64,000 bases of DNA from Candidatus Pelagibacter sp. GTDB taxonomy: Bacteria > Pseudomonadota > Alphaproteobacteria > Paracaedibacterales > CAIOTO01. Of this stretch, positions 1 to 64,000 are shown piece after piece. A model generated the notes under the pieces. The model was not told the origin of the DNA. It was given only the letters and a program-made list of their open reading frames with translations, and ran no database searches. The stretch covers positions 245,156-309,155 of the forward strand of contig PNMQ01000004.1 in assembly GCA_013823725.1 (NCBI GenBank), given 5' to 3'. Position 1 is the first letter of the stretch, and every line of letters starts with the position of its first letter. Position numbers and translations under genes: made by a program.

Positions 1-152
1 TATTGAAAATTTACTTTTTTGCATTTTTAACATCTTGATTTCAAAAGACTCTCAATTTAAAATGTTAGCAAAAAATATTTCATAATCTAATAAAATTATA
101 TTTATTATATATCTTTTGGGTGATTAGTAAATCAATGGGTTGCAATTATACA

Positions 153-1982
153 TCAGATTCTTATGTCGTACTTGGAACTTTTAGATGTTTCACTATTAAT
201 GATTCGAGGCATAGGTGTCGTATTATTTTGTGTCGATGTCTCTATCTTTAGTGATGGTGTATTATTGGTTTGAGGTAAGCTGATTTGTTGCTCCTTTATT
301 TTTGGGGCATTTGTTATTGTTGGACTGTTTGTTTGAATTGCCGTATTACTTTGCTTTAGTGGTTTGAAAGCTTCTGGTGAATCGCTTTTTTGAGGCTGTG
401 CAATGATTTGTTTTTGGGCTGAAGTTGAAATTGCTGTTGGTGTGCTTGCAGGTATTAGTATTGGGGCTTGTATTTCTGAAGGCTTAACATCATTTTTAGG
501 TCCAGGAGTGTTGGAGAGCACTTCTGTTTTTCCAATTGTTGAATTTTTAATAAAATCATCTGAATTTGAATATAATATGTCTTGCGTAACACATATAGTA
601 TCGCCAGGTATAACGGTTGTTCCAGTGTCTATGATCTTGCCCAAATAAACTTTTGCATTGCTTCCCTTTTTAATACTTTGAATGTAGTATGATTTTTTTG
701 AAAAACTTTTATCAAAGAGTTGATTATATACATAGATTTCTCCAGCGTTTAGGCTTGGATTCTTTTTTTGAGGATTTTTAAAATCGAAGGTTATGAAATA
801 AGGACCATTTCTAAAAATGCACAACGTTTCTTGAGTTGAGGAATTGTGACTTATCTTTTGAATATCTTGATATGTTGTTAGTAATGGATTATGAGTAAAA
901 GTACCGCTAGAATCTTTTGGGTGTTTTGGTTGTTCTTGTTCGACATATGTAATGTTAGATAATATCTTTTTTGCTTGCTCTGTATTCATGCTGAATGAAT
1001 GTTTTGACCCTTTGTGTGTATATTCTATAGTATGAGGTGCTTCGGTTCCTTGAACATATATAAATGATAGAATTTGGCCTTTTTGATTTTGATGCTGTTC
1101 ATCTTCATCGCTATTTTTTCCAATAGTGCCAGTTTGTTCAATTTGATTTTTTGATTGAAACTCTTCAGATTTATTATTAGTAGTGGTTATATTATCTGAT
1201 CTTAGAGTTGTTTCTGTTTCCTTTTCTGTATTGATCGAAGAATCATTTGGATTTTTTTCAAGAAGCTTTTTTTCAAGATTTGCTAGTCTTTGTTCAAGAT
1301 TTTTGATGTGTTCAGAATTTTTATTTGATTTCCTGCGATTCTTTTTGCTGCGCTTCTCGTTTTTAATGACATCTATTTTTTGTTTTTCATTTTCATTTGA
1401 CATGGTTGGTGTTGACTCTGTCTGATTTTTTTTTTCCATTAACTCCTTGGTGTCATTTTTTTCCGAAATGTTTTTTTCTAAAAGCGCGTCGCTTGTCTTT
1501 TCTTCTGAAGTTATTGTTTTCTTACTTGTTTGTTCAGTAGAGTTTTCTAAAACATCAGTAGTTTCCCCTTCTTTTTCTGTTATCTTTGTTTCACTTTTTT
1601 CAATAGTTTCAGCACTTCTGTAAATTTGTTGATTCTCAGCAATTGGTTTTGTTTTAAGATCTTGTATAAATAAGTCTTTATCTGTAATGCTGCTTTGGCT
1701 TAAGATGTTTTGTGGTTGTTGTTTAGAGTATGGGATGAAGTTATGGGGAAACAATTTTTGATATGTTCCATCATAAAAGCCTTGCTCCGATAGAGAAGTT
1801 GGTTTTTTCTTTTTGATTCTATAGCCTTTTGAAGATAAATACCTTGTGTTTCTTTCAGTACTAAAAGCATCCTGATAATCTAGAACGTAAACGGTTGATA
1901 CGTATGTCGCCATTATAAGGAGCGATTTAAAAGCAGCCCTTATTTTTTTGGATTCTTTTTTTTTATTGATATGAAGAATCAC
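153..1982 (-). CDS. Hypothetical protein, N-terminal hydrophobic segment, long charged low-complexity/coiled-coil middle, S/T/P/Q-rich C-terminus
   Basis: Long intact ORF; hydrophobic N-terminus (SLLIMATYVSTVYVL); E/K/N/S-rich region; no recognised family. Confidence 0.75.
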   Translation of the reverse strand: MILHINKKKESKKIRAAFKSLLIMATYVSTVYVLDYQDAFSTERNTRYLSSKGYRIKKKKPTSLSEQGFYDGTYQKLFPHNFIPYSKQQPQNILSQSSITDKDLFIQDLKTKPIAENQQIYRSAETIEKSETKITEKEGETTDVLENSTEQTSKKTITSEEKTSDALLEKNISEKNDTKELMEKKNQTESTPTMSNENEKQKIDVIKNEKRSKKNRRKSNKNSEHIKNLEQRLANLEKKLLEKNPNDSSINTEKETETTLRSDNITTTNNKSEEFQSKNQIEQTGTIGKNSDEDEQHQNQKGQILSFIYVQGTEAPHTIEYTHKGSKHSFSMNTEQAKKILSNITYVEQEQPKHPKDSSGTFTHNPLLTTYQDIQKISHNSSTQETLCIFRNGPYFITFDFKNPQKKNPSLNAGEIYVYNQLFDKSFSKKSYYIQSIKKGSNAKVYLGKIIDTGTTVIPGDTICVTQDILYSNSDDFIKNSTIGKTEVLSNTPGPKNDVKPSEIQAPILIPASTPTAISTSAQKQIIAQPQKSDSPEAFKPLKQSNTAIQTNSPTITNAPKIKEQQISLPQTNNTPSLKIETSTQNNTTPMPRIINSETSKSSKYDIRI

Positions 1983-2270
1983 TTATCATCAACCAAATTT
2001 ATATATTATTTTACTTTATAATCAAATACTTTTCTTAATTAATGATTAATTTATTCAAAAAATAGCCGTTTCTTCTTAGTCTTTCTTATATAATGAATGT
2101 TTGTGAATTATTACCCTTGTGATATAATAGGAATTATTTTTCAAAAATAGTATCCTGTTCCCCTATTTTAACTTTTTATTCAGATAATCGTCAGATACTT
2201 ATTTTATCAGAACGTTTTTATCTGAGTTTTAAAAAACGAGTTAGAGCCTTTTAATGAGAAAAATTTTAAT

Positions 2271-3545
2271 ATGACAAAAAATAATTTTACAGATAATAAA
2301 AATACTTTATCGTGTTCATTTTGCGGAAAAAGTCAGTTTGAAGTTAAGAAATTGATTGCTGGTCCAGCAGTTTTTATATGCGATGAGTGTGTAGAGCTTT
2401 GCACTGATATTATCAAAGAAGAAAGCTTTTCTACAAAACTAATATCTGGAGATAAAGTCCCTGCACCACAAGACATTTGTAATGTGCTCAATGACTATGT
2501 TATTAGTCAAGAGAGGGCTAAGAAAGTGCTTTCTGTAGCCGTTCATAACCATTATAAACGTCTTGAAATGATGGATAATAGCAGTAAGGACGATGTTGAA
2601 ATATCTAAATCAAATATTCTTTTAATCGGACCTACTGGAAGTGGTAAAACTTTACTTGCTCAAACTTTGGCTCGTATTATTGATGTTCCATTCACTATGG
2701 CTGATGCTACTACTCTTACAGAAGCGGGTTATGTTGGTGAAGATGTTGAAAATATTATTTTAAAACTTCTTCAGGCCGCCGATTATAACGTCGAAAAGGC
2801 TCAAAGAGGAATTGTGTATATCGATGAGGTCGATAAAATTTCGCGTAAGTCAGACAACCCATCTATTACTAGAGATGTTTCTGGTGAAGGTGTCCAGCAA
2901 GCCTTGCTGAAAATAATGGAAGGTACGGTTGCTTCTGTTCCTCCTCAGGGTGGGCGCAAACATCCGCAACAAGAATTTTTGCATGTTGACACTACTAACA
3001 TTCTTTTTATATGTGGTGGCGCATTTGCTGGTATCGATAAAATCATCGCAGATAGAGGTGATAGTTCTTCTATTGGTTTTGAAGCAAATGTCATGGCACG
3101 TGAAGAGATTAAAACTAAGGATTTGTTGAAAGATATAGAGCCCGAGGATCTTTTGAAATTTGGTCTAATACCAGAATTTATAGGACGCCTTCCTGTTATT
3201 GCAACGCTTGAAGATTTGAGTGAAGGGGCTTTAGTGGATATTCTGACAATGCCAAAAAATGCATTGCTGAAGCAATACAAAAGACTTTTTGAATTTGAAA
3301 ACGTTAAGCTAAGCTTTACAGATGATGCCCTTTCTTCTGTTGCTGGTCAAGCAATTGTTCGTAAAACTGGTGCTCGGGGATTGCGAGCTATTATGGAATC
3401 TATTCTGTTAGATACAATGTTTGAGCTTCCCTCAATGAATGAAGTAGAAGAAGTTGTTATTACTAAATCAGCTGCTGATAGAAAAGGAAAGCCAGATTTA
3501 ATAATGAAATTAGCTCCATTATCTGACTCAAAAACCGCAAGCTAG
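2271..3545 (+). CDS. clpX: ATP-dependent Clp protease ATP-binding subunit ClpX
   Basis: N-terminal zinc finger [30 protein letters not shown], Walker [18 protein letters not shown]. Confidence 0.98.
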
Positions 3546-3554
3546 TTTTTTGAG

Positions 3555-3598
3555 TCATCTTCTTAAAATGTTTCACGTGAAACATTTTAAGAAGATGA
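3555..3598. promoter_or_regulatory. parS: parS centromere site (TGTTTCACGTGAAACA at 3569-3584) at the centre of a perfect 44 bp palindrome
   Basis: Core matches the classical 16 bp ParB-binding site; palindrome TCATCTTCTTAAAATGTTTCAC/GTGAAACATTTTAAGAAGATGA; parA/parB in same window. Confidence 0.92.
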
Positions 3599-3686
3599 TG
3601 ATAATTAATAACAAAAATTTAAAAAAAAAAATTTTAAAACTCTCTTTAAAATTTGTAATTATCTTGATTAAATTTTTATTGATTTT

Positions 3687-3724
3687 AATAGTATGAGAAA
3701 TTATTTTCTCATACTATTTTTTTA
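3687..3724. terminator. Rho-independent terminator-like hairpin
   Basis: AATAGTATGAGAAA-TTAT-TTTCTCATACTATT followed by T run. Confidence 0.7.
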
Positions 3725-4243
3725 TTATTAATAATTTGCATTTCTAAAAATAGATCGTTTGGAGTTTGGATTAAAATATAATGGCTAAGAAAATTAAAAA
3801 CTATTCATGCAGTTATGTGTAAAAAACTAGCTTCGTTGTCCACAATTTTACATTTAAGTTGTTGAATTAATTATCAAAGCCAGTATTTAGTGTTAATCTA
3901 AAATAATGACCTTTAAAATTCATAAATATCCACAAAAGTTAATTAATGAAATTTTTTCAATTACAATGTATCAAGTGCTGCTTATAAAATAGGGGGATAA
4001 ACTATTCAATAAAAATAAAAAATCAGTGGACAAGTTCTTAAATTTTTAATCAGTTCACCTATCGTTTTGTTAGTGAAATTAATTATAAGTTTTTTGAAAA
4101 GAATTAAATAACACAAAGTCTCTTAGATCAAAATTTTTATGCAGTAAACACTAGGTTTAGGGTGGTGTTTAGATTAATAATACTCTCACAACTTGATTTT
4201 TATATGAAAATAGGGTATAAATAAAGTATTGATTCATTTTTAA

Positions 4244-5203
4244 TTGAAACGCCAAGTGATAAAAATTCTTGATTTTGAACAACCTATTGCAAACCTAGAG
4301 CAAAAAATTGAAGAACTGAAAAATCTATCCAATCCTAGTATTAATATTATGGATGAGATTAACATTTTGCAGTCTAAGGCTGATAAATTACTGAAGCAAA
4401 CATATCAAAGTTTAAATGCATGGCAAAAAGTCCAAATAGCGCGTCATCAGGATAGACCAAAATTTTTTGATTACTTAAATGAACTTATTGAAGATTTTAT
4501 ACCATTAGCTGGTGATAGATGCTTTGGAGAAGATCTTGCTTTAATTGGAGGCTTTGGAAAACTTAAAGGTCGTTCCGTCATGATTATGGGACATCAAAAA
4601 GGTACTGATACTGAATCGCGTGTGAAACATTCATTTGGTATGGCAAAACCAGAAGGTTATAGAAAAGCTCAGAGATTAATGAAACTGGCCGATCGTTTTA
4701 ATTTACCTATTATTACCTTTGTAGATACAGCTGGTGCATATCCAGGAATAGAAGCAGAAGAACGTGGGCAAGCCGAAGCAATTGCTGCGTCCATCCAAAT
4801 GGGTATTAATGTTAAGGTTCCAATATTGACTATCGTTATCGGTGAAGGAGGTTCTGGTGGTGCAATTGCTATTGCAACGGGAAATCATATTATGATGCTT
4901 GAACATTCCATTTATTCAGTTATATCACCAGAAGGTTGTGCATCAATTCTATGGAGAAGTTCAGCTAAAGCGTCGGAAGCTTCGGAGGCACAAAAATTAA
5001 CAGCTCAAGATCTTCTTCAATTGCAACTTATCGATAAAATTATTCCAGAACCAGTAGGTGGTGCCCATAGGTTTCCACAAGAGACTATAAAAGTAGTTTG
5101 TGAAACAATTCATAATTCCCTAGAAACGTTAATTCAAAAGAAAATGGATTACAGAGATCACCGCCGACAAAAATTCCTCCAAATGGGTCAAGTAGGTTTG
5201 TAA
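4244..5203 (+). CDS. accA: Acetyl-CoA carboxylase carboxyltransferase subunit alpha
   Basis: AccA signature GHQKGTDTESRVKHSFGMAKPEGYRKAQRLM, TFVDTAGAYPGIEAEERGQAEAIA; TTG start predicted. Confidence 0.96.
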   Translation: MKRQVIKILDFEQPIANLEQKIEELKNLSNPSINIMDEINILQSKADKLLKQTYQSLNAWQKVQIARHQDRPKFFDYLNELIEDFIPLAGDRCFGEDLALIGGFGKLKGRSVMIMGHQKGTDTESRVKHSFGMAKPEGYRKAQRLMKLADRFNLPIITFVDTAGAYPGIEAEERGQAEAIAASIQMGINVKVPILTIVIGEGGSGGAIAIATGNHIMMLEHSIYSVISPEGCASILWRSSAKASEASEAQKLTAQDLLQLQLIDKIIPEPVGGAHRFPQETIKVVCETIHNSLETLIQKKMDYRDHRRQKFLQMGQVGL

Positions 5204-6229
5204 ATGTTTTGCGTAGACTCATCTCTGATTTTTGACTTACTAAGAGAAAACCTTCTAAGTCCCTTTGTGCTAGCATTCTTTTTAGGTATTTTGGCAGTCT
5301 ACCTTAAAAGTGACATGAGATTACCAGATGGGGTATATGTCGTTCTGTCTTTTTTTCTTCTCTTTGCTTTGGGATTAAAAGGTGGGGCTCAACTCAGAGA
5401 AACGCCCATAATGAAATTAATAGTTCCATTGCTTGGAACTTTCATTTTAGGGTGCTGCTTACCCTTTGTAGCCTTTTTTTCAGCACGCTTTTCAAAATTA
5501 TCTCGATCAGATGCCGCAGCATTAGCAGCTCACTATGGTTCTGTTTCGGTTGTAACGGTAATGGCCTCTTTAGTTTTCGTTGAACGTGTTGGAAATCCTG
5601 CAGATGGATTTATGACAGCTTTGACTGCCGTATTAGAAATTCCAGGCATCATTATTGGATTGTTATTGGGAACTCAAGGAAAGGCGAATTCTTTAAAAAA
5701 TCCAGGAATATCAAATACAAAAAAACAGAAATCCATTTCTCAAAGGATCAAAGCATTACTTGTTAGCAAAAGTGTTTTTCTTCTTTTAGGAGGAATGTTT
5801 ATAGGTATTGTTTGCGGCCAAAAGGGGCTAGAACCAGTTAAACCGTTCTTTGTGGATCCATTTAAAGGTGTGCTTGTTTTATTTTTATTGGATATGGGAA
5901 TAGTAGCAGGACAGAGATTAAAGGATGTAGGAGATTTCAAAAAATTTGTTTTGATATTTGGTATATTTATACCTATTCTTAATGGTCTGATTGCGTGTTT
6001 TTTCGCAAAACTTATGGGTTTTTCAATTGGAAATATGTGCGTTTTTGCGTGTATGGCTGCAAGTGCTTCTTACATAGCAGCACCTGCAGCAGTTAGAATG
6101 TCGTTGCCACAAGCCAATCCAGGAATATATTTAACATCGTCTATTGCTGTAACTTTTCCGTTTAATTTAACGATAGGGATCCCCTTATATTATTTCTTCT
6201 CACTCTATCTTCAAAAGTGTTTTTATTAA
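5204..6229 (+). CDS. Sodium-dependent bicarbonate transport (SbtA-like) family permease
   Basis: Multi-TM protein with SbtA-like N-terminus (LLSPFVLAFFLGILAVYLKSDMRLP..LALGLKGGAQL); ATG directly follows accA stop. Confidence 0.82.
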   Translation: MFCVDSSLIFDLLRENLLSPFVLAFFLGILAVYLKSDMRLPDGVYVVLSFFLLFALGLKGGAQLRETPIMKLIVPLLGTFILGCCLPFVAFFSARFSKLSRSDAAALAAHYGSVSVVTVMASLVFVERVGNPADGFMTALTAVLEIPGIIIGLLLGTQGKANSLKNPGISNTKKQKSISQRIKALLVSKSVFLLLGGMFIGIVCGQKGLEPVKPFFVDPFKGVLVLFLLDMGIVAGQRLKDVGDFKKFVLIFGIFIPILNGLIACFFAKLMGFSIGNMCVFACMAASASYIAAPAAVRMSLPQANPGIYLTSSIAVTFPFNLTIGIPLYYFFSLYLQKCFY

Positions 6230-6558
6230 GATGTGAAATACAACCTTTATCAAGGACCTTCATGTAACTTTAATAACTAAATGATCACAAAATTGTTGAT
6301 GCTCGATTATGGAAATAACATATCAAGTAGACAGGATTACTAAATTTTAGAGAACTATCAAAAATCACTACTTCTATGAAGCTTTAAATTTTTATCAAAG
6401 GGAAGAATTATATTAAATAAAAGCGATTGAGCCTTTTAAACATTCAGGTTGCCTTCACAGTGGGGCTCGTTATTATTTATCAATCTGTTATAACAAAGCT
6501 CTTGATTTAATATTATTTTCCTCTATATTATAAATATTCAATTTACAAGAGAAATTTT

Positions 6559-7500
6559 ATGTTAAAAAAAACTATTTATACAATATTCTTATGCGCAAAT
6601 CTAGTTGCTTCATCACTCTTTGCTCAAGATTTGAACAGCTATTTGCAGAATACTGAAGAAACAATTATTAGCAATTGCCGCTTAGGAAATAGCTTTAATA
6701 GTAAACAGGACAAAGTAAGTTCTTTAATGCAAAATAGTTCGACAGAAAATACAGAATTTCAGTCAGCTATAATTGTTTGGGATGAACAAACGCCTGCGGA
6801 GATTTTATCAACACTGTTTTGGATACGTGATAAAAAAGTGCAATATAGAGTGAACCATTCAAACTATGTTCAAAACCTGAACGATGAATTTTTTAGATAT
6901 GGAGTAGAAATCGACCGTAGTTGCATAAAATCTTTAACTACACATAAATACGACAGTGGTGATAGATTGTTTTTTGTGCCAAATAAGAACGTTAAATGTC
7001 ACGATGGGCACTATATTTGTATGACAGTTAAACAGTTTTCAGATTCATTTTTTAAGATGAATATGTCTTTTGACGAATTTAATTCTAAGATTTTTCAGTT
7101 TCAGTGTCTGGGAGAAATTCTCCGCGGGCATGATACTAATTCATATATCAGCATACATGAAGACGATTTCTCAAATTTTCCTATTGCTGTTAGCTTTGTA
7201 ATGGCTACAAAATTAATTCAAGCAACTAATTCAGAAGAAGAAATGAATAAATTTTGGCAAGAAGATGGAGCATATCATATTTTTAGGGGAGTTAAAAATC
7301 CTTATGATTTTGACTTAAGTAGCTCGGCAACAAAAAGAGAAGATAGATTTCAAAATTTACTTAACGCATATTGTAAGCAATTTGGTTTAAATTTGAATAA
7401 CCCGTTTCTCATTGCAAAAACCATTGAAAAAGATGCTGAAGAAATTTTTGGCTACACGGATTACTTAAGCGACTTATCAAATATTTTCGGAAATATGTAA
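6559..7500 (+). CDS. Hypothetical exported protein
   Basis: N-terminal signal peptide (MLKKTIYTIFLCANLVASSLFAQ); no family recognised. Confidence 0.75.
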   Translation: MLKKTIYTIFLCANLVASSLFAQDLNSYLQNTEETIISNCRLGNSFNSKQDKVSSLMQNSSTENTEFQSAIIVWDEQTPAEILSTLFWIRDKKVQYRVNHSNYVQNLNDEFFRYGVEIDRSCIKSLTTHKYDSGDRLFFVPNKNVKCHDGHYICMTVKQFSDSFFKMNMSFDEFNSKIFQFQCLGEILRGHDTNSYISIHEDDFSNFPIAVSFVMATKLIQATNSEEEMNKFWQEDGAYHIFRGVKNPYDFDLSSSATKREDRFQNLLNAYCKQFGLNLNNPFLIAKTIEKDAEEIFGYTDYLSDLSNIFGNM

Positions 7501-7518
7501 TTAAATAAAATTCTAAAA

Positions 7519-7550
7519 TTGACACTTTGTATTCATTTATAAAGTGTCAA
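7519..7550. terminator. Hairpin between convergent genes
   Basis: TTGACACTTT ... AAAGTGTCAA inverted repeat. Confidence 0.5.
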
Positions 7551-7585
7551 TAAAACTTGATGTTTATAATATATAAGTAATCATT

Positions 7586-9097
7586 TCAGATGCTGTTTAA
7601 AAATTTCTCAGCATCTAGCGCAATTTCACTTTTACGATCTTGAGTCATCTTGTCGGCTACCGAATAAATCATTTTCATGCGTGGATTTTTTGAAAATTTA
7701 GTTTCATGCATAAGAATAAAATTCCAATACAAATAATTAAAGGGGCAGGCTTGTTCCCCTGTTTTTAGTTTCACTTTATAATGGCATTTGTCACAGTAGT
7801 TAGACATTTTTTGAATATAAGCACCACTAGCAGCATAGGGTTTACTGCCCAGATATCCGCCATCTGCATGTAATATCATTCCTGTTACATTAGGCAGTTC
7901 AACCCATTCATAAGCATCAGCATAGACGATCATAAACCATTCGTTCACTTCATCGGGCGACATACCTGTGATAAGACAGAAATTTCCAATGACCATAAGT
8001 CTTTGAATATGATGCGCATAGGCATTTTGCTTTGTTTCAGTAATGCACTGTTTAAGGCAATTCATTTTTGTTTGGGTATCCCAAAAAAATTGGGGTAATG
8101 AACGTGAAGCGTTGAGGAAATTACGATTTTTATATTCAGGCATTTTCAGCCAATATATCCCTCTTACGTATTCGCGCCAACCTATGACTTGGCGAATAAA
8201 ACCTTCTGCGGCATTTAATGGGATATAGTCTATATAATACGCAGATTCAACACGTTTAATACATTCTAGTGGGTCTAGCAAACCATTGTTAATGTAGAAA
8301 CTGATATGTGAATGAAACATCCATGCTTCGCCTTCAATCATGGCATCTTGATAAAGGCCAAAACTGGGTAGCCTATGCTGAATAAAATTTTCAAAAACCG
8401 CTAAAGCTTGTTCTCGTGTTACAGCAAAATAAAAAGGCATTAAATCACCAAAATGGTCTGCAAATTCCCGATCAATCAAGGCTATAACTTCTAATGAAAT
8501 GGAATCTGGTTCTAATTGAAACGGTTGGGGAACGTTCAAATTTGATGGTGGAGATTTACGATTTTCTTGATCATAGTTCCACTGACCACCTACAGGTTCA
8601 TTATTTTCCATGAGGATATTATATTTTTTTCGTAGCAATCTGTACATAAACTCCATTCGAAGTTCTTTTTTTTCATAAGACCATTTTTCAAATTCTTCCT
8701 TTGACATCAAAAAACGTTTGTCTTCAAGAATTAATACAGGATAATGAGTCGACAAATTTTGAAATTTATCGAGCAGCCTATAATCGCATGGCCATGTAAC
8801 GATAATTTCTTCTGCGTTATGTATGTCATAAGCTTTTTTAATTTCAGTGATGAGGCATTGCGAATTATGAGGATCATCTAAACGGACATACACAATTTTA
8901 CAGGTTAAGGTATCTAGTTCCTTTTTAAAATGTCGCATGCAAGAAAGCTGAAAGGCAATTTTTTTCTTATGATGCTTGATGTAAGTAAATTCATCTTTGG
9001 TTTCGCACAATAGAACAACGTCACTTTCAGACAAATCTTTCAAACTTGAAATACTTAAAGAAAGTTGATCACATAAAATAACACGAAGTTTAGGCAT
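7586..9097 (-). CDS. Cryptochrome/photolyase-related protein (FeS-BCP / prokaryotic (6-4) photolyase-like, COG3046)
   Basis: N-terminus MPKLRVILCDQLS, QVIGWREYVRGIYW, MILHADGGYLGSKPYAASGAYIQKMSNYCDKCHY with clustered Cys and final CPFNYLYWNFI. Confidence 0.92.
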   Translation of the reverse strand: MPKLRVILCDQLSLSISSLKDLSESDVVLLCETKDEFTYIKHHKKKIAFQLSCMRHFKKELDTLTCKIVYVRLDDPHNSQCLITEIKKAYDIHNAEEIIVTWPCDYRLLDKFQNLSTHYPVLILEDKRFLMSKEEFEKWSYEKKELRMEFMYRLLRKKYNILMENNEPVGGQWNYDQENRKSPPSNLNVPQPFQLEPDSISLEVIALIDREFADHFGDLMPFYFAVTREQALAVFENFIQHRLPSFGLYQDAMIEGEAWMFHSHISFYINNGLLDPLECIKRVESAYYIDYIPLNAAEGFIRQVIGWREYVRGIYWLKMPEYKNRNFLNASRSLPQFFWDTQTKMNCLKQCITETKQNAYAHHIQRLMVIGNFCLITGMSPDEVNEWFMIVYADAYEWVELPNVTGMILHADGGYLGSKPYAASGAYIQKMSNYCDKCHYKVKLKTGEQACPFNYLYWNFILMHETKFSKNPRMKMIYSVADKMTQDRKSEIALDAEKFLNSI

Positions 9098-10517
9098 TGT
9101 TTTTTAACGAAGCAAAGGCATCTAAAGCTAATGTTCTTGATGCAGAAATATCAACAATGGGTTTAGGATAGTTAATGCCCAATGAAATTCCAGATTGCTG
9201 TAAAATAGAAGCAGGTGCTGTCCAGGGAGCAAATAAATATTTTTGAGGTAAATTTTTTAATTCTGGAACGTAGTGGCGAGTATAAGAACCATCGGGATCA
9301 AATTTTTCACCTTGGGTAATGGGATTGAATATTCTAAAGTAGGGGGCTGCATCTGCGCCTGATCCTGCTACCCATTGCCAACTTGCAGAGTTACTAGCAA
9401 GATCAGCATCAACTAGGCAATCCCAGAACCAATCGGCACCCTTTCGCCAATCAATCAAAAGATTTTTGACAAGGAAAGAGCCGACAATCATGCGCACTCT
9501 ATTGTGCATATATCCTGTTCTCCATAATTCACGCATACCAGCGTCAACAATAGGATATCCTGTAAGGCCCTTTTGCCAAGCTTCTAAAAATTCTTGATTA
9601 TGTTGCCATTCAAAAGCATCAAATTTTTTTTGAAAATTTTCGAATGGAAGAGTTGGAAAATGAAAAAGCAAGTAGTATGAAAATTCTCTCCACCCAATTT
9701 CACTTTGGAAATGATCAATGTCATATGTATTGTGGCTATTTTGATTTTTCAGTTCTTCAAGTTTATGCCAAATTTGATGTGGAGATATTTCCCCAAAATG
9801 AAGATGCGGGGACAGTTTTGACACATTTTTTTTAATAGGAAAATTTCGACCTTCTTTATAGTCATTTAATCCATCATCTAAAAAATCGTGAAATCTTTGA
9901 ATTGCAAATGCTTCACCTGGTTTCCAGGTTTGAATCATTTCTTTATCCCAAGGAATAGTGGGCAACAAGTTTAGATCGGACAGATCTATGGACAATTCAT
10001 CTAGGAGGGCATTTAAATTTGAAGGTGATTCTATAGGTGGCCTTGGTGGTTTTGTTTGTAGGCAGCCTTTTCGGTAAAAAGGTGTAAAAACTTTGTAAGG
10101 TGTTCCATCACTTTTCAAAACATCCATAGGTTCCCAAAGAAGGGATGCATTAAAACTTTTGACGTGCACTCCTTTTTCTTTGAGAAAATGTTTAATAGTT
10201 TTGTCTTGTTGAATGCGATCTGGTTCATAGCATCTATTCCAATAAACATTTGAAATATTGAGGCGTTTAACGATGTCTTCAATAATATTTTGAGATTCAC
10301 CAGAATAGATGTTTAATTTGCCTTTGCATTGCTTTTGTAAAGCATCTAAAGAATGATGTAGCCACCACTGACTAGCTGAACCTTTAGAATGCAAGGTTGG
10401 GTTTGTGTCGTGGATATAAATAAGAACAACAGCACCTTTTAAAGTAGCCTCTAAAAGACCTGGGTTATCAGATAATCGCAGGTCTTGTCTAAACCAAAAA
10501 AGAGACAGTTCATTCAT
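9090..10517 (-). CDS. phrB: Deoxyribodipyrimidine (CPD) photolyase
   Basis: LFWFRQDLRLSDNPGL, LSPHLHFGEISPHQIW, TGYPIVDAGMRELWRTGYMHNRVRMIVGSFLVKNLLIDWRKGADWFWDCLVDADLASNSASWQWVAGSGADAAPYFRIFNP. Confidence 0.97.
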   Translation of the reverse strand: MNELSLFWFRQDLRLSDNPGLLEATLKGAVVLIYIHDTNPTLHSKGSASQWWLHHSLDALQKQCKGKLNIYSGESQNIIEDIVKRLNISNVYWNRCYEPDRIQQDKTIKHFLKEKGVHVKSFNASLLWEPMDVLKSDGTPYKVFTPFYRKGCLQTKPPRPPIESPSNLNALLDELSIDLSDLNLLPTIPWDKEMIQTWKPGEAFAIQRFHDFLDDGLNDYKEGRNFPIKKNVSKLSPHLHFGEISPHQIWHKLEELKNQNSHNTYDIDHFQSEIGWREFSYYLLFHFPTLPFENFQKKFDAFEWQHNQEFLEAWQKGLTGYPIVDAGMRELWRTGYMHNRVRMIVGSFLVKNLLIDWRKGADWFWDCLVDADLASNSASWQWVAGSGADAAPYFRIFNPITQGEKFDPDGSYTRHYVPELKNLPQKYLFAPWTAPASILQQSGISLGINYPKPIVDISASRTLALDAFASLKNNA

Positions 10518-10525
10518 TATAGAAG

Positions 10526-12109
10526 TTAATATCCTACTGGTGTGGTTTCAAAATGTTTTTGGGGATCGAAATAATTCACTTTTAGCTTCAGATCCTTAGC
10601 ATTTAAATACCCCATCAAAGCCATAAGTTGGTATGACGTTTTGTAATAATCACTTTTGGATTGCAGATACTGAATCTGCGCACTTAACAAGTTGAATTGA
10701 GCGTCGAGCGAATCTTTAACAACTTTAGTGCCAACATCAACTTCTTGTTGTGTAGAATCTACAGCAATTTGTGCTGCTTTAACCTGTTGCTTAAAATTTT
10801 GGATGTTAGCTTTGGCAGCTTTGTACGCTTCGAAAACCCCTTTTGTTTCACTGGTAATGGTAGACTTTGTATTTTCAATAGCAAATTTTTTACCTAAGGC
10901 ACGTTCATGGGCTTCTCTGCGTTGCGAAGAATAGCTTCCGCCACTATATAAATTGTATGAAAGAGAGACCCCCACTTTATTGTTTACTTGATGTGACCTA
11001 TATCGACTATCCGCAGCTGCAGGGTTGTTTCTAGATGGGTCATAACGCGATCCTGAATGGGTATACGTAGTAGATGCGTTTAAATCAATCGATGGAGATA
11101 CTAACTGAGCACTTGCAGCATCTACATTTGCTTTGGAGCTTTCATATTCATAGCGTGCAGATATGATGGATGGGTTATTTTGAAGAGCTTGCTGTAAAAT
11201 TTTATCTAAACTTTCCGATATTTTTTTAGGTTTTGGTGGAAGTTTTAAATTCCCTGCAGACACTCCTCCTGTTACGTTGAAGAAAACGGCTTCTGCCTTT
11301 GCAGCTTCTGCTTCAGCTTGTACTAATTTTGCTTCACCATCTTTTAATTTAGCTTCTGCGTTAGCAACCTGTGTAATAGTTTCTTCACCGATTTTATGCT
11401 TTTCAAATGATGTTTCGTAGTTTTGTTTCATAGCTGCCTTGTAAGCTTTTTGCACTTCGACAGTCGATCTTTTGGTAAGAACGTCCATGTAAGCAGAAAT
11501 AACATTAATAAATGTATCTTGTTCTGTTTTAACCAAATTTGCCCAATAAGCACGAATAGATTTGTCAGCAGCTTCAATATTTGAAAGTGTGGCACCACCA
11601 TTGAATACGTTTTGTTTTATTTCTGCTGCCATATCGTGCGCGTTGGATGTTGATATGGAATTTGGATTTTGTGGAGAGCTATTTGAATTTTCATTTTTAC
11701 CGTAGTTACCACTAACGCTAGAGGATACATTGATAACTGGCAAAAAACCTGCTTTGGCTTGAGAACTTTTTTCATGCATAGCTAGTGTTTCACGCCGCGC
11801 TGCAATAATGGCTTTGTTATTTTCATAGGCTGCAACGAGTGCTTGTTCTAAATCCATAGCTGAATATTGGGGCGCAATATTAATTTTTTCCCATTCAAAT
11901 TCTATTGCATCAGGGGCCATTTCAGAAACAGCGGCTAGAGGATTGATGTGTTTGTTTTGTTTTGAGTCTTTTTTATTTTCATTCTTCTGCGCATTTATAG
12001 ATGGTGTAGTAGCTATGGAAAATAAAGAAGAACTTAGTAAGATAGAAAGAACCAGTGCTGTTGGATACATTTTCATATTTGACCTTTTATAGATATATGT
12101 TTGCATCAT
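10526..12109 (-). CDS. TolC family outer membrane efflux/secretion protein
   Basis: Signal peptide, duplicated OEP-type helical repeats, SLSYNLYSGGSYSSQRREA. Confidence 0.9.
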   Translation of the reverse strand: MMQTYIYKRSNMKMYPTALVLSILLSSSLFSIATTPSINAQKNENKKDSKQNKHINPLAAVSEMAPDAIEFEWEKINIAPQYSAMDLEQALVAAYENNKAIIAARRETLAMHEKSSQAKAGFLPVINVSSSVSGNYGKNENSNSSPQNPNSISTSNAHDMAAEIKQNVFNGGATLSNIEAADKSIRAYWANLVKTEQDTFINVISAYMDVLTKRSTVEVQKAYKAAMKQNYETSFEKHKIGEETITQVANAEAKLKDGEAKLVQAEAEAAKAEAVFFNVTGGVSAGNLKLPPKPKKISESLDKILQQALQNNPSIISARYEYESSKANVDAASAQLVSPSIDLNASTTYTHSGSRYDPSRNNPAAADSRYRSHQVNNKVGVSLSYNLYSGGSYSSQRREAHERALGKKFAIENTKSTITSETKGVFEAYKAAKANIQNFKQQVKAAQIAVDSTQQEVDVGTKVVKDSLDAQFNLLSAQIQYLQSKSDYYKTSYQLMALMGYLNAKDLKLKVNYFDPQKHFETTPVGY

Positions 12110-12123
12110 TATACACCGTGTTT

Positions 12124-12849
12124 TTAAAACACAAAGCGTTCATGTGTAAAAGTTGGGTTTAAAATTAAAGGGAGGTGTGTTTGGCAAACAACGTGATCTA
12201 GAATAAGTTTTTGATCATTATTTTTTACATAAAAATTAAGTGAACATAAAGGGTATCGGAAAGGTTTTGTATAATTATGATTACTAATAAATAATGTTTC
12301 ATCGATTTGATTTAAAGAATGAGGTTCCGCCACTAACAGAATACCACCTGGCTTGAGCGTCTTTTTTACAGCTTTTGGAATTTCGACATGTGCTCCTCCA
12401 TCCATAAAAATAACATCAAATACATTTTCATCTTGGGGTGTGGACATAACAGGAGATACATTTTTTCTGTGGTTCATTTTTTCCAGTAAGCGTGCATACA
12501 AGATATTATCTGCTTCATAGGTTGTCACTTTTTCAAATAGGTAAGACAAGAGCATCGTTGAAAAACCCGTTCCTGAATTCATAACAAAAATATGATAATC
12601 GTTAGACCTTTTTCGATAAATGGTTTCTAAAATCAAAGCAACGAGCGCAATAGGAAGCTCACATCTTTTTTTGAGTAATATGGGTTCGTCTGAATAGGCG
12701 ATGGGGTGCACGATAGCAGGCAAAAAAGGATGACGATCGATATTTAAAATAAGGTCTTTGATGGTATCGGAAAGGTATAGGCTTGGTTCAATAATTGTTT
12801 TTAAGGCATGGAGTGCAACATTGAAATGAATGTTTTGAGGAAGATGCAT
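12124..12849 (-). CDS. Protein-L-isoaspartate O-methyltransferase-like protein
   Basis: Pcm-like arrangement; Rossmann MTase motif NSGTGFSTMLLSYLF, DVIFMDGGAHVEIPKAVKKTLKPGGILLV. Confidence 0.75.
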   Translation of the reverse strand: MHLPQNIHFNVALHALKTIIEPSLYLSDTIKDLILNIDRHPFLPAIVHPIAYSDEPILLKKRCELPIALVALILETIYRKRSNDYHIFVMNSGTGFSTMLLSYLFEKVTTYEADNILYARLLEKMNHRKNVSPVMSTPQDENVFDVIFMDGGAHVEIPKAVKKTLKPGGILLVAEPHSLNQIDETLFISNHNYTKPFRYPLCSLNFYVKNNDQKLILDHVVCQTHLPLILNPTFTHERFVF

Positions 12850-12944
12850 TTTTTGTTATTCAAAAAATTTGAGTTATAATTTTATAATAACGCTTCAAAA
12901 TATCTTTCTCAAAGAAGAGAATTGTGATATCTTAAAATAAATAA

Positions 12945-13018
12945 GGCCGGATGGCAGAATGGCTATGCAGAGGATTGCAAATCCTTTGATATCGGTTCGA
13001 TTCCGGTTCCGGCCTCCA
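12945..13018 (+). tRNA. tRNA-Cys(GCA)
   Basis: Cloverleaf readable; acceptor GGCCGGA/TCCGGCC, anticodon loop TTGCAAA, T-loop GGTTCGATTCC, encoded CCA. Confidence 0.95.
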
Positions 13019-13025
13019 TTTTTCA

Positions 13026-14036
13026 TCAAGATTCTATACGTTGACTTCGTAAATTTTTGAAAAAAGTAAAATACAGCTGATAAAAAACATTAAATCTTTT
13101 TTCAGCAGTATGTTTATATTGATGCAGACTTTCAAATAATCGCTTCACACCCGTTTCAATGTGTTGTGAATAATTTTTTTTATCTAAGCTAGATGTATAT
13201 TTTATAATATTGTTATTATTGTAACAATAGAGATAAATAATATGAGTGTAAATTGCAGCAATGCACAAATCTCCATCTTCATTTTTGATCTCTTTCAAAA
13301 AATTAAAGCCTTTTATTTTTTCAGAAAATGCAGTTGTAAGTGTAAATCTACGGATTAAATAATTTAGAATGGAATGGCTTTTTTTTGATAAATTTGTATC
13401 CCAAGAATGTTGTATTGAAAAAAAACAACCAAATAATATGTTTCCTAGTGTGCTTTCAAATTCGTTTATATCGTTTGAAATAGTAATTTCAAGAATATTT
13501 TGAAAAACTTTGATTTTCTTCATAACACTTTGTTGAAGGGTTGGGTCTTGAGTGTTCCATAAACTGAGTAGAGACTTGTGTTGGTAGGGTGGATAAGTGT
13601 TAAGACTAAGGTGTTTTAATTTTTCAACTGCCAAGTTTTGGATTAAACTATGATTGGATTTTGATGAAAAATCAGCAATAGCCCAGTCTAGAGGAACAGG
13701 GTTAGACTGACGTAATTTGATTCTTAAATATATTGCACCTCTGAGACGTTGAATAAAATATTTTGATCCAATCATTTCGAAAGATTCTTTGATTTTTCTG
13801 TGCTGAACGGCCCCATATACGCTTTGAAACTGTAATTCAGGATATGTATCGTCTATGGATATTAAATTATTTTGATCTTTATTAGTTTCACAATAGACTT
13901 TGTGTTGGTTTGAGCGTTTTAAAATATGGCTTTTTCTTCTGATGCTTAAGTTTTCATTTTGTTCAAATTCATTGACTGAACTAAAAGCAACGCAACAATA
14001 CACAAGCAAAAGTGCTAAATAAACAATTTTTGACAT
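13026..14036 (-). CDS. Hypothetical exported protein
   Basis: Signal peptide MSKIVYLALLLVYCCVAFSS; no family recognised. Confidence 0.7.
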   Translation of the reverse strand: MSKIVYLALLLVYCCVAFSSVNEFEQNENLSIRRKSHILKRSNQHKVYCETNKDQNNLISIDDTYPELQFQSVYGAVQHRKIKESFEMIGSKYFIQRLRGAIYLRIKLRQSNPVPLDWAIADFSSKSNHSLIQNLAVEKLKHLSLNTYPPYQHKSLLSLWNTQDPTLQQSVMKKIKVFQNILEITISNDINEFESTLGNILFGCFFSIQHSWDTNLSKKSHSILNYLIRRFTLTTAFSEKIKGFNFLKEIKNEDGDLCIAAIYTHIIYLYCYNNNNIIKYTSSLDKKNYSQHIETGVKRLFESLHQYKHTAEKRFNVFYQLYFTFFKNLRSQRIES

Positions 14037-14126
14037 GATTATTAATGATTATTGGTGTCTATTTTTAGTATGACGAAATAAAATAATAAAATCAAATGTG
14101 TTTATGTGATTAATATTATAAATTTA

Positions 14127-14753
14127 TTACCCAATATATTTTTTAATTTTTGCAGACAATACATCTAGGTACCCTACAAAAAAATGATTAGCCTTTTCTA
14201 TTATTTCATATTTAACGTGAACATTGGGTTGTGCTTTTAAATTTTGAACACAGGCTGTTACAGATTCATAGGGCACAATATCATCACTTGTGCCTTGAAC
14301 AATTAATCCGGAAACAGGACAGGGCGAAAGAAAATTAAAATTAAAACGGCTTGTTGGGGGGCTAATGGCCACAAACCCTGTGCATGTTGGATTTTTCATA
14401 AGTAAGTTTAATGAAACCCAAGCACCAAATGAAAAACCAGACAGCCATATTTCTTGAGATAAAGGACATTTTTGCTTAATCCAATGAAGAGCAGCTATGG
14501 CATCTTCAATTTCCCCATCACCTTCTGTAGAGACTCCTTCCGAAAGTCCCACGCCTCTAAAATTAATACGAAGTGTTTGAAACCCAGATTCAGCAAATGC
14601 CTTATAAAGTGTATAAACCACTTTGTTGTGCATGGTTCCTTCTTGTCTAGGATCCGGATGAAGAATTAGAACAACAGGCAACTCTTCATTGTGACCTTTA
14701 GTGTATTTAGCTTCAATTCGACCTGCTGGTCCTTCTATGAATATATCTGCCAT
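14127..14753 (-). CDS. Alpha/beta hydrolase (COG2945-like)
   Basis: LILHPDPRQEGTMHNKVVYTLYKAFAESGFQTLRINFRGVGLSEG, GFSFGAWVSL, NHFFVGYL. Confidence 0.92.
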   Translation of the reverse strand: MADIFIEGPAGRIEAKYTKGHNEELPVVLILHPDPRQEGTMHNKVVYTLYKAFAESGFQTLRINFRGVGLSEGVSTEGDGEIEDAIAALHWIKQKCPLSQEIWLSGFSFGAWVSLNLLMKNPTCTGFVAISPPTSRFNFNFLSPCPVSGLIVQGTSDDIVPYESVTACVQNLKAQPNVHVKYEIIEKANHFFVGYLDVLSAKIKKYIG

Positions 14754-14844
14754 GTTTTGTTCATTGATGAAAAACTATATACCAACTATTGTAGCTATTC
14801 ATTTTACCTTTTAAAATATGAAAAATAAAAAAATAAATCTTAGG

Positions 14845-15852
14845 TTAGGGTTTATAAGCTTTAATAAGCCATGCGTTTTTACGTCCATTATAGGGATTAG
14901 TATCATGGTGTTGTATGAAATTTTCAGGTACAATAAATCCGATGGATTCTAAACCATTTTTGATAAGATCTTGTCTAGAGAACATGTAGTAAATCCATTC
15001 AAAGATGAGGTATGTTGCTCCATCTACATTGGTTTGCATATCGCCAATAAGGTCTTCATACATTTCTAGTTCTGACTTGCCAAAAGTTTCAGACATTTTG
15101 GTTATAGTATAAAATACAGCTTCCATGTTGGTTTGGTGATCAATGATATTAGGAGAAAAGAAGGATTTATGATCAAGCAAAACTCTCTTTTTCCCCGCTA
15201 AAATATTATAAATATCTAGACGTTCTCTTTGGCTTCTATGAAAAGTAAATACATCTATAGATTGAAGAATTTCGGAAAATATCCCAGGATATCGTTCTTC
15301 AGTATTTTTAGGAATGCGTTTGATAGCATCAGTTGGAATGATGTATCCAAATTCTCTCAGTTGTTTTAAAGCTTCGGATACATCAGGTTCCAAAGCTATT
15401 CTATAAGGCATGTGATCAATAATAAGCTCGCCTCCTGATGGTAATAAATTAAATGCTTTAGAAACTGAAGGTTGTAGTAAAGGTTGCATGTTAGATGTGC
15501 AAGAAGGCATCCATTCAAAAAATATTCTTTTGTAAGAAAATTCATTTAAAGGTTGAGAAAGAAAATCACCTTGAATGTGCAATTTATTTAATTTTTTAAT
15601 TCTGCAAGGTCCCATATCTATGCTGATAACTTTACTATCTGGAAATGAAGTGCGATGCGTAAAGTCTGTTATACCTTCTGGAAAAACAAATGGTTCAATT
15701 ACTTTATCTATGGAACCTTCACCTCTAGTATTACCAACTACGAGTGTGCAATTTTCAAAAGCTACATCATCTTTTGGCATGGAAAATCCCTCTTTTGGTG
15801 AAAAGAATAGATTTGAAATAGCCAAAGATGCAATAATTATTGTTTTTTTCAT
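14845..15852 (-). CDS. Hypothetical exported protein with SAM-methyltransferase-like region
   Basis: Signal peptide MKKTIIIASLAISNLFFS; VISIDMGP...LHIQGDFLSQPL...KRIFFEW...LLPSGGELIIDHMP resembles class I MTase strand order. Confidence 0.6.
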   Translation of the reverse strand: MKKTIIIASLAISNLFFSPKEGFSMPKDDVAFENCTLVVGNTRGEGSIDKVIEPFVFPEGITDFTHRTSFPDSKVISIDMGPCRIKKLNKLHIQGDFLSQPLNEFSYKRIFFEWMPSCTSNMQPLLQPSVSKAFNLLPSGGELIIDHMPYRIALEPDVSEALKQLREFGYIIPTDAIKRIPKNTEERYPGIFSEILQSIDVFTFHRSQRERLDIYNILAGKKRVLLDHKSFFSPNIIDHQTNMEAVFYTITKMSETFGKSELEMYEDLIGDMQTNVDGATYLIFEWIYYMFSRQDLIKNGLESIGFIVPENFIQHHDTNPYNGRKNAWLIKAYKP

Positions 15853-16019
15853 TATATTTTGATTTCATATTGTTTCTTGAGTATTATATTGTATTTGTAA
15901 TTAATAAGTAAAGTTTTTTGGATATAATATTTTTTTGTGATTTAATTAATCATGAAATGAGTTCTTGAATAATATTTTTTCTTGACGAAATGATGAAATT
16001 CAGTGATATTAGAAGTTGT

Positions 16020-16112
16020 GGAGAGGTGGCCGAGTGGCTGAAGGCGCCGGTTTGCTAAACCGTTATACGGGTTAAATCCGTATCGAGGGTTCGAATCCCT
16101 CTCTCTCCGCCA
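16020..16112 (+). tRNA. tRNA-Ser(GCT)
   Basis: GGAGAGGTGGCCGAGTGG..., anticodon loop TTGCTAA, long variable arm, GGTTCGAATCCC, encoded CCA. Confidence 0.95.
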
Positions 16113-16201
16113 TTTTTTTTCAGCTTGTTTGATTTTCACAAATTTTATAATGCCCTATATTTTTTTGTATTTTGCGATTACATTGAAGTGTATAACCTGT
16201 T

Positions 16202-16552
16202 TTGAATAGAGTAATGACAATCATAAATTATGAAGATTTTGATCGTGTTGATTTAAGATCAGGAACAATTGTCAAGGTTGAAGAATTTCCTAAAGCAACC
16301 AAACCTGCTTTTAAAGTGTGGGTAGACTTTGGTGAACAAGTAGGAGTACTACAAACATCAGCACAAATAAAGGTTCACTATACACCTGAAACACTAGTGG
16401 GTCAAAAAGTTATGGGTTGTGTCAATTTAGGAGAAAAAAATATAGCAGGTTTTATATCTCAATTTTTGCTTGTTGGTTTTTCCGATGTCAATGGAGATAT
16501 TTATTTAGTAGGCATGGATGCTAATGTCCCTAACGGACAAAAATTGCATTAA
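16202..16552 (+). CDS. csaA: tRNA-binding domain protein, CsaA-like
   Basis: DFDRVDLRSGTIVKVEEFPKATKPAFKVWVDFGE...VNLGEKNIAGFISQFLLVG; internal ATG at 16214 is a likely alternative start. Confidence 0.9.
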   Translation: MNRVMTIINYEDFDRVDLRSGTIVKVEEFPKATKPAFKVWVDFGEQVGVLQTSAQIKVHYTPETLVGQKVMGCVNLGEKNIAGFISQFLLVGFSDVNGDIYLVGMDANVPNGQKLH

Positions 16553-16571
16553 AGAAGATTGGGCAGTGCTC

Positions 16572-16872
16572 ATGAATTATATGCTTACAGGGTTAGGCGG
16601 TGCTTTAGGTTCTGTCTTTCGTTTTGGTATTGGGGCAATGTTTTACCTACCATACAGTATGGAATTTCTTTGACTATACAATGTCTTAATGCCTTCGGAT
16701 GCTTCATCACGGATTGCTAACTTAAATAATGGATGTGCATTGGTCCGCATCTGATCAAATGAAGTATTTTTAGACATCAGGATTTTTAGGTAGTTTTATA
16801 ATCGTTTCTAGATTTGCTTTGGACGTGGATTTATTGCATGAAAAATATGCAATGATAATTGCTAACGTTTAA
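16572..16872 (+). pseudogene. crcB: Degraded crcB/fluC-like fluoride channel gene
   Basis: MNYMLTGLGGALGSVFRFGIGAMF then stop; downstream fragments TIQCLNAFGCFIT and TSGFLGSFIIVSRFALDVDLLHEK fit CrcB layout. Confidence 0.6.
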
Positions 16873-16966
16873 GTCTTTTATTCTGCCTTTTAGGAATCAG
16901 AATAGTAAAATTATTTTAAAGGTTTATAATAAAAAAATATTTTGAAAAATGATTAAATAAGATTTT

Positions 16967-17419
16967 ATGTTTAATATCATTATGAACATGCCACATATAT
17001 TTCTTGTAACATTTTTTTCGTTCTTTATCTTTTTTTTGATTAGGCATGCTTTTTTCAAACTAAATGGTGCTATTCTTCTTTTTCATAGCTCTCTATTTTT
17101 AGTATTATTTATAACTTTAATTGGAGGCGGTGGTGTTCAAAATGCAGGTTACGAGCGTTTAAAAGTTTTCATGGAATGGGAAAAAAATAAACAACTTCAA
17201 GATGCTAAACATAATTTAAAACAGTATGAATCCATTTTAGCTATTGAACTGAAACAGTTTACAAATTCTGATGCTTTTAAAGAATATTTAAAAAAACATG
17301 ATGATGTCGTCGATAAAGTTGAGGCTGCTTTTGTAGCCTGGATATTTGTGTTTTTGTCGGATATTGCCATGGTTATTATTTTTATTATTTGTAACAGAGA
17401 AAATAAAAAAAAAGTATAA
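16967..17419 (+). CDS. Small hypothetical membrane protein (N- and C-terminal TM segments flanking a helix)
   Basis: Intact ORF with hydrophobic ends. Confidence 0.6.
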   Translation: MFNIIMNMPHIFLVTFFSFFIFFLIRHAFFKLNGAILLFHSSLFLVLFITLIGGGGVQNAGYERLKVFMEWEKNKQLQDAKHNLKQYESILAIELKQFTNSDAFKEYLKKHDDVVDKVEAAFVAWIFVFLSDIAMVIIFIICNRENKKKV

Positions 17420-17512
17420 ATTGTTAATTGGTGCAGTGGATTATTTTAAGTAAAAAACTAGCTTTATCGTCTGCTCAGCATAGATTGGATTTTTGTGAAC
17501 TTTAAGGTTTAT

Positions 17513-18553
17513 TTATCTTGATAGGGTTTCTTCAAATGTCTCTGGTATTTCGCGGGGGGCAGGGATTTTTTGTGGATTTTCTTGTAAATACTGTTGTCTT
17601 TTTTTGATTGCACTTTTTTGGGTATTGAATGGATCGCGAATCCTTTTTTCTATGACTAAAGAAGGTGCGTATCCTCCTGCGACAGATTGTGAATATTGAT
17701 AAGGATCAACATTTTCTGCGTGAACTAAAAAATCTATATGATTTTCTTTTGTCCACTGATCTAAATAACTTATATAGCTCTCTAATGTGAAAGATCTTCT
17801 TGATAATAAGGCGTTGGCAGCAAGTAATTCTGTGTCTGAAAATCTTCCTGCATAGGATGTTGGGATAATCATATGCCCATGGTTATTCAACATATTGTGA
17901 AAAAATTCTAATCTTTCTCTGTTGCAATAAAAATATTCTGCAACCCCAGGATCAAAAATAATTAAATCAAAACAATCTTTTAAAACGAATGAAATCCATT
18001 GTAAACTACTGCTATCGTTGAAATCATTTTTAATAAAAATACTTTCATCTAAATTTCCAGAATATGAAAATGATAAATCATCCATTGTAATAACTAACGG
18101 GCCAAGAATTTTCCTTTCCTCTTGACTATATCTAGCAAAAGATTGAAAATTATATTTTTGAATTTCTTGTGTTGTGGCTGCTCCTAAAATTAATATTATT
18201 TTTTGTCCACGTATCTTTGCATTGTGTATATTTTCTACAACTCTTAATAATGAATGTGTCACTTGAGATAATTTATTTATATTGATGGAAAAGGCATATT
18301 TAATATCGGGGTTACTTTTCAGTAGGTCTTCGAAATCATGTTGCGCTAACTTTCTTTTAATTTCTCTTCTTAAATCAGGTATTTCGTAGGTGAAATTATT
18401 GATAGCCTCACATTTTTCTAACACAGAATCATTTTGTTGTTGTATTTTTTTGGTTATTTCGATGACTCTATCAACGGCACATGTGTCAGCCAAAGAATGG
18501 CAAAAAAATGATAAATGTAATATAAAAATATATGTCGAAATTATTAGTGCCAT
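17513..18553 (-). CDS. Hypothetical exported protein with SAM-methyltransferase-like region
   Basis: Signal peptide; KIILILGAATTQEI...VITMDDLSF...KNDFNDSSSL...FDLIIFDPGVAEYF...LNNHGHMIIPTS. Confidence 0.6.
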   Translation of the reverse strand: MALIISTYIFILHLSFFCHSLADTCAVDRVIEITKKIQQQNDSVLEKCEAINNFTYEIPDLRREIKRKLAQHDFEDLLKSNPDIKYAFSININKLSQVTHSLLRVVENIHNAKIRGQKIILILGAATTQEIQKYNFQSFARYSQEERKILGPLVITMDDLSFSYSGNLDESIFIKNDFNDSSSLQWISFVLKDCFDLIIFDPGVAEYFYCNRERLEFFHNMLNNHGHMIIPTSYAGRFSDTELLAANALLSRRSFTLESYISYLDQWTKENHIDFLVHAENVDPYQYSQSVAGGYAPSLVIEKRIRDPFNTQKSAIKKRQQYLQENPQKIPAPREIPETFEETLSR

Positions 18554-18608
18554 CCTTTGATTCCTTAATTCTTATTCAATATGAAGATTATTCAAACCTA
18601 AGATTTTT

Positions 18609-19496
18609 CTAACTATCTAAAAACTGAATCAGTAAATCAAGTTCTGTCATGTCATTAAAATGTAGAATAATTTGACCCGAATCACCTTGCGTTTTAACGA
18701 TAGTATGTACGCCAAGCTTTTGACTTAGTCTTTCACCCAACATACGCGTATCTTCGTTTTCATGAGGATGCACGTTTTTTTTTATTTTTTTTGAAGGCTG
18801 TTTAAAATCGTGAGTTAATTTTTCAGCTTGGCGAACAGAAAGTTTTTGTTCCATCATCTGTTGGGCTAATGCATCGGCGTTTGGATTATTAATTAAAGTT
18901 CGTGCATGCCCTGCAGTAAGTGCTCCAGATCTAACATATTCTTGTAAAGTATCACTTAGATTAAGCAGACGTAAACAATTAGCAATGTGACTTCTGCTTT
19001 TCGATACTGCTTTTGCAATATCATCTTGGGTCCTGCCGTGTTCATCGATAAGTCGTTGATAAGCGTATGCTTCTTCTATAGGATCGAGATCGGAGCGCTG
19101 TAGATTTTCAATTAAACCCCATTCTAAGGCTTGGCGTGCATTGCAATGAACAATTATAGCAGGGATGGTTGGCCAATTGAGCTGTTGGCAAGCTCTGAAA
19201 CGGCGTTCTCCAGCTATGATTTCGTAAGATTCTGATGGTGAATCGCTGGTGTCATCTTCTGCTTTTTCTTTCGGCCTTAAAAGAATGGGCTGCAACAATC
19301 CTTGCTCTGCAATAGACTGTACGAGCGTTTGCATATGTTCGTCATTAAATGTTTTACGAGGCTGTTGAGATCCTGCTTGAATAAGATTTAAAGGAATATC
19401 TTTTTTATATTGTTTCTGACTGATCTCGATGTCATGCATCGTATGTGCAATATCTCCTAAAAGAGCTGACAAACCTTTTCCAGGTGTAGAACTCAT
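18609..19496 (-). CDS. parB: Chromosome partitioning protein ParB
   Basis: QPRKTF, ELIAGERRFRA-type motif (YEIIAGERRFRACQQL), ENLQRSDLDPIEEA, SKSRSHIANCLRLL. Confidence 0.97.
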   Translation of the reverse strand: MSSTPGKGLSALLGDIAHTMHDIEISQKQYKKDIPLNLIQAGSQQPRKTFNDEHMQTLVQSIAEQGLLQPILLRPKEKAEDDTSDSPSESYEIIAGERRFRACQQLNWPTIPAIIVHCNARQALEWGLIENLQRSDLDPIEEAYAYQRLIDEHGRTQDDIAKAVSKSRSHIANCLRLLNLSDTLQEYVRSGALTAGHARTLINNPNADALAQQMMEQKLSVRQAEKLTHDFKQPSKKIKKNVHPHENEDTRMLGERLSQKLGVHTIVKTQGDSGQIILHFNDMTELDLLIQFLDS

Positions 19497-19498
19497 GA

Positions 19499-20314
19499 TT
19501 AACTCGCTTTCTCAAGAATTTCTTTTGCTAATGCCATATAAGCGTGCGAACCTTGGCAATTCACATCATATACTAATACTGGTTTTCCAAAAGAAGGTGC
19601 CTCAGAAACTTTGACATTTCTTGGAATAACAGTTTTGAAAACTTTACTTTTTAAATGAAATCTGACGTCATCTGCAACTTGAGCACATAAAGAACTACGT
19701 TTATCGAACATGGTTAGCACGATACCTAAAAGACTAAGTTGAGGATTAAAGTTCTTTTGAATTTTTTTAATGGAGCTTAGTAAATAACTCAATCCTTCTA
19801 AGGCGTAATATTCGCATTGAAGTGGAACGATAACTGATTTAGATGCACACATTGCATTTAAAGTTAAAAGACCCATGGATGGTGGGCAGTCTATGATAAC
19901 GTAATCGATAGAATGTTCTTCAGCGTACAATTTATTAGCTAGTACTTTTTCTCGGTTGTTTTCTTGAACTAATTCTATTTCTGCACCGGAAAGATCGACG
20001 GAAGAAGGTACAATCCATAAATGAGGAATGAGAGTTTGAATCATGACTTCATTTAAAGGTATGGGTGTTGTGACTAAATGGTAACTTGTTTTAACTCTAC
20101 TTTTTTTATCAACACCTAAACCTGTTGAAGCATTAGCTTGTGGGTCAAGGTCAATGAGTAATACTTTTTTTTCAACAGCAGCCAGTGCTGTAGCAATATT
20201 TACAGCCGTGGTTGTTTTTCCAACGCCTCCCTTTTGATTGGCAACAGCTATAACTTGCATGGGGTCCTCATATCTATCCTTATTTACCTTGAGCACGTTT
20301 AAAAAAATGCTCAC
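19499..20314 (-). CDS. parA: Chromosome partitioning ATPase ParA (true start probably at MQVIAVANQ)
   Basis: ANQKGGVGKTTTAVNIATALA, DLDPQANASTGLG, IIDCPPSMGLLTLNAM. Confidence 0.97.
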   Translation of the reverse strand: MSIFLNVLKVNKDRYEDPMQVIAVANQKGGVGKTTTAVNIATALAAVEKKVLLIDLDPQANASTGLGVDKKSRVKTSYHLVTTPIPLNEVMIQTLIPHLWIVPSSVDLSGAEIELVQENNREKVLANKLYAEEHSIDYVIIDCPPSMGLLTLNAMCASKSVIVPLQCEYYALEGLSYLLSSIKKIQKNFNPQLSLLGIVLTMFDKRSSLCAQVADDVRFHLKSKVFKTVIPRNVKVSEAPSFGKPVLVYDVNCQGSHAYMALAKEILEKAS

Positions 20315-20475
20315 ATTATAGTTTAATACTTTTTGTACATTTTACACAACCAGTATATATATAACAAGAATGGTAAACGGATTCCGTCACGTTCTTGCAA
20401 TAGAATTGAAAATTTTCCTAGGATATTTTGCTGATAATATTTGATGTATCCAAAGCTGGAGCAAGGTATTGATAG

Positions 20476-21765
20476 TTATCTATCTATGGAACAAGATCGT
20501 TTCCTGAGATTTTTCCAATGATTTCTGACTTTATATTTTTTGTATTTTTGTATAGTTTCAAAAACAGCGTTGTTATAAGCATTTGAAAAAGAATCATATA
20601 AGCCATGCGATAGATCTGTCCCTATATTAAGCTCAATGGCTATTATTATTTTCATAGTATCATTGCTATTTTCATTGGGATCAATAGCGCTGGGAAACAT
20701 TGATTCAAGATCTATGAAGTAGAAAAGAGGCGGATGAATGGATCGATTCTTAATAAATATGTTGTCAGTATGGAGATCTCCATGGGTAATGGTATTAAAT
20801 CTTAGTATTTGGGTTGTAGGTGCATGAAGCTGCTCTCTTATTTCTCTATATAACTCTTCTTTGTTTGCGCGTAAAGAATGATAGGTATGGAATGTTGCTA
20901 GTGACCTTCCTAAATGGATCATTAAATTTTTTAAATCGTTGTGGGATTCTTTTATTTGCTTTATGTAAGCGTTTAAAGGTATTCCATGTGCTGCGTGAAT
21001 AATGGACATGTATCTTGCACCATCAGTCAACTGCACGCGTGTAATCATTTCTGTTAAAGATAGGCGTGGTAATTCTGGATAGTTTAAAGTATTTTGTTGG
21101 CGTAGATAATTGTGTAATTTAACACCTATTTCACTATGTAGCGTTTCTTTGTTTGCTACTCTTGGGCGGTGGAATTTTATAATAAATATAAGTCTACGTA
21201 TAGGTTGGGTTTGTATGTTCGTGTCAGGTTCTTGTGTCGCGGAAGATTGATAGTGGTGGTATGTCAAAAAAACTTTGAATGTTGATTCTGCGTAATGTGA
21301 GGGAGATTCAATTTTTTCTATTTCAATATTTTCCATCTCCCTTTCTTCAATTAACGATAATTCTTTTAAAAAATGTGCAAAATCTAGAGCATTTAGATCT
21401 CTGAGTGATTTTTTTCTTTCAAGGTCTACTACAGCATGTTGGTTAATGGATTCAGCTAAATTTGATGAAATATTTTTGAAAGCATTTGCTTGCTCATATC
21501 TTGCTGTTCCTTGTGCTGCAGAATCTTTGTGAAAAGAAATAGGGGAAGATTCGCTTTGAGGTTGCATATGTAAGTTAGATTTATTCAAAGATGGGGGGAT
21601 ATTTTCATCTCCCGTTTCTATAAAAAGAGATAACCCATTTTTGGGCTCTGTTTTTTTTATTGATTTACTCTTTTGCGGTGTGTTGTTGATTTTTAAGCCA
21701 AAAGATGCGGAATAGGTTATGGAATAACTTATAAGAGTTATCATAAATAGCTGCAAAATAATCAT
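20476..21765 (-). CDS. Exported protein with APH/choline-kinase-like phosphotransferase motifs
   Basis: Signal peptide MIILQLFMITLISYSITYSA; Brenner-type motif THGDLHTDNIFI followed by FIDLESMFPSAIDPNENSND. Confidence 0.7.
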   Translation of the reverse strand: MIILQLFMITLISYSITYSASFGLKINNTPQKSKSIKKTEPKNGLSLFIETGDENIPPSLNKSNLHMQPQSESSPISFHKDSAAQGTARYEQANAFKNISSNLAESINQHAVVDLERKKSLRDLNALDFAHFLKELSLIEEREMENIEIEKIESPSHYAESTFKVFLTYHHYQSSATQEPDTNIQTQPIRRLIFIIKFHRPRVANKETLHSEIGVKLHNYLRQQNTLNYPELPRLSLTEMITRVQLTDGARYMSIIHAAHGIPLNAYIKQIKESHNDLKNLMIHLGRSLATFHTYHSLRANKEELYREIREQLHAPTTQILRFNTITHGDLHTDNIFIKNRSIHPPLFYFIDLESMFPSAIDPNENSNDTMKIIIAIELNIGTDLSHGLYDSFSNAYNNAVFETIQKYKKYKVRNHWKNLRKRSCSIDR

Positions 21766-21965
21766 TTTTTATTTTTTACATTAAATTTTTTTTACTTTAT
21801 ATTATAATATTTAATTTTATATTAAATATTATAATATAAAGTATACTTTCGCAGAAAATGGTTTTTTCTGTTTTTTTTAGGTAGGTGTTGATTCTATGTT
21901 TTATGTTTCTTTAATGTTATGATGTCTTAAAATGTGGTAAGTAATACAGTTTAAATCGAAGATAA

Positions 21966-22739
21966 ATGATTTCATTAAAAGATATTTCTGCTGCACGACG
22001 TGAGCAGCTTAATAGTGGTGAGCATGAAACAAAGAATTTGGTGGAATGTTTATCCATAGATTTTCGTTTGCTCGTATTAAACTGTATTCCGGGCATATCT
22101 AATAGTGCTTTGGATCAGATAGAGCAGAAAAAACAGTGTGGAATCATCGACAGAATGAAGGGGATAGGAAGCATACTGTTCAAAGAAATGGGAGTTGCTG
22201 GAATTGATGTTTTGAAAAATCATCATTCGGACTCAATCAGAGGATTGTCTTGCTATATGGTATCTTATTGTGATCACCTAAGTTTAGTGGATAAGTTTGA
22301 GATGATGAAAACTTTAGCTGACGATAGTCATTTCAGTGTTCGCGAGTGGGCTTGGTTAGCATTGCGACCTGACATTGTCTGTAATATCAAAGATTCTTTG
22401 ACATTTCTGCAAAGTTGGAGTTCGCATGAATCTCCATATTTAAGGCGCTTTGCATGCGAAGCTACTAGACCAAGAGGGGTATGGTGTGCTCATATTCCAG
22501 AATTAAAAATTAACCCTAATATAGCACTACCTCTTTTGGCAATGCTAAAAACAGACACGCACCTCTATGTTCAAAAATCTTTAGGAAACTGGCTGAACGA
22601 CGCTTCGAAAAATAATGCAGATTGGGTTTTGAATATATTGGAGTTATGGCATGCTGAATATCCTGGATTGATTGATAAGCGAATTTCAAAATTAGCCAAA
22701 CGGACAATGAATAAAGTAAAAAGTAAAAAATATGATTAA
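21966..22739 (+). CDS. DNA alkylation repair protein, AlkC/COG4335-like (HEAT-like repeats)
   Basis: RRFACEATRPRGVWCAHI...PLLAMLKTDTHLYVQKSLGNWLNDASKNNADWV resembles the conserved AlkC-family C-terminus. Confidence 0.72.
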   Translation: MISLKDISAARREQLNSGEHETKNLVECLSIDFRLLVLNCIPGISNSALDQIEQKKQCGIIDRMKGIGSILFKEMGVAGIDVLKNHHSDSIRGLSCYMVSYCDHLSLVDKFEMMKTLADDSHFSVREWAWLALRPDIVCNIKDSLTFLQSWSSHESPYLRRFACEATRPRGVWCAHIPELKINPNIALPLLAMLKTDTHLYVQKSLGNWLNDASKNNADWVLNILELWHAEYPGLIDKRISKLAKRTMNKVKSKKYD

Positions 22740-22830
22740 TGCTTTTTAATATATACAAGGTCTTTGCTTCTTGACATAGCAAGAGTTTTTATGTAAAATC
22801 TAATTCTTAATGTATTTTTAGGGAATGAAT

Positions 22831-22965
22831 ATGAAAAGAACATTTCAACCAAGTAATCTCGTCAGAAAAAGAAGACATGGCTTTCGTGCACGTATGGCAA
22901 CAGTAAATGGTCGTAAAATTATTGCTCGTAGAAGATCTCAAGGTCGTAAAAGACTATCTGCTTAA
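22831..22965 (+). CDS. rpmH: 50S ribosomal protein L34 (44 aa, not in ORF track)
   Basis: [44 protein letters not shown]. Confidence 0.98.
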
Positions 22966-22986
22966 ATCTGATTAAGATTTATATCG

Positions 22987-23406
22987 GTGGTTTCTTTTAA
23001 AGACAATGCTTTAAAGGTGTCAACTTTAAAAAAAAGAGCTGACTTCTTAAAAGTCGCATCGCAAAAAAATTCTTTTCGAAAAAAAAGTATTATAGTTTCT
23101 GTGGGAATTTGTCCAGCTCATGATGCAGTAGACTTAAAAATAGGTCTTGTTGTTACAAAAAAAGTTGGAAATGCTGTGGTTCGTAATACGGTTAAAAGGC
23201 GACTACGAGAAGCTATAAGAATAATTTTAAGAGACGATTTGGTGATGTCGAAATTTTTGCTGATTATGCCAACTAATTTAGTTTTGGTTGCAAATAAATT
23301 AACAGCGGAATGCTTGTTTGGAGATATTGTTGCAGATATATCTGAAGGAATACTCTTCTTATCTAAAAAAGTAATAAAAAAACCTTTGAAAATTCAAAAG
23401 GTATAA
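22987..23406 (+). CDS. rnpA: Ribonuclease P protein component
   Basis: IGLVVTKKVGNAVVRNTVKRRLREAIR; follows rpmH; GTG start. Confidence 0.96.
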   Translation: MVSFKDNALKVSTLKKRADFLKVASQKNSFRKKSIIVSVGICPAHDAVDLKIGLVVTKKVGNAVVRNTVKRRLREAIRIILRDDLVMSKFLLIMPTNLVLVANKLTAECLFGDIVADISEGILFLSKKVIKKPLKIQKV

Positions 23407-23410
23407 TTTT

Positions 23411-23677
23411 ATGGTTTGGTTGTTAGTTAAATTCATAAAATTGTATCAGTTGATTGTTGCTCCTTTTGTGCAGACTCAGTGTCGATTTTTACCAACTTGT
23501 TCTCAATACGCTATCGTAGCCTTGCAAGCGCACGGCATATTTAGAGGTGGATGGATGGTGTTGAAACGTCTAATGTGTTGTCAGCCATTTGGAAAAGGAA
23601 ATGCTCACAATGTTAACTCATTCACTTACGACATAGAAAAGCAAGCTGCTCCAAATGGCTTGATTAATAAAAAATAA
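23411..23677 (+). CDS. yidD: Membrane protein insertion efficiency factor
   Basis: CRFLPTCSQYAIVALQAHGIFRGGWMVLKRLMCCQPFG. Confidence 0.97.
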   Translation: MVWLLVKFIKLYQLIVAPFVQTQCRFLPTCSQYAIVALQAHGIFRGGWMVLKRLMCCQPFGKGNAHNVNSFTYDIEKQAAPNGLINKK

Positions 23678-23710
23678 AAACTTCGGATTAACACTGTTTG
23701 TTAAGTTGTC

Positions 23711-25501
23711 GTGTGGTTTTTAAAAAACAAATTAACACAAAAATTAGGTTTTATAATGTCAGAACAAAATAAATTTCTTCTACTTCTCATATCTTGCTTC
23801 GCTTTTTTCTTTGGGTTTGAATATTTCTTTCCCACAAAATCAATGACCCCTTTGCACACTGATGAAATCAAAAATATTTCAAATTTTGATCACGCAAGAC
23901 ACGAGTCTAATCAAATTATTTCAGTTGACGAAGCATTGAAATTAGACAATAGATTGGTAATTGATACGCCTGCTTTGCAAGGATCGTTAAATTTAAAAGG
24001 TTGTTTGTTTGATGATTTGCAATTCAAAAAATATACAGTAAATCCTAATTCAAAAGAACTTGTTAGACTATATACCCCAGTTAGAAGCAAAGATGCCTAT
24101 TTTTCGGAAATTAATTATGCAGATTCTTCTTCTCCTCAATTGGGACAATTTCACGAGACACCATGGAAAGTAGTCGGTGAGAACAAGATTTTAAAGTCGG
24201 ATGCACCTGTTATTTTAGAATCAAAAATTAGTTCGAAGGTAAGCTGTAAAAGAACAATAAGCGTTGACGAACAATATCTATTTACAATTGAAGATGAAAT
24301 CACTAATACATCGCCTGACGCTGTCAATGTTGAATTTACAAATTCCGTTTATCGCTATGGTAAGCCTCAAACATCAGGTTTTTTCGTTTTACACGAAGGT
24401 GGTGTGGGTTATGTGAACAACAAGCTTGTTGAAGTTTCATATGACGATATAGAAAAGAAAAAAAATATAAGTTATTCGCCAGGTAAAGGCTGGATTGGCT
24501 TTACAGATAAGTATTGGTTAAGTGCCTTTATTCCTAACGGTGAAATACCCTTACAGTCTGGTTACGATTACCAAGATAAATCACAAACTTTTAGGTCCTA
24601 TTCGAAAAGTGCTCCGATTACAGTAGCTTCTAAGTCAACACATGTTATTAAACACCACTTATTTTCTGGTGCAAAAGTTTTAAAAATGCTTGATGGTTAT
24701 GAAGAGTCTCACAAATTTAAACACTTCGATTTAGCTGTAGATTTTGGTTGGTTTTACTTTTTAACAAAACCCCTGTTCTATGCGCTAGATAAGCTAAATG
24801 CTATTTTAGGCAACATGGGTTTTGCAATTTTAATTTTAACAGTATTTTTTAAAATTTTGTCATTTCCTCTAGCAAATAAATCACATCGTTCTATGGCACG
24901 AATGAAACAGCTTCAGCCCAAAATGGATAAACTAAAAGAACAGTATGGTAGCGATCACCAAAAATATTCTATGGAATTGATGGCTCTCTATAAAAAAGAA
25001 AAAGTTAATCCTGCTTCAGGTTGTTTGCCAACGCTGATTCAGGCCCCACTGTTCTTTTGTTTGTATAAAGTGTTTTTTGTAACGATTGAAATGCGACATG
25101 CACCTTTTCTAGGCTGGATTCAAGACTTATCAGCTCCAGATCCCACTTCATTTGTTAACCTATTTGGATTGCTCCCCTTTGATGCCCCATCATGGCTTAT
25201 CATTGGTGCGTGGCCGTTATTTATGGGTGTGACGATGATCATTCAACAACGTATGGGACCTCAGTCAACAGATCCTACCCAAGCTAAAATGATGATGGTG
25301 CTTCCGGTGGTATTTACGTATATGTTTGCATCATTTCCATCTGGTTTGGTTATCTATTGGGCTTGGAGTAATGTATTGACTATTTTACAGCAATATTATA
25401 TTTCGCAACAAAAGCCTACAGCTATAGCTTCAAGAAAAAGCTCTGGAACAAATCGTCAACAAAGATTAGAAAAAAAATCTAAAGATAGTAATGATGGATA
25501 A
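23711..25501 (+). CDS. yidC: Membrane protein insertase
   Basis: Synteny; KILSFPLANKSHRSMARMKQLQPKMDKLKEQYGSD...GCLPTLIQAPLFFCLYKV. Confidence 0.98.
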   Translation: MWFLKNKLTQKLGFIMSEQNKFLLLLISCFAFFFGFEYFFPTKSMTPLHTDEIKNISNFDHARHESNQIISVDEALKLDNRLVIDTPALQGSLNLKGCLFDDLQFKKYTVNPNSKELVRLYTPVRSKDAYFSEINYADSSSPQLGQFHETPWKVVGENKILKSDAPVILESKISSKVSCKRTISVDEQYLFTIEDEITNTSPDAVNVEFTNSVYRYGKPQTSGFFVLHEGGVGYVNNKLVEVSYDDIEKKKNISYSPGKGWIGFTDKYWLSAFIPNGEIPLQSGYDYQDKSQTFRSYSKSAPITVASKSTHVIKHHLFSGAKVLKMLDGYEESHKFKHFDLAVDFGWFYFLTKPLFYALDKLNAILGNMGFAILILTVFFKILSFPLANKSHRSMARMKQLQPKMDKLKEQYGSDHQKYSMELMALYKKEKVNPASGCLPTLIQAPLFFCLYKVFFVTIEMRHAPFLGWIQDLSAPDPTSFVNLFGLLPFDAPSWLIIGAWPLFMGVTMIIQQRMGPQSTDPTQAKMMMVLPVVFTYMFASFPSGLVIYWAWSNVLTILQQYYISQQKPTAIASRKSSGTNRQQRLEKKSKDSNDG

Positions 25502-26120
25502 AATTACACCTAAGAAAAGTAGATCCAGGGATATTTTTCGCAAAGAGTGGACCTTTATAAAAAGTGTCGTCAGCATGAGTGAGCTGCCTAAATTAGATTT
25601 GCCTGAAATTGCATTTGTGGGTCGATCTAATGTAGGTAAGTCTAGTATTATTAACGCATTAGCACAGCAAAAACAGTTGGCTCGTTCATCAAACACTCCT
25701 GGGCGAACACAACATCTAAATTTTTTTAAATTAGGTGACAATATATTTGTTGTAGATCTTCCTGGTTATGGCTATGCCAAAGCACCATTAGAACAAAAGG
25801 AAAAATGGCAGCATCTTATATATCTATATTTAACAGAGCGACGCAACCTTAGGCGTGTATATTTACTTATAGATTCCAGGCATGGTTTTATGGCGCTGGA
25901 CATAGAAATGATGAACTTATTGGATGCTGAAGCTATTCCTTATACTATTGTGCTAACGAAGGTTGATAAGATTGGCCCCTCAAAGTGTAAAGCTGTTGAA
26001 GAACAAGTTCTTAAAGAGATTTCTTCTAGACCAGTTGCGTTTCCACAAATTTTCTCAACAAGCAGCCAAAAGAGAAACGGTATCGACGCATTGAAAGAAA
26101 ATATTAAAGTAATTCTTTGA
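25491..26120 (+). CDS. engB: Ribosome biogenesis GTP-binding protein EngB/YsxC
   Basis: EIAFVGRSNVGKSSIINAL, SNTPGRTQHLNFF, DLPGYGYAKAP; overlaps yidC by 11 bp. Confidence 0.97.
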   Translation: MMDKITPKKSRSRDIFRKEWTFIKSVVSMSELPKLDLPEIAFVGRSNVGKSSIINALAQQKQLARSSNTPGRTQHLNFFKLGDNIFVVDLPGYGYAKAPLEQKEKWQHLIYLYLTERRNLRRVYLLIDSRHGFMALDIEMMNLLDAEAIPYTIVLTKVDKIGPSKCKAVEEQVLKEISSRPVAFPQIFSTSSQKRNGIDALKENIKVIL

Positions 26121-26670
26121 AAAATAGTAAATAAACAATTTCTCCTTATTTTATATGGAAGCATATATTATTTGGTGATTGTGAACATAAAAAGTAGTTC
26201 AGATATTCCTAAAATAATTCCTGTAGACGATTCATCATAATAATGTATTCAAAAATGTAGCCATACTTCAGCATGATAGAAATGTTATAAATAGATATTT
26301 ATGGATATTTTTTGATAGATGTATAGATAAATATACTAATTGTATGGTGTAAATGCAAAAGCTAGTTGGAGTATTTTTAATTCACCACATTTGCTAAATC
26401 TGTGTCTAAGTTGATTTTTTTAGATAGTTCATCAAATATTGAAAATAGGTCAATGTGATAAATGTAAGTCAGCATTTTTAAGAGTGTCTATACTTTATAA
26501 ATTAGAAAGAACTGAGCAAATTATTTTCTTAATTTTTGGCATTTAAGTAGAATCTTTATTTAATGAATGCTTACAAAATACTAAAATAAACATAATATTT
26601 AAATTTATATTTCAGTTTTTTTAAATTTTAATTATAATCAAAAAAAGTAAATTAAATTGAACTGGCTCGC

Positions 26671-27348
26671 ATGAATTACCTACACTTTTTAACTCAATTA
26701 CTATTTGCATATTCGGTAACTTTTTCAGCTGAAACTGAATCTTTAAGCGATTTGCTAGGGGATAAAAATAATATATCATCTGCTCCATTGTTGTCTGCAT
26801 CTGTTTCTGCAGCAGAAGATGCTGAAACGGATGTTCCAAGTAGGGTGAATGGGAATCTTGGTTATACACATACAGAATCTAGAAATCTAATGTGGAATGA
26901 CCATTTGACATACTTACCTACAGATTATGAATCAACTTTAAAAGCGTGTGTATGGGGTAATCTTGACAGTATATATACTATAAAATTTACATACCGCATG
27001 GATGCAAAAGGATTATTATCTATCAACCTAGAGAAAATTGTTACACAGCTTATGAATATAAATAAACTCTGTGTTGAGGAAGGAAATGCCCCTATTTTTC
27101 CAGATCTGTATTGTAAGTCTAATCCCACAGGCAAACAGCTTAGATCAGTAGGTAAAACAAAAGTATATTTAGGTTCGCATAAGGCTGACTACACTTCATG
27201 GAGTGCTGCAGATTATGATATGTATTCACATATAAAGTTTCAATTAAATCATAAATTGTCGAATACGTTTTTATATCCGTACGAAGTCAGTTTTTTAGAT
27301 TGTAAAAAAATCCCTTTAGTATTTTTACTGCATGCTATGTCATTATAA
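26671..27348 (+). CDS. Hypothetical exported protein
   Basis: N-terminal hydrophobic segment; no family recognised. Confidence 0.6.
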   Translation: MNYLHFLTQLLFAYSVTFSAETESLSDLLGDKNNISSAPLLSASVSAAEDAETDVPSRVNGNLGYTHTESRNLMWNDHLTYLPTDYESTLKACVWGNLDSIYTIKFTYRMDAKGLLSINLEKIVTQLMNINKLCVEEGNAPIFPDLYCKSNPTGKQLRSVGKTKVYLGSHKADYTSWSAADYDMYSHIKFQLNHKLSNTFLYPYEVSFLDCKKIPLVFLLHAMSL

Positions 27349-27359
27349 ATACATGTGAT

Positions 27360-27397
27360 ATAAAAAAAGAACTTACGTTTGTAAGTTCTTTTTTTAT
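27360..27397. terminator. Bidirectional rho-independent terminator
   Basis: ATAAAAAAAGAACTTAC-GTTT-GTAAGTTCTTTTTTTAT between convergent genes. Confidence 0.9.
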
Positions 27398-27419
27398 ATT
27401 TTTAAATTAAAATGATGGC

Positions 27420-27590
27420 TTATTTAATTTTAGTTTCTTTAAACTGAACATGTTTACGTGCTACAGGATCATATTTACGAAATTCAAACTTTTCAGGTTT
27501 TTTTCTTGGGTTTTTATGAGCAACATAAAAGAAACCTGTTTCTGCTGTGCTTAACATTTTGACTGCTATAGTCGCATTTTTTTTTGCCAT
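27420..27590 (-). CDS. rpmG: 50S ribosomal protein L33 (56 aa, not in ORF track)
   Basis: Reverse-strand translation [56 protein letters not shown]. Confidence 0.97.
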
Positions 27591-27651
27591 ATAAACCTCT
27601 TAAGTGATAATACTAAGACAACAATACATATGTAATTTATCTTAAAAATTT

Positions 27652-27726
27652 TGGAGCGGGCGAAGGGATTCGAACCCTCGACCCCAACCTTGGCAAGGTT
27701 GTGCTCTACCCCTGAGCTACGCCCGC
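27652..27726 (-). tRNA. tRNA-Gly(GCC)
   Basis: Reverse complement GCGGGCGTAGCTCAGGGGTAGAGCACAACCTTGGCAAGGTTGGGGTCGAGGGTTCGAATCCCTTCGCCCGCTCCA. Confidence 0.96.
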
Positions 27727-27937
27727 GCATGTATTATTTATATCCCAAATTTTGATTTAGCGCAAGTAAATAATTTCACTGATGAATATTTTTTGAAGAT
27801 ACCCCTATAGAAATTTCATTTGATGAGGAAATGAATGGTGCATGAAGATTTACTAAAGAAATTTTAATGAGCTCTAGCGATACATACTCTTTGTAAAGGT
27901 GTAAATACATATAATTCAGGAATATAAAGCTTAAGAA

Positions 27938-28957
27938 TTACGGTATGTAAATGTTCTCTAGGCTTTTTGCTATTTTAGGTGTTAAATCGCGCTCTATCAT
28001 AGTGATAGTACTATAAATGGCATGAGAGAAAGAGAAGGCATCTGCGCTACCATGACTTTTTACAGCTAGATGGTTTAGTCCTAAAAATAGTGCCCCATTA
28101 TAAATCCGAGGATCTATTTTGGACTTAATACGATTAAATGTCTTTCTGGCGAATAAGTAGCGTAATTTATCTAATAGAGTGCGAGAAAATTCTGCTTTAA
28201 TAGTTTGTCCTATAAACTGAGCAGTACCTTCAATTGCTTTTAATGCAATGTTACCAGTAAAGCCATCAGTAACTACAATGTTTGTTGTTTCATACAAAAT
28301 ATCGGAACCTTCAACAAAGCCATGCGTATTGATGTCTTTCATTTCTTTTAATAGCTTAAAAGTTTCTTGAACAACAATATTACCTTTCATTTCTTCTGTC
28401 CCAACATTAAGTATTCCAACCGTTGGGTTTTCAATGTTCCATAAGTGTTTAACTAAGATATTCGCCATTGCGGCAAATTGGACAAGGTGGGTGGGTGTAC
28501 ATTCAATGTTTGCACCAAGATCTAGAACTAAGATTTTTCCTGATTCACCACACGTAGGAATAATGGCTGGTATTGCTGGACGCGATATGCCAGGCAAGGT
28601 TTTTAAAATGCTTTTACATAGGGCCATGTAAGCCCCTGTGTTTCCTGAAGAAATTACAGCTTGGGTTATTCCATCTGCAACAGATTGAATGGCTTTTCCC
28701 AAATTAGAAGATCTTCCGTAACGAAATGCTATAGACGGTTTTGTATGTGCATCAACGATAGAATCGCAGTGGACAATCTCGCAGCATTGACTGGTTTTGG
28801 GAAACTCTTTAAGGTATTGATTGATAATATCAGACTTGCCAAAAAGAACAGGCTTAAAAGTTTTTTTTTGTAAAGCTAGTTCTATTCCTTTAAGAATTTC
28901 CCTGGGGCCATGATCGCCACCCATGACGTCTATTGCTATGGATAGCATGTTGATCAC
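27938..28957 (-). CDS. plsX: Phosphate acyltransferase
   Basis: IAIDVMGGDHGPREILKGIELAL, VISSGNTGAYMAL; next to rpmF. Confidence 0.97.
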   Translation of the reverse strand: MINMLSIAIDVMGGDHGPREILKGIELALQKKTFKPVLFGKSDIINQYLKEFPKTSQCCEIVHCDSIVDAHTKPSIAFRYGRSSNLGKAIQSVADGITQAVISSGNTGAYMALCKSILKTLPGISRPAIPAIIPTCGESGKILVLDLGANIECTPTHLVQFAAMANILVKHLWNIENPTVGILNVGTEEMKGNIVVQETFKLLKEMKDINTHGFVEGSDILYETTNIVVTDGFTGNIALKAIEGTAQFIGQTIKAEFSRTLLDKLRYLFARKTFNRIKSKIDPRIYNGALFLGLNHLAVKSHGSADAFSFSHAIYSTITMIERDLTPKIAKSLENIYIP

Positions 28958-28964
28958 CTAAAGT

Positions 28965-29165
28965 TTAGTCTTCTGTATTAGTTTTGTTTTTTTTAACTTT
29001 AAGTACTTGTCTGCCGTTATAAAAACCACAAGAATGACATACATGGTGTGGAAGTTTTGTTGCGCCACAATTTGTACATTCGTGAGTATTGATTGCAACT
29101 AATCCATGATGTGAACGACGCATACCACGACGAGAAACGGATGTTTTTTTCTTTGGAACTGCCAC
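28965..29165 (-). CDS. rpmF: 50S ribosomal protein L32
   Basis: [22 protein letters not shown]...[27 protein letters not shown]. Confidence 0.98.
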
Positions 29166-29405
29166 GAGAGACCTCTTTAGTTAAATTAATTAGAAATACA
29201 ATTACTTGAATTATATAGGTTAAAGTCACTAAAGTCAAATGTATAAATTGTAAAATATGGGTTCGTTTTGGCTGAAAGAAGATTGTTATATATTATTTGT
29301 ATGAATTTTAAATTCCTCATAATTGAGCAGCTAAAATGTTTTAAATACCTAATTATGAGGAGAGGAGAGTGGTTGTTCTTTTAAATTCGAACTAATAAGA
29401 AGCGA

Positions 29406-30836
29406 TCAAGGCAAGTGTTTTTTTATCCAGTCTTTAATCAACGTTCTTTTAAGTTTGTCATATAGCGGATGTTGGCCATCATTTAGATTCAGCTGGGCAT
29501 CAAGTTCTGCAAACTGGTTAATATCCATTTTTTGAATCTTTTCAGATACGGCAGTATTAATTTTTTGCGAAACCAGTTTAGTGTGTGACTGAAAAAAATG
29601 TGTGCCGAGCAAAGATATTCCAGCGCATGCAAGTAGAAAAATGGATAAATATACAAAATTACTTATGGCTTCACAAACAAAACCTGTTAAAAGGTACATG
29701 CCAGAATGAGAAACTGCCCATATAAGCAGTAAATAAGTGTATCTATGCGCAATAGGAAAACTTTTGTTAATTATGGGAGTTGCTGGTGTTAGTCCTTGGC
29801 CCAAAAAATTTATGGAGGACTGAATTAAAAATAAGGTAAACGGAGATTTGAAATGAATATAGGTCCAAATACTGATGGGTATCACAAGAATTAGCAGATA
29901 AAGCTTTGTTTTTAAAATTGAAAATGGATCATATCTTAATCCTAAATATCCATAAAATATTTCGCAACACATCGTTATAATAAGAACAATAGTTGTTTGC
30001 ATCATGATAAGATTCGTTGGTAAATTAAATTCCTTTGCAAGTACTGTAGGTATATAGGCAAGTGAAAAATAAAAAGCTACCGCAGGTAATAGGTACATGG
30101 CGAATAGCGCAAAAATGTTGTTATTTTTAAGGTTAATTTCAGAAAAAAAGTCTATGATTTTTTTTCGTTCTGCGTTTTCTTGAAGTGTTTTCAAAAATTC
30201 AGGTGTTTCTTTTAGGGTTTTGCGTGCAATAGTTCCAAGAACAGCAATTCCTGACCCTATGTAAAAAGGAATTTTCCATCCATTTTCAGGCGACAAGGTG
30301 ATACATATCGTTCCAATACCACATGCAACAAGGCCACCTAAAGAACACGTTGCTTCGACTAGAGCACTGCAAAAATAAACTTTTGGTTTGGGTATTGTTT
30401 CTGTGATAAATACATCAGCTGCTATGCATTCACCGCCAGATGCAAATCCTTGAATAAGGCGCATGAATAAAAATAGAGCAGAGGATGTTATGCCCCATTC
30501 AGCATAGGGAGGAATATTCGGAATAAGAATACATGATATAGACATTAAAAAAGTTGTTGAAATCAATACTGGAACTCGTCCAATTGCGTCTCCAATATAC
30601 CCCCAAAATAGTGCGGCAAGAGGTCGGATACAAAATGAAGAACAAAACGTAAACGTTGCTAGAAGAGGCGTAAATTGAGAATCTTCTGGTAAGAAAACTT
30701 TGGTGAGAGTAATGGTCATGTGGACAGCTAATAATAAATCGAAAAATTCTAAAAAATTTCCAATTAGAATGATAGCTACCGATTTTTTAATTTCAGGAGA
30801 AAGTCGGTTGGAATTACTTTTAGGAGAACTCATCAT
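29406..30836 (-). CDS. MFS transporter, metabolite:H+ symporter (MHS/ProP-like) type
   Basis: FLEFFDLLLAVHMT, FWGYIGDAIGRVPVL, RLIQGFASGGECIAADVFITE. Confidence 0.88.
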   Translation of the reverse strand: MMSSPKSNSNRLSPEIKKSVAIILIGNFLEFFDLLLAVHMTITLTKVFLPEDSQFTPLLATFTFCSSFCIRPLAALFWGYIGDAIGRVPVLISTTFLMSISCILIPNIPPYAEWGITSSALFLFMRLIQGFASGGECIAADVFITETIPKPKVYFCSALVEATCSLGGLVACGIGTICITLSPENGWKIPFYIGSGIAVLGTIARKTLKETPEFLKTLQENAERKKIIDFFSEINLKNNNIFALFAMYLLPAVAFYFSLAYIPTVLAKEFNLPTNLIMMQTTIVLIITMCCEIFYGYLGLRYDPFSILKTKLYLLILVIPISIWTYIHFKSPFTLFLIQSSINFLGQGLTPATPIINKSFPIAHRYTYLLLIWAVSHSGMYLLTGFVCEAISNFVYLSIFLLACAGISLLGTHFFQSHTKLVSQKINTAVSEKIQKMDINQFAELDAQLNLNDGQHPLYDKLKRTLIKDWIKKHLP

Positions 30837-31013
30837 TTAATTTCCCAACAAAACATCTGAATCAGAAAATACGACAAGCCAATAAAAAACTAAAGATGAA
30901 AAGATATTGCTTTTCCTACCAAAACAATTCTTGAAAGACTTTTCTACATTCATTCTTTTCAGTTTCTATCTTTCTTCCTTTGAGCTAAATATAAAACATG
31001 CTATATTTAAAAT

Positions 31014-32312
31014 ATGCATGATTCCATTACGTTGACTCAAATCACCATTGTTGTTGCCCTCGCTTTAGCGGGTGGCTTGTGTTTGGCTAAGTTTAAGCAG
31101 CCACCGATGCTTGGATACATTCTAAATGGTGTTATTTTAGGTCCTTCAGGTTTTGCACTTATTCAGGACCGTGGTCCATTGGAATTGCTAGCCGAACTCG
31201 GCATTCTTCTTTTATTGTTTGTCGTAGGAATGGAATTAAACTTACGATCCTTTAAAAAAGTATGGGTTCAAGCATCACTTTTTTGTCTTTTGCAACTCTC
31301 TTTAATTGTCATGTTTACGGTTGGTATTTCATACTACACGGGATGGACTATGACCAAGGCAATGGTTTTAGGCTTCGTAACGGCACTTTCTTCAACAGCA
31401 GTAGTGGTGAAGATGTTAGAAAGCGCTGGTGAAATTAAAACAGAAAACGGTCAGCTGATTATTGGTATCTTAATTGCCCAAGATTTAGCGATTGCTCCAA
31501 TGATTCTAGTGATAAGAAATACAATTGAAGCTGCAAATCCATGGGGATTATTCATTAAATTATTCGCTTCAATTATCATTATTGTTGCTATCATTATGTA
31601 TTTAAGTCGCAAGCAACGTGTTAGAATCCCCTTTTCTAAAGCAATTGTTGGTGAAAGTGAATTGACAGCTTTGGCAAGTTTGGCATTTTGCTTTATTGCG
31701 TCCGCTATTTCAGGATTGTCAGGATTATCTGCGCCATATGGTGCATTCTTGGCTGGACTCATTCTTGGTAACACTCATGAACGTCTCAGCTTGCTAGAAA
31801 CAGCAAAGCCTATTCAAAGTATTTTGATTATGTTCTTTTTCTTATCCATAGGTTTACTGCTAGATGTTGAGTTTTTATATAATGATTTACAATTTGTACT
31901 TCTGACAATTCTTGTTGTTTTTGTTGGCAAAACAATAGCTAATGTTTTAGTGTTAAGGTTGCTTTCTGTGGATTGGTTAAGTGCCTTTACCGTTGGAGCG
32001 TGCATTTCACAGCTAGGAGAATTTGCCTTTCTATTATCAAATGAAGCCAATAATGCTGGTGTTATTTCTGATAAAACTGAAAAATATATTGTTAGTATTA
32101 CTGTACTATCTTTGATCATCAGCCCTGTTTGGAATGCTTTAGCTCAAACTATAAAAAATGTTTTTGATATGCCTCAGTTTCCGCCATTTGCTGTTTTGAA
32201 AGAAAATGGTGTTACCCAAAATAGTGATCAACTTGGCTCACAGGATTTGAATATTCATCAAGATAAAACGGCTTTTAAAATTTTAATGACTCCGAAAACG
32301 GATAAAGAATAA
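31014..32312 (+). CDS. CPA2-family monovalent cation:proton antiporter (Kef/YbaL-like)
   Basis: LAKFKQPPMLGYILNGVILGPSGFALIQD, ELGILLLLFVVGMELNLRSFKKVW, ALSSTAVVVKML. Confidence 0.93.
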   Translation: MHDSITLTQITIVVALALAGGLCLAKFKQPPMLGYILNGVILGPSGFALIQDRGPLELLAELGILLLLFVVGMELNLRSFKKVWVQASLFCLLQLSLIVMFTVGISYYTGWTMTKAMVLGFVTALSSTAVVVKMLESAGEIKTENGQLIIGILIAQDLAIAPMILVIRNTIEAANPWGLFIKLFASIIIIVAIIMYLSRKQRVRIPFSKAIVGESELTALASLAFCFIASAISGLSGLSAPYGAFLAGLILGNTHERLSLLETAKPIQSILIMFFFLSIGLLLDVEFLYNDLQFVLLTILVVFVGKTIANVLVLRLLSVDWLSAFTVGACISQLGEFAFLLSNEANNAGVISDKTEKYIVSITVLSLIISPVWNALAQTIKNVFDMPQFPPFAVLKENGVTQNSDQLGSQDLNIHQDKTAFKILMTPKTDKE

Positions 32313-32324
32313 TATTCTCTGATT

Positions 32325-33671
32325 ATGCGAAAAAAGACTCTTATGTTTATATTAAATTTAAGACAAAAAATAATTTTTTTTTTTGCATACGTTGCATTAA
32401 AAATTTATGCTGCTTTAGCGCAAATCCTAAGCCCTGTTATTAGATTATTTTTTTACACAAGATGCTTTTGCTTTAAAAAGGACTCTATTTACCAGGTTAA
32501 CGAGCGCTTTGGCTGTATTTCTCAAAAATATGGCAACATCACTCCATCACCAAATCGAATTTGGATTCACGTAGCTAGTGTTGGAGAGTTTTTATCCATA
32601 AAAAAATTAGTAAGTAAGATTTTAGAAACGGATTTAAAGGTTCAGATTCTTTTGACATCTACGACTCTAACTGCTTCTAATTTAATTCAGCAAATTACTA
32701 CAGAACGCGTATTCCACCAATTAATACCTGCTGACGTACCAACATGGATTATATCCTTTTTAAATTTTTGGAAACCAGAAAAAGCCATTTTTGTTGAATC
32801 TGAAATATGGCCAAATTGGCTAGCACATTTAAAAAGTCGAAATATTAAAGTTATCCTCTTGAATGCTAGAATTTCTGATAAATCTTTTTTACGATGGAAA
32901 CGTTTTTTATCTATTGCCCACGAAATTTTTCAAGCTTTCGATTTATGCATAGCTCAAAATGTTGAAACAGTTGAAAGATTAAATTTTTTTCGAGTAAAAG
33001 AATGTTATTATTTGGGGAATTTAAAAAACTTTTCAGACCCTCTGAATATTGAAGAAGATTTATTTAGACATCTTTTTAACTTCGAGGAAGATGCTTATTG
33101 GGTTACTTTTGCAAGCACCCATGAAGGAGAAGAAGATAAAATATTCCAAGTTATAAAAGAGCTTTGGAAATTATACCCAAAATATCGCTTTGTTATTGCG
33201 CCTAGGCACCCTCATAGAACAAAAATAGTTACAGATTTATGTGTCCAGCATCAGTTTGATTATGTTCAACTTAGTCATATTTTGGGCAATCAATACAATA
33301 TATTAAATTCCTCACAATCTATAGTGATTGTTGATTTATTAGGTCAGATGGGCACATTTTATAAATTATCTTCCGTAGTTTTTATTGGTGGAAGTTTTGT
33401 TAAAATTGGTGGACACAATCCCATTGAAGCGATTAGATTTGGAAAAATTGTGTGCTTTGGCCCCTACATGTATAACTTTAAAGATGTAACCGCTGTTATC
33501 CAAAAAATATATGATCCCTTTGTTAACAACAGGGAATCTTTGTTAAAGTTTATTGAAAATTGCCGTTGTGACGAACAGCAAAGCAAAGAAAACATATCAA
33601 AACTAGACGAATTTTTCGACATAGATATGAATTTTTTCAACGACATTATTCGATTAGTTATGAATGCTTAA
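32325..33671 (+). CDS. waaA: 3-deoxy-D-manno-octulosonic acid transferase
   Basis: IWIHVASVGEF, FWKPEKAIFVESEIWPNWLAHLKSRNIKVILLNARISDKSFLRWKRF, GHNPIEAIRFG. Confidence 0.94.
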   Translation: MRKKTLMFILNLRQKIIFFFAYVALKIYAALAQILSPVIRLFFYTRCFCFKKDSIYQVNERFGCISQKYGNITPSPNRIWIHVASVGEFLSIKKLVSKILETDLKVQILLTSTTLTASNLIQQITTERVFHQLIPADVPTWIISFLNFWKPEKAIFVESEIWPNWLAHLKSRNIKVILLNARISDKSFLRWKRFLSIAHEIFQAFDLCIAQNVETVERLNFFRVKECYYLGNLKNFSDPLNIEEDLFRHLFNFEEDAYWVTFASTHEGEEDKIFQVIKELWKLYPKYRFVIAPRHPHRTKIVTDLCVQHQFDYVQLSHILGNQYNILNSSQSIVIVDLLGQMGTFYKLSSVVFIGGSFVKIGGHNPIEAIRFGKIVCFGPYMYNFKDVTAVIQKIYDPFVNNRESLLKFIENCRCDEQQSKENISKLDEFFDIDMNFFNDIIRLVMNA

Positions 33672-33672
33672 C

Positions 33673-33936
33673 TCAAACAGGTTCATCAGTTCCTGTAGAA
33701 AAATCACTAGCACATTTTTTGATTAAGAATCCAGACCACTTACATCCTAGATTTGCATAACATTTTTTTCTGGAACAATGTCTGCATGAAGTATCATCTT
33801 TCCAATAGCACACTTCTGACCCATTTTTCATATTACAAATTCTTTGAGGTTTATTGCATCCTCTAGCAAAAGAATTCTGGCTAGATATAATCATAAGTAA
33901 ACATAGAAGTGTAGAAAATTTGAAGTAACTTATCAT
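33673..33936 (-). CDS. Small exported cysteine-rich protein
   Basis: Signal peptide then RGCNKPQRICNMKNGSEVCYWKDDTSCRHCSRKKCYANLGCKWSGFLIKKC. Confidence 0.65.
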   Translation of the reverse strand: MISYFKFSTLLCLLMIISSQNSFARGCNKPQRICNMKNGSEVCYWKDDTSCRHCSRKKCYANLGCKWSGFLIKKCASDFSTGTDEPV

Positions 33937-33946
33937 AATTCACCGT

Positions 33947-34960
33947 TTAGCGATAGCGTGCAAAACAAATAACATCTCCATGAACAGTGCCGTCTCCATG
34001 TTTCAAAAAGATTTGCCCATAATAGGTGGTAATATTACCCGTTCCGTCTGCATTTGCTGGAACGTTATAGTCAAAGGTTGCCCACTTATTCAGTTTAAAT
34101 AATGCTTTAAAGGCAACACGATCCACTTTACCTGTTAAAATACCTAATGCTGCTGGATTTTGAGAATGAATTCTAAATAATCCATGTCGAGTTTTCTGTA
34201 TGCAAACAGAAGCATAGTCAGCATCTGGTTTAACGGGAACTAGAGCAGATGCAGCAAAAGCTGCAAGAGATTCATCGTGTCCAAAGCGTTTGGTTGATTC
34301 TTTAATTGCTTTTAAGTAGCTTGGCCCATCTGTAGTTTCAACAGTATAAATCGAAGATTGCTGTAAATTGCCTGTTGAATTAAAAGATGAAGGTTGCATT
34401 GAATTTGAAGCAGGAGCGAAAGTTTGAGGGGGTTGTGCTGCATTTGACGCCAAGTTTGCAGTGTTAATGCCATTAGATGATGATGAAATATTGTTCATCG
34501 ATGAAGGAATTGGGGTATTGTTTGGCTGCGTATTATTTTGAACAGAATTTGTTGAATCAACAGATGAATAAGTGTTTGCCACAGTGTTGTTTGCAGGCGG
34601 ATTCTGAATTTGAAGAGGGGTGTTTTGTTGCTGATTAGTTATTGGTGCTGTTGAATTTGAATTATTTGTTATATTTTGTTGTGGAATATTTGAAGATGTG
34701 GAACTAGATGTTTGAGAAATATTTACAATTTGGTCTTGAAAATTGGATGATGAGGAAGATATGGCAAACGGAACATTGCTTTGTTCACTAGGGGGTATAT
34801 CTGTGATATTTAAATTTGTCCCTTGTGCAAGATTGTTATTTCCTACAGCCTCTGTATTACTGCTTGCTGAACCTATTAAGATGTACAGGAATGCTATTAC
34901 CAAAAATCTTTTAGACCTTAAAGATGTACAATATTTTTTTTGATTAGAAAGAATGATCAT
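33947..34960 (-). CDS. Hypothetical exported N/S/Q/T-rich protein with globular C-terminus
   Basis: Signal-like N-terminus; low-complexity NNTQPNNTPIPSSMNN; compact C-terminal ~120 aa. Confidence 0.7.
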   Translation of the reverse strand: MIILSNQKKYCTSLRSKRFLVIAFLYILIGSASSNTEAVGNNNLAQGTNLNITDIPPSEQSNVPFAISSSSSNFQDQIVNISQTSSSTSSNIPQQNITNNSNSTAPITNQQQNTPLQIQNPPANNTVANTYSSVDSTNSVQNNTQPNNTPIPSSMNNISSSSNGINTANLASNAAQPPQTFAPASNSMQPSSFNSTGNLQQSSIYTVETTDGPSYLKAIKESTKRFGHDESLAAFAASALVPVKPDADYASVCIQKTRHGLFRIHSQNPAALGILTGKVDRVAFKALFKLNKWATFDYNVPANADGTGNITTYYGQIFLKHGDGTVHGDVICFARYR

Positions 34961-35072
34961 CCAAAACCTTAATGGTCTTTATTTTATTTCGACTTCTCTC
35001 ATTTTATAAATAAGAAGTTTAAAGAATGGTTAATGCGTTGTTATTTTAGGCAATGAAGACTTTATATAAATA

Positions 35073-37505
35073 TTAATTAATAACAGGTGATACTTCTTGG
35101 AAATTTGATTTTGAATGAATGGGATTTGTTTGCATACTTCTGTATAACTCTAAATCATTAGATTCATCCATGCTGATAATTTTAGGAAGCTCTGCAAGCG
35201 CAATAACTACAACTTCTGAAAAAGATTTCACAGGAATAATTTTCAACGAATCCTTTACCTCTGAAGAAATTTCATGCAAATCTTTTTCGTTGTCATAAGG
35301 TATAACGACCGTTTTAATCCCTGCGCGTTGGGCAGCCATAAGTTTTTCTTTTAACCCACCAATGGGTAAAACTTTTCCTCGAAGGGTAATCTCGCCAGTC
35401 ATAGCAACATCTTTTAAAACAGGAATGTTGGTGAAGGCCGAAACAATGGAGGTGCTTAATGCGATACCGGCAGATGGACCGTCTTTAGGAATTCCTCCAG
35501 CAGGAACATGAATGTGTATATCCTTCTTTTCAAAATCTGATGCTTTCAAACCATATTCATGTGCTCTAGATTTTATGTAGCTTAAAGCAGCTTGAGCTGA
35601 TTCTTGCATTACATCACCTAGTTTCCCTGTTAATTTTAGATTTCCTTTACCAGGATAAAGTAGGGCTTCGATAGATAATATATCACCGCCTAATTCTGTC
35701 CACGCTAGTCCTGTTGTTACGCCAACTTGATGGTTTTCATCAATCTCTCCATAGCTATATTTGGGAATGGATAGATAGGGTTCTAAGTTGGATTGTGTAA
35801 GAATTTCATGGTTAATTTTTTTGTCAACACTAAGTTTTCGTACAATTTTTCTACAAACTTTAGATATTTCTCTCTCTAAATTGCGGACACCTGCTTCTTT
35901 GGTATATCTACGTATGATTTCTATAATCGCATCGTCAGAGAAATGCAATTCCTCGTCTTTAAGGCCGTGATTTTTCAATTGTTTGGGAATGAGGTGATTT
36001 TTTGCAATTCCTAGTTTTTCAGTTTCTGAATATCCACTTAATTGAATTAATTCAAGCCTATCGAGTAAAGGTTGTGGCATATTATAGGAATTTGAAGTCG
36101 TTACAAACATGACGTTAGACAAATCGTAATCAATTTCAAGATAGTGATCGTTGAATGTTGCATTCTGTTCTGGGTCCAGAACTTCAAGTAATGCTGATGC
36201 AGGATCGCCTCGCCAGTCTTGTCCAAGTTTGTCAATTTCATCGAGTAAAAACAGAGGGTTTTTTGTGCTTGCTTTTTTCATAGCCTGTATGATTTTTCCT
36301 GGCATAGAACCCATGTAAGTTCTTCTATGCCCTCTAATTTCCGCTTCGTCTTTAACTCCTCCAAGTGAAATTCTAATGAATTCACGTCCCGTGGCATCGG
36401 CTATAGATTTCCCTAAAGATGTTTTGCCCACGCCAGGAGGGCCTACAAGACACAGAATTTGACTTTTTATTTCTTTGACTCTGTTTTGAACCGCTAGAAA
36501 TTCAAGTATTCTTTCTTTAACTTTATCAAGACCGAAGTGGTCTTTGTTTAGTTTTTCTTCTGCCTTGTTAATGTTCTTTTCAATTTTGGAACTGTTGGTC
36601 CATGGAATAGATAGAAGCCAGTCTAAATAGTTTCGAATAATAGCCGATTCTGCTGAAGAAGGGTGCATTAGTTTGATTTTTTTTAATTCAGAATCATATT
36701 TTTTTGCAGCTTCTGGTGAGAGGTCTGTTTTTTTTCTTTTTGCCTCAAGTTCAGCAATATCTTCACGACCTTCGTTATTATCTCCAAGTTCTTTGTAGAT
36801 AGCTTTCATTTGTTCGTTAAGATAGTAATCGCGCTGCGTTTTTTCCATTTGTTTTTTAACGCGATTACGAATTCTTTTTTCAACATTAGCGATAGTAGAT
36901 TCACTTTCAATAAATAAAAGGATTTTCTCAAGTCTTTCGTTGATATCGGTTATTTCTAATAATGTTTGTTTTTCGTGCAATTTAAGAGAAAAATAAGAGG
37001 CAATAGTATCTGCAACTCGTGATGGATCTTCTAGTTTTACCAGGTTTTCAAATACTTCACTAGGAATTTTACGGTTATTTTTTGTATAAGATTCAAAGGC
37101 GTTAATGCATGCTTTCATAAGTGGATCTAGTTCATCGTCTTGACGCAATGATTCTTCCATTTCTGTGCATTCAGCTTGGATATATTTTTGGGAGAAATCA
37201 AACGTATCAATACGAACTCTTTTACCACCTTGAACTAAAAGTTTAATGGTGTTATCAGGCAACCTTAAAACTTGAAGTAAATTGCCCATAACGCCAACCC
37301 GACTAAGATCTTTGTCTTCAGGATGTTCTGGTTCACTGTTTTGTTGTAAAACAAGAATAATTTCTTTTTGTGAAGAAGAAATGGCTTCGTCTAAAGCGCT
37401 AACGGAAGCATCTCTGCCAACAAAAATTGGTACGATCATGTGAGGGAATATGACGATATCTCTTAAAGGAACTACAGGATGGAGTTTCTTTGCATCATGA
37501 TTCAT
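35073..37505 (-). CDS. lon: Endopeptidase La (Lon protease)
   Basis: GPPGVGKTSLGKSIADATGREFIRISLGGVKDEAEIRGHRRTYMGSMPGKI; catalytic GIPKDGPSAGIA. Confidence 0.98.
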   Translation of the reverse strand: MNHDAKKLHPVVPLRDIVIFPHMIVPIFVGRDASVSALDEAISSSQKEIILVLQQNSEPEHPEDKDLSRVGVMGNLLQVLRLPDNTIKLLVQGGKRVRIDTFDFSQKYIQAECTEMEESLRQDDELDPLMKACINAFESYTKNNRKIPSEVFENLVKLEDPSRVADTIASYFSLKLHEKQTLLEITDINERLEKILLFIESESTIANVEKRIRNRVKKQMEKTQRDYYLNEQMKAIYKELGDNNEGREDIAELEAKRKKTDLSPEAAKKYDSELKKIKLMHPSSAESAIIRNYLDWLLSIPWTNSSKIEKNINKAEEKLNKDHFGLDKVKERILEFLAVQNRVKEIKSQILCLVGPPGVGKTSLGKSIADATGREFIRISLGGVKDEAEIRGHRRTYMGSMPGKIIQAMKKASTKNPLFLLDEIDKLGQDWRGDPASALLEVLDPEQNATFNDHYLEIDYDLSNVMFVTTSNSYNMPQPLLDRLELIQLSGYSETEKLGIAKNHLIPKQLKNHGLKDEELHFSDDAIIEIIRRYTKEAGVRNLEREISKVCRKIVRKLSVDKKINHEILTQSNLEPYLSIPKYSYGEIDENHQVGVTTGLAWTELGGDILSIEALLYPGKGNLKLTGKLGDVMQESAQAALSYIKSRAHEYGLKASDFEKKDIHIHVPAGGIPKDGPSAGIALSTSIVSAFTNIPVLKDVAMTGEITLRGKVLPIGGLKEKLMAAQRAGIKTVVIPYDNEKDLHEISSEVKDSLKIIPVKSFSEVVVIALAELPKIISMDESNDLELYRSMQTNPIHSKSNFQEVSPVIN

Positions 37506-37566
37506 AGAATTAATCCTTATGGTTTTACACTTTATTGAAATAACAGTAGTAAATGTTAAAAGCTAG

Positions 37567-38202
37567 TTACAGTGATTTCAAGACATAATATGATGGATAG
37601 TTTGTTCTAATATAATCAGTCATTGCTTGAATTACGCGATCAACAGTACAGTTTGTTGGTTCGTCCATTGTGTCTACGTGAATATTTGCTTCTGCATACA
37701 CAGGATAGCGTTCAGCAATCAGTTGTTCTAATACTTCTCTTTGATTGGGGCCACCAAGCATTGGGCGATCTGTTCTTCTGGATACGCGTGCTGTTAATGT
37801 ATCTAAATCGGCTTTTAACCAAATGGAAATAGATTTTTCTAAAATAATATTTCTAGTCGGTTCATTAGAAAAAGAACCACCACCTGTAGCTAAAATATGA
37901 GTAGGTTGTCCCAATAAGCGTTCAATTACTTTTTGCTCGCCAACGCGAAATGCTTCTTCACCATAGATATCAAATATGTCTTTAATGGGGCATCCTGCTG
38001 ATTCTTCGACGGCTTGATCCGAATCGTGGAAAGGAATATCTAATTTTTTTGCTAATCTTTTGCCAATACTTGTCTTTCCACATCCCATAAGGCCTACCAG
38101 AACGATAGTTTTAGGGGGCATGAAACTTACTGTGGGCGAACTATTTTTTTGAGTTAAAGGATTTTCCATTATACTTTCTTTATAGTTTAAGGGTTGATTC
38201 AA
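37567..38202 (-). CDS. aroK: Shikimate kinase
   Basis: IVLVGLMGCGKTSIGKRLAKKLDIPFHDSDQAVEESAGCPIKDIFDIYGEEAFR, ATGGGSF. Confidence 0.95.
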   Translation of the reverse strand: MNQPLNYKESIMENPLTQKNSSPTVSFMPPKTIVLVGLMGCGKTSIGKRLAKKLDIPFHDSDQAVEESAGCPIKDIFDIYGEEAFRVGEQKVIERLLGQPTHILATGGGSFSNEPTRNIILEKSISIWLKADLDTLTARVSRRTDRPMLGGPNQREVLEQLIAERYPVYAEANIHVDTMDEPTNCTVDRVIQAMTDYIRTNYPSYYVLKSL

Positions 38203-38422
38203 TTCTTAAAAATTACCTAATGCACTTTTGGATAAGTTTTATACTAACACATAAGTTTTGTGTTTGCATATCCTTTTTGCGCTATATTTTTTTATTAAAA
38301 TTCACAATATTGGCATATATAAATATTTTAAATATTGATAAAAATACGAGTAAATTAATATTTTATTATATTTAAAAATTTATCATTCATTTTAGAATTT
38401 TAATTAGTTTTATTGTTGCAGT

Positions 38423-40030
38423 ATGTATTTTAAAATGTTTTTTTTAAGTTTAATGATGCTTTCATTAGCTCGTGCAGCTAGCACACCTCTTCGTCATTCA
38501 CATCGATATTCGGAAATGGATTCTTCAGCTAATGTGAATACTCCACCTCGTTCGATAACTAAACAGAATAGTTCCCCTTCGTGCTTTGTGACGCCAAAAA
38601 AATCTACACGTCAAGAAGATCAATCTCCTTTTAAAACCCCTCGTACTGCTGCATATATTAGGCTTAAAAATGAGCATGAAAATATTCAGTCTACATACGA
38701 TTATGGAGAATGCAGAGTTGTTTTAAGTAAAAATATGGCAGTTGAGAGAGGACGACAAGATCTTCATGAGATAGAAAAAACAACGCTTTATCATTTGCTT
38801 ATAGAGCAGGGAAGATCATGGTGTATTATATGTAAATATAATCCTGAAAAAACGACAGAAGAGGACACGTATAATGATATTGTTGCTGTTGCTCCAATGT
38901 CATATTTAGATTATGAAGCTTTAAACGATATTCGTCGTGAGTATGTTGAATCACAGAAAGGAATAGGCGAAGTTTTTTTGGAAAGGCAATATGGAACACG
39001 CGAGCAATTTATTGAAAAATTAGATTTGATCAATAGTGTTTGGGAGGCAGTAGGAAATGTTACTCGTCCAATTTTATATTCTCAGCCAGCACGTATGTTT
39101 ACAGAAAATTGGGAAGGATCCGATCCGCATTTTGACTCATCCATTCCATTTACAGTTTTTTATGGGTTTAAAAAAAGAGATGGTATTCATGCTGAAAGAG
39201 ATACAATTCGCACTGAGGTAGTAGGTGATATATGGTTTAGTCATTTTGATGATTCTAATTTATTGTGTTTATACGGAACAACGGAACGTTCAACAATGAT
39301 TGCATCAAAACATCAGGGTAAAAATATTGGGCCAACAGCAGTTAAGGGACTTTATTCGCAGTTAGTTCATCCGTGGACCAATCAAAATGTAATATTAATT
39401 GATTATGAGAAAAAACAATATGATATGAACAGTCTTGAAATTTTTGATGGAGTTGTATCGTATGTGTCTCCACAGAACTTTAAGTCCATAGGGCAAAATA
39501 TTAGAAGTGGCAATATTATTTTTGGCATTAATGATGAAGGAATGTTGATGTTTAGGGCTGCTAATCCTAATTCATGTACAATGTCCAATATTTTAAACAG
39601 TTTGCGTGAAGATGGGCGTATTACGGATTATGAAACAATAAAAATATTATTGAACAAATTATACCCTAGTAATGCTGTGATAAAATTACCAAGTTCTGCG
39701 TTAAAAGATTTTAGAATTCAACAAGAGCAATATGTAAGGTCGTCAGAATATAATAAGGTTTTGCATGATTTTATATCACAATTTTCTACATTATTTTTGA
39801 TAGATAGTGAATCGCCGTTAAAGCAAAAAGTGAAAGGATCTAGTTTAGGTTTCCCTATGTTAACAGTAGATGATGAATCGTTAAGCATGAATCTTGCTGA
39901 TAAAGAAACCTCTTTGTTTTTACAAGTTCCTGATAGGATATCGCAAAAAAGCTCTGGGATTCCTAATCTAGACTCTCCAGATTTGTTAACAAGATCTAGA
40001 GGAAATTATCATTTTAAAGATGTTAGTTGA
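38423..40030 (+). CDS. Hypothetical exported protein, possible GNAT-like central region
   Basis: Signal peptide MFFLSLMMLSLARAAS; MIASKHQGKNIGPTAVKGLY and VSPQNFKSIGQNIRSGNIIFGI weakly recall GNAT motifs. Confidence 0.65.
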   Translation: MYFKMFFLSLMMLSLARAASTPLRHSHRYSEMDSSANVNTPPRSITKQNSSPSCFVTPKKSTRQEDQSPFKTPRTAAYIRLKNEHENIQSTYDYGECRVVLSKNMAVERGRQDLHEIEKTTLYHLLIEQGRSWCIICKYNPEKTTEEDTYNDIVAVAPMSYLDYEALNDIRREYVESQKGIGEVFLERQYGTREQFIEKLDLINSVWEAVGNVTRPILYSQPARMFTENWEGSDPHFDSSIPFTVFYGFKKRDGIHAERDTIRTEVVGDIWFSHFDDSNLLCLYGTTERSTMIASKHQGKNIGPTAVKGLYSQLVHPWTNQNVILIDYEKKQYDMNSLEIFDGVVSYVSPQNFKSIGQNIRSGNIIFGINDEGMLMFRAANPNSCTMSNILNSLREDGRITDYETIKILLNKLYPSNAVIKLPSSALKDFRIQQEQYVRSSEYNKVLHDFISQFSTLFLIDSESPLKQKVKGSSLGFPMLTVDDESLSMNLADKETSLFLQVPDRISQKSSGIPNLDSPDLLTRSRGNYHFKDVS

Positions 40031-40166
40031 TGGTTCAACATAGGTTAAGGTAATTTTAAACGGCTTATATATTCAATAAAAATAAAGGATTTTAAAGAAA
40101 TGTAAGCCTACCTTTTTATTTTAAAAAGCATTATACTGTATATAGTTTTTTTAAAAAATTGATCTT

Positions 40167-41003
40167 ATGAAAATTATTGATATCAACGGACAAGTACAAT
40201 TTTCCAATATCCTTCCATTTGTGGCTATATTGGGTCCTTGTGTTATGGAATCAGGTGAGCATGCTTTGTTGATGGCAGAGGCTTTATCGAAAATTTGTTC
40301 TGATTTAGATATTCCTTTTGTCTTTAAAACATCTTTTGACAAAGCTAATCGAACAAGTATTCATGGCGAACGTGGTTTAGGTATAGACGCTGCATGCGAA
40401 GTTTTTTCTAAAATTAAAGAAAAATTGAATTGCCCAATTGTGACAGATGTTCACAGTCCAGAGCAGTGTATTCAAATTGCACCTTACGTAGATATGCTTC
40501 AAATCCCTGCGTTTTTGTGTCGTCAAACAGATTTGCTAAAAGCTGCAGCCGAAACAGGTAAAGTTATTAACATTAAAAAAGGACAATTTTTAGCCCCTTG
40601 GGATATGAAAAATGTAATAGCAAAGGTAGAAAGTTTTGGAAACAATAACATTCTTGTTTGTGAACGTGGTTCTTCTTTCGGATATAATGCTTTGGTTGCA
40701 GATATGACGTCACTTCCTATTATGGCGCAAACAGGGTACCCTGTGGTTTTTGATGCAACGCATGCCGTTCAACGACCTGGTGGCCAAGGTGAATCTTCAG
40801 GTGGTAACAGAGATTTGGCCCCTATTTTAGCACGTGCTGCTTTATCAACAGGTATTGCTTCTGTATTTATGGAATGCCATAATGACCCTGATAGCGCCCC
40901 TAGCGATGGCCCGAATATGATTAGACTTGAAAAGGTAGAGCAAGTACTTCAAGAACTGAAAGCATTTGATATTGTTGCTAAAGCTTATCCAAGAACGCTT
41001 TGA
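40167..41003 (+). CDS. kdsA: 3-deoxy-8-phosphooctulonate (KDO8P) synthase
   Basis: LGPCVMESGEHALLMAEAL, FKTSFDKANRTS, TDVHSPEQC, VFDATHAVQRPGG. Confidence 0.97.
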   Translation: MKIIDINGQVQFSNILPFVAILGPCVMESGEHALLMAEALSKICSDLDIPFVFKTSFDKANRTSIHGERGLGIDAACEVFSKIKEKLNCPIVTDVHSPEQCIQIAPYVDMLQIPAFLCRQTDLLKAAAETGKVINIKKGQFLAPWDMKNVIAKVESFGNNNILVCERGSSFGYNALVADMTSLPIMAQTGYPVVFDATHAVQRPGGQGESSGGNRDLAPILARAALSTGIASVFMECHNDPDSAPSDGPNMIRLEKVEQVLQELKAFDIVAKAYPRTL

Positions 41004-41007
41004 TATC

Positions 41008-41511
41008 ATGACAAACATAGATGCTTCTGTTTTGCAGCCTTCAGAATTAAAAAATTTGATGACGGGTAAAACACGATTAATAGGTCTTGATGTTGGTGAA
41101 AGACGTGTTGGTATCAGTGTTTCAGATACGGCGTGGTCCATCGCGTCACCTGTTGAAGTGTGGGATATGAAGCAACAGCCTTTGCAACATTTTAAAAAGA
41201 TTTTAGATGTTTATAATCTGCAATGGCGTCAACCTATTGTAGGGTTTGTTGTAGGGTTGCCACTATCACTGTATGGTGAAATTGGACCTCAAGCAGAGAA
41301 AGTTCAAAAATTTTGTGATAGAGTTTTAAAGCCTCTTGGATATCCTATTGCCTATTGGGACGAACGTATGTCCACACATGGAGCAGGACGAGCTTTAACA
41401 GAAGCTGATATGTCTCGAAAACAAAAAAGTGAAGTCATCGATAAAATGGCTGCAGTATTTATTTTACAAGGTGTTCTTGATTTCTTAAAAATGATGTCTA
41501 ATCACGAATAG
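41008..41511 (+). CDS. ruvX: Holliday junction resolvase-like RuvX/YqgF
   Basis: GLDVGERRVGISVSD, VVGLPLSLYGEIGPQA, WDERMST; ORF track start 40966 overlaps kdsA, ATG at 41008 preferred. Confidence 0.94.
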   Translation: MTNIDASVLQPSELKNLMTGKTRLIGLDVGERRVGISVSDTAWSIASPVEVWDMKQQPLQHFKKILDVYNLQWRQPIVGFVVGLPLSLYGEIGPQAEKVQKFCDRVLKPLGYPIAYWDERMSTHGAGRALTEADMSRKQKSEVIDKMAAVFILQGVLDFLKMMSNHE

Positions 41512-41532
41512 ATAAAGAATAAGGAGATCTGA

Positions 41533-42273
41533 ATGGGATATTTAACAAGTCAGATTCTTTCAAAAAAATCGCAACTTACTCAAAAATTTATTCACGGGTT
41601 TTGCGATAAAGAATGTGGTATGAATGAAACGAAAATTGCACAGACATTAGACTGTGAAGGATTTTCTGTTGTTCGTGTTGATCAGCAGCATACGAACCAG
41701 CCTATATGGGTAGATGAGCTTCGTAATGCGAATATGGCTGGTGATGCCATCGTCACACAAACACCTTGCTTATTGCTATGTATAAAGACAGCTGACTGTA
41801 TTCCTATTTTAATTTATGATGAAAATTCAAATATGGTTGCGGCTATTCATGCAGGCTGGAAAGGTTTGTGTTATGGGATCATTGAAAATACAGTAGCTAT
41901 GATGATTGGTCGTAAAGCTAATCCTGTCAATATGGTTGCGGCCATTGGTCCTTGTATTCAAAAAGAATCATTTGAAGTTGACCAAAATGTGGTGAATCAG
42001 TTTCAAGGATATGAGGATTATTTTTATCCACAAAAAGAACAGCAGGAAAAAAATCAAAAAGGGATGGTGAAATTTTTGGGTGATCTTCCTCAAATTGCAA
42101 AAATGAAAATGCATGCTTTAGGGATTCATAATATTGATATTTTAAATGTAGACACATACCAAGACGAACGATTTTTTAGTTTTCGCAAAGCAACACATCA
42201 AGGATTTGAAGAAAAGGGCCGCCAAATGAGTTGCATAGGTTTGAATCAAATCAGTGGCAATTCTTTTGTCTAA
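41533..42273 (+). CDS. pgeF: YfiH/PgeF family (polyphenol oxidase/purine nucleoside phosphorylase-like)
   Basis: DQQHTNQPIWV, KTADCIPILIYD, AAIHAGWKGLCYGI, AIGPCIQKESFEV. Confidence 0.95.
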   Translation: MGYLTSQILSKKSQLTQKFIHGFCDKECGMNETKIAQTLDCEGFSVVRVDQQHTNQPIWVDELRNANMAGDAIVTQTPCLLLCIKTADCIPILIYDENSNMVAAIHAGWKGLCYGIIENTVAMMIGRKANPVNMVAAIGPCIQKESFEVDQNVVNQFQGYEDYFYPQKEQQEKNQKGMVKFLGDLPQIAKMKMHALGIHNIDILNVDTYQDERFFSFRKATHQGFEEKGRQMSCIGLNQISGNSFV

Positions 42274-42290
42274 TGTATAGAAATTAAAAA

Positions 42291-44132
42291 ATGACTATGG
42301 ATGATATATTCATACCCACAAAACTACAGCAAGGCGCTAGCGTTATTAAAGACGTCGTTAGAACGTTAACGTTACAACCTGGTGTTTATCGCATGATCAA
42401 TGATCGTGACGAGATTTTATATATTGGAAAAGCTAAGAATTTAAAGAATCGTGTTGTTTCGTATACTCATATCGATGCATTGCCAAATCGCTTAAAACGA
42501 ATGGTAGCTGAAACTGTTCGTATGGAAATTGTGACAACGCATACCGAAACAGAAGCGTTGCTGCTCGAATCTAATCTCATCAAACACCATTTACCTCGTT
42601 ATAATATTTTGCTGAAAGATGATAAATCTTTTCCCTATATTGTTTTAACGAAAGATCATCCTTTTCCAAGAGTTATTAAACATCGTGGCGCACATACTTT
42701 GAAAGCGGATTATTACGGTCCCTTTGCAAATGTTATGGCCGTTGATGAAGCTATAGAGATTATTCAAAAAGTATTCAAGGTCCGTAATTGTTCTGATCAC
42801 TATTTTGAAACGCGAAAACGTCCTTGTTTGCAATACCACATCAAACGCTGCACGGCTCCTTGTGTACACCATATTTCTAAGCAAGAATATTCTGAATCAG
42901 TTGAGCAATCTAAAAATTTCCTTTTAGGGAAAACCGATGAAGTGCAAAAAATATTATCTGAAAAAATGATGGGTTTTAGTCATTCTTTGGAATTCGAAAA
43001 AGCAGCGCAAATTCGTGATACGTTAAAAATGATGACAGATATTCAATCTAAACAGCGTATTAATTTGCACGGCTTACGCAATGTTGATGTAGTAGGTGTG
43101 GTTAAAAAATCTGGTCTTGTTTGTGTGCAGATGTTTTTTTTCAGACATGGGCGCAATTATGGAACAGAATCCTTTTATCTTGTCCATGCGCAAGAAGAAA
43201 CAGAACCCGATATTTTAAATGCTTTCTTACTGCAGTTTTATAACGAAAGGCAGCCACCTGAAAAAATTTTGCTGAGTCATAAAATAAAGGATGAAAAATT
43301 ATTAAAACAAGCCATTGTTGAAAAATTTAAAAGCTCCGTACAATTTGAAGTGCCTCAATTAAATGTAAAAGCAGAATTAATACAGCATGTTTTAAAAAAT
43401 GCGAATGATTCAATTGATAGAAAAATTGCGCATAGTGATAGTTTTCAAAAACTTTTTGCACAAATTCAAACAACATTTGAATTGCCTTATTTGCCGAAAC
43501 GTGTGGAGATTTATGACAACAGTCATCTTCAAGGATCGAACCCTTGTGGTGTTATGGTTGTTGCTAATCTGCAAGGATTTGATAAAAAGTCCTACCGGAA
43601 ATTTACACCAAAAGAAGCAGCATCTAACGACGATTTTGCAATGATGCGTGAATTTTTAAAACGCAGGCTTAAACATTTAGAAGATTGGGATACACCTGAT
43701 TTGTTGTTGATCGATGGTGGGCAAGGTCAATTATCGTCTGTACAATCTATTGTTGATGAATTAGGTTTATCCATTCCTGTTGTAGGTATTGCTAAAGGTC
43801 CAGATCGCAATGCAGGTCGTGAACGATTTTTTATGATTAATAAAGAGCCATTTTCTTTAGAACTTAATGATCCTTTACTCTACTTTTTGCAAAGATTACG
43901 TGATGAAGCGCATCGTTTTGCAATAGGAACACATCGACAGAAAAGAGAGAAAAATTTGTTGGTATCAAAGCTTGATCAAATTCCTGGTATCGGGGCATCA
44001 CGAAAGAAAAAATTATTATTACATTTTGGATCTGCCAAAAATGTTGAACGCGCAGCAATGAGTGACTTATGTCGTGTAGAGGGAATTAGTAGACCTTTAG
44101 CGCAGAAAATTTATGATTTTTTCCATAGTTAA
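42291..44132 (+). CDS. uvrC: Excinuclease ABC subunit C
   Basis: QPGVYRMINDRDEILYIGKAKNLKNRVVSY, RCTAPC, LLIDGGQGQLS, IPGIGASRKKKLLLHFGS. Confidence 0.98.
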   Translation: MTMDDIFIPTKLQQGASVIKDVVRTLTLQPGVYRMINDRDEILYIGKAKNLKNRVVSYTHIDALPNRLKRMVAETVRMEIVTTHTETEALLLESNLIKHHLPRYNILLKDDKSFPYIVLTKDHPFPRVIKHRGAHTLKADYYGPFANVMAVDEAIEIIQKVFKVRNCSDHYFETRKRPCLQYHIKRCTAPCVHHISKQEYSESVEQSKNFLLGKTDEVQKILSEKMMGFSHSLEFEKAAQIRDTLKMMTDIQSKQRINLHGLRNVDVVGVVKKSGLVCVQMFFFRHGRNYGTESFYLVHAQEETEPDILNAFLLQFYNERQPPEKILLSHKIKDEKLLKQAIVEKFKSSVQFEVPQLNVKAELIQHVLKNANDSIDRKIAHSDSFQKLFAQIQTTFELPYLPKRVEIYDNSHLQGSNPCGVMVVANLQGFDKKSYRKFTPKEAASNDDFAMMREFLKRRLKHLEDWDTPDLLLIDGGQGQLSSVQSIVDELGLSIPVVGIAKGPDRNAGRERFFMINKEPFSLELNDPLLYFLQRLRDEAHRFAIGTHRQKREKNLLVSKLDQIPGIGASRKKKLLLHFGSAKNVERAAMSDLCRVEGISRPLAQKIYDFFHS

Positions 44133-44267
44133 AATGAAAAGAAGTATTGAATTCAATAATTTTCAAATAGTCTTAATATTTGTATTGCAAATGTTTTTTA
44201 TGTATAATGTGAATTATAGATTTTTAAAATCAAAATTTGTATATGATTTTTTTCTCAATCTGTAGCT

Positions 44268-44732
44268 TTGTGTTTAGCAACGGCAACCTTTGTATATTCG
44301 TCTTCTTTTTCATCATGTCTTCGATCTTTTGTTCCGCCCTTGGTCTCTTGCGGTAAGATCTATACGGAATCTTTTCTGGCGTTCCAAAAGCACACATTTC
44401 TAAACGATTTTAAAAATTCTTATATGTCTGAAGAAGACGTAGAGAAAAAAGTACAAAAATCTGCGGTTAAATAAGCATTCAAAAGATTAAAGCTTTTTGC
44501 CTTGCCCGATGAAGTCCTTTCAAGATATCAAATCGAAGAAGGTCAATATTCACATTATTCCATTCATACAAAAGAACAAATTGAAAAAGGAAGAGAAGAA
44601 GGTTAGCAAAAAGCTAAAAGAGAAATGGCTTTAAAGATGGTTCGTAATGGTCTTGATGATGAATCTATTCTGGAATTATCTGGATTAAATCAAGAAGAAT
44701 TGGATGCTTTGAAGTCTGAGTCTGTAGCCTAA
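44268..44732 (+). pseudogene. Degraded Rpn/PD-(D/E)XK nuclease family (putative transposase) gene fragment
   Basis: In-frame continuation across TAA and TAG: ...VQKSAVK*AFKRLKLFALPDEVLSRYQIEEG...EQIEKGREEG*QKAKREMALKMVRNGLDDESILELSGLNQEELDAL. Confidence 0.6.
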
Positions 44733-44875
44733 TTTTTGATTTTGTTGCATAAATTAAATGTGATTAATTTTACATGAGAAAACAGCAATAAAAATTTTGG
44801 TTTAAGAATAAATTATCTTCAAAACTTTTTATGTTAAATAATTATTCTGTGGTATATTCGACATAAACGTTTATT

Positions 44876-45349
44876 TTGAATGCCATGATCGAACTTGCAT
44901 TATTTGAACCAGAAATTCCCCATAATACAGGAGCTCTAATGCGGCTATGTGCGTGTCTTGGAGTGACTTTAAATTTAATCCAGCCTTATGGATTTGTGTT
45001 GTCCGATAAATATTTAAAACGCGCTGCAATGGATTATAAGGATTTGGCTCTCGTCGAAGAATATTCTTGCTGGAAATCTTTCAAAGAAGTTAAAGCAGAA
45101 AAACGTATTATTAAAATTGACCCGCTTGGCACACAAAATCTTTTTGATTTCCAATTTCAAAGCAATGATATTGTGCTTATGGGTAAAGAGAGCATTGGTT
45201 TTCCTGAAAGCTTTCAGGAACTAGATTCAAGCCCATCAATTCATATACCTATGTCAGAGGGTGTTAGGTCTATTAATTTAGCGTTGTCAGCAACAATGAT
45301 TTTGACAGAAAGTTTGCGTCAAACACGCCATTGTAGATCTCAAGTTTAG
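44876..45349 (+). CDS. trmL: tRNA (cytidine(34)-2'-O)-methyltransferase (SPOUT)
   Basis: LFEPEIPHNTGALMRLCACLGVTLNLIQPYGF, VLMGKESIGFP, VRSINLALSATMIL. Confidence 0.95.
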   Translation: MNAMIELALFEPEIPHNTGALMRLCACLGVTLNLIQPYGFVLSDKYLKRAAMDYKDLALVEEYSCWKSFKEVKAEKRIIKIDPLGTQNLFDFQFQSNDIVLMGKESIGFPESFQELDSSPSIHIPMSEGVRSINLALSATMILTESLRQTRHCRSQV

Positions 45350-45353
45350 GATA

Positions 45354-46433
45354 CTATTCTTCGTCAGTGGTTGCAGCATCTTCGTTGTCTACACCTTCAT
45401 CTTGTGAATCTTCGTTATTAGTATCTTTCTTCTTTTTTTGTGGTGCCGCAAATTGACCAAAGCTCTCGTTAAGAATATCCTCTACAAGCTTAGAACTATC
45501 TTGAGGCATGTTTTTAGATTGGATGGGTTGGTCCTCAAAATCTTCGTTCGATGTTGAAGAAGAGTTGTTGCCTAAATTATCTGCAAAAGATTTATCACGT
45601 TTACTTTTTGATACTTTTTTTTGCTTAGGTTTCTGTGATGTATCATCCATAAAGCTGTCTTCATTACTTGAATTTGGAAAATAATCCTCTTCGTTTGTTG
45701 AAGGCAATGTCTTCTTGGTCCCCTTTTTATTTTTTTGTTTTACACCGTTATCTTTAGCGGGATCTTCAAATCCAAATAAATCGTCATTGACAAGTTGTGC
45801 TTTATCGTTATTCTTGGATGATTTTTTTTCATTTTTTAGAGGTTTTTTGGCTTCTAGTTTTTTTTTACCTTTGGTTTCACCATCAGCTTTAACATTAAGT
45901 GGCTCATTTTTTGATTCTTCTGTAGTTGAAGAAGTCTTCCCATCGTTGCTAGTTGCCTTTTCTTTTTTTGGCGTAGATTCAGTTGTGCTGTTACCTGAAG
46001 ATGTTAAGAATTTGCTTAGTAAATTTTCCAAACTCATTGAAGAAATGGTTTGAAATACACTCTGTCCAGGTTTTATATTTTCGGCACTTCCTCCTGGAAC
46101 AATAGAGACATATTTGCCACCTAATAGTCCTTCGCTTGATATTTCTAAAGTAGAATCTGTTGGGATTTTTAAATCATTACGAATAGAAATAGAGAGTTTT
46201 GCTTGAAAATTTTTTACATCAACGTCAATAGCACTTACAGTGCCAACTTTTACGCCACTCAATTTTACATCATTGCCAATGTTAATACCGTCAATTTTCT
46301 GGAAATTAGCATGAAGTGTGTATTGATTCCCCGAAACAGTATGTTGACTAGTGTAAACATAAAAAATGAATAGGCCTGCTATTGTTAATACTAACAAACC
46401 TAATAAAGTTTCGAATGTGTTATTTTTTGACAT
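45354..46433 (-). CDS. mlaD: MlaD/MCE-domain lipid transport protein with long charged C-terminal tail
   Basis: MCE domain NQYTLHANFQKIDGINIGNDVKLSGVKVGTVSAIDVD...SEGLLGGKYVSIVPGG; then ~200 aa K/E/D/S/N-rich tail. Confidence 0.9.
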   Translation of the reverse strand: MSKNNTFETLLGLLVLTIAGLFIFYVYTSQHTVSGNQYTLHANFQKIDGINIGNDVKLSGVKVGTVSAIDVDVKNFQAKLSISIRNDLKIPTDSTLEISSEGLLGGKYVSIVPGGSAENIKPGQSVFQTISSMSLENLLSKFLTSSGNSTTESTPKKEKATSNDGKTSSTTEESKNEPLNVKADGETKGKKKLEAKKPLKNEKKSSKNNDKAQLVNDDLFGFEDPAKDNGVKQKNKKGTKKTLPSTNEEDYFPNSSNEDSFMDDTSQKPKQKKVSKSKRDKSFADNLGNNSSSTSNEDFEDQPIQSKNMPQDSSKLVEDILNESFGQFAAPQKKKKDTNNEDSQDEGVDNEDAATTDEE

Positions 46434-46596
46434 TGTTATAATCTCTTATCTGTATATGAATAGATATAAAAAGTAAACTTTTTTGACTGTTATTTTTTAA
46501 ACTGTAAAAAATATAATCTTAAACTTTTTTTAATATTATACTATTTTACGATGTCATTTTGCATGATAAAAATTAAAAATCAGTTAAACAAAAAAA

Positions 46597-48609
46597 CTAA
46601 TCGAATTTTTCAAAAAGCGAATCAAGCTCTTTAATGACTTCATTGTTTTCATCATGAGGCGTTTCTGGGGTAGTTGTTTTCTTTAAGGAATTATCGCCAA
46701 AAAAGGAAGGTCCTTGCATAATGGCATTTGCTACGCGCGTTGGCATGTTGCCACCCGTTGAACGTTTATGCATATTGCTATAATTGTCGTTTCCAACCCA
46801 AATGCCGCCCACAAAATTCAAAAAACCTGTAGATCCTGGTTTGTTTTCCCTATAGAAGATGAACCAGGCATCTTTATCTCCGTTGCTTCCTGTTTTTCCT
46901 GCAACAGTATCGTCAATATTGGCAGCTCGACCTGAACCTTGGGAAACCACATTTCTTAGTAGTTCTCTCATGTATTCTACATCTTTAGGCTGAACAACCA
47001 GAGTGCTTTGAATATGTTGATGTTGATAAATAATATTACCTTCTTTATCTCTTATTTCTGCGATGCCGTATGGTACAGATCTATAGCCATCATTTACAAA
47101 TGTTGCATGCGCGCTTGTAAGATCGAGTAAGGTTGTTTCACTCGTCCCCAACGCCATACTTAATCCATGTCTTTGGCAATTTAAAATCCCTAGACGTTCT
47201 GCCGTATCTGCAATAACTTCTGATGTTAACTGCTCTGCAATTCTAACGCTAACGGGATTGACAGATCGTCTAAATGCTTCTTTTAATGTTATTTCGCCTT
47301 GAGGAATATATTTATAAAGAGAAGGTGTCCAGTCACCAATAGTGATAGGAGAATCATCCATCATAGTATCTGGTGTCATTCCTGCTTCCATGGCAGCTAA
47401 GTACACAAATGTTTTAAAGGTTGACCCTGGTTGTCTTAAGGCTTGCGTTACGCGATTGAATTGATTTTCGTTATAATTACGCCCTCCAACCATCGCTTTT
47501 ACTGCGCCTTCTGGAGCCATGGCCACAAAGGAAATTTGACTTGCTTTAAGCTTTTTTCCTAGTGTTTCATTGAAATGCTGGGCTACTTTTTCTGCATGAG
47601 ATTGTAGATCTGGATCAAGTGTTGTAATCACTACTAAATCTTGGGATATGGGACCAATAAGATCTGGAATTTGTTCATAAACCCAGTCTGCAAAATATCG
47701 TCCACTTTTTGCTTGTTCTTTTTTAAGATTTTTGAGCTGCTCTTCACCTTGTGCTACATATGATTTATAGTCTTTTATGATGCCTGCTTCTTCCATTAAT
47801 TTTAGGACATCAGATGCGCGTTTTAGAGCTTCTTTGGGTCTATGAGCAGGTGAGTAGCGTGTTGGTGCTTTTAGAAGACCAGCTATGACGGCTGCTTCAA
47901 AGATATTTAAATTACGAGCGGATTTTTTAAAAAAAATACGAGCTGCTGCATCAACACCATAAATGGTTCCTCCAAAACACACACGATTCAGGTACATGGT
48001 TAAAATTTGGTCTTTTGTAAAATGCCATTCCAGCCATATTGAAATGACAACTTCTTGAATTTTTCGTTTCATAGAACGATCATCCATATGAAATTTACCA
48101 TGGCTTTGTAAAATATTTTTAGCAAGCTGTTGCGTTAGGGTGGATCCACCTTGGACAATTTTTCCTGCACGATAATTAGCAATTGCTGCGCGAACTAAGC
48201 CAATAATGTCGATTCCAAAATGAGAGAAAAAACGCCTGTCTTCAACAGTTATTAATGCTTTAATAACATGTTCTGGAAGATCTTTAACCCATAACATATC
48301 TTCATATACATCACCATAAGTACCCAGAATAATTCCGTTTTGTGTTTGAATGGTAATGGACGGTTTACGGCTGTTAACAGCTAAATTATTTAGGTTTGGC
48401 AAATCTTTGGAGTGCCATAAAATAATTCCTCCAACTGAAACGACGCCCATAAACATAAAGCTTAAGAAAAGTTTGTAAAAAATCTTATTAAACAAAAAGT
48501 TTAATAAGCGGTTCTTTTTTGCTTTTTCTTTAATTTTTTTTTGTTTCGGCTCTGCAGTTTTGAGTGTCTTTTTTTTGGGGTTATCGTGTGGATCAGTAAA
48601 TAATTTCAT
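46597..48609 (-). CDS. Class A penicillin-binding protein (PBP1A-like)
   Basis: Transglycosylase VEDRRFFSHFGIDIIGLVRAA..GGSTLTQQLAKN; transpeptidase RQPGSTFKTF, SVNP, GKTGSN. Confidence 0.95.
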   Translation of the reverse strand: MKLFTDPHDNPKKKTLKTAEPKQKKIKEKAKKNRLLNFLFNKIFYKLFLSFMFMGVVSVGGIILWHSKDLPNLNNLAVNSRKPSITIQTQNGIILGTYGDVYEDMLWVKDLPEHVIKALITVEDRRFFSHFGIDIIGLVRAAIANYRAGKIVQGGSTLTQQLAKNILQSHGKFHMDDRSMKRKIQEVVISIWLEWHFTKDQILTMYLNRVCFGGTIYGVDAAARIFFKKSARNLNIFEAAVIAGLLKAPTRYSPAHRPKEALKRASDVLKLMEEAGIIKDYKSYVAQGEEQLKNLKKEQAKSGRYFADWVYEQIPDLIGPISQDLVVITTLDPDLQSHAEKVAQHFNETLGKKLKASQISFVAMAPEGAVKAMVGGRNYNENQFNRVTQALRQPGSTFKTFVYLAAMEAGMTPDTMMDDSPITIGDWTPSLYKYIPQGEITLKEAFRRSVNPVSVRIAEQLTSEVIADTAERLGILNCQRHGLSMALGTSETTLLDLTSAHATFVNDGYRSVPYGIAEIRDKEGNIIYQHQHIQSTLVVQPKDVEYMRELLRNVVSQGSGRAANIDDTVAGKTGSNGDKDAWFIFYRENKPGSTGFLNFVGGIWVGNDNYSNMHKRSTGGNMPTRVANAIMQGPSFFGDNSLKKTTTPETPHDENNEVIKELDSLFEKFD

Positions 48610-48619
48610 GGGTCAGATC

Positions 48620-49249
48620 TCAATAATAATCAGATAGTTTAAAGTCTATGGGGACAACTGTTTCAATGTTGGAAGATTGTGGGTTGTTAAATTTCCAATG
48701 TTTTAGTGAATTTTGAATTTCTTGCATAAATATAGGAGAGCATTCTGTTGATGATGAAAGAGGTCGGATTTTTTGGATATGTCCATTTCTATCAATAAGA
48801 ATTTTTACTAAACATTTTGCCTCTATACCATTTTTTTCAGCCTCCTCAGGATATGGAGGTTGCTGATTACTTTGTGATGCAGATAGGCTTGATATATCTA
48901 CGACCATGATTTTTTCTGGTTCAACAGGAAGGTGTTGTCTATGCGAAGCTATAGCAGATTCTTTATGAGGTATAGTTTGCTTTTTTGACAGAGCTAAACC
49001 TTGCTTTTTTAATTCTCTGGTCATCGTTTTGGGGTAACCCATTTGTTTTTTTTGAACCAAAGATCCTAGGTTCTGAGATGTTAAAAAAGAAACGTTGAAT
49101 GTTGTGATGTTACCTAGAGGTAAAGATTTAATTTTTGTATTTTGAAAAATTTGAGGTAGTAATAATGCTGCGCCAAAAATGAAGGCGTGAGCAAACATAG
49201 ACAATACAAAAAAAAGAAATGAAGATCGACGCACAAATTGTATTATCAT
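48620..49249 (-). CDS. TonB-like C-terminal domain protein
   Basis: N-terminal TM; PPYPEEAEKNGIEAKCLVKILIDRNGHIQKIRPLSSS...ALKHWKF-like end. Confidence 0.8.
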   Translation of the reverse strand: MIIQFVRRSSFLFFVLSMFAHAFIFGAALLLPQIFQNTKIKSLPLGNITTFNVSFLTSQNLGSLVQKKQMGYPKTMTRELKKQGLALSKKQTIPHKESAIASHRQHLPVEPEKIMVVDISSLSASQSNQQPPYPEEAEKNGIEAKCLVKILIDRNGHIQKIRPLSSSTECSPIFMQEIQNSLKHWKFNNPQSSNIETVVPIDFKLSDYY

Positions 49250-49251
49250 AG

Positions 49252-49779
49252 TTATGGTTTATATTCAAAAAATGTGTAAGACAAAGTAACAACTTTTATA
49301 TCTTTAGTTGAAGAGTCTTTTAGTATATCAGAACTGATTGTAAAAAGCACGGGCATATCCATTTTTTGATGAGGATTCAATTTTTGTTGTTCAAAACAAA
49401 AACACTGGATTTTTCCAAAATAAATGCCCATCTTGTCTGGGCTTACATTGTAAGTAGCCATTCCAATAATGGGATAATCTGCTTTGTTTTGTGCTGAATA
49501 ATAAACTAACATTGGTTCGCCAATTTTAACTTTGACTTCATTTTGTTTGGGTTCAAATTCCCAAGGTAGATTTCTATTGATAGATGCTGTGAATTTTACA
49601 CGGACCCAATGGTCTTCTTTTAATTTTTCAGATTTCAATAGCCCTATTTGAGGAGTTCCTCCAAATCCTGTTTTTTGACAAATCAAACGGTACAGAGGAA
49701 CAGCAGCAAAAGATAGGCCAAGCATGCCAATAACAAGGCTGATTAAAAAATACGCAAGATGGTCATGATTGTTTTTCAT
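49252..49779 (-). CDS. ctaG: Cytochrome c oxidase assembly protein CtaG/Cox11
   Basis: GMLGLSFAAVPLYRLICQKTGFGGTPQ, FGKIQCFCFEQQKLNPHQKMDMPVLF. Confidence 0.96.
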   Translation of the reverse strand: MKNNHDHLAYFLISLVIGMLGLSFAAVPLYRLICQKTGFGGTPQIGLLKSEKLKEDHWVRVKFTASINRNLPWEFEPKQNEVKVKIGEPMLVYYSAQNKADYPIIGMATYNVSPDKMGIYFGKIQCFCFEQQKLNPHQKMDMPVLFTISSDILKDSSTKDIKVVTLSYTFFEYKP

Positions 49780-49797
49780 ATTGATTTTATTGAGAAA

Positions 49798-49974
49798 TTA
49801 ACTTTTGGAGAGCAGTTTTCTTTTTTGTTCAATAAGGTGCTGTTTTTTTAATGCAGTACTCCAGGAACTTTCTTTGGTCCTAATAAAAGAAACAATAAAG
49901 AAAATCGTTATAAGGCTTATCAAAATAAAAAGAAGAGCTCGATTTTTTGTTTTAAGTGAAGGGTCATAAGACAT
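49798..49974 (-). CDS. Small single-TM protein upstream of cox11, possible oxidase-assembly accessory protein
   Basis: 58 aa reverse ORF MSYDPSLKTKNRALLFILISLITIFFIVSFIRTKESSWSTALKKQHLIEQKRKLLSKS; same strand, directly preceding cox11. Confidence 0.6.
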   Translation of the reverse strand: MSYDPSLKTKNRALLFILISLITIFFIVSFIRTKESSWSTALKKQHLIEQKRKLLSKS

Positions 49975-50012
49975 AAACTTTTTTCCTAAAAAATACGGGA
50001 TATCTATTCATC

Positions 50013-50966
50013 CTAAAAAAATTGTAAGGTATCTAGGACCTTTTTTAAAGTGATCATATCAGACCAGGCATGTTTTTTTTGTCCGGGTGATCGAATAAGA
50101 TATGAGGGATGATATGTTGGGATGATAATGGGATTTCCTTGATTTGTATATTCAAGAACTTTTGTAAGGGTATTTTGTTCCTTGATATCCAAGTATTCAG
50201 AATTTATTTCTAAAGTATCAAGATTGCAGAATATTATTTTTCCCCTCATGGAAACGATACCCGATTTGACAGTGCATAAACCTGACGTAGCTGTTCCACC
50301 TAAAGTAACAATAACTTTGGGTTTAATGATCTGAAGCAATCGATGAATGAAAGGTTTAAAAAAATTAATCTCAATGGAAGTGGGAATACGATTTCCTGGT
50401 GGACGCCATGGAACGGTGTTGGTGATAAAAATTTTCTCACGGTTTATATTAACGCTATCAAGAACAGCCGTCAATAATTTTCCAGCCTTTCCAACAAATG
50501 GTTTGCCTTCTAAATCTTCTTCTTCGCCAGGGGCTTCTCCAATAAAGACAATAGGGCTGTTTAGATCTCCGTGTCCTACAACAGGTTGGGTTGCCGTTAA
50601 GCATAATGGTAATTTATTGTGAGCAAGCAAAGTTTGTTGTAACTCAGAGATAGAACTGCATTGTTTAATATCTTTTTTGAACTCTTCTAATAATAAAGCA
50701 ATCGGATTTGATGCTGTAGTGGATGGTTGTATTTTTTGTGAAACGCCATTTTGTGGTCTAAATGTTGGTGTCTTTTGTTCTGTTAATTGTGGAGAAAAAG
50801 CAGGAGTAGGTTTTTTTGAATCTATCTGAAATGAGTTCTGTATTTGAAAACGATTGCGCGGTTGATTATCAAAATGTTCAGAAATCCCATAACTATGCAA
50901 AGTATGAAGGTCGCTTTGTGTTAACGGTTGATTTTGAGGGATAACAATGTTTTTGGTCATGCTCAA
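50013..50966 (-). CDS. Uracil-DNA glycosylase, family 4-like
   Basis: IVFIGEAPGEEEDLEGKPFVGKAGKLLTAVL, ITNTVPWRPPGNR, IIPTYHPSYLIRSP. Confidence 0.93.
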   Translation of the reverse strand: MSMTKNIVIPQNQPLTQSDLHTLHSYGISEHFDNQPRNRFQIQNSFQIDSKKPTPAFSPQLTEQKTPTFRPQNGVSQKIQPSTTASNPIALLLEEFKKDIKQCSSISELQQTLLAHNKLPLCLTATQPVVGHGDLNSPIVFIGEAPGEEEDLEGKPFVGKAGKLLTAVLDSVNINREKIFITNTVPWRPPGNRIPTSIEINFFKPFIHRLLQIIKPKVIVTLGGTATSGLCTVKSGIVSMRGKIIFCNLDTLEINSEYLDIKEQNTLTKVLEYTNQGNPIIIPTYHPSYLIRSPGQKKHAWSDMITLKKVLDTLQFF

Positions 50967-50991
50967 TTAAAAATGAAAAAATGCATTAATA

Positions 50992-52158
50992 TTAATCTGT
51001 ATTTAAAAAGTATCCTAAAACACTGTTTAAAAGCAATCTTCCTGAATCAGTGAGCATTAATCTATCATCTGTTTCGATGGCATAGTTTTCTTTGATTAGG
51101 TGGTTATAGCGACTATGTTCCTGTTCATTTAAAGGGCGAATCAGCTGACTTTTTAAAATTCCTTTTTTAAGTCTAAGACCAACCATGATTTGCTCTTCAA
51201 ACATTTCTACAGGTGTTAATGCAATGTTTGATGCATCGGCATGGCTATTGGCTTGTATGCTATTTTTCCATGTCAATGGTGCTTTGTATTGGTGAATGGC
51301 GTGATAAGATTGTAAAGAAGAGGGATAGTCTGTCCCCATTAATAGTCTGCTGTGTGCTCCTGGTCCAACACCAAGGTAGGGTTGGTAATTCCAATAGGTT
51401 AGATTGTGAATAGATTCAAATCCAGAAACAGCATAGTTTGAAATTTCATAAGAACGAAGACCTTGTGCTGATGTCATTTGGTCTGTTAGTTCATAAAAAT
51501 CATAAGCTAGTTGATCATGAGGAATTTTTAAATCTCCTCGTTTATAAAGATTTTCAAATAAAGTGCCAGGTTCAATGGTCAGTTGATACAAAGAAAGGTG
51601 TGTAGGTTTATATTGTAAAATAGAAGAAAGTTCTTGTGCCCATTCATCTAGTGTTTGATGAGGTCTTGCATAGATAAGGTCTGCCGACACTCTATCAAAA
51701 ATTCTCAACCCACATTCATAAGCTTTAATACCTTCTTGGTAGGAATGTTTGCGTCCTAAAGTTTTTAAATCTTTATCGTTTAAAGCCTGTAGTCCAACAG
51801 ACAGGCGGTTAACACCAGCATTTTTATAATCTTGAAAACGAGACGCTTCAGAAGAAGATGGGTTGGCTTCTAAAGTAATTTCACAGTCTTCGGTTATTGT
51901 CCAAAGTTTTTGTATAGTATTGATAATAGTGTCAACACTTGATCCGGACATTAAAGAGGGTGTGCCTCCGCCAAAAAAGATGCTTTTGATACCTTGGTAA
52001 TTCAGTATATTTTTATAGCGATTAAGTTCGTGAACTATTCCATCAACCCAATTTTGTTCAGATATAGACTTTAAAACGTGGCTGTTGAAATCGCAGTACG
52101 GGCATTTTGACTCACAAAAAGGCCAATGAATGTAAATAGAGAGAAGATTATTTTTCAT
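50992..52158 (-). CDS. hemW: Radical SAM heme chaperone HemW
   Basis: LSIYIHWPFCESKCPYCDFNSH, SIFFGGGTPSLM, NRLSVGLQALND. Confidence 0.95.
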   Translation of the reverse strand: MKNNLLSIYIHWPFCESKCPYCDFNSHVLKSISEQNWVDGIVHELNRYKNILNYQGIKSIFFGGGTPSLMSGSSVDTIINTIQKLWTITEDCEITLEANPSSSEASRFQDYKNAGVNRLSVGLQALNDKDLKTLGRKHSYQEGIKAYECGLRIFDRVSADLIYARPHQTLDEWAQELSSILQYKPTHLSLYQLTIEPGTLFENLYKRGDLKIPHDQLAYDFYELTDQMTSAQGLRSYEISNYAVSGFESIHNLTYWNYQPYLGVGPGAHSRLLMGTDYPSSLQSYHAIHQYKAPLTWKNSIQANSHADASNIALTPVEMFEEQIMVGLRLKKGILKSQLIRPLNEQEHSRYNHLIKENYAIETDDRLMLTDSGRLLLNSVLGYFLNTD

Positions 52159-52239
52159 TATGGAGGAAAATTTTTTATATATTTTCTATTTATACCTTAT
52201 TTTTTATCAAGATTAAAGGTGGAATAAAATTCAATTTGG

Positions 52240-53020
52240 AAAAAGTTTTCCACATTTTATTATAATTTTTATATAAAATTTAATAAATTGCATATATATT
52301 TAATCGTCAGAATTTCGTAATCCTAATAAGTTTAAAACCCTCAGCTTTTAAAAGGTTTTCTTACTCTTTTTGAAATGCGCCTATTTTTTAAGCAAACCGT
52401 TCTGAAGCTATATTTTCTGGGATTGTTAATACATTATTAATATATTATCCACATAGTTTTCCACATTTTTTGTGGAAAACTATTATGTGATAAACGCATG
52501 CATATAAAAAGCTAAAAGATTAAAGTTTGTAATAGGATTACGTATAAACGAGTTTATCGATACTTCTAATCTATGAGTTGATGCTTAACTCATAGATTAG
52601 AAAAGGCTGATTGATGTGTAAAAGAAAGTTGAAAAGATATACCGTCATTTTCTTAACCAAAAAAACAAAGGATTCACAAATAAAAATTATTAAAAAAACA
52701 GAGAGATAGTAAAAAGTTTTCCACATTTTATTATAATTTATTGATAAAATTTAATTAATTATATGTCAAATAAATTAATAGTTTTGGGGAATGCTAATCA
52801 TAGCAAGAACCTTGAATTTTAAAGGGTTTTAAAGCTTCTTTTAAAATGCGCTTATTTTTTAGGCAAACCGATCAAAACGTATATTTTCTAAAGATATTAA
52901 TCGTTTATTAATAGTTTTTCCACATGGTTTTGCACAGAAATTGTGGAAAACTATTCCCATGTTTTTTTAGAATCTTAACCTTTGTTTAATGTTTGGCATA
53001 AATATTTAACGCATTGTTAA
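52240..53020. other. oriC: Candidate replication origin: two diverged ~250 bp repeat copies (52240-52489 and 52711-52962) with DnaA-box-like and CtrA-like motifs
   Basis: TTATCCACA 52445-52453; TTTTCCACA/TGTGGAAAA at 52246, 52457, 52471, 52717, 52916, 52942; TTAA-N7-TTAA at 52426-52440, 52897-52911, 52975-52989, 53006-53020; no ORF; genes diverge from it. Confidence 0.7.
52564..52602. repeat. Perfect 16 bp stem, 7 nt loop inverted repeat between the two origin-like copies
   Basis: TTCTAATCTATGAGTT-GATGCTT-AACTCATAGATTAGAA. Confidence 0.9.
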
Positions 53021-53056
53021 TGATTTAGTTTCACTTTTATAGTATGTCATTGAAAT

Positions 53057-55396
53057 TTGATGTATTTTTTGTTGGTATTTTTTAAATTTATATTGAAATC
53101 ATTTTTTGTCTGCTGTTTGTTGAATTTGAGTGTTTCTATAAAGGCGTCTCAAAGTTTACCTTGTGGCTTAGGCGGTACAAAATGTAAGCAATTTACAAGT
53201 TGTATTGACTCAATCAAAATGAAATATTGTTTGAATGGTCAACCTTGTGTGAATTCATTAGATACACATTGTATGATGCCTCCACCGCAATTATTACCTT
53301 GTGGTATGGGTGGAATATTATGTGAATCGGATAAGCAGTGCCTTGAACATCATACTTTTAAAATTTGCAAAGATGGAGATTGTTTAAACAATTCTTCATG
53401 CATAAAAATGGATAAAAACCTTCCCTGTGGTAAAGGTGGTTATCATTGCCCTGAAAATAGAATATGTCTTAAGAAAAATATTAATGAATTTTGTTCTATT
53501 AACGGCAGTGACAACAGTTGTCTTTTTGATGGTGCCTTTTGTGTAAACCCGAAAAATATAGAATGCGGACTTGGAGGAACGCAATGTTCTTTAGGTAAAA
53601 CATGTATGAAAAAAGATAGGCAATCACCATGTTTGAAAGATGATCCCTGTATTTTCGAAAGAGAAAGCACATGCATGGATCCTCACATTGTGATGTGCGG
53701 AAAAGGCGGAACATCTTGTCCAGATAACCAGATATGCATGATAAAAGATAAAGACCAGCCTTGCTTGTCTGGAGAATGCATGTATTCTCTGTCAGAATGT
53801 AGAAATACTGAGCCGTTGAAATGTGGGAATGGCGGCCTTGTTTGTGATCTGACTTCAGATGGAAAACCACAAATTTGTGCTTATCAAAATAAAGAGACGA
53901 GACTTTTTTCTTCTTGTAAAAACGTTAAAACATGTGGAAACCCAACAGAATTAGAATGTAAAACGCCAGAAGATTTAGAGTGTGGACAAGGTGGTCTTAA
54001 ATGCTCCAGAGATAAGAAGTGTATTACGGCTGATAATTCCAGAGTATGTAATTCAGCGCAATGCTGGAATGATTCCACAACGCAATGTAAAAATCCACTT
54101 ATCATGCCTTGTGGAATGGGTGGAATTCAATGCCCTTTTGTGAATGATCCCTCTTTACAAACGGTTTGTTTATTTCAAGAAGAGAAAAATGGAAATTCTA
54201 AAATTTGTGATTCTGTAGATTGTTCTTTAAAATCATCGTGTGTTAATCCTTTAAATCATTTGGAATGTGGGAAGGGAGGAACATTTTGTTCATTACCTCA
54301 AAATGTTTGCGTGACGCCAGAGCATGAACTATGTACGTCAGGGGAATGCACTAAAAAATCAACATGTCAATTTATTCAAGATATTCCATGCGGAAAAGGT
54401 TTTTCAGCTTGCGCATATAAATCTTCTGATATTCATTCAGAGTTACTGAAAAATGTCACATATCTGGCATATGGACAAAATAAATTGCTTTTTTTTGATT
54501 CACAAAAGAAAAAAGTAAAACTGATGGATTTGTCGTATACAGCAAGTACGCAAGAATTAGATATTGCCCTTACCAAGGCTCCTTTTGCTGCCATTATTGA
54601 TCAAAACTCTAATGTTATTTATTTCAATTCTGAAAACTCTACTTTAAATGTTTATGATACTCGTTTAAGCAAAAACAATATTATAGCCGCAAAAAATGAC
54701 GAATTATTTAATTCAGATGATTCAAAAGTTATCCCATGGATTGATCAAGCTTGGGGAGATCCTCAGCCTGGGGGTATTTCAACAGATGATTATGGCAATG
54801 TCTATCTATCAGATAAACAAAATCACGTTATTTGGAAAATTATTGTAGATGAAAAAAATGATATTAAAACATATAGGGGATATATCATTTCTGGAACATA
54901 CCAAAAATCAGGATATTCCAATAACCAAGAACTTGGATTTAATGCCGTTCAAAGTTTATGGAATTCTCCTCATGCATTAGTTACAGACAGATGGGGTAAT
55001 TTGTTAGTATCAGACACATTAAATCATGTTATCAGAATTTTAAAGCCGGCAACGACTGATGGAAAAAGCATTCAATATACGGTTCATGAATACATAGGTG
55101 TTCCTAAAAAATCTGGATTTTTAGGAGATGGAAAAACCTATTCAACTTTAAACAAAGATGTATTACTGAATCATCCTTTGGGACTAGCCGTAGATCCTTT
55201 AGGGAATTTAATCATTGCCGATTCAGGAAATAATAAAATTCGTTTTGTTCCACCTTACATTCCGACAATTAATTCTATTCAAACACCTGTATTAAACGAT
55301 ATTCAAAATGTAGAATTCGATAAAGATGGCAGCATCAATATTTTTTCTCAATTTTATCAAAATTTTAATAAATTGGCTTTAGCATCTAAGCCATGA
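53057..55396 (+). CDS. Exported cysteine-rich CGxGG-module array protein with C-terminal NHL repeats (779 aa, about 10 modules)
   Basis: Hydrophobic N-terminus; repeated [LPI]xCG[KLMQN]GG..C modules; DYGNVYLSDKQNHVIWKI, DRWGNLLVSDTLNHVIRIL, DPLGNLIIADSGNNKIRFV. Confidence 0.9.
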   Translation: MMYFLLVFFKFILKSFFVCCLLNLSVSIKASQSLPCGLGGTKCKQFTSCIDSIKMKYCLNGQPCVNSLDTHCMMPPPQLLPCGMGGILCESDKQCLEHHTFKICKDGDCLNNSSCIKMDKNLPCGKGGYHCPENRICLKKNINEFCSINGSDNSCLFDGAFCVNPKNIECGLGGTQCSLGKTCMKKDRQSPCLKDDPCIFERESTCMDPHIVMCGKGGTSCPDNQICMIKDKDQPCLSGECMYSLSECRNTEPLKCGNGGLVCDLTSDGKPQICAYQNKETRLFSSCKNVKTCGNPTELECKTPEDLECGQGGLKCSRDKKCITADNSRVCNSAQCWNDSTTQCKNPLIMPCGMGGIQCPFVNDPSLQTVCLFQEEKNGNSKICDSVDCSLKSSCVNPLNHLECGKGGTFCSLPQNVCVTPEHELCTSGECTKKSTCQFIQDIPCGKGFSACAYKSSDIHSELLKNVTYLAYGQNKLLFFDSQKKKVKLMDLSYTASTQELDIALTKAPFAAIIDQNSNVIYFNSENSTLNVYDTRLSKNNIIAAKNDELFNSDDSKVIPWIDQAWGDPQPGGISTDDYGNVYLSDKQNHVIWKIIVDEKNDIKTYRGYIISGTYQKSGYSNNQELGFNAVQSLWNSPHALVTDRWGNLLVSDTLNHVIRILKPATTDGKSIQYTVHEYIGVPKKSGFLGDGKTYSTLNKDVLLNHPLGLAVDPLGNLIIADSGNNKIRFVPPYIPTINSIQTPVLNDIQNVEFDKDGSINIFSQFYQNFNKLALASKP

Positions 55397-55442
55397 CCTA
55401 TGCGCATAAATAAATAATAGCTATTTTGATAGAGAGAATCAT

Positions 55443-58400
55443 ATGAAGTTTAATGATTTTAATACAAACAAAAATTTCATTAAAGATATATTGAACAGAA
55501 AAATAAAATTCATTTTCACATTTATATTTTTTATATTATCTAATTTATCTCTGATTCAAGCAGAGAATAAAGCATGTGGAAAAGGAGGTACTGACTGTTC
55601 AGCTGTAAGTTCTTATGCTAGTTGTATTTATCAACCTGTTGGTAAAGACCCTCAATATTGTTTATCTGGTGATTGTCAAAATAGCCCATTTTCTCAATGT
55701 ATTATTCCTCCCATTTCTCTTGTTCCGTGTGGTCAAGGTGGTATTTTGTGTACCGGTGGTAAAGTTTGTGCTCTACCTGATTTATCGGCCTTGTGTGTAG
55801 AGGGACCATGTTCTGTGGATTCTAAATCCCAGTGTGTTGATTCTAAAACTGTAGCATGTGGATTAGGTGGATTATCTTGTCCTCAAAGTTCAGATCCAAT
55901 CCAACAAACGTATTGTATTAAGAATGATAAATCAGCTTTATGTCAATCTGATGATTGCAGGTTAGGTGGAGCATCTTGCCAATTACCATCTTCTTTAAAT
56001 TGTGGTAAGGGTGGATCTAAATGTGAATCTGGTAGTATTTGTAGTCTAACAGCACAAGGTCCTGCTTGTTTATTTGGATCTTGTTTGTCAAATCCTACAA
56101 ATGTTTGCTCTCCTATTGACAAAATTCAATGTGGAAAAGGTGGGACGTTTTGTCCTGATAATTCATATTGTTCAAAATATGATAGCACCTCTTGTAAAAG
56201 TGGAGATTGCTTAACGGATGTAAGGTCTACATGTCAGCCAGCAACAAAGCTATTATGTGGTCAAGGTGGGGTAGCTTGCCCTGAAAATACAGGAACCGTA
56301 TGTTCTCGTGCTGATGAGTCCGGATTTTGCCCTATTGGCGATGCTTGCATGAAAACTTTAGGTATTGTTGGTGACACCATTGGAGCGGCTTGTAGTTCTC
56401 CTACAGCTATTCCATGCGGTAAGGGTGGAACAAAATGTGATAATCCTGCAGAATCTTGTATTTTGAATGATAATTCAGCTTTATGTTTAACTGGAGAATG
56501 TTTACAAGCCTCTGGTGAAAAAGGTGCTTCTTGTAAATCGCCATCTGTATTGCCTTGTGGCAAAGGTGGAACAATGTGCGGGAAATCAAAAGACGGAACA
56601 GATATGATGTGTGTTCTGGCTGATAAAACAGGTTTGTGCACACAAGGTAGTTGCGTATTAAATGGATCTTCTTGTGAATTGCCCAACGTTCTGCCATGTG
56701 GAAAGGGTGGGACAGCATGTCCTCAAAGCGATAAACTTGGTGATCCTTTCGTGTGTATGGTAAACGATAAAAGTGGTTTGTGTACACAAGGCGATTGCCT
56801 AAAAGAAGGTGCAGTGTGTGAATATAAATCTAAACTTCCATGTGGATTAGGTGGAACACAATGTCCCGTTGGAGATGATATTAATGCGCCACAACGATGC
56901 ATATTAAATGATCAATCTGCACTTTGTTTAAGCGGTTCCTGTTTAGAAAACAGTGCATTGGATAAAACAGGATCTTCATGTCAGTCTCCTTTGGTTTTAC
57001 CTTGCGGTTTGGGTGGAACATTTTGTCCTAAAAATGATGATCCATTAAAACAAACTTTATGCGTGCTAAATGATAAATCAAGCGCATGCACAACGGGTTC
57101 TTGCATGAATCCTGATGTTCAGGGCAAACCAATTTCTTCATGTCAATTACCATCTGTGCTTCCTTGTGGTAAAGGTGGAACTATGTGTTCGTTACCGGGA
57201 ACAGTGTGTATGTGGTCTGATAGATCAGAAATTTGTTCTTCAGGTGACTGTATAAATCTGCCCGATATTTCCTGTCAGGATAAAAAATTGCTTCCTTGTG
57301 GTAAAGGAGGATTACAATGCGGTAAATCTGAAAATGGTGAAAATTTATCTTGTCTGTTGAATGATCAATCAGCGCTTTGTACAACTGAATCTTGTATGAA
57401 CAGTTCAGATGCAGGTAAATCAGGCTCTTCATGCCAATTACCTAAATTATTACCGTGCGGTAAAGGTGGAACAACATGTCCTACATCTGCTGATCCAGAA
57501 AAACAGACAACATGTGTTAAAAATGATAAATCAGGTTTATGTTTAACAGGTGATTGTTTAGCAGAAGGCAAAGCTTACTGTGCCTTACCTCAGGTGATGC
57601 CTTGTGGCCGAGGAGGAACAGTTTGTCCAGTTTCTACAAATGCATCATTACAAACAGTGTGTATTCTTAATGATAAAACGGATTATTGCACGGACGGTGA
57701 ATGCATGAGGTCTACCGATCCACAAAAAGGATCTTCCTGTCAATTAGCATCCATTTTACCTTGTGGTAAAGGGGGAAGCTATTGTAAAGATTCGAAAACA
57801 AAATGTATTTTAGCAAATAAAACAAAAGTTTGTGATTCAGGTTCTTGTCTAAAGGATGCAACAAATTCTTGCCAAATATCAGAAACAAGTCTTCCGTGTG
57901 GTAAAGGTGGATTAATTTGTGCAACAGGTCAAGTATGTGTTCTTCCAGACAAATCAATGTGTCGATCTGGTCAGCCATGCGTGGATAGTAATACATTAAA
58001 ATGTGTGCCAATAGCCCAAGCAGACTGTGGCAAGGGTGGAACAGGTTGTAGTGAGCCAGGTGCTGTATGTGTCACATCTGATATCAAAAATAAATGTACA
58101 TCAGGTTCTTGTTTAACAGATGGAAAATCACTTTGTAAGAGTCCTATGCTTTTGCCTTGTGGAAAAGGTGGAACAACATGTCCTACTGCTACAGACCCTA
58201 GTAAACAAACACAATGTATTTTAAATAATAAAACAGATTTTTGTAAATCTGGAGCATGTTTAAATTCCAGTAGTGCAACAACAGGTTCTTCTTGTCAATT
58301 GCCAGATGTTCTTCCTTGTGGAAAAGGTGGATTAGCCTGTAAATCTGGAACGAATTGTTCGACATTTGAAAACAAAATATGCCAAAGTGGCGAATTGTGT

Positions 58401-61325
58401 ATGAGTGATTCAAAATCAAAATGTCAGTCACCTTTGAATATTGTATGTGGATTCGGCGGTATTGCATGTCCTCAAGGTTCGGGTCGGGTTTGCGCATTGG
58501 GTAATTTAACAAACTTGTGTGCTGCAAATGATACGTGTAGGTTGTCAGCTGTTAATATTATGCCCGGTGGTTCTGTCGCACAATGTGTTCTACCTTCTGA
58601 ATTGCCATGCGGAAAAGGCGGTTCGAAATGTAGTGTTCCTAATCCTTCATCTACATCTCCTGTTATGTGTTTAAGAAATGATTTCTTAGTGAAATGTTCA
58701 AGCGGAACATGCATGAATAGTAGCGCTGCTAATGCTACGGGCTCATCTTGTCAAGCTGTTCAAAAACTACCTTGTGGAAAAGGTGGCGCAACCTGTCCAA
58801 AGAGCTCTGATCCATTGAAACAAACATTCTGTATTTTGAATGATAAAACTAAATTATGTGAATCAGGTGCGTGTATGGAAAGTACTGCAGCAGGAAATGC
58901 AGGATCTTCCTGTCAGCTGAAGAGTGTGTTACCTTGCGGAAAAGGTGGATCAACATGTCCAAAAAGTTCTGATCCTACTAAACAAACCCAATGTATAAAT
59001 ATGGATAAGTCAGCATTATGTACATCGGATTCATGTATGGATCCAGATACTGCTGGAAAAGCTAGATCCTATTGTGATTTACCATCTGTTTTACCCTGTG
59101 GTAAAGGTGGGGTGCGATGTGCAAATGCTACAGATACGTGTATGGCAGCAGATAAGAATACAGTATGTACTTCAGGTACATGTATGAATGATTCGACATA
59201 TACATGTCAAGTAAAGCTTATGTTGCCATGTGGATTGGGCGGAGCACGTTGTGATGATACTAAAACAACATGTCTTTTGAATAACAAGACATCTAAATGT
59301 TCAACAGGTTCCTGTTTAGGAAATCCCGTTGTTACAGGATCGACACCTTCAACGAATGTTCCTGCCCAGTGTTTAGATCCGAATTTATTGCCTTGTGGAA
59401 AAGGTGGATTAACATGTCCAACGGGTCAATCTTGTTTGCTTGCTGATCTATCTAACTACTGTACTGGTGGTGATTGTGTTAACCCTGATGTATCAGGCAA
59501 AGTGAAAGCTGTATGCGCTAAATCAACAGAATTACCATGTGGAAAAGGTGGAAGTCGTTGTGCTGAAAGTGCTGTTGCAGGTGATAAAAATGTTTGCGCC
59601 AATAAAGGCACGCCTCCTTCTTTATGCACAGTTAGTACTTGCATGGGAACACCTTCTGCGCCTGCAGAAAATTCAACATGTATGTTAAGCAGTCTATTGC
59701 CTTGTGGAAAAGGTGGAATTGCATGTTCCTCTGGATCAGTATGTGCGAAAAGTGATTTAACAGTATGTCCTAAAAATGATAGGTGTACCTCGATATCTTC
59801 GTCAAAATGTCGCCCTTTTAATCAAGTTATATGTGGTTCTGGTGGCACAATGTGTCCTGCAAATTCTGGAACATTATGTGCATTAACAGATGAATCAGCA
59901 TTCTGTAAACCAGGAGAAGCCTGTATGAGTGATAACAAATCATCTTGCGCAGATCCTGCAGTTATTCCTTGTGGAAAAGGAGGGTCATTATGTCCATCAG
60001 GACAATCTTGTTTAGATGAGAATAATACATTATGTCAAATGACATCTTGTCCATCGAATGCAACTTCAAATGCATCTGCTGCAAAGTGCGCTAATCCTGG
60101 GGCATGCATGAGTGATAGTAAATCAACCTGCAAACCAAGCTTGTGCGGTCAAGGGGGAACAGCATGTCCTGCTTCAAGTGATGATGTTACAAATAAAATC
60201 AATAAAGTTTGTATGTTAAACGATTTCAGTGGACTATGCACAACTCCTGATTGTATGTTTAGTACCATTTATGGAAAAGCAGGTGCGTCATGTCAATCGG
60301 ATGTTATGCTTCCTTGCAGCCAAGGCGGTTTAGCTTGTGGATTTAAGTCAGAGGTTTATTTGGGATCGACTACTCAAAATGGAAGCTCGGGTGATGGTGG
60401 TTTGGCAACAAGCGCTTTGTTGAAAAACCCAGCGAGCATGGTGTTTGATAGCAACGATACGGCGTATGTAGTTGATGTCGGCAATAAGAATATTCGGAGC
60501 GTTGATTCTTCAGGTAAAGTGTATACGTTGCCACAACCCGCTGCTGCGCTATTAAGTGCTAACGCAGTCTTTACTCCGCAATGGATTGTTGTGAATAGTA
60601 AAAATCAGGTTATAGTTTATGATTCTGACAGTCGTAAGGTTTTGGCCTATGATTCAGGAACGCGTACATGGTCTAATGCATTTGCTGATAGTTTATCAAT
60701 ATTTGATAATCAATCTATTGTTGCAAGTATGACAATCGACTTGAAAGATACATTATATATAGCCTTAAAGGATAAAAAGACTATTTTAGGAGTAACCCCT
60801 GCAACAGGCAATAGTGCTTCAGTGCAATATGGATCTTCCTTTAATGTAGCAGAGAATATTGCCGATCCTACAGCGATGGCCATTGATGAATCTAATAATT
60901 TGATTGTTCCAGAAAGAAGTCAAAAAAAGATTTTAAAATTCTCTTCCTCTGCAACAACTCCCACGAAATATACTTCAGCAGTTGTAGCAGGATCAGGAAG
61001 TTCAGCATTTGACTTAGATTGTGTTAACGCCACAAGATCTGGAATGCCAGGTTTGAAAGCAGTCTCAATAAGTAAAAACGGGCATATGTATATTCTGGAT
61101 GATTCTAAAAAAGTGATACGTTTGATTCCTTCAAAAAGTCAATCTATTACAACTATATCAGGCAATCAATCGCCGAGTAATCGTACAGCGTGTTCTACGA
61201 ATGTCTCAAATACGGCTTTTGCTCAGAGTTTTCAATCGCCACAATTTATAGCAAATGATAGACAAGGTAATATCTATGTTGTTGATGGATCCGCGGTTTA
61301 TAAAATCACACCAGATAAATTTTAA
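55443..61325 (+). CDS. Giant exported cysteine-rich CGxGG-module array protein with C-terminal NHL-type propeller (1960 aa, about 33 modules)
   Basis: N-terminal TM/signal; modules such as LPCGKGGTTCPTSADPEKQTTCVKNDKSGLCLTGDCLAEGKAYC; C-terminal DSNDTAYVVDVGNKNIRSV, DRQGNIYVVDGSAVYKI. Confidence 0.92.
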   Translation: MKFNDFNTNKNFIKDILNRKIKFIFTFIFFILSNLSLIQAENKACGKGGTDCSAVSSYASCIYQPVGKDPQYCLSGDCQNSPFSQCIIPPISLVPCGQGGILCTGGKVCALPDLSALCVEGPCSVDSKSQCVDSKTVACGLGGLSCPQSSDPIQQTYCIKNDKSALCQSDDCRLGGASCQLPSSLNCGKGGSKCESGSICSLTAQGPACLFGSCLSNPTNVCSPIDKIQCGKGGTFCPDNSYCSKYDSTSCKSGDCLTDVRSTCQPATKLLCGQGGVACPENTGTVCSRADESGFCPIGDACMKTLGIVGDTIGAACSSPTAIPCGKGGTKCDNPAESCILNDNSALCLTGECLQASGEKGASCKSPSVLPCGKGGTMCGKSKDGTDMMCVLADKTGLCTQGSCVLNGSSCELPNVLPCGKGGTACPQSDKLGDPFVCMVNDKSGLCTQGDCLKEGAVCEYKSKLPCGLGGTQCPVGDDINAPQRCILNDQSALCLSGSCLENSALDKTGSSCQSPLVLPCGLGGTFCPKNDDPLKQTLCVLNDKSSACTTGSCMNPDVQGKPISSCQLPSVLPCGKGGTMCSLPGTVCMWSDRSEICSSGDCINLPDISCQDKKLLPCGKGGLQCGKSENGENLSCLLNDQSALCTTESCMNSSDAGKSGSSCQLPKLLPCGKGGTTCPTSADPEKQTTCVKNDKSGLCLTGDCLAEGKAYCALPQVMPCGRGGTVCPVSTNASLQTVCILNDKTDYCTDGECMRSTDPQKGSSCQLASILPCGKGGSYCKDSKTKCILANKTKVCDSGSCLKDATNSCQISETSLPCGKGGLICATGQVCVLPDKSMCRSGQPCVDSNTLKCVPIAQADCGKGGTGCSEPGAVCVTSDIKNKCTSGSCLTDGKSLCKSPMLLPCGKGGTTCPTATDPSKQTQCILNNKTDFCKSGACLNSSSATTGSSCQLPDVLPCGKGGLACKSGTNCSTFENKICQSGELCMSDSKSKCQSPLNIVCGFGGIACPQGSGRVCALGNLTNLCAANDTCRLSAVNIMPGGSVAQCVLPSELPCGKGGSKCSVPNPSSTSPVMCLRNDFLVKCSSGTCMNSSAANATGSSCQAVQKLPCGKGGATCPKSSDPLKQTFCILNDKTKLCESGACMESTAAGNAGSSCQLKSVLPCGKGGSTCPKSSDPTKQTQCINMDKSALCTSDSCMDPDTAGKARSYCDLPSVLPCGKGGVRCANATDTCMAADKNTVCTSGTCMNDSTYTCQVKLMLPCGLGGARCDDTKTTCLLNNKTSKCSTGSCLGNPVVTGSTPSTNVPAQCLDPNLLPCGKGGLTCPTGQSCLLADLSNYCTGGDCVNPDVSGKVKAVCAKSTELPCGKGGSRCAESAVAGDKNVCANKGTPPSLCTVSTCMGTPSAPAENSTCMLSSLLPCGKGGIACSSGSVCAKSDLTVCPKNDRCTSISSSKCRPFNQVICGSGGTMCPANSGTLCALTDESAFCKPGEACMSDNKSSCADPAVIPCGKGGSLCPSGQSCLDENNTLCQMTSCPSNATSNASAAKCANPGACMSDSKSTCKPSLCGQGGTACPASSDDVTNKINKVCMLNDFSGLCTTPDCMFSTIYGKAGASCQSDVMLPCSQGGLACGFKSEVYLGSTTQNGSSGDGGLATSALLKNPASMVFDSNDTAYVVDVGNKNIRSVDSSGKVYTLPQPAAALLSANAVFTPQWIVVNSKNQVIVYDSDSRKVLAYDSGTRTWSNAFADSLSIFDNQSIVASMTIDLKDTLYIALKDKKTILGVTPATGNSASVQYGSSFNVAENIADPTAMAIDESNNLIVPERSQKKILKFSSSATTPTKYTSAVVAGSGSSAFDLDCVNATRSGMPGLKAVSISKNGHMYILDDSKKVIRLIPSKSQSITTISGNQSPSNRTACSTNVSNTAFAQSFQSPQFIANDRQGNIYVVDGSAVYKITPDKF

Positions 61326-61352
61326 ACAATGCATATAGTGAAAAATAAGATC

Positions 61353-64000
61353 ATGAAAAAAAGAAAACAAAATATGGTTTACTCGTCTTCTAAAATGAGA
61401 AATTTCATAAAAGTAGAAGTTGTTAATAAACGTTTAACCATCTTAAATTTTATTAAAATGGTATGTTTCTATCTTTTTTCGTTATTTTGTTTTTCTCAAA
61501 TGTGGACAGTTGCTTCATCTAGCTCTTTGCAAAATGGGGTAACATCGGTAGTTTCCCCCGTTTGTGGAAAAGGGGGAAATACTTGCCCGAATGGACAGTA
61601 CTGTGTTTATGACGCTCCGGGGGAATCTCCTAGCTATTGTATATCTGGATCATGTACACTAAGCCCGTTTGCAAGTTGTGTATCCATTCCTCCATTTGGT
61701 CTAGTTCCCTGTGGTTCAGGTGGAGTCATGTGCCCAACTGGAAAAACATGTATGAAAAGCGACGAAAAAACACCATGTGTCAGTGGTGATTGTTTTATAG
61801 ATTCTAATTCTAAATGCATGGATCAATCAGCTTTAGCGTGCGGAAACGGTGGTGTGAATTGTTCGCTATTTTCAACACCAGAAGACCCTAAAATTTGTAT
61901 GCAAAGCGATTTAAAAACTCCTTGTGTTTCTGGAAATTGTAGTTTGTTTGGTGCAACTTGCGTAAGCATGAATCAATTGGGTTGTGGGAAAGGCGGCACA
62001 AAATGCGATTCTTCGAGTCAAGTATGTGTGCAAACGGATGGAAAAACGCCATGTGTTTCAGGTGATTGTCTTAAGGATGTGGCTAGCAAATGTGTGTCTA
62101 AAACAACGTTGGAGTGTGGAAAAGGCGGAATTGGATGTGAAGAAGGAAAAGTATGTGCATCACCAGATAAACGATTAGTAGTTCCTTTTGATGATTTAGA
62201 ATTTTTGAATAATAGCTCTAATGTTTGCGATTTACCTTCTAATTTATTGTGCGGACATGGTGGAACTGCGTGTGAACCCGGATCAAACACGGTTTGCGCC
62301 TTAGCAGATTTTTCTGGGTTGTGCAAAATCAATCAACCCTGTACTTATTCAAGCATTTCTTCATTATTTAATCAGTCTAGTCAAAAAATAGCTGGGTTAT
62401 GTGCTCCTGTTGATAAAATTCCCTGTGCATCGGGTGGGTCATTATGTACGGATCCTGTAGCGAAATGTATTTTAGATGATCAGTCAGATTTTTGTGTTAC
62501 AACAGAATGTCAAAACAATGTTCAGTCAGGTATCAAGAAAGCATCTTGCCAGATGCCAGACGTATTACCCTGTGGTAAAGGCGGATTTAAATGTCCTTTA
62601 AAAGACAATGATGGGAATGCTTTAGGTTGTATTAAAAATGACCAATCAGATCTTTGTAAGTCTTCTGATTGTGCAACATCTCAGTCATCTTGCCAGCTTT
62701 TATCAGTTTTAGAATGCGGTAAAGGGGGGCTAACTTGCCCGCAGGATAAAGATTCTATGAATCAGAGAAAATGTATTCAAAATGATAAAATGTCTGAGTG
62801 CAACGATATTAATTGCAGTGAGAAGTCTACATGTCAATTACCATCAGTTTTACCATGCGGTAAAGGCGGTTTTGCATGTCCAATTTCACCTGATCCTTTA
62901 AAACAAAAAGTTTGTGTTAAAAATGATTTTTCAGATTTTTGCAAAGATGATAGCTGTTCAAAATCAAGTGTTTTAGGAAGTGCTTCATCATCATCATGTG
63001 AATTGCCTTCAAGGTTACCATGTGGAAAAGGTGGATCTGTTTGCCCTAAAGAATCAAATGCCTCTTTACAAACAATATGTATGTCTAAAGACTTTTCATC
63101 ATCGTGCAAAGATGGTGATTGTATGACACTAAAGAACGACGGCACTTCTGATTTGGTGTGTGATTTACCTTCAAAATTACCATGTGGAAAAGGCGGAATA
63201 ACTTGCACCAATCCTGCACATAAGTGCGTTTCTAAGGATAAAAAAATTGAATGTTTTTCTGGAAAATGCATGAATGATAAAAATTATACATGCCAATTAA
63301 GTACTGTTTTACCATGTGGAAAAGGTGGAATTAGTTGTCCTTCTTCTGTTGGTTCAAACCAAACAGTTTGTATATTAAAAGACAAAACAGCACGTTGTAA
63401 TCGTTCAGAATGTAGTTCGGAATCCACGTGTCAATCGACATTGGTTCTGCCGTGTGGGAAAGGTGGTTCTTTTTGCCCTAAATCTTCAAATCCTGCAGAA
63501 CAACAGTTTTGTATTAAGAAAGATGCAACAGGTCTTTGTTTGTCCGGTGATTGTTTGAAAAATGGTGCATCATGCCAACTGAAAACAGCACTGAAATGTG
63601 GTTTTGGAGGGTTAGTTTGTCCTACAGCAGCAGATCCAAAAAAACAAACAAAATGTATTTTAAAAAATAAAACGGCGTTATGTGCTAATGCCACTTGTAG
63701 TACAGGATCTTCCTGTCAATTACCTGAAATCCTGCCTTGTGGTAAAGGCGGTAAATTTTGTCAAAATTTAAAATTATCTTGTATTAATAAAGAAAACACA
63801 GCGATTTGTAATAGTGAATCTTGTTTTAAAACGTCAACCAATAGTTGTAAATTATCCAGCCAATTTTTACCTTGTGGTAAAGGTGGAAATAGATGTTCTT
63901 CTTCAGGTCTAGTTTGCGTTAAATCTGATTTGACGATTTGCAAACAAGGTGAAAGTTGTAATTCTGTTCCATCTTCAAAATGTGTTATACCTTCTGAAGC
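61353..64000 (+). CDS. Third CGxGG-module array paralog, truncated by window end (at least 882 codons, about 17 modules; not in ORF track)
   Basis: ATG at 61353, frame open to the window end; MKKRKQNMVYSSSK...VCGKGGNTCPNGQYC...LVPCGSGGVMCPTGKTC...LPCGKGGNRC. Confidence 0.9.
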   Translation, partial: MKKRKQNMVYSSSKMRNFIKVEVVNKRLTILNFIKMVCFYLFSLFCFSQMWTVASSSSLQNGVTSVVSPVCGKGGNTCPNGQYCVYDAPGESPSYCISGSCTLSPFASCVSIPPFGLVPCGSGGVMCPTGKTCMKSDEKTPCVSGDCFIDSNSKCMDQSALACGNGGVNCSLFSTPEDPKICMQSDLKTPCVSGNCSLFGATCVSMNQLGCGKGGTKCDSSSQVCVQTDGKTPCVSGDCLKDVASKCVSKTTLECGKGGIGCEEGKVCASPDKRLVVPFDDLEFLNNSSNVCDLPSNLLCGHGGTACEPGSNTVCALADFSGLCKINQPCTYSSISSLFNQSSQKIAGLCAPVDKIPCASGGSLCTDPVAKCILDDQSDFCVTTECQNNVQSGIKKASCQMPDVLPCGKGGFKCPLKDNDGNALGCIKNDQSDLCKSSDCATSQSSCQLLSVLECGKGGLTCPQDKDSMNQRKCIQNDKMSECNDINCSEKSTCQLPSVLPCGKGGFACPISPDPLKQKVCVKNDFSDFCKDDSCSKSSVLGSASSSSCELPSRLPCGKGGSVCPKESNASLQTICMSKDFSSSCKDGDCMTLKNDGTSDLVCDLPSKLPCGKGGITCTNPAHKCVSKDKKIECFSGKCMNDKNYTCQLSTVLPCGKGGISCPSSVGSNQTVCILKDKTARCNRSECSSESTCQSTLVLPCGKGGSFCPKSSNPAEQQFCIKKDATGLCLSGDCLKNGASCQLKTALKCGFGGLVCPTAADPKKQTKCILKNKTALCANATCSTGSSCQLPEILPCGKGGKFCQNLKLSCINKENTAICNSESCFKTSTNSCKLSSQFLPCGKGGNRCSSSGLVCVKSDLTICKQGESCNSVPSSKCVIPSE

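What the first reader, a model, noticed from the sequence alone, without database searches (positions are those of the whole stretch)
53057..64000. Tandem locus of three giant six-cysteine CGxGG array proteins
Three consecutive same-strand genes encode exported proteins made almost entirely of ~45-50 aa modules with the pattern C-G-[KLQ]-G-G-x-x-C-P...C-(I/V)-x-N-D-K-S-x-L-C-x-x-G-x-C-(M/L)...S-S-C. By eye I count about 10 modules in the first, about 33 in the second, and at least 17 in the third before the window ends. I do not recognise the module as a named family. Six Cys per module in an exported protein suggests a disulfide-knotted rod or surface fibre, possibly a host-facing matrix or adhesin of an intracellular bacterium. 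The repetition and paralogy are seen directly; the function is inference.
Basis: partly seen in the sequence, partly recalled or inferred. Interest (0 to 1): 0.92.

Follow-up and report, generated by a model that had tools for sequence, protein, structure and literature searches.

The report
Giant disulfide-rod proteins with propeller heads
A reduced-genome alphaproteobacterium, related to bacteria that live inside protists, spends about 21 kb on four neighbouring exported giant proteins made of some 120 copies of an undescribed six-cysteine module, three of them ending in a beta-propeller, which look like rigid stalks carrying a binding head.

Summary
There are four tandem same-strand genes, not three, with 9, 32, 34 and at least 45 modules. 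Of 120 scored modules, 115 have exactly six Cys. C1-x6-C2 never varies (115/115), and both glycines of CGxGG are conserved in 121/121 occurrences. The fourth gene runs off the contig, and its tail probably starts another contig.

No Pfam, NCBIfam or PDB family matches the module. Four consecutive modules give a confident AlphaFold model (pLDDT 88.9) with no PDB fold match. Cysteines appear and disappear in pairs, which suggests C1-C2, C3-C6 and C4-C5 pairing. DsbB and a DsbA-like protein are encoded. Near-identical modules show strong purifying selection.

One same-family genome (record titled Candidatus Paracaedibacteraceae) has a one-module version fused to the same propeller. Two others expanded a homologous CxNGG module into giant tandem genes without a propeller. 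Nothing convincing appeared in class- and phylum-wide samples outside that family.

Best reading: Sec-exported, Dsb-oxidised rods that hold a propeller head away from the cell. Surface location and ligand are inferred. New protein family; new variant of the repeat-stalk-plus-head design.

The parts
53057..55396 (+). Gene 1 (p1), 779 aa: signal peptide, 9 six-Cys modules, C1-C2 half-module, NHL propeller; start TTG 53057 or ATG 53060
   Evidence: Pfam NHL E 8.5e-11
53162..54385 (+). Module array of gene 1 (9 modules)
54389..54412 (+). C1-C2 half-module (CGKGFSAC) at the array/propeller junction of gene 1
54416..55393 (+). NHL beta-propeller of gene 1
   Evidence: Pfam PF01436 41.8 bits, cut-off 20
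55443..61325 (+). Gene 2 (p2), 1960 aa: signal peptide, 32 modules, half-module, NHL propeller
55575..60314 (+). Module array of gene 2
   Evidence: AF2 model of modules 7-10 pLDDT 88.9
59970..60143 (+). Exceptional 8-Cys module (one extra Cys pair)
60315..60338 (+). C1-C2 half-module (CSQGGLAC) before the propeller of gene 2
60375..61322 (+). NHL beta-propeller of gene 2
   Evidence: Pfam 22 bits, cut-off 20; Foldseek to Pizza6/PknD/TRIM NHL propellers, E 1e-13 to 1e-10
61329..64000 (+). Gene 3 (p3), 17 complete modules inside the window; whole gene 1986 aa in L002:11485-17445 with 34 modules and an NHL propeller (49.8 bits)
62115..62249 (+). Exceptional 4-Cys module of gene 3 (C4 and C5 both missing)

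Best explanation
The locus encodes four paralogous Sec-exported giant proteins. Each ~42-55 aa module folds into a small three-disulfide domain (proposed pairing C1-C2, C3-C6, C4-C5), oxidised in the periplasm by the genome's DsbA-like and DsbB proteins. Rows of 9 to at least 45 modules stack into protease-resistant semi-rigid rods. In genes 1-3 the rod ends in an NHL beta-propeller (through a C1-C2 half-module in genes 1 and 2) that is the likely binding head; gene 4 probably ends in an 8-Cys cap instead. Most likely the proteins are displayed on the cell surface or released, and hold the propeller away from the cell to contact the eukaryotic host or neighbouring cells, with module number setting the reach. 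Shown: anatomy, homology, purifying selection, confident module fold prediction, propeller identity. Inferred: disulfide pairing, surface location, rod shape, ligand, function.
For: Six-Cys framework kept in 115/120 modules while other positions diverge to ~40-50% identity between modules. dN/dS about 0.1-0.2 between near-identical modules of gene 4, e.g. 0.01/0.12 and 0.03/0.20. AF2 of four consecutive modules: pLDDT 88.9, pTM 0.68. C4+C5 are lost together in two modules of genes 3 and 4, a pair is gained in one module of gene 2, and C4-C5-less 4-Cys modules are interspersed in the G003/G004 arrays. Half-modules with only C1+C2 sit before the propeller of genes 1 and 2 and of the G001 protein; gene 1's mature chain has no other unpaired Cys for them. 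DsbB (E 3.7e-23) and a DsbA-like protein (E 9.7e-8) are encoded. N-terminal signals, no other likely TM segment. NHL propellers by profile and fold. Relatives join NHL propellers to PATR repeats (PF12951), a signature of autotransporter passengers, so NHL domains are put on exported proteins in this group. One secretin is encoded as a possible outer-membrane exit.
Against: No anchor, autotransporter barrel or dedicated secretion gene was found at the locus; periplasmic residence is not excluded. The secretin stands next to citrate synthase and a TPR protein, with no other type II secretion gene seen there. Gene 4 probably lacks a propeller. The propeller model is poor (pLDDT 55), although the fold match is strong.
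Confidence: 0.5

Rival explanations
1. Envelope armour: the arrays form a disulfide-linked protein coat in or on the outer membrane that stiffens a transmissible cell form, working like the cysteine-rich envelope proteins of chlamydial elementary bodies.
For: Intracellular relatives (PMC11909080); very high Cys load with DsbA-like and DsbB proteins encoded; disulfide cross-linking of envelope proteins is critical for infection in Chlamydia, where DsbA/DsbB form a redox pair (PMC6752827).
Against: Even Cys number per module, with pairs gained and lost inside modules, argues for intramodular rather than cross-linking disulfides. Propeller heads are unexplained. No sequence relation to a Pfam outer-membrane Cys-rich family.
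Confidence: 0.2
2. Soluble secreted or vacuole-filling proteins that act on the host as decoys, protease-resistant ligands or matrix, not attached to the bacterium.
For: No membrane anchor; propeller and small disulfide domains are common in extracellular ligands (general knowledge); secretin present.
Against: No dedicated secretion locus nearby; nothing distinguishes release from display.
Confidence: 0.15
3. Metal- or thiol-buffering proteins: the cysteines bind metal or act as a redox sink.
For: More than 700 cysteines in these proteins.
Against: Conserved spacings are C-x6-C and C-x4/5-C, not metallothionein CxC or CxxC clusters; no metal-binding family match; exported to an oxidising compartment with DsbB; confident AF2 fold; the propeller is unexplained.
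Confidence: 0.05
4. Selfish or neutral repeat expansion with no specific function.
For: Recent 129/258/387-bp repeat expansion at the end of gene 4.
Against: dN/dS about 0.1-0.2; four intact ORFs of 779 to at least 2138 aa with signal peptides; a second, independently expanded array in sister genomes.
Confidence: 0.03

Closest known systems
NHL-repeat beta-propeller proteins (PF01436), e.g. extracellular domain of M. tuberculosis PknD
   Same: C-terminal domain of genes 1-3 is an NHL propeller by profile and, for gene 2, by fold.
   Different: None of those matched carries the six-Cys array.
G001 one-module NHL protein (JAUYTZ010000019.1, L025:943-2631)
   Same: Same module, same half-module, same propeller order.
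   Different: One module instead of 9-34; a long linker before it.
CxNGG array proteins of G003/G004 (L060, L059)
   Same: Homologous six-Cys framework (hhalign probability 91.7, E 7.8e-7; their HMM finds window modules at E 4e-8); tandem giant signal-peptide genes.
   Different: No NHL; two of the proteins end in a Gln-rich, coiled-coil-like tail; 4-Cys modules interspersed; divergent sequence.
NCBIfam NF041328 (MXAN_6577-like cysteine-rich protein)
   Same: Weak Cys-pattern match to gene 1.
   Different: 16 bits against a cut-off of 100: not a member.
Teneurins (EGF-repeat stalk followed by an NHL propeller)
   Same: Works-like resemblance: Cys-rich repeat stalk, then NHL.
   Different: Modules are not EGF; no YD shell; animal proteins.
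Chlamydial cysteine-rich envelope proteins
   Same: High Cys load in a relative of intracellular bacteria, with DsbA-like/DsbB proteins.
   Different: No sequence match; modular array plus propeller.

Membership tests
NHL beta-propeller (PF01436) | Profile match above the curated cut-off | tested here: met
   p1 41.8, p2 22, p3 49.8 bits; cut-off 20
NHL beta-propeller (PF01436) | Propeller fold | tested here: met
   Gene 2 C-terminus: Foldseek to NHL/Pizza propellers, E down to 1.8e-13, probability 1.00; model only pLDDT 55
MXAN_6577-like cysteine-rich (NF041328) | Score above cut-off 100 bits | tested here: not met
   16 bits
EGF-like domain | Profile match | tested here: not met
   Best single module E 0.27 for EGF_CA and 0.09 for EGF_Mua-3; one of 26 modules each
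EGF-like domain | Disulfides 1-3, 2-4, 5-6 | tested here: inconclusive
   Paired gain and loss suggest 1-2, 3-6, 4-5; not measured
Any solved Cys-rich family (PDB) | Sequence or fold match | tested here: not met
   hmmsearch none at E<=1; Foldseek none at E<=0.001; Foldseek is weak on small Cys-rich domains
Autotransporter (type V) | C-terminal beta-barrel domain | tested here: not met
   No barrel in Pfam scans of genes 1-3
Teneurin | YD shell plus TEN_NHL | tested here: not met
   TEN_NHL 44.5 bits in p3 (above 27.1) and 21.3 in p1 (below); no YD repeat
Chlamydial Cys-rich outer-membrane proteins | Pfam match | tested here: not met
   No match
Chlamydial Cys-rich outer-membrane proteins | Intermolecular disulfides in the envelope | not testable with these tools
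   Needs biochemistry
Cys-array module family (window modules plus G001/G003/G004) | Shared six-Cys framework with significant profile similarity | tested here: met

The most novel reading that the evidence does not exclude
A lineage of symbiotic Alphaproteobacteria invented a new three-disulfide domain and twice expanded it into giant tandem rod proteins (once with propeller heads, once with coiled-coil-like tails) that form a dedicated host-facing organelle or coat.
Probability: 0.3. Interest if true: 0.8.

Novelty: new variant of a known kind. Interest (0 to 1): 0.62.

Why it matters
A genome of only 1.26 Mb gives at least 1.6% of its length to one undescribed disulfide module, repeated about 120 times, under purifying selection and found only in one family in these searches. 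If the arrays are surface stalks, they are a testable host-interface system in a group whose host-interaction mechanisms are described as poorly understood (PMC11909080). The module is also a natural example of a small, tandemly stackable, probably three-disulfide domain made by a bacterium.

Tried and rejected
Searches that gave nothing: genome contigs and viral contigs with A2; plasmids and phages by tblastn; PDB by sequence; Foldseek PDB for the module model. The best hit outside the family is G536, E 7.7e-5, covering 24 of 39 profile positions in a 127-aa frame, taken as chance. Rfam: only tRNAs and one probable overlap artefact.

The sliding-window module alignments A4 and A6 fell out of register because their rows overlap; they were replaced by the non-overlapping blocks of A7. 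oriC upstream of gene 1 was considered because of a DnaA-box-like cluster, but GC skew does not switch there. Promoter and terminator scans were not clearly above shuffles. Literature searches found no description of these proteins. Metallothionein-like and neutral-repeat readings were rejected as listed under rivals.

Full report
OBSERVATION. The three ORFs are at the stated coordinates. The window is G000:C2:245156-309155 of a 1,256,217-base genome in 9 contigs. The contig goes on for 9.8 kb beyond the window: gene 3 is 1986 aa, and a fourth gene of at least 2138 aa runs off the contig end. Contig C4 begins with a 174-aa open frame of the same modules, overlapping the end of C2 by exactly 45 bp with the frame kept. 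It ends in two more modules and a cap with 8 Cys and no propeller. The assembly very probably breaks inside near-identical 129-bp repeats, so gene 4 may be longer than seen, and its join to C4 is inferred.

MODULES. There are 120 scored modules, 115 with exactly six Cys. C1-C2 spacing is 6 in 115/115; C4-C5 is 4 or 5 in 113/115; C3-C4 is mostly 7 or 8; C2-C3 and C5-C6 vary in length; the C6-C1 linker is 7 in about nine of ten. Positions +3 and +4 of CGxGG are Gly in 121/121. Most modules are only about 35-60% identical to their best match in a paralog, while the last ones of gene 4 reach 98%, a recent expansion. Between those near-identical units dN/dS is about 0.1-0.2, so the protein sequence is constrained.

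DISULFIDE LOGIC. Two modules (gene 3 no. 5, gene 4 no. 6) lack C4 and C5 together but keep C1, C2, C3 and C6; they may share one origin. One module of gene 2 has one extra Cys pair. In G003/G004, 4-Cys modules with the C4-C5 hairpin deleted are interspersed with 6-Cys modules. Half-modules with only C1 and C2 stand before the propeller in genes 1 and 2 and in G001. In mature gene 1 no other unpaired Cys exists. The simplest pairing is C1-C2, C4-C5 and therefore C3-C6. In the AF2 model the residues around C3 and C6 are strands and C5 lies in a short helical turn, which is compatible but not a measurement. The genome encodes DsbB (E 3.7e-23) and a DsbA-like protein (E 9.7e-8).

STRUCTURE. Four consecutive modules folded with a 12-row in-register alignment reach mean pLDDT 88.9 and pTM 0.68. 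Foldseek finds no PDB match at E<=0.001. The C-terminal part of gene 2 is modelled poorly (pLDDT 55) but matches NHL propellers with E down to 1.8e-13. Pfam places NHL above cut-off in genes 1, 2 and 3.

RELATIVES. The module HMM A1 finds, among 38 genomes (own plus relatives), only its own locus and one module in G001. G001's record is titled Candidatus Paracaedibacteraceae, a family of Holosporales. That protein is signal peptide - linker - one module - half-module - NHL, a plausible picture of the ancestral form. At weaker E the HMM led to G003 and G004, same family. They carry tandem same-strand genes (in G004 579, 903 and 1672 aa plus a further one running off the stretch read) of CxNGG six-Cys modules, without NHL; two of them end in Gln-rich coiled-coil-like tails. 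Homology of the two module types is supported by hhalign (probability 91.7, E 7.8e-7) and by the CxNGG model recovering window modules at E 4e-8. Samples of 385 class and 399 phylum genomes with both models, plus plasmids, phages and viral contigs, gave nothing convincing. The class and phylum samples overlap in part. The module appears lineage-restricted and expanded at least twice.

CONTEXT. Genes 1-4 follow each other closely (46, 3 and 128 bp gaps), consistent with an operon. All four start with a hydrophobic signal and have no other likely TM segment. Related genomes have NHL propellers joined to PATR repeats, so this group repeatedly places NHL propellers on exported proteins. A secretin is encoded elsewhere and is nearly universal in the order, so it is only a candidate route out. 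The order Holosporales is described as obligately associated with eukaryotes, mostly protists (PMC11909080); that this genome lives inside a host is inferred from kinship and size.

HOW IT PROBABLY WORKS. Sec export, oxidation by DsbA-like/DsbB proteins, rod formation by stacked three-disulfide modules, propeller head at the C-terminus as ligand-binding part, reach set by module number. Shown: anatomy, homology, constraint, confident module fold prediction, propeller identity. Inferred: pairing, location, rod shape, ligand, function. The main rival is a chlamydia-like disulfide envelope (PMC6752827), which the even intramodular Cys pattern makes less likely.

VERDICT. Observation confirmed. 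The module is a new family; the design is a new variant of repeat stalk plus head.

Noticed in passing
window 52240-52955: A 245-bp direct repeat (73% identity, 471-bp spacing) upstream of gene 1 holds a cluster of DnaA-box-like TTWTNCACA sites (6 of 12 matches on that strand in the window, one exact TTATCCACA at 52445). GC skew does not switch here, so an origin is not supported.
   Followed up: partly
L059 and L060: G003/G004 carry their own tandem giant six-Cys/four-Cys array genes; an upstream gene on the same strand looks like a peptidoglycan L,D-transpeptidase by eye.
   Followed up: partly
L061:4696-9996, L062:2087-5461: NHL propellers fused to PATR passenger repeats, with no autotransporter barrel seen in the frames.
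   Followed up: partly
L037:7215-8453: NHL-only paralog (412 aa, signal-like N-terminus) elsewhere in the same genome.
   Followed up: no
L036:3824-4862: Class 3 lipase gene apparently split into two overlapping frames, possibly a pseudogene or frameshift.
   Followed up: no
window 16020-16109: Rfam plastid psbl-rps4 match antisense to a tRNA, probably an artefact of a tRNA-containing model.
   Followed up: no
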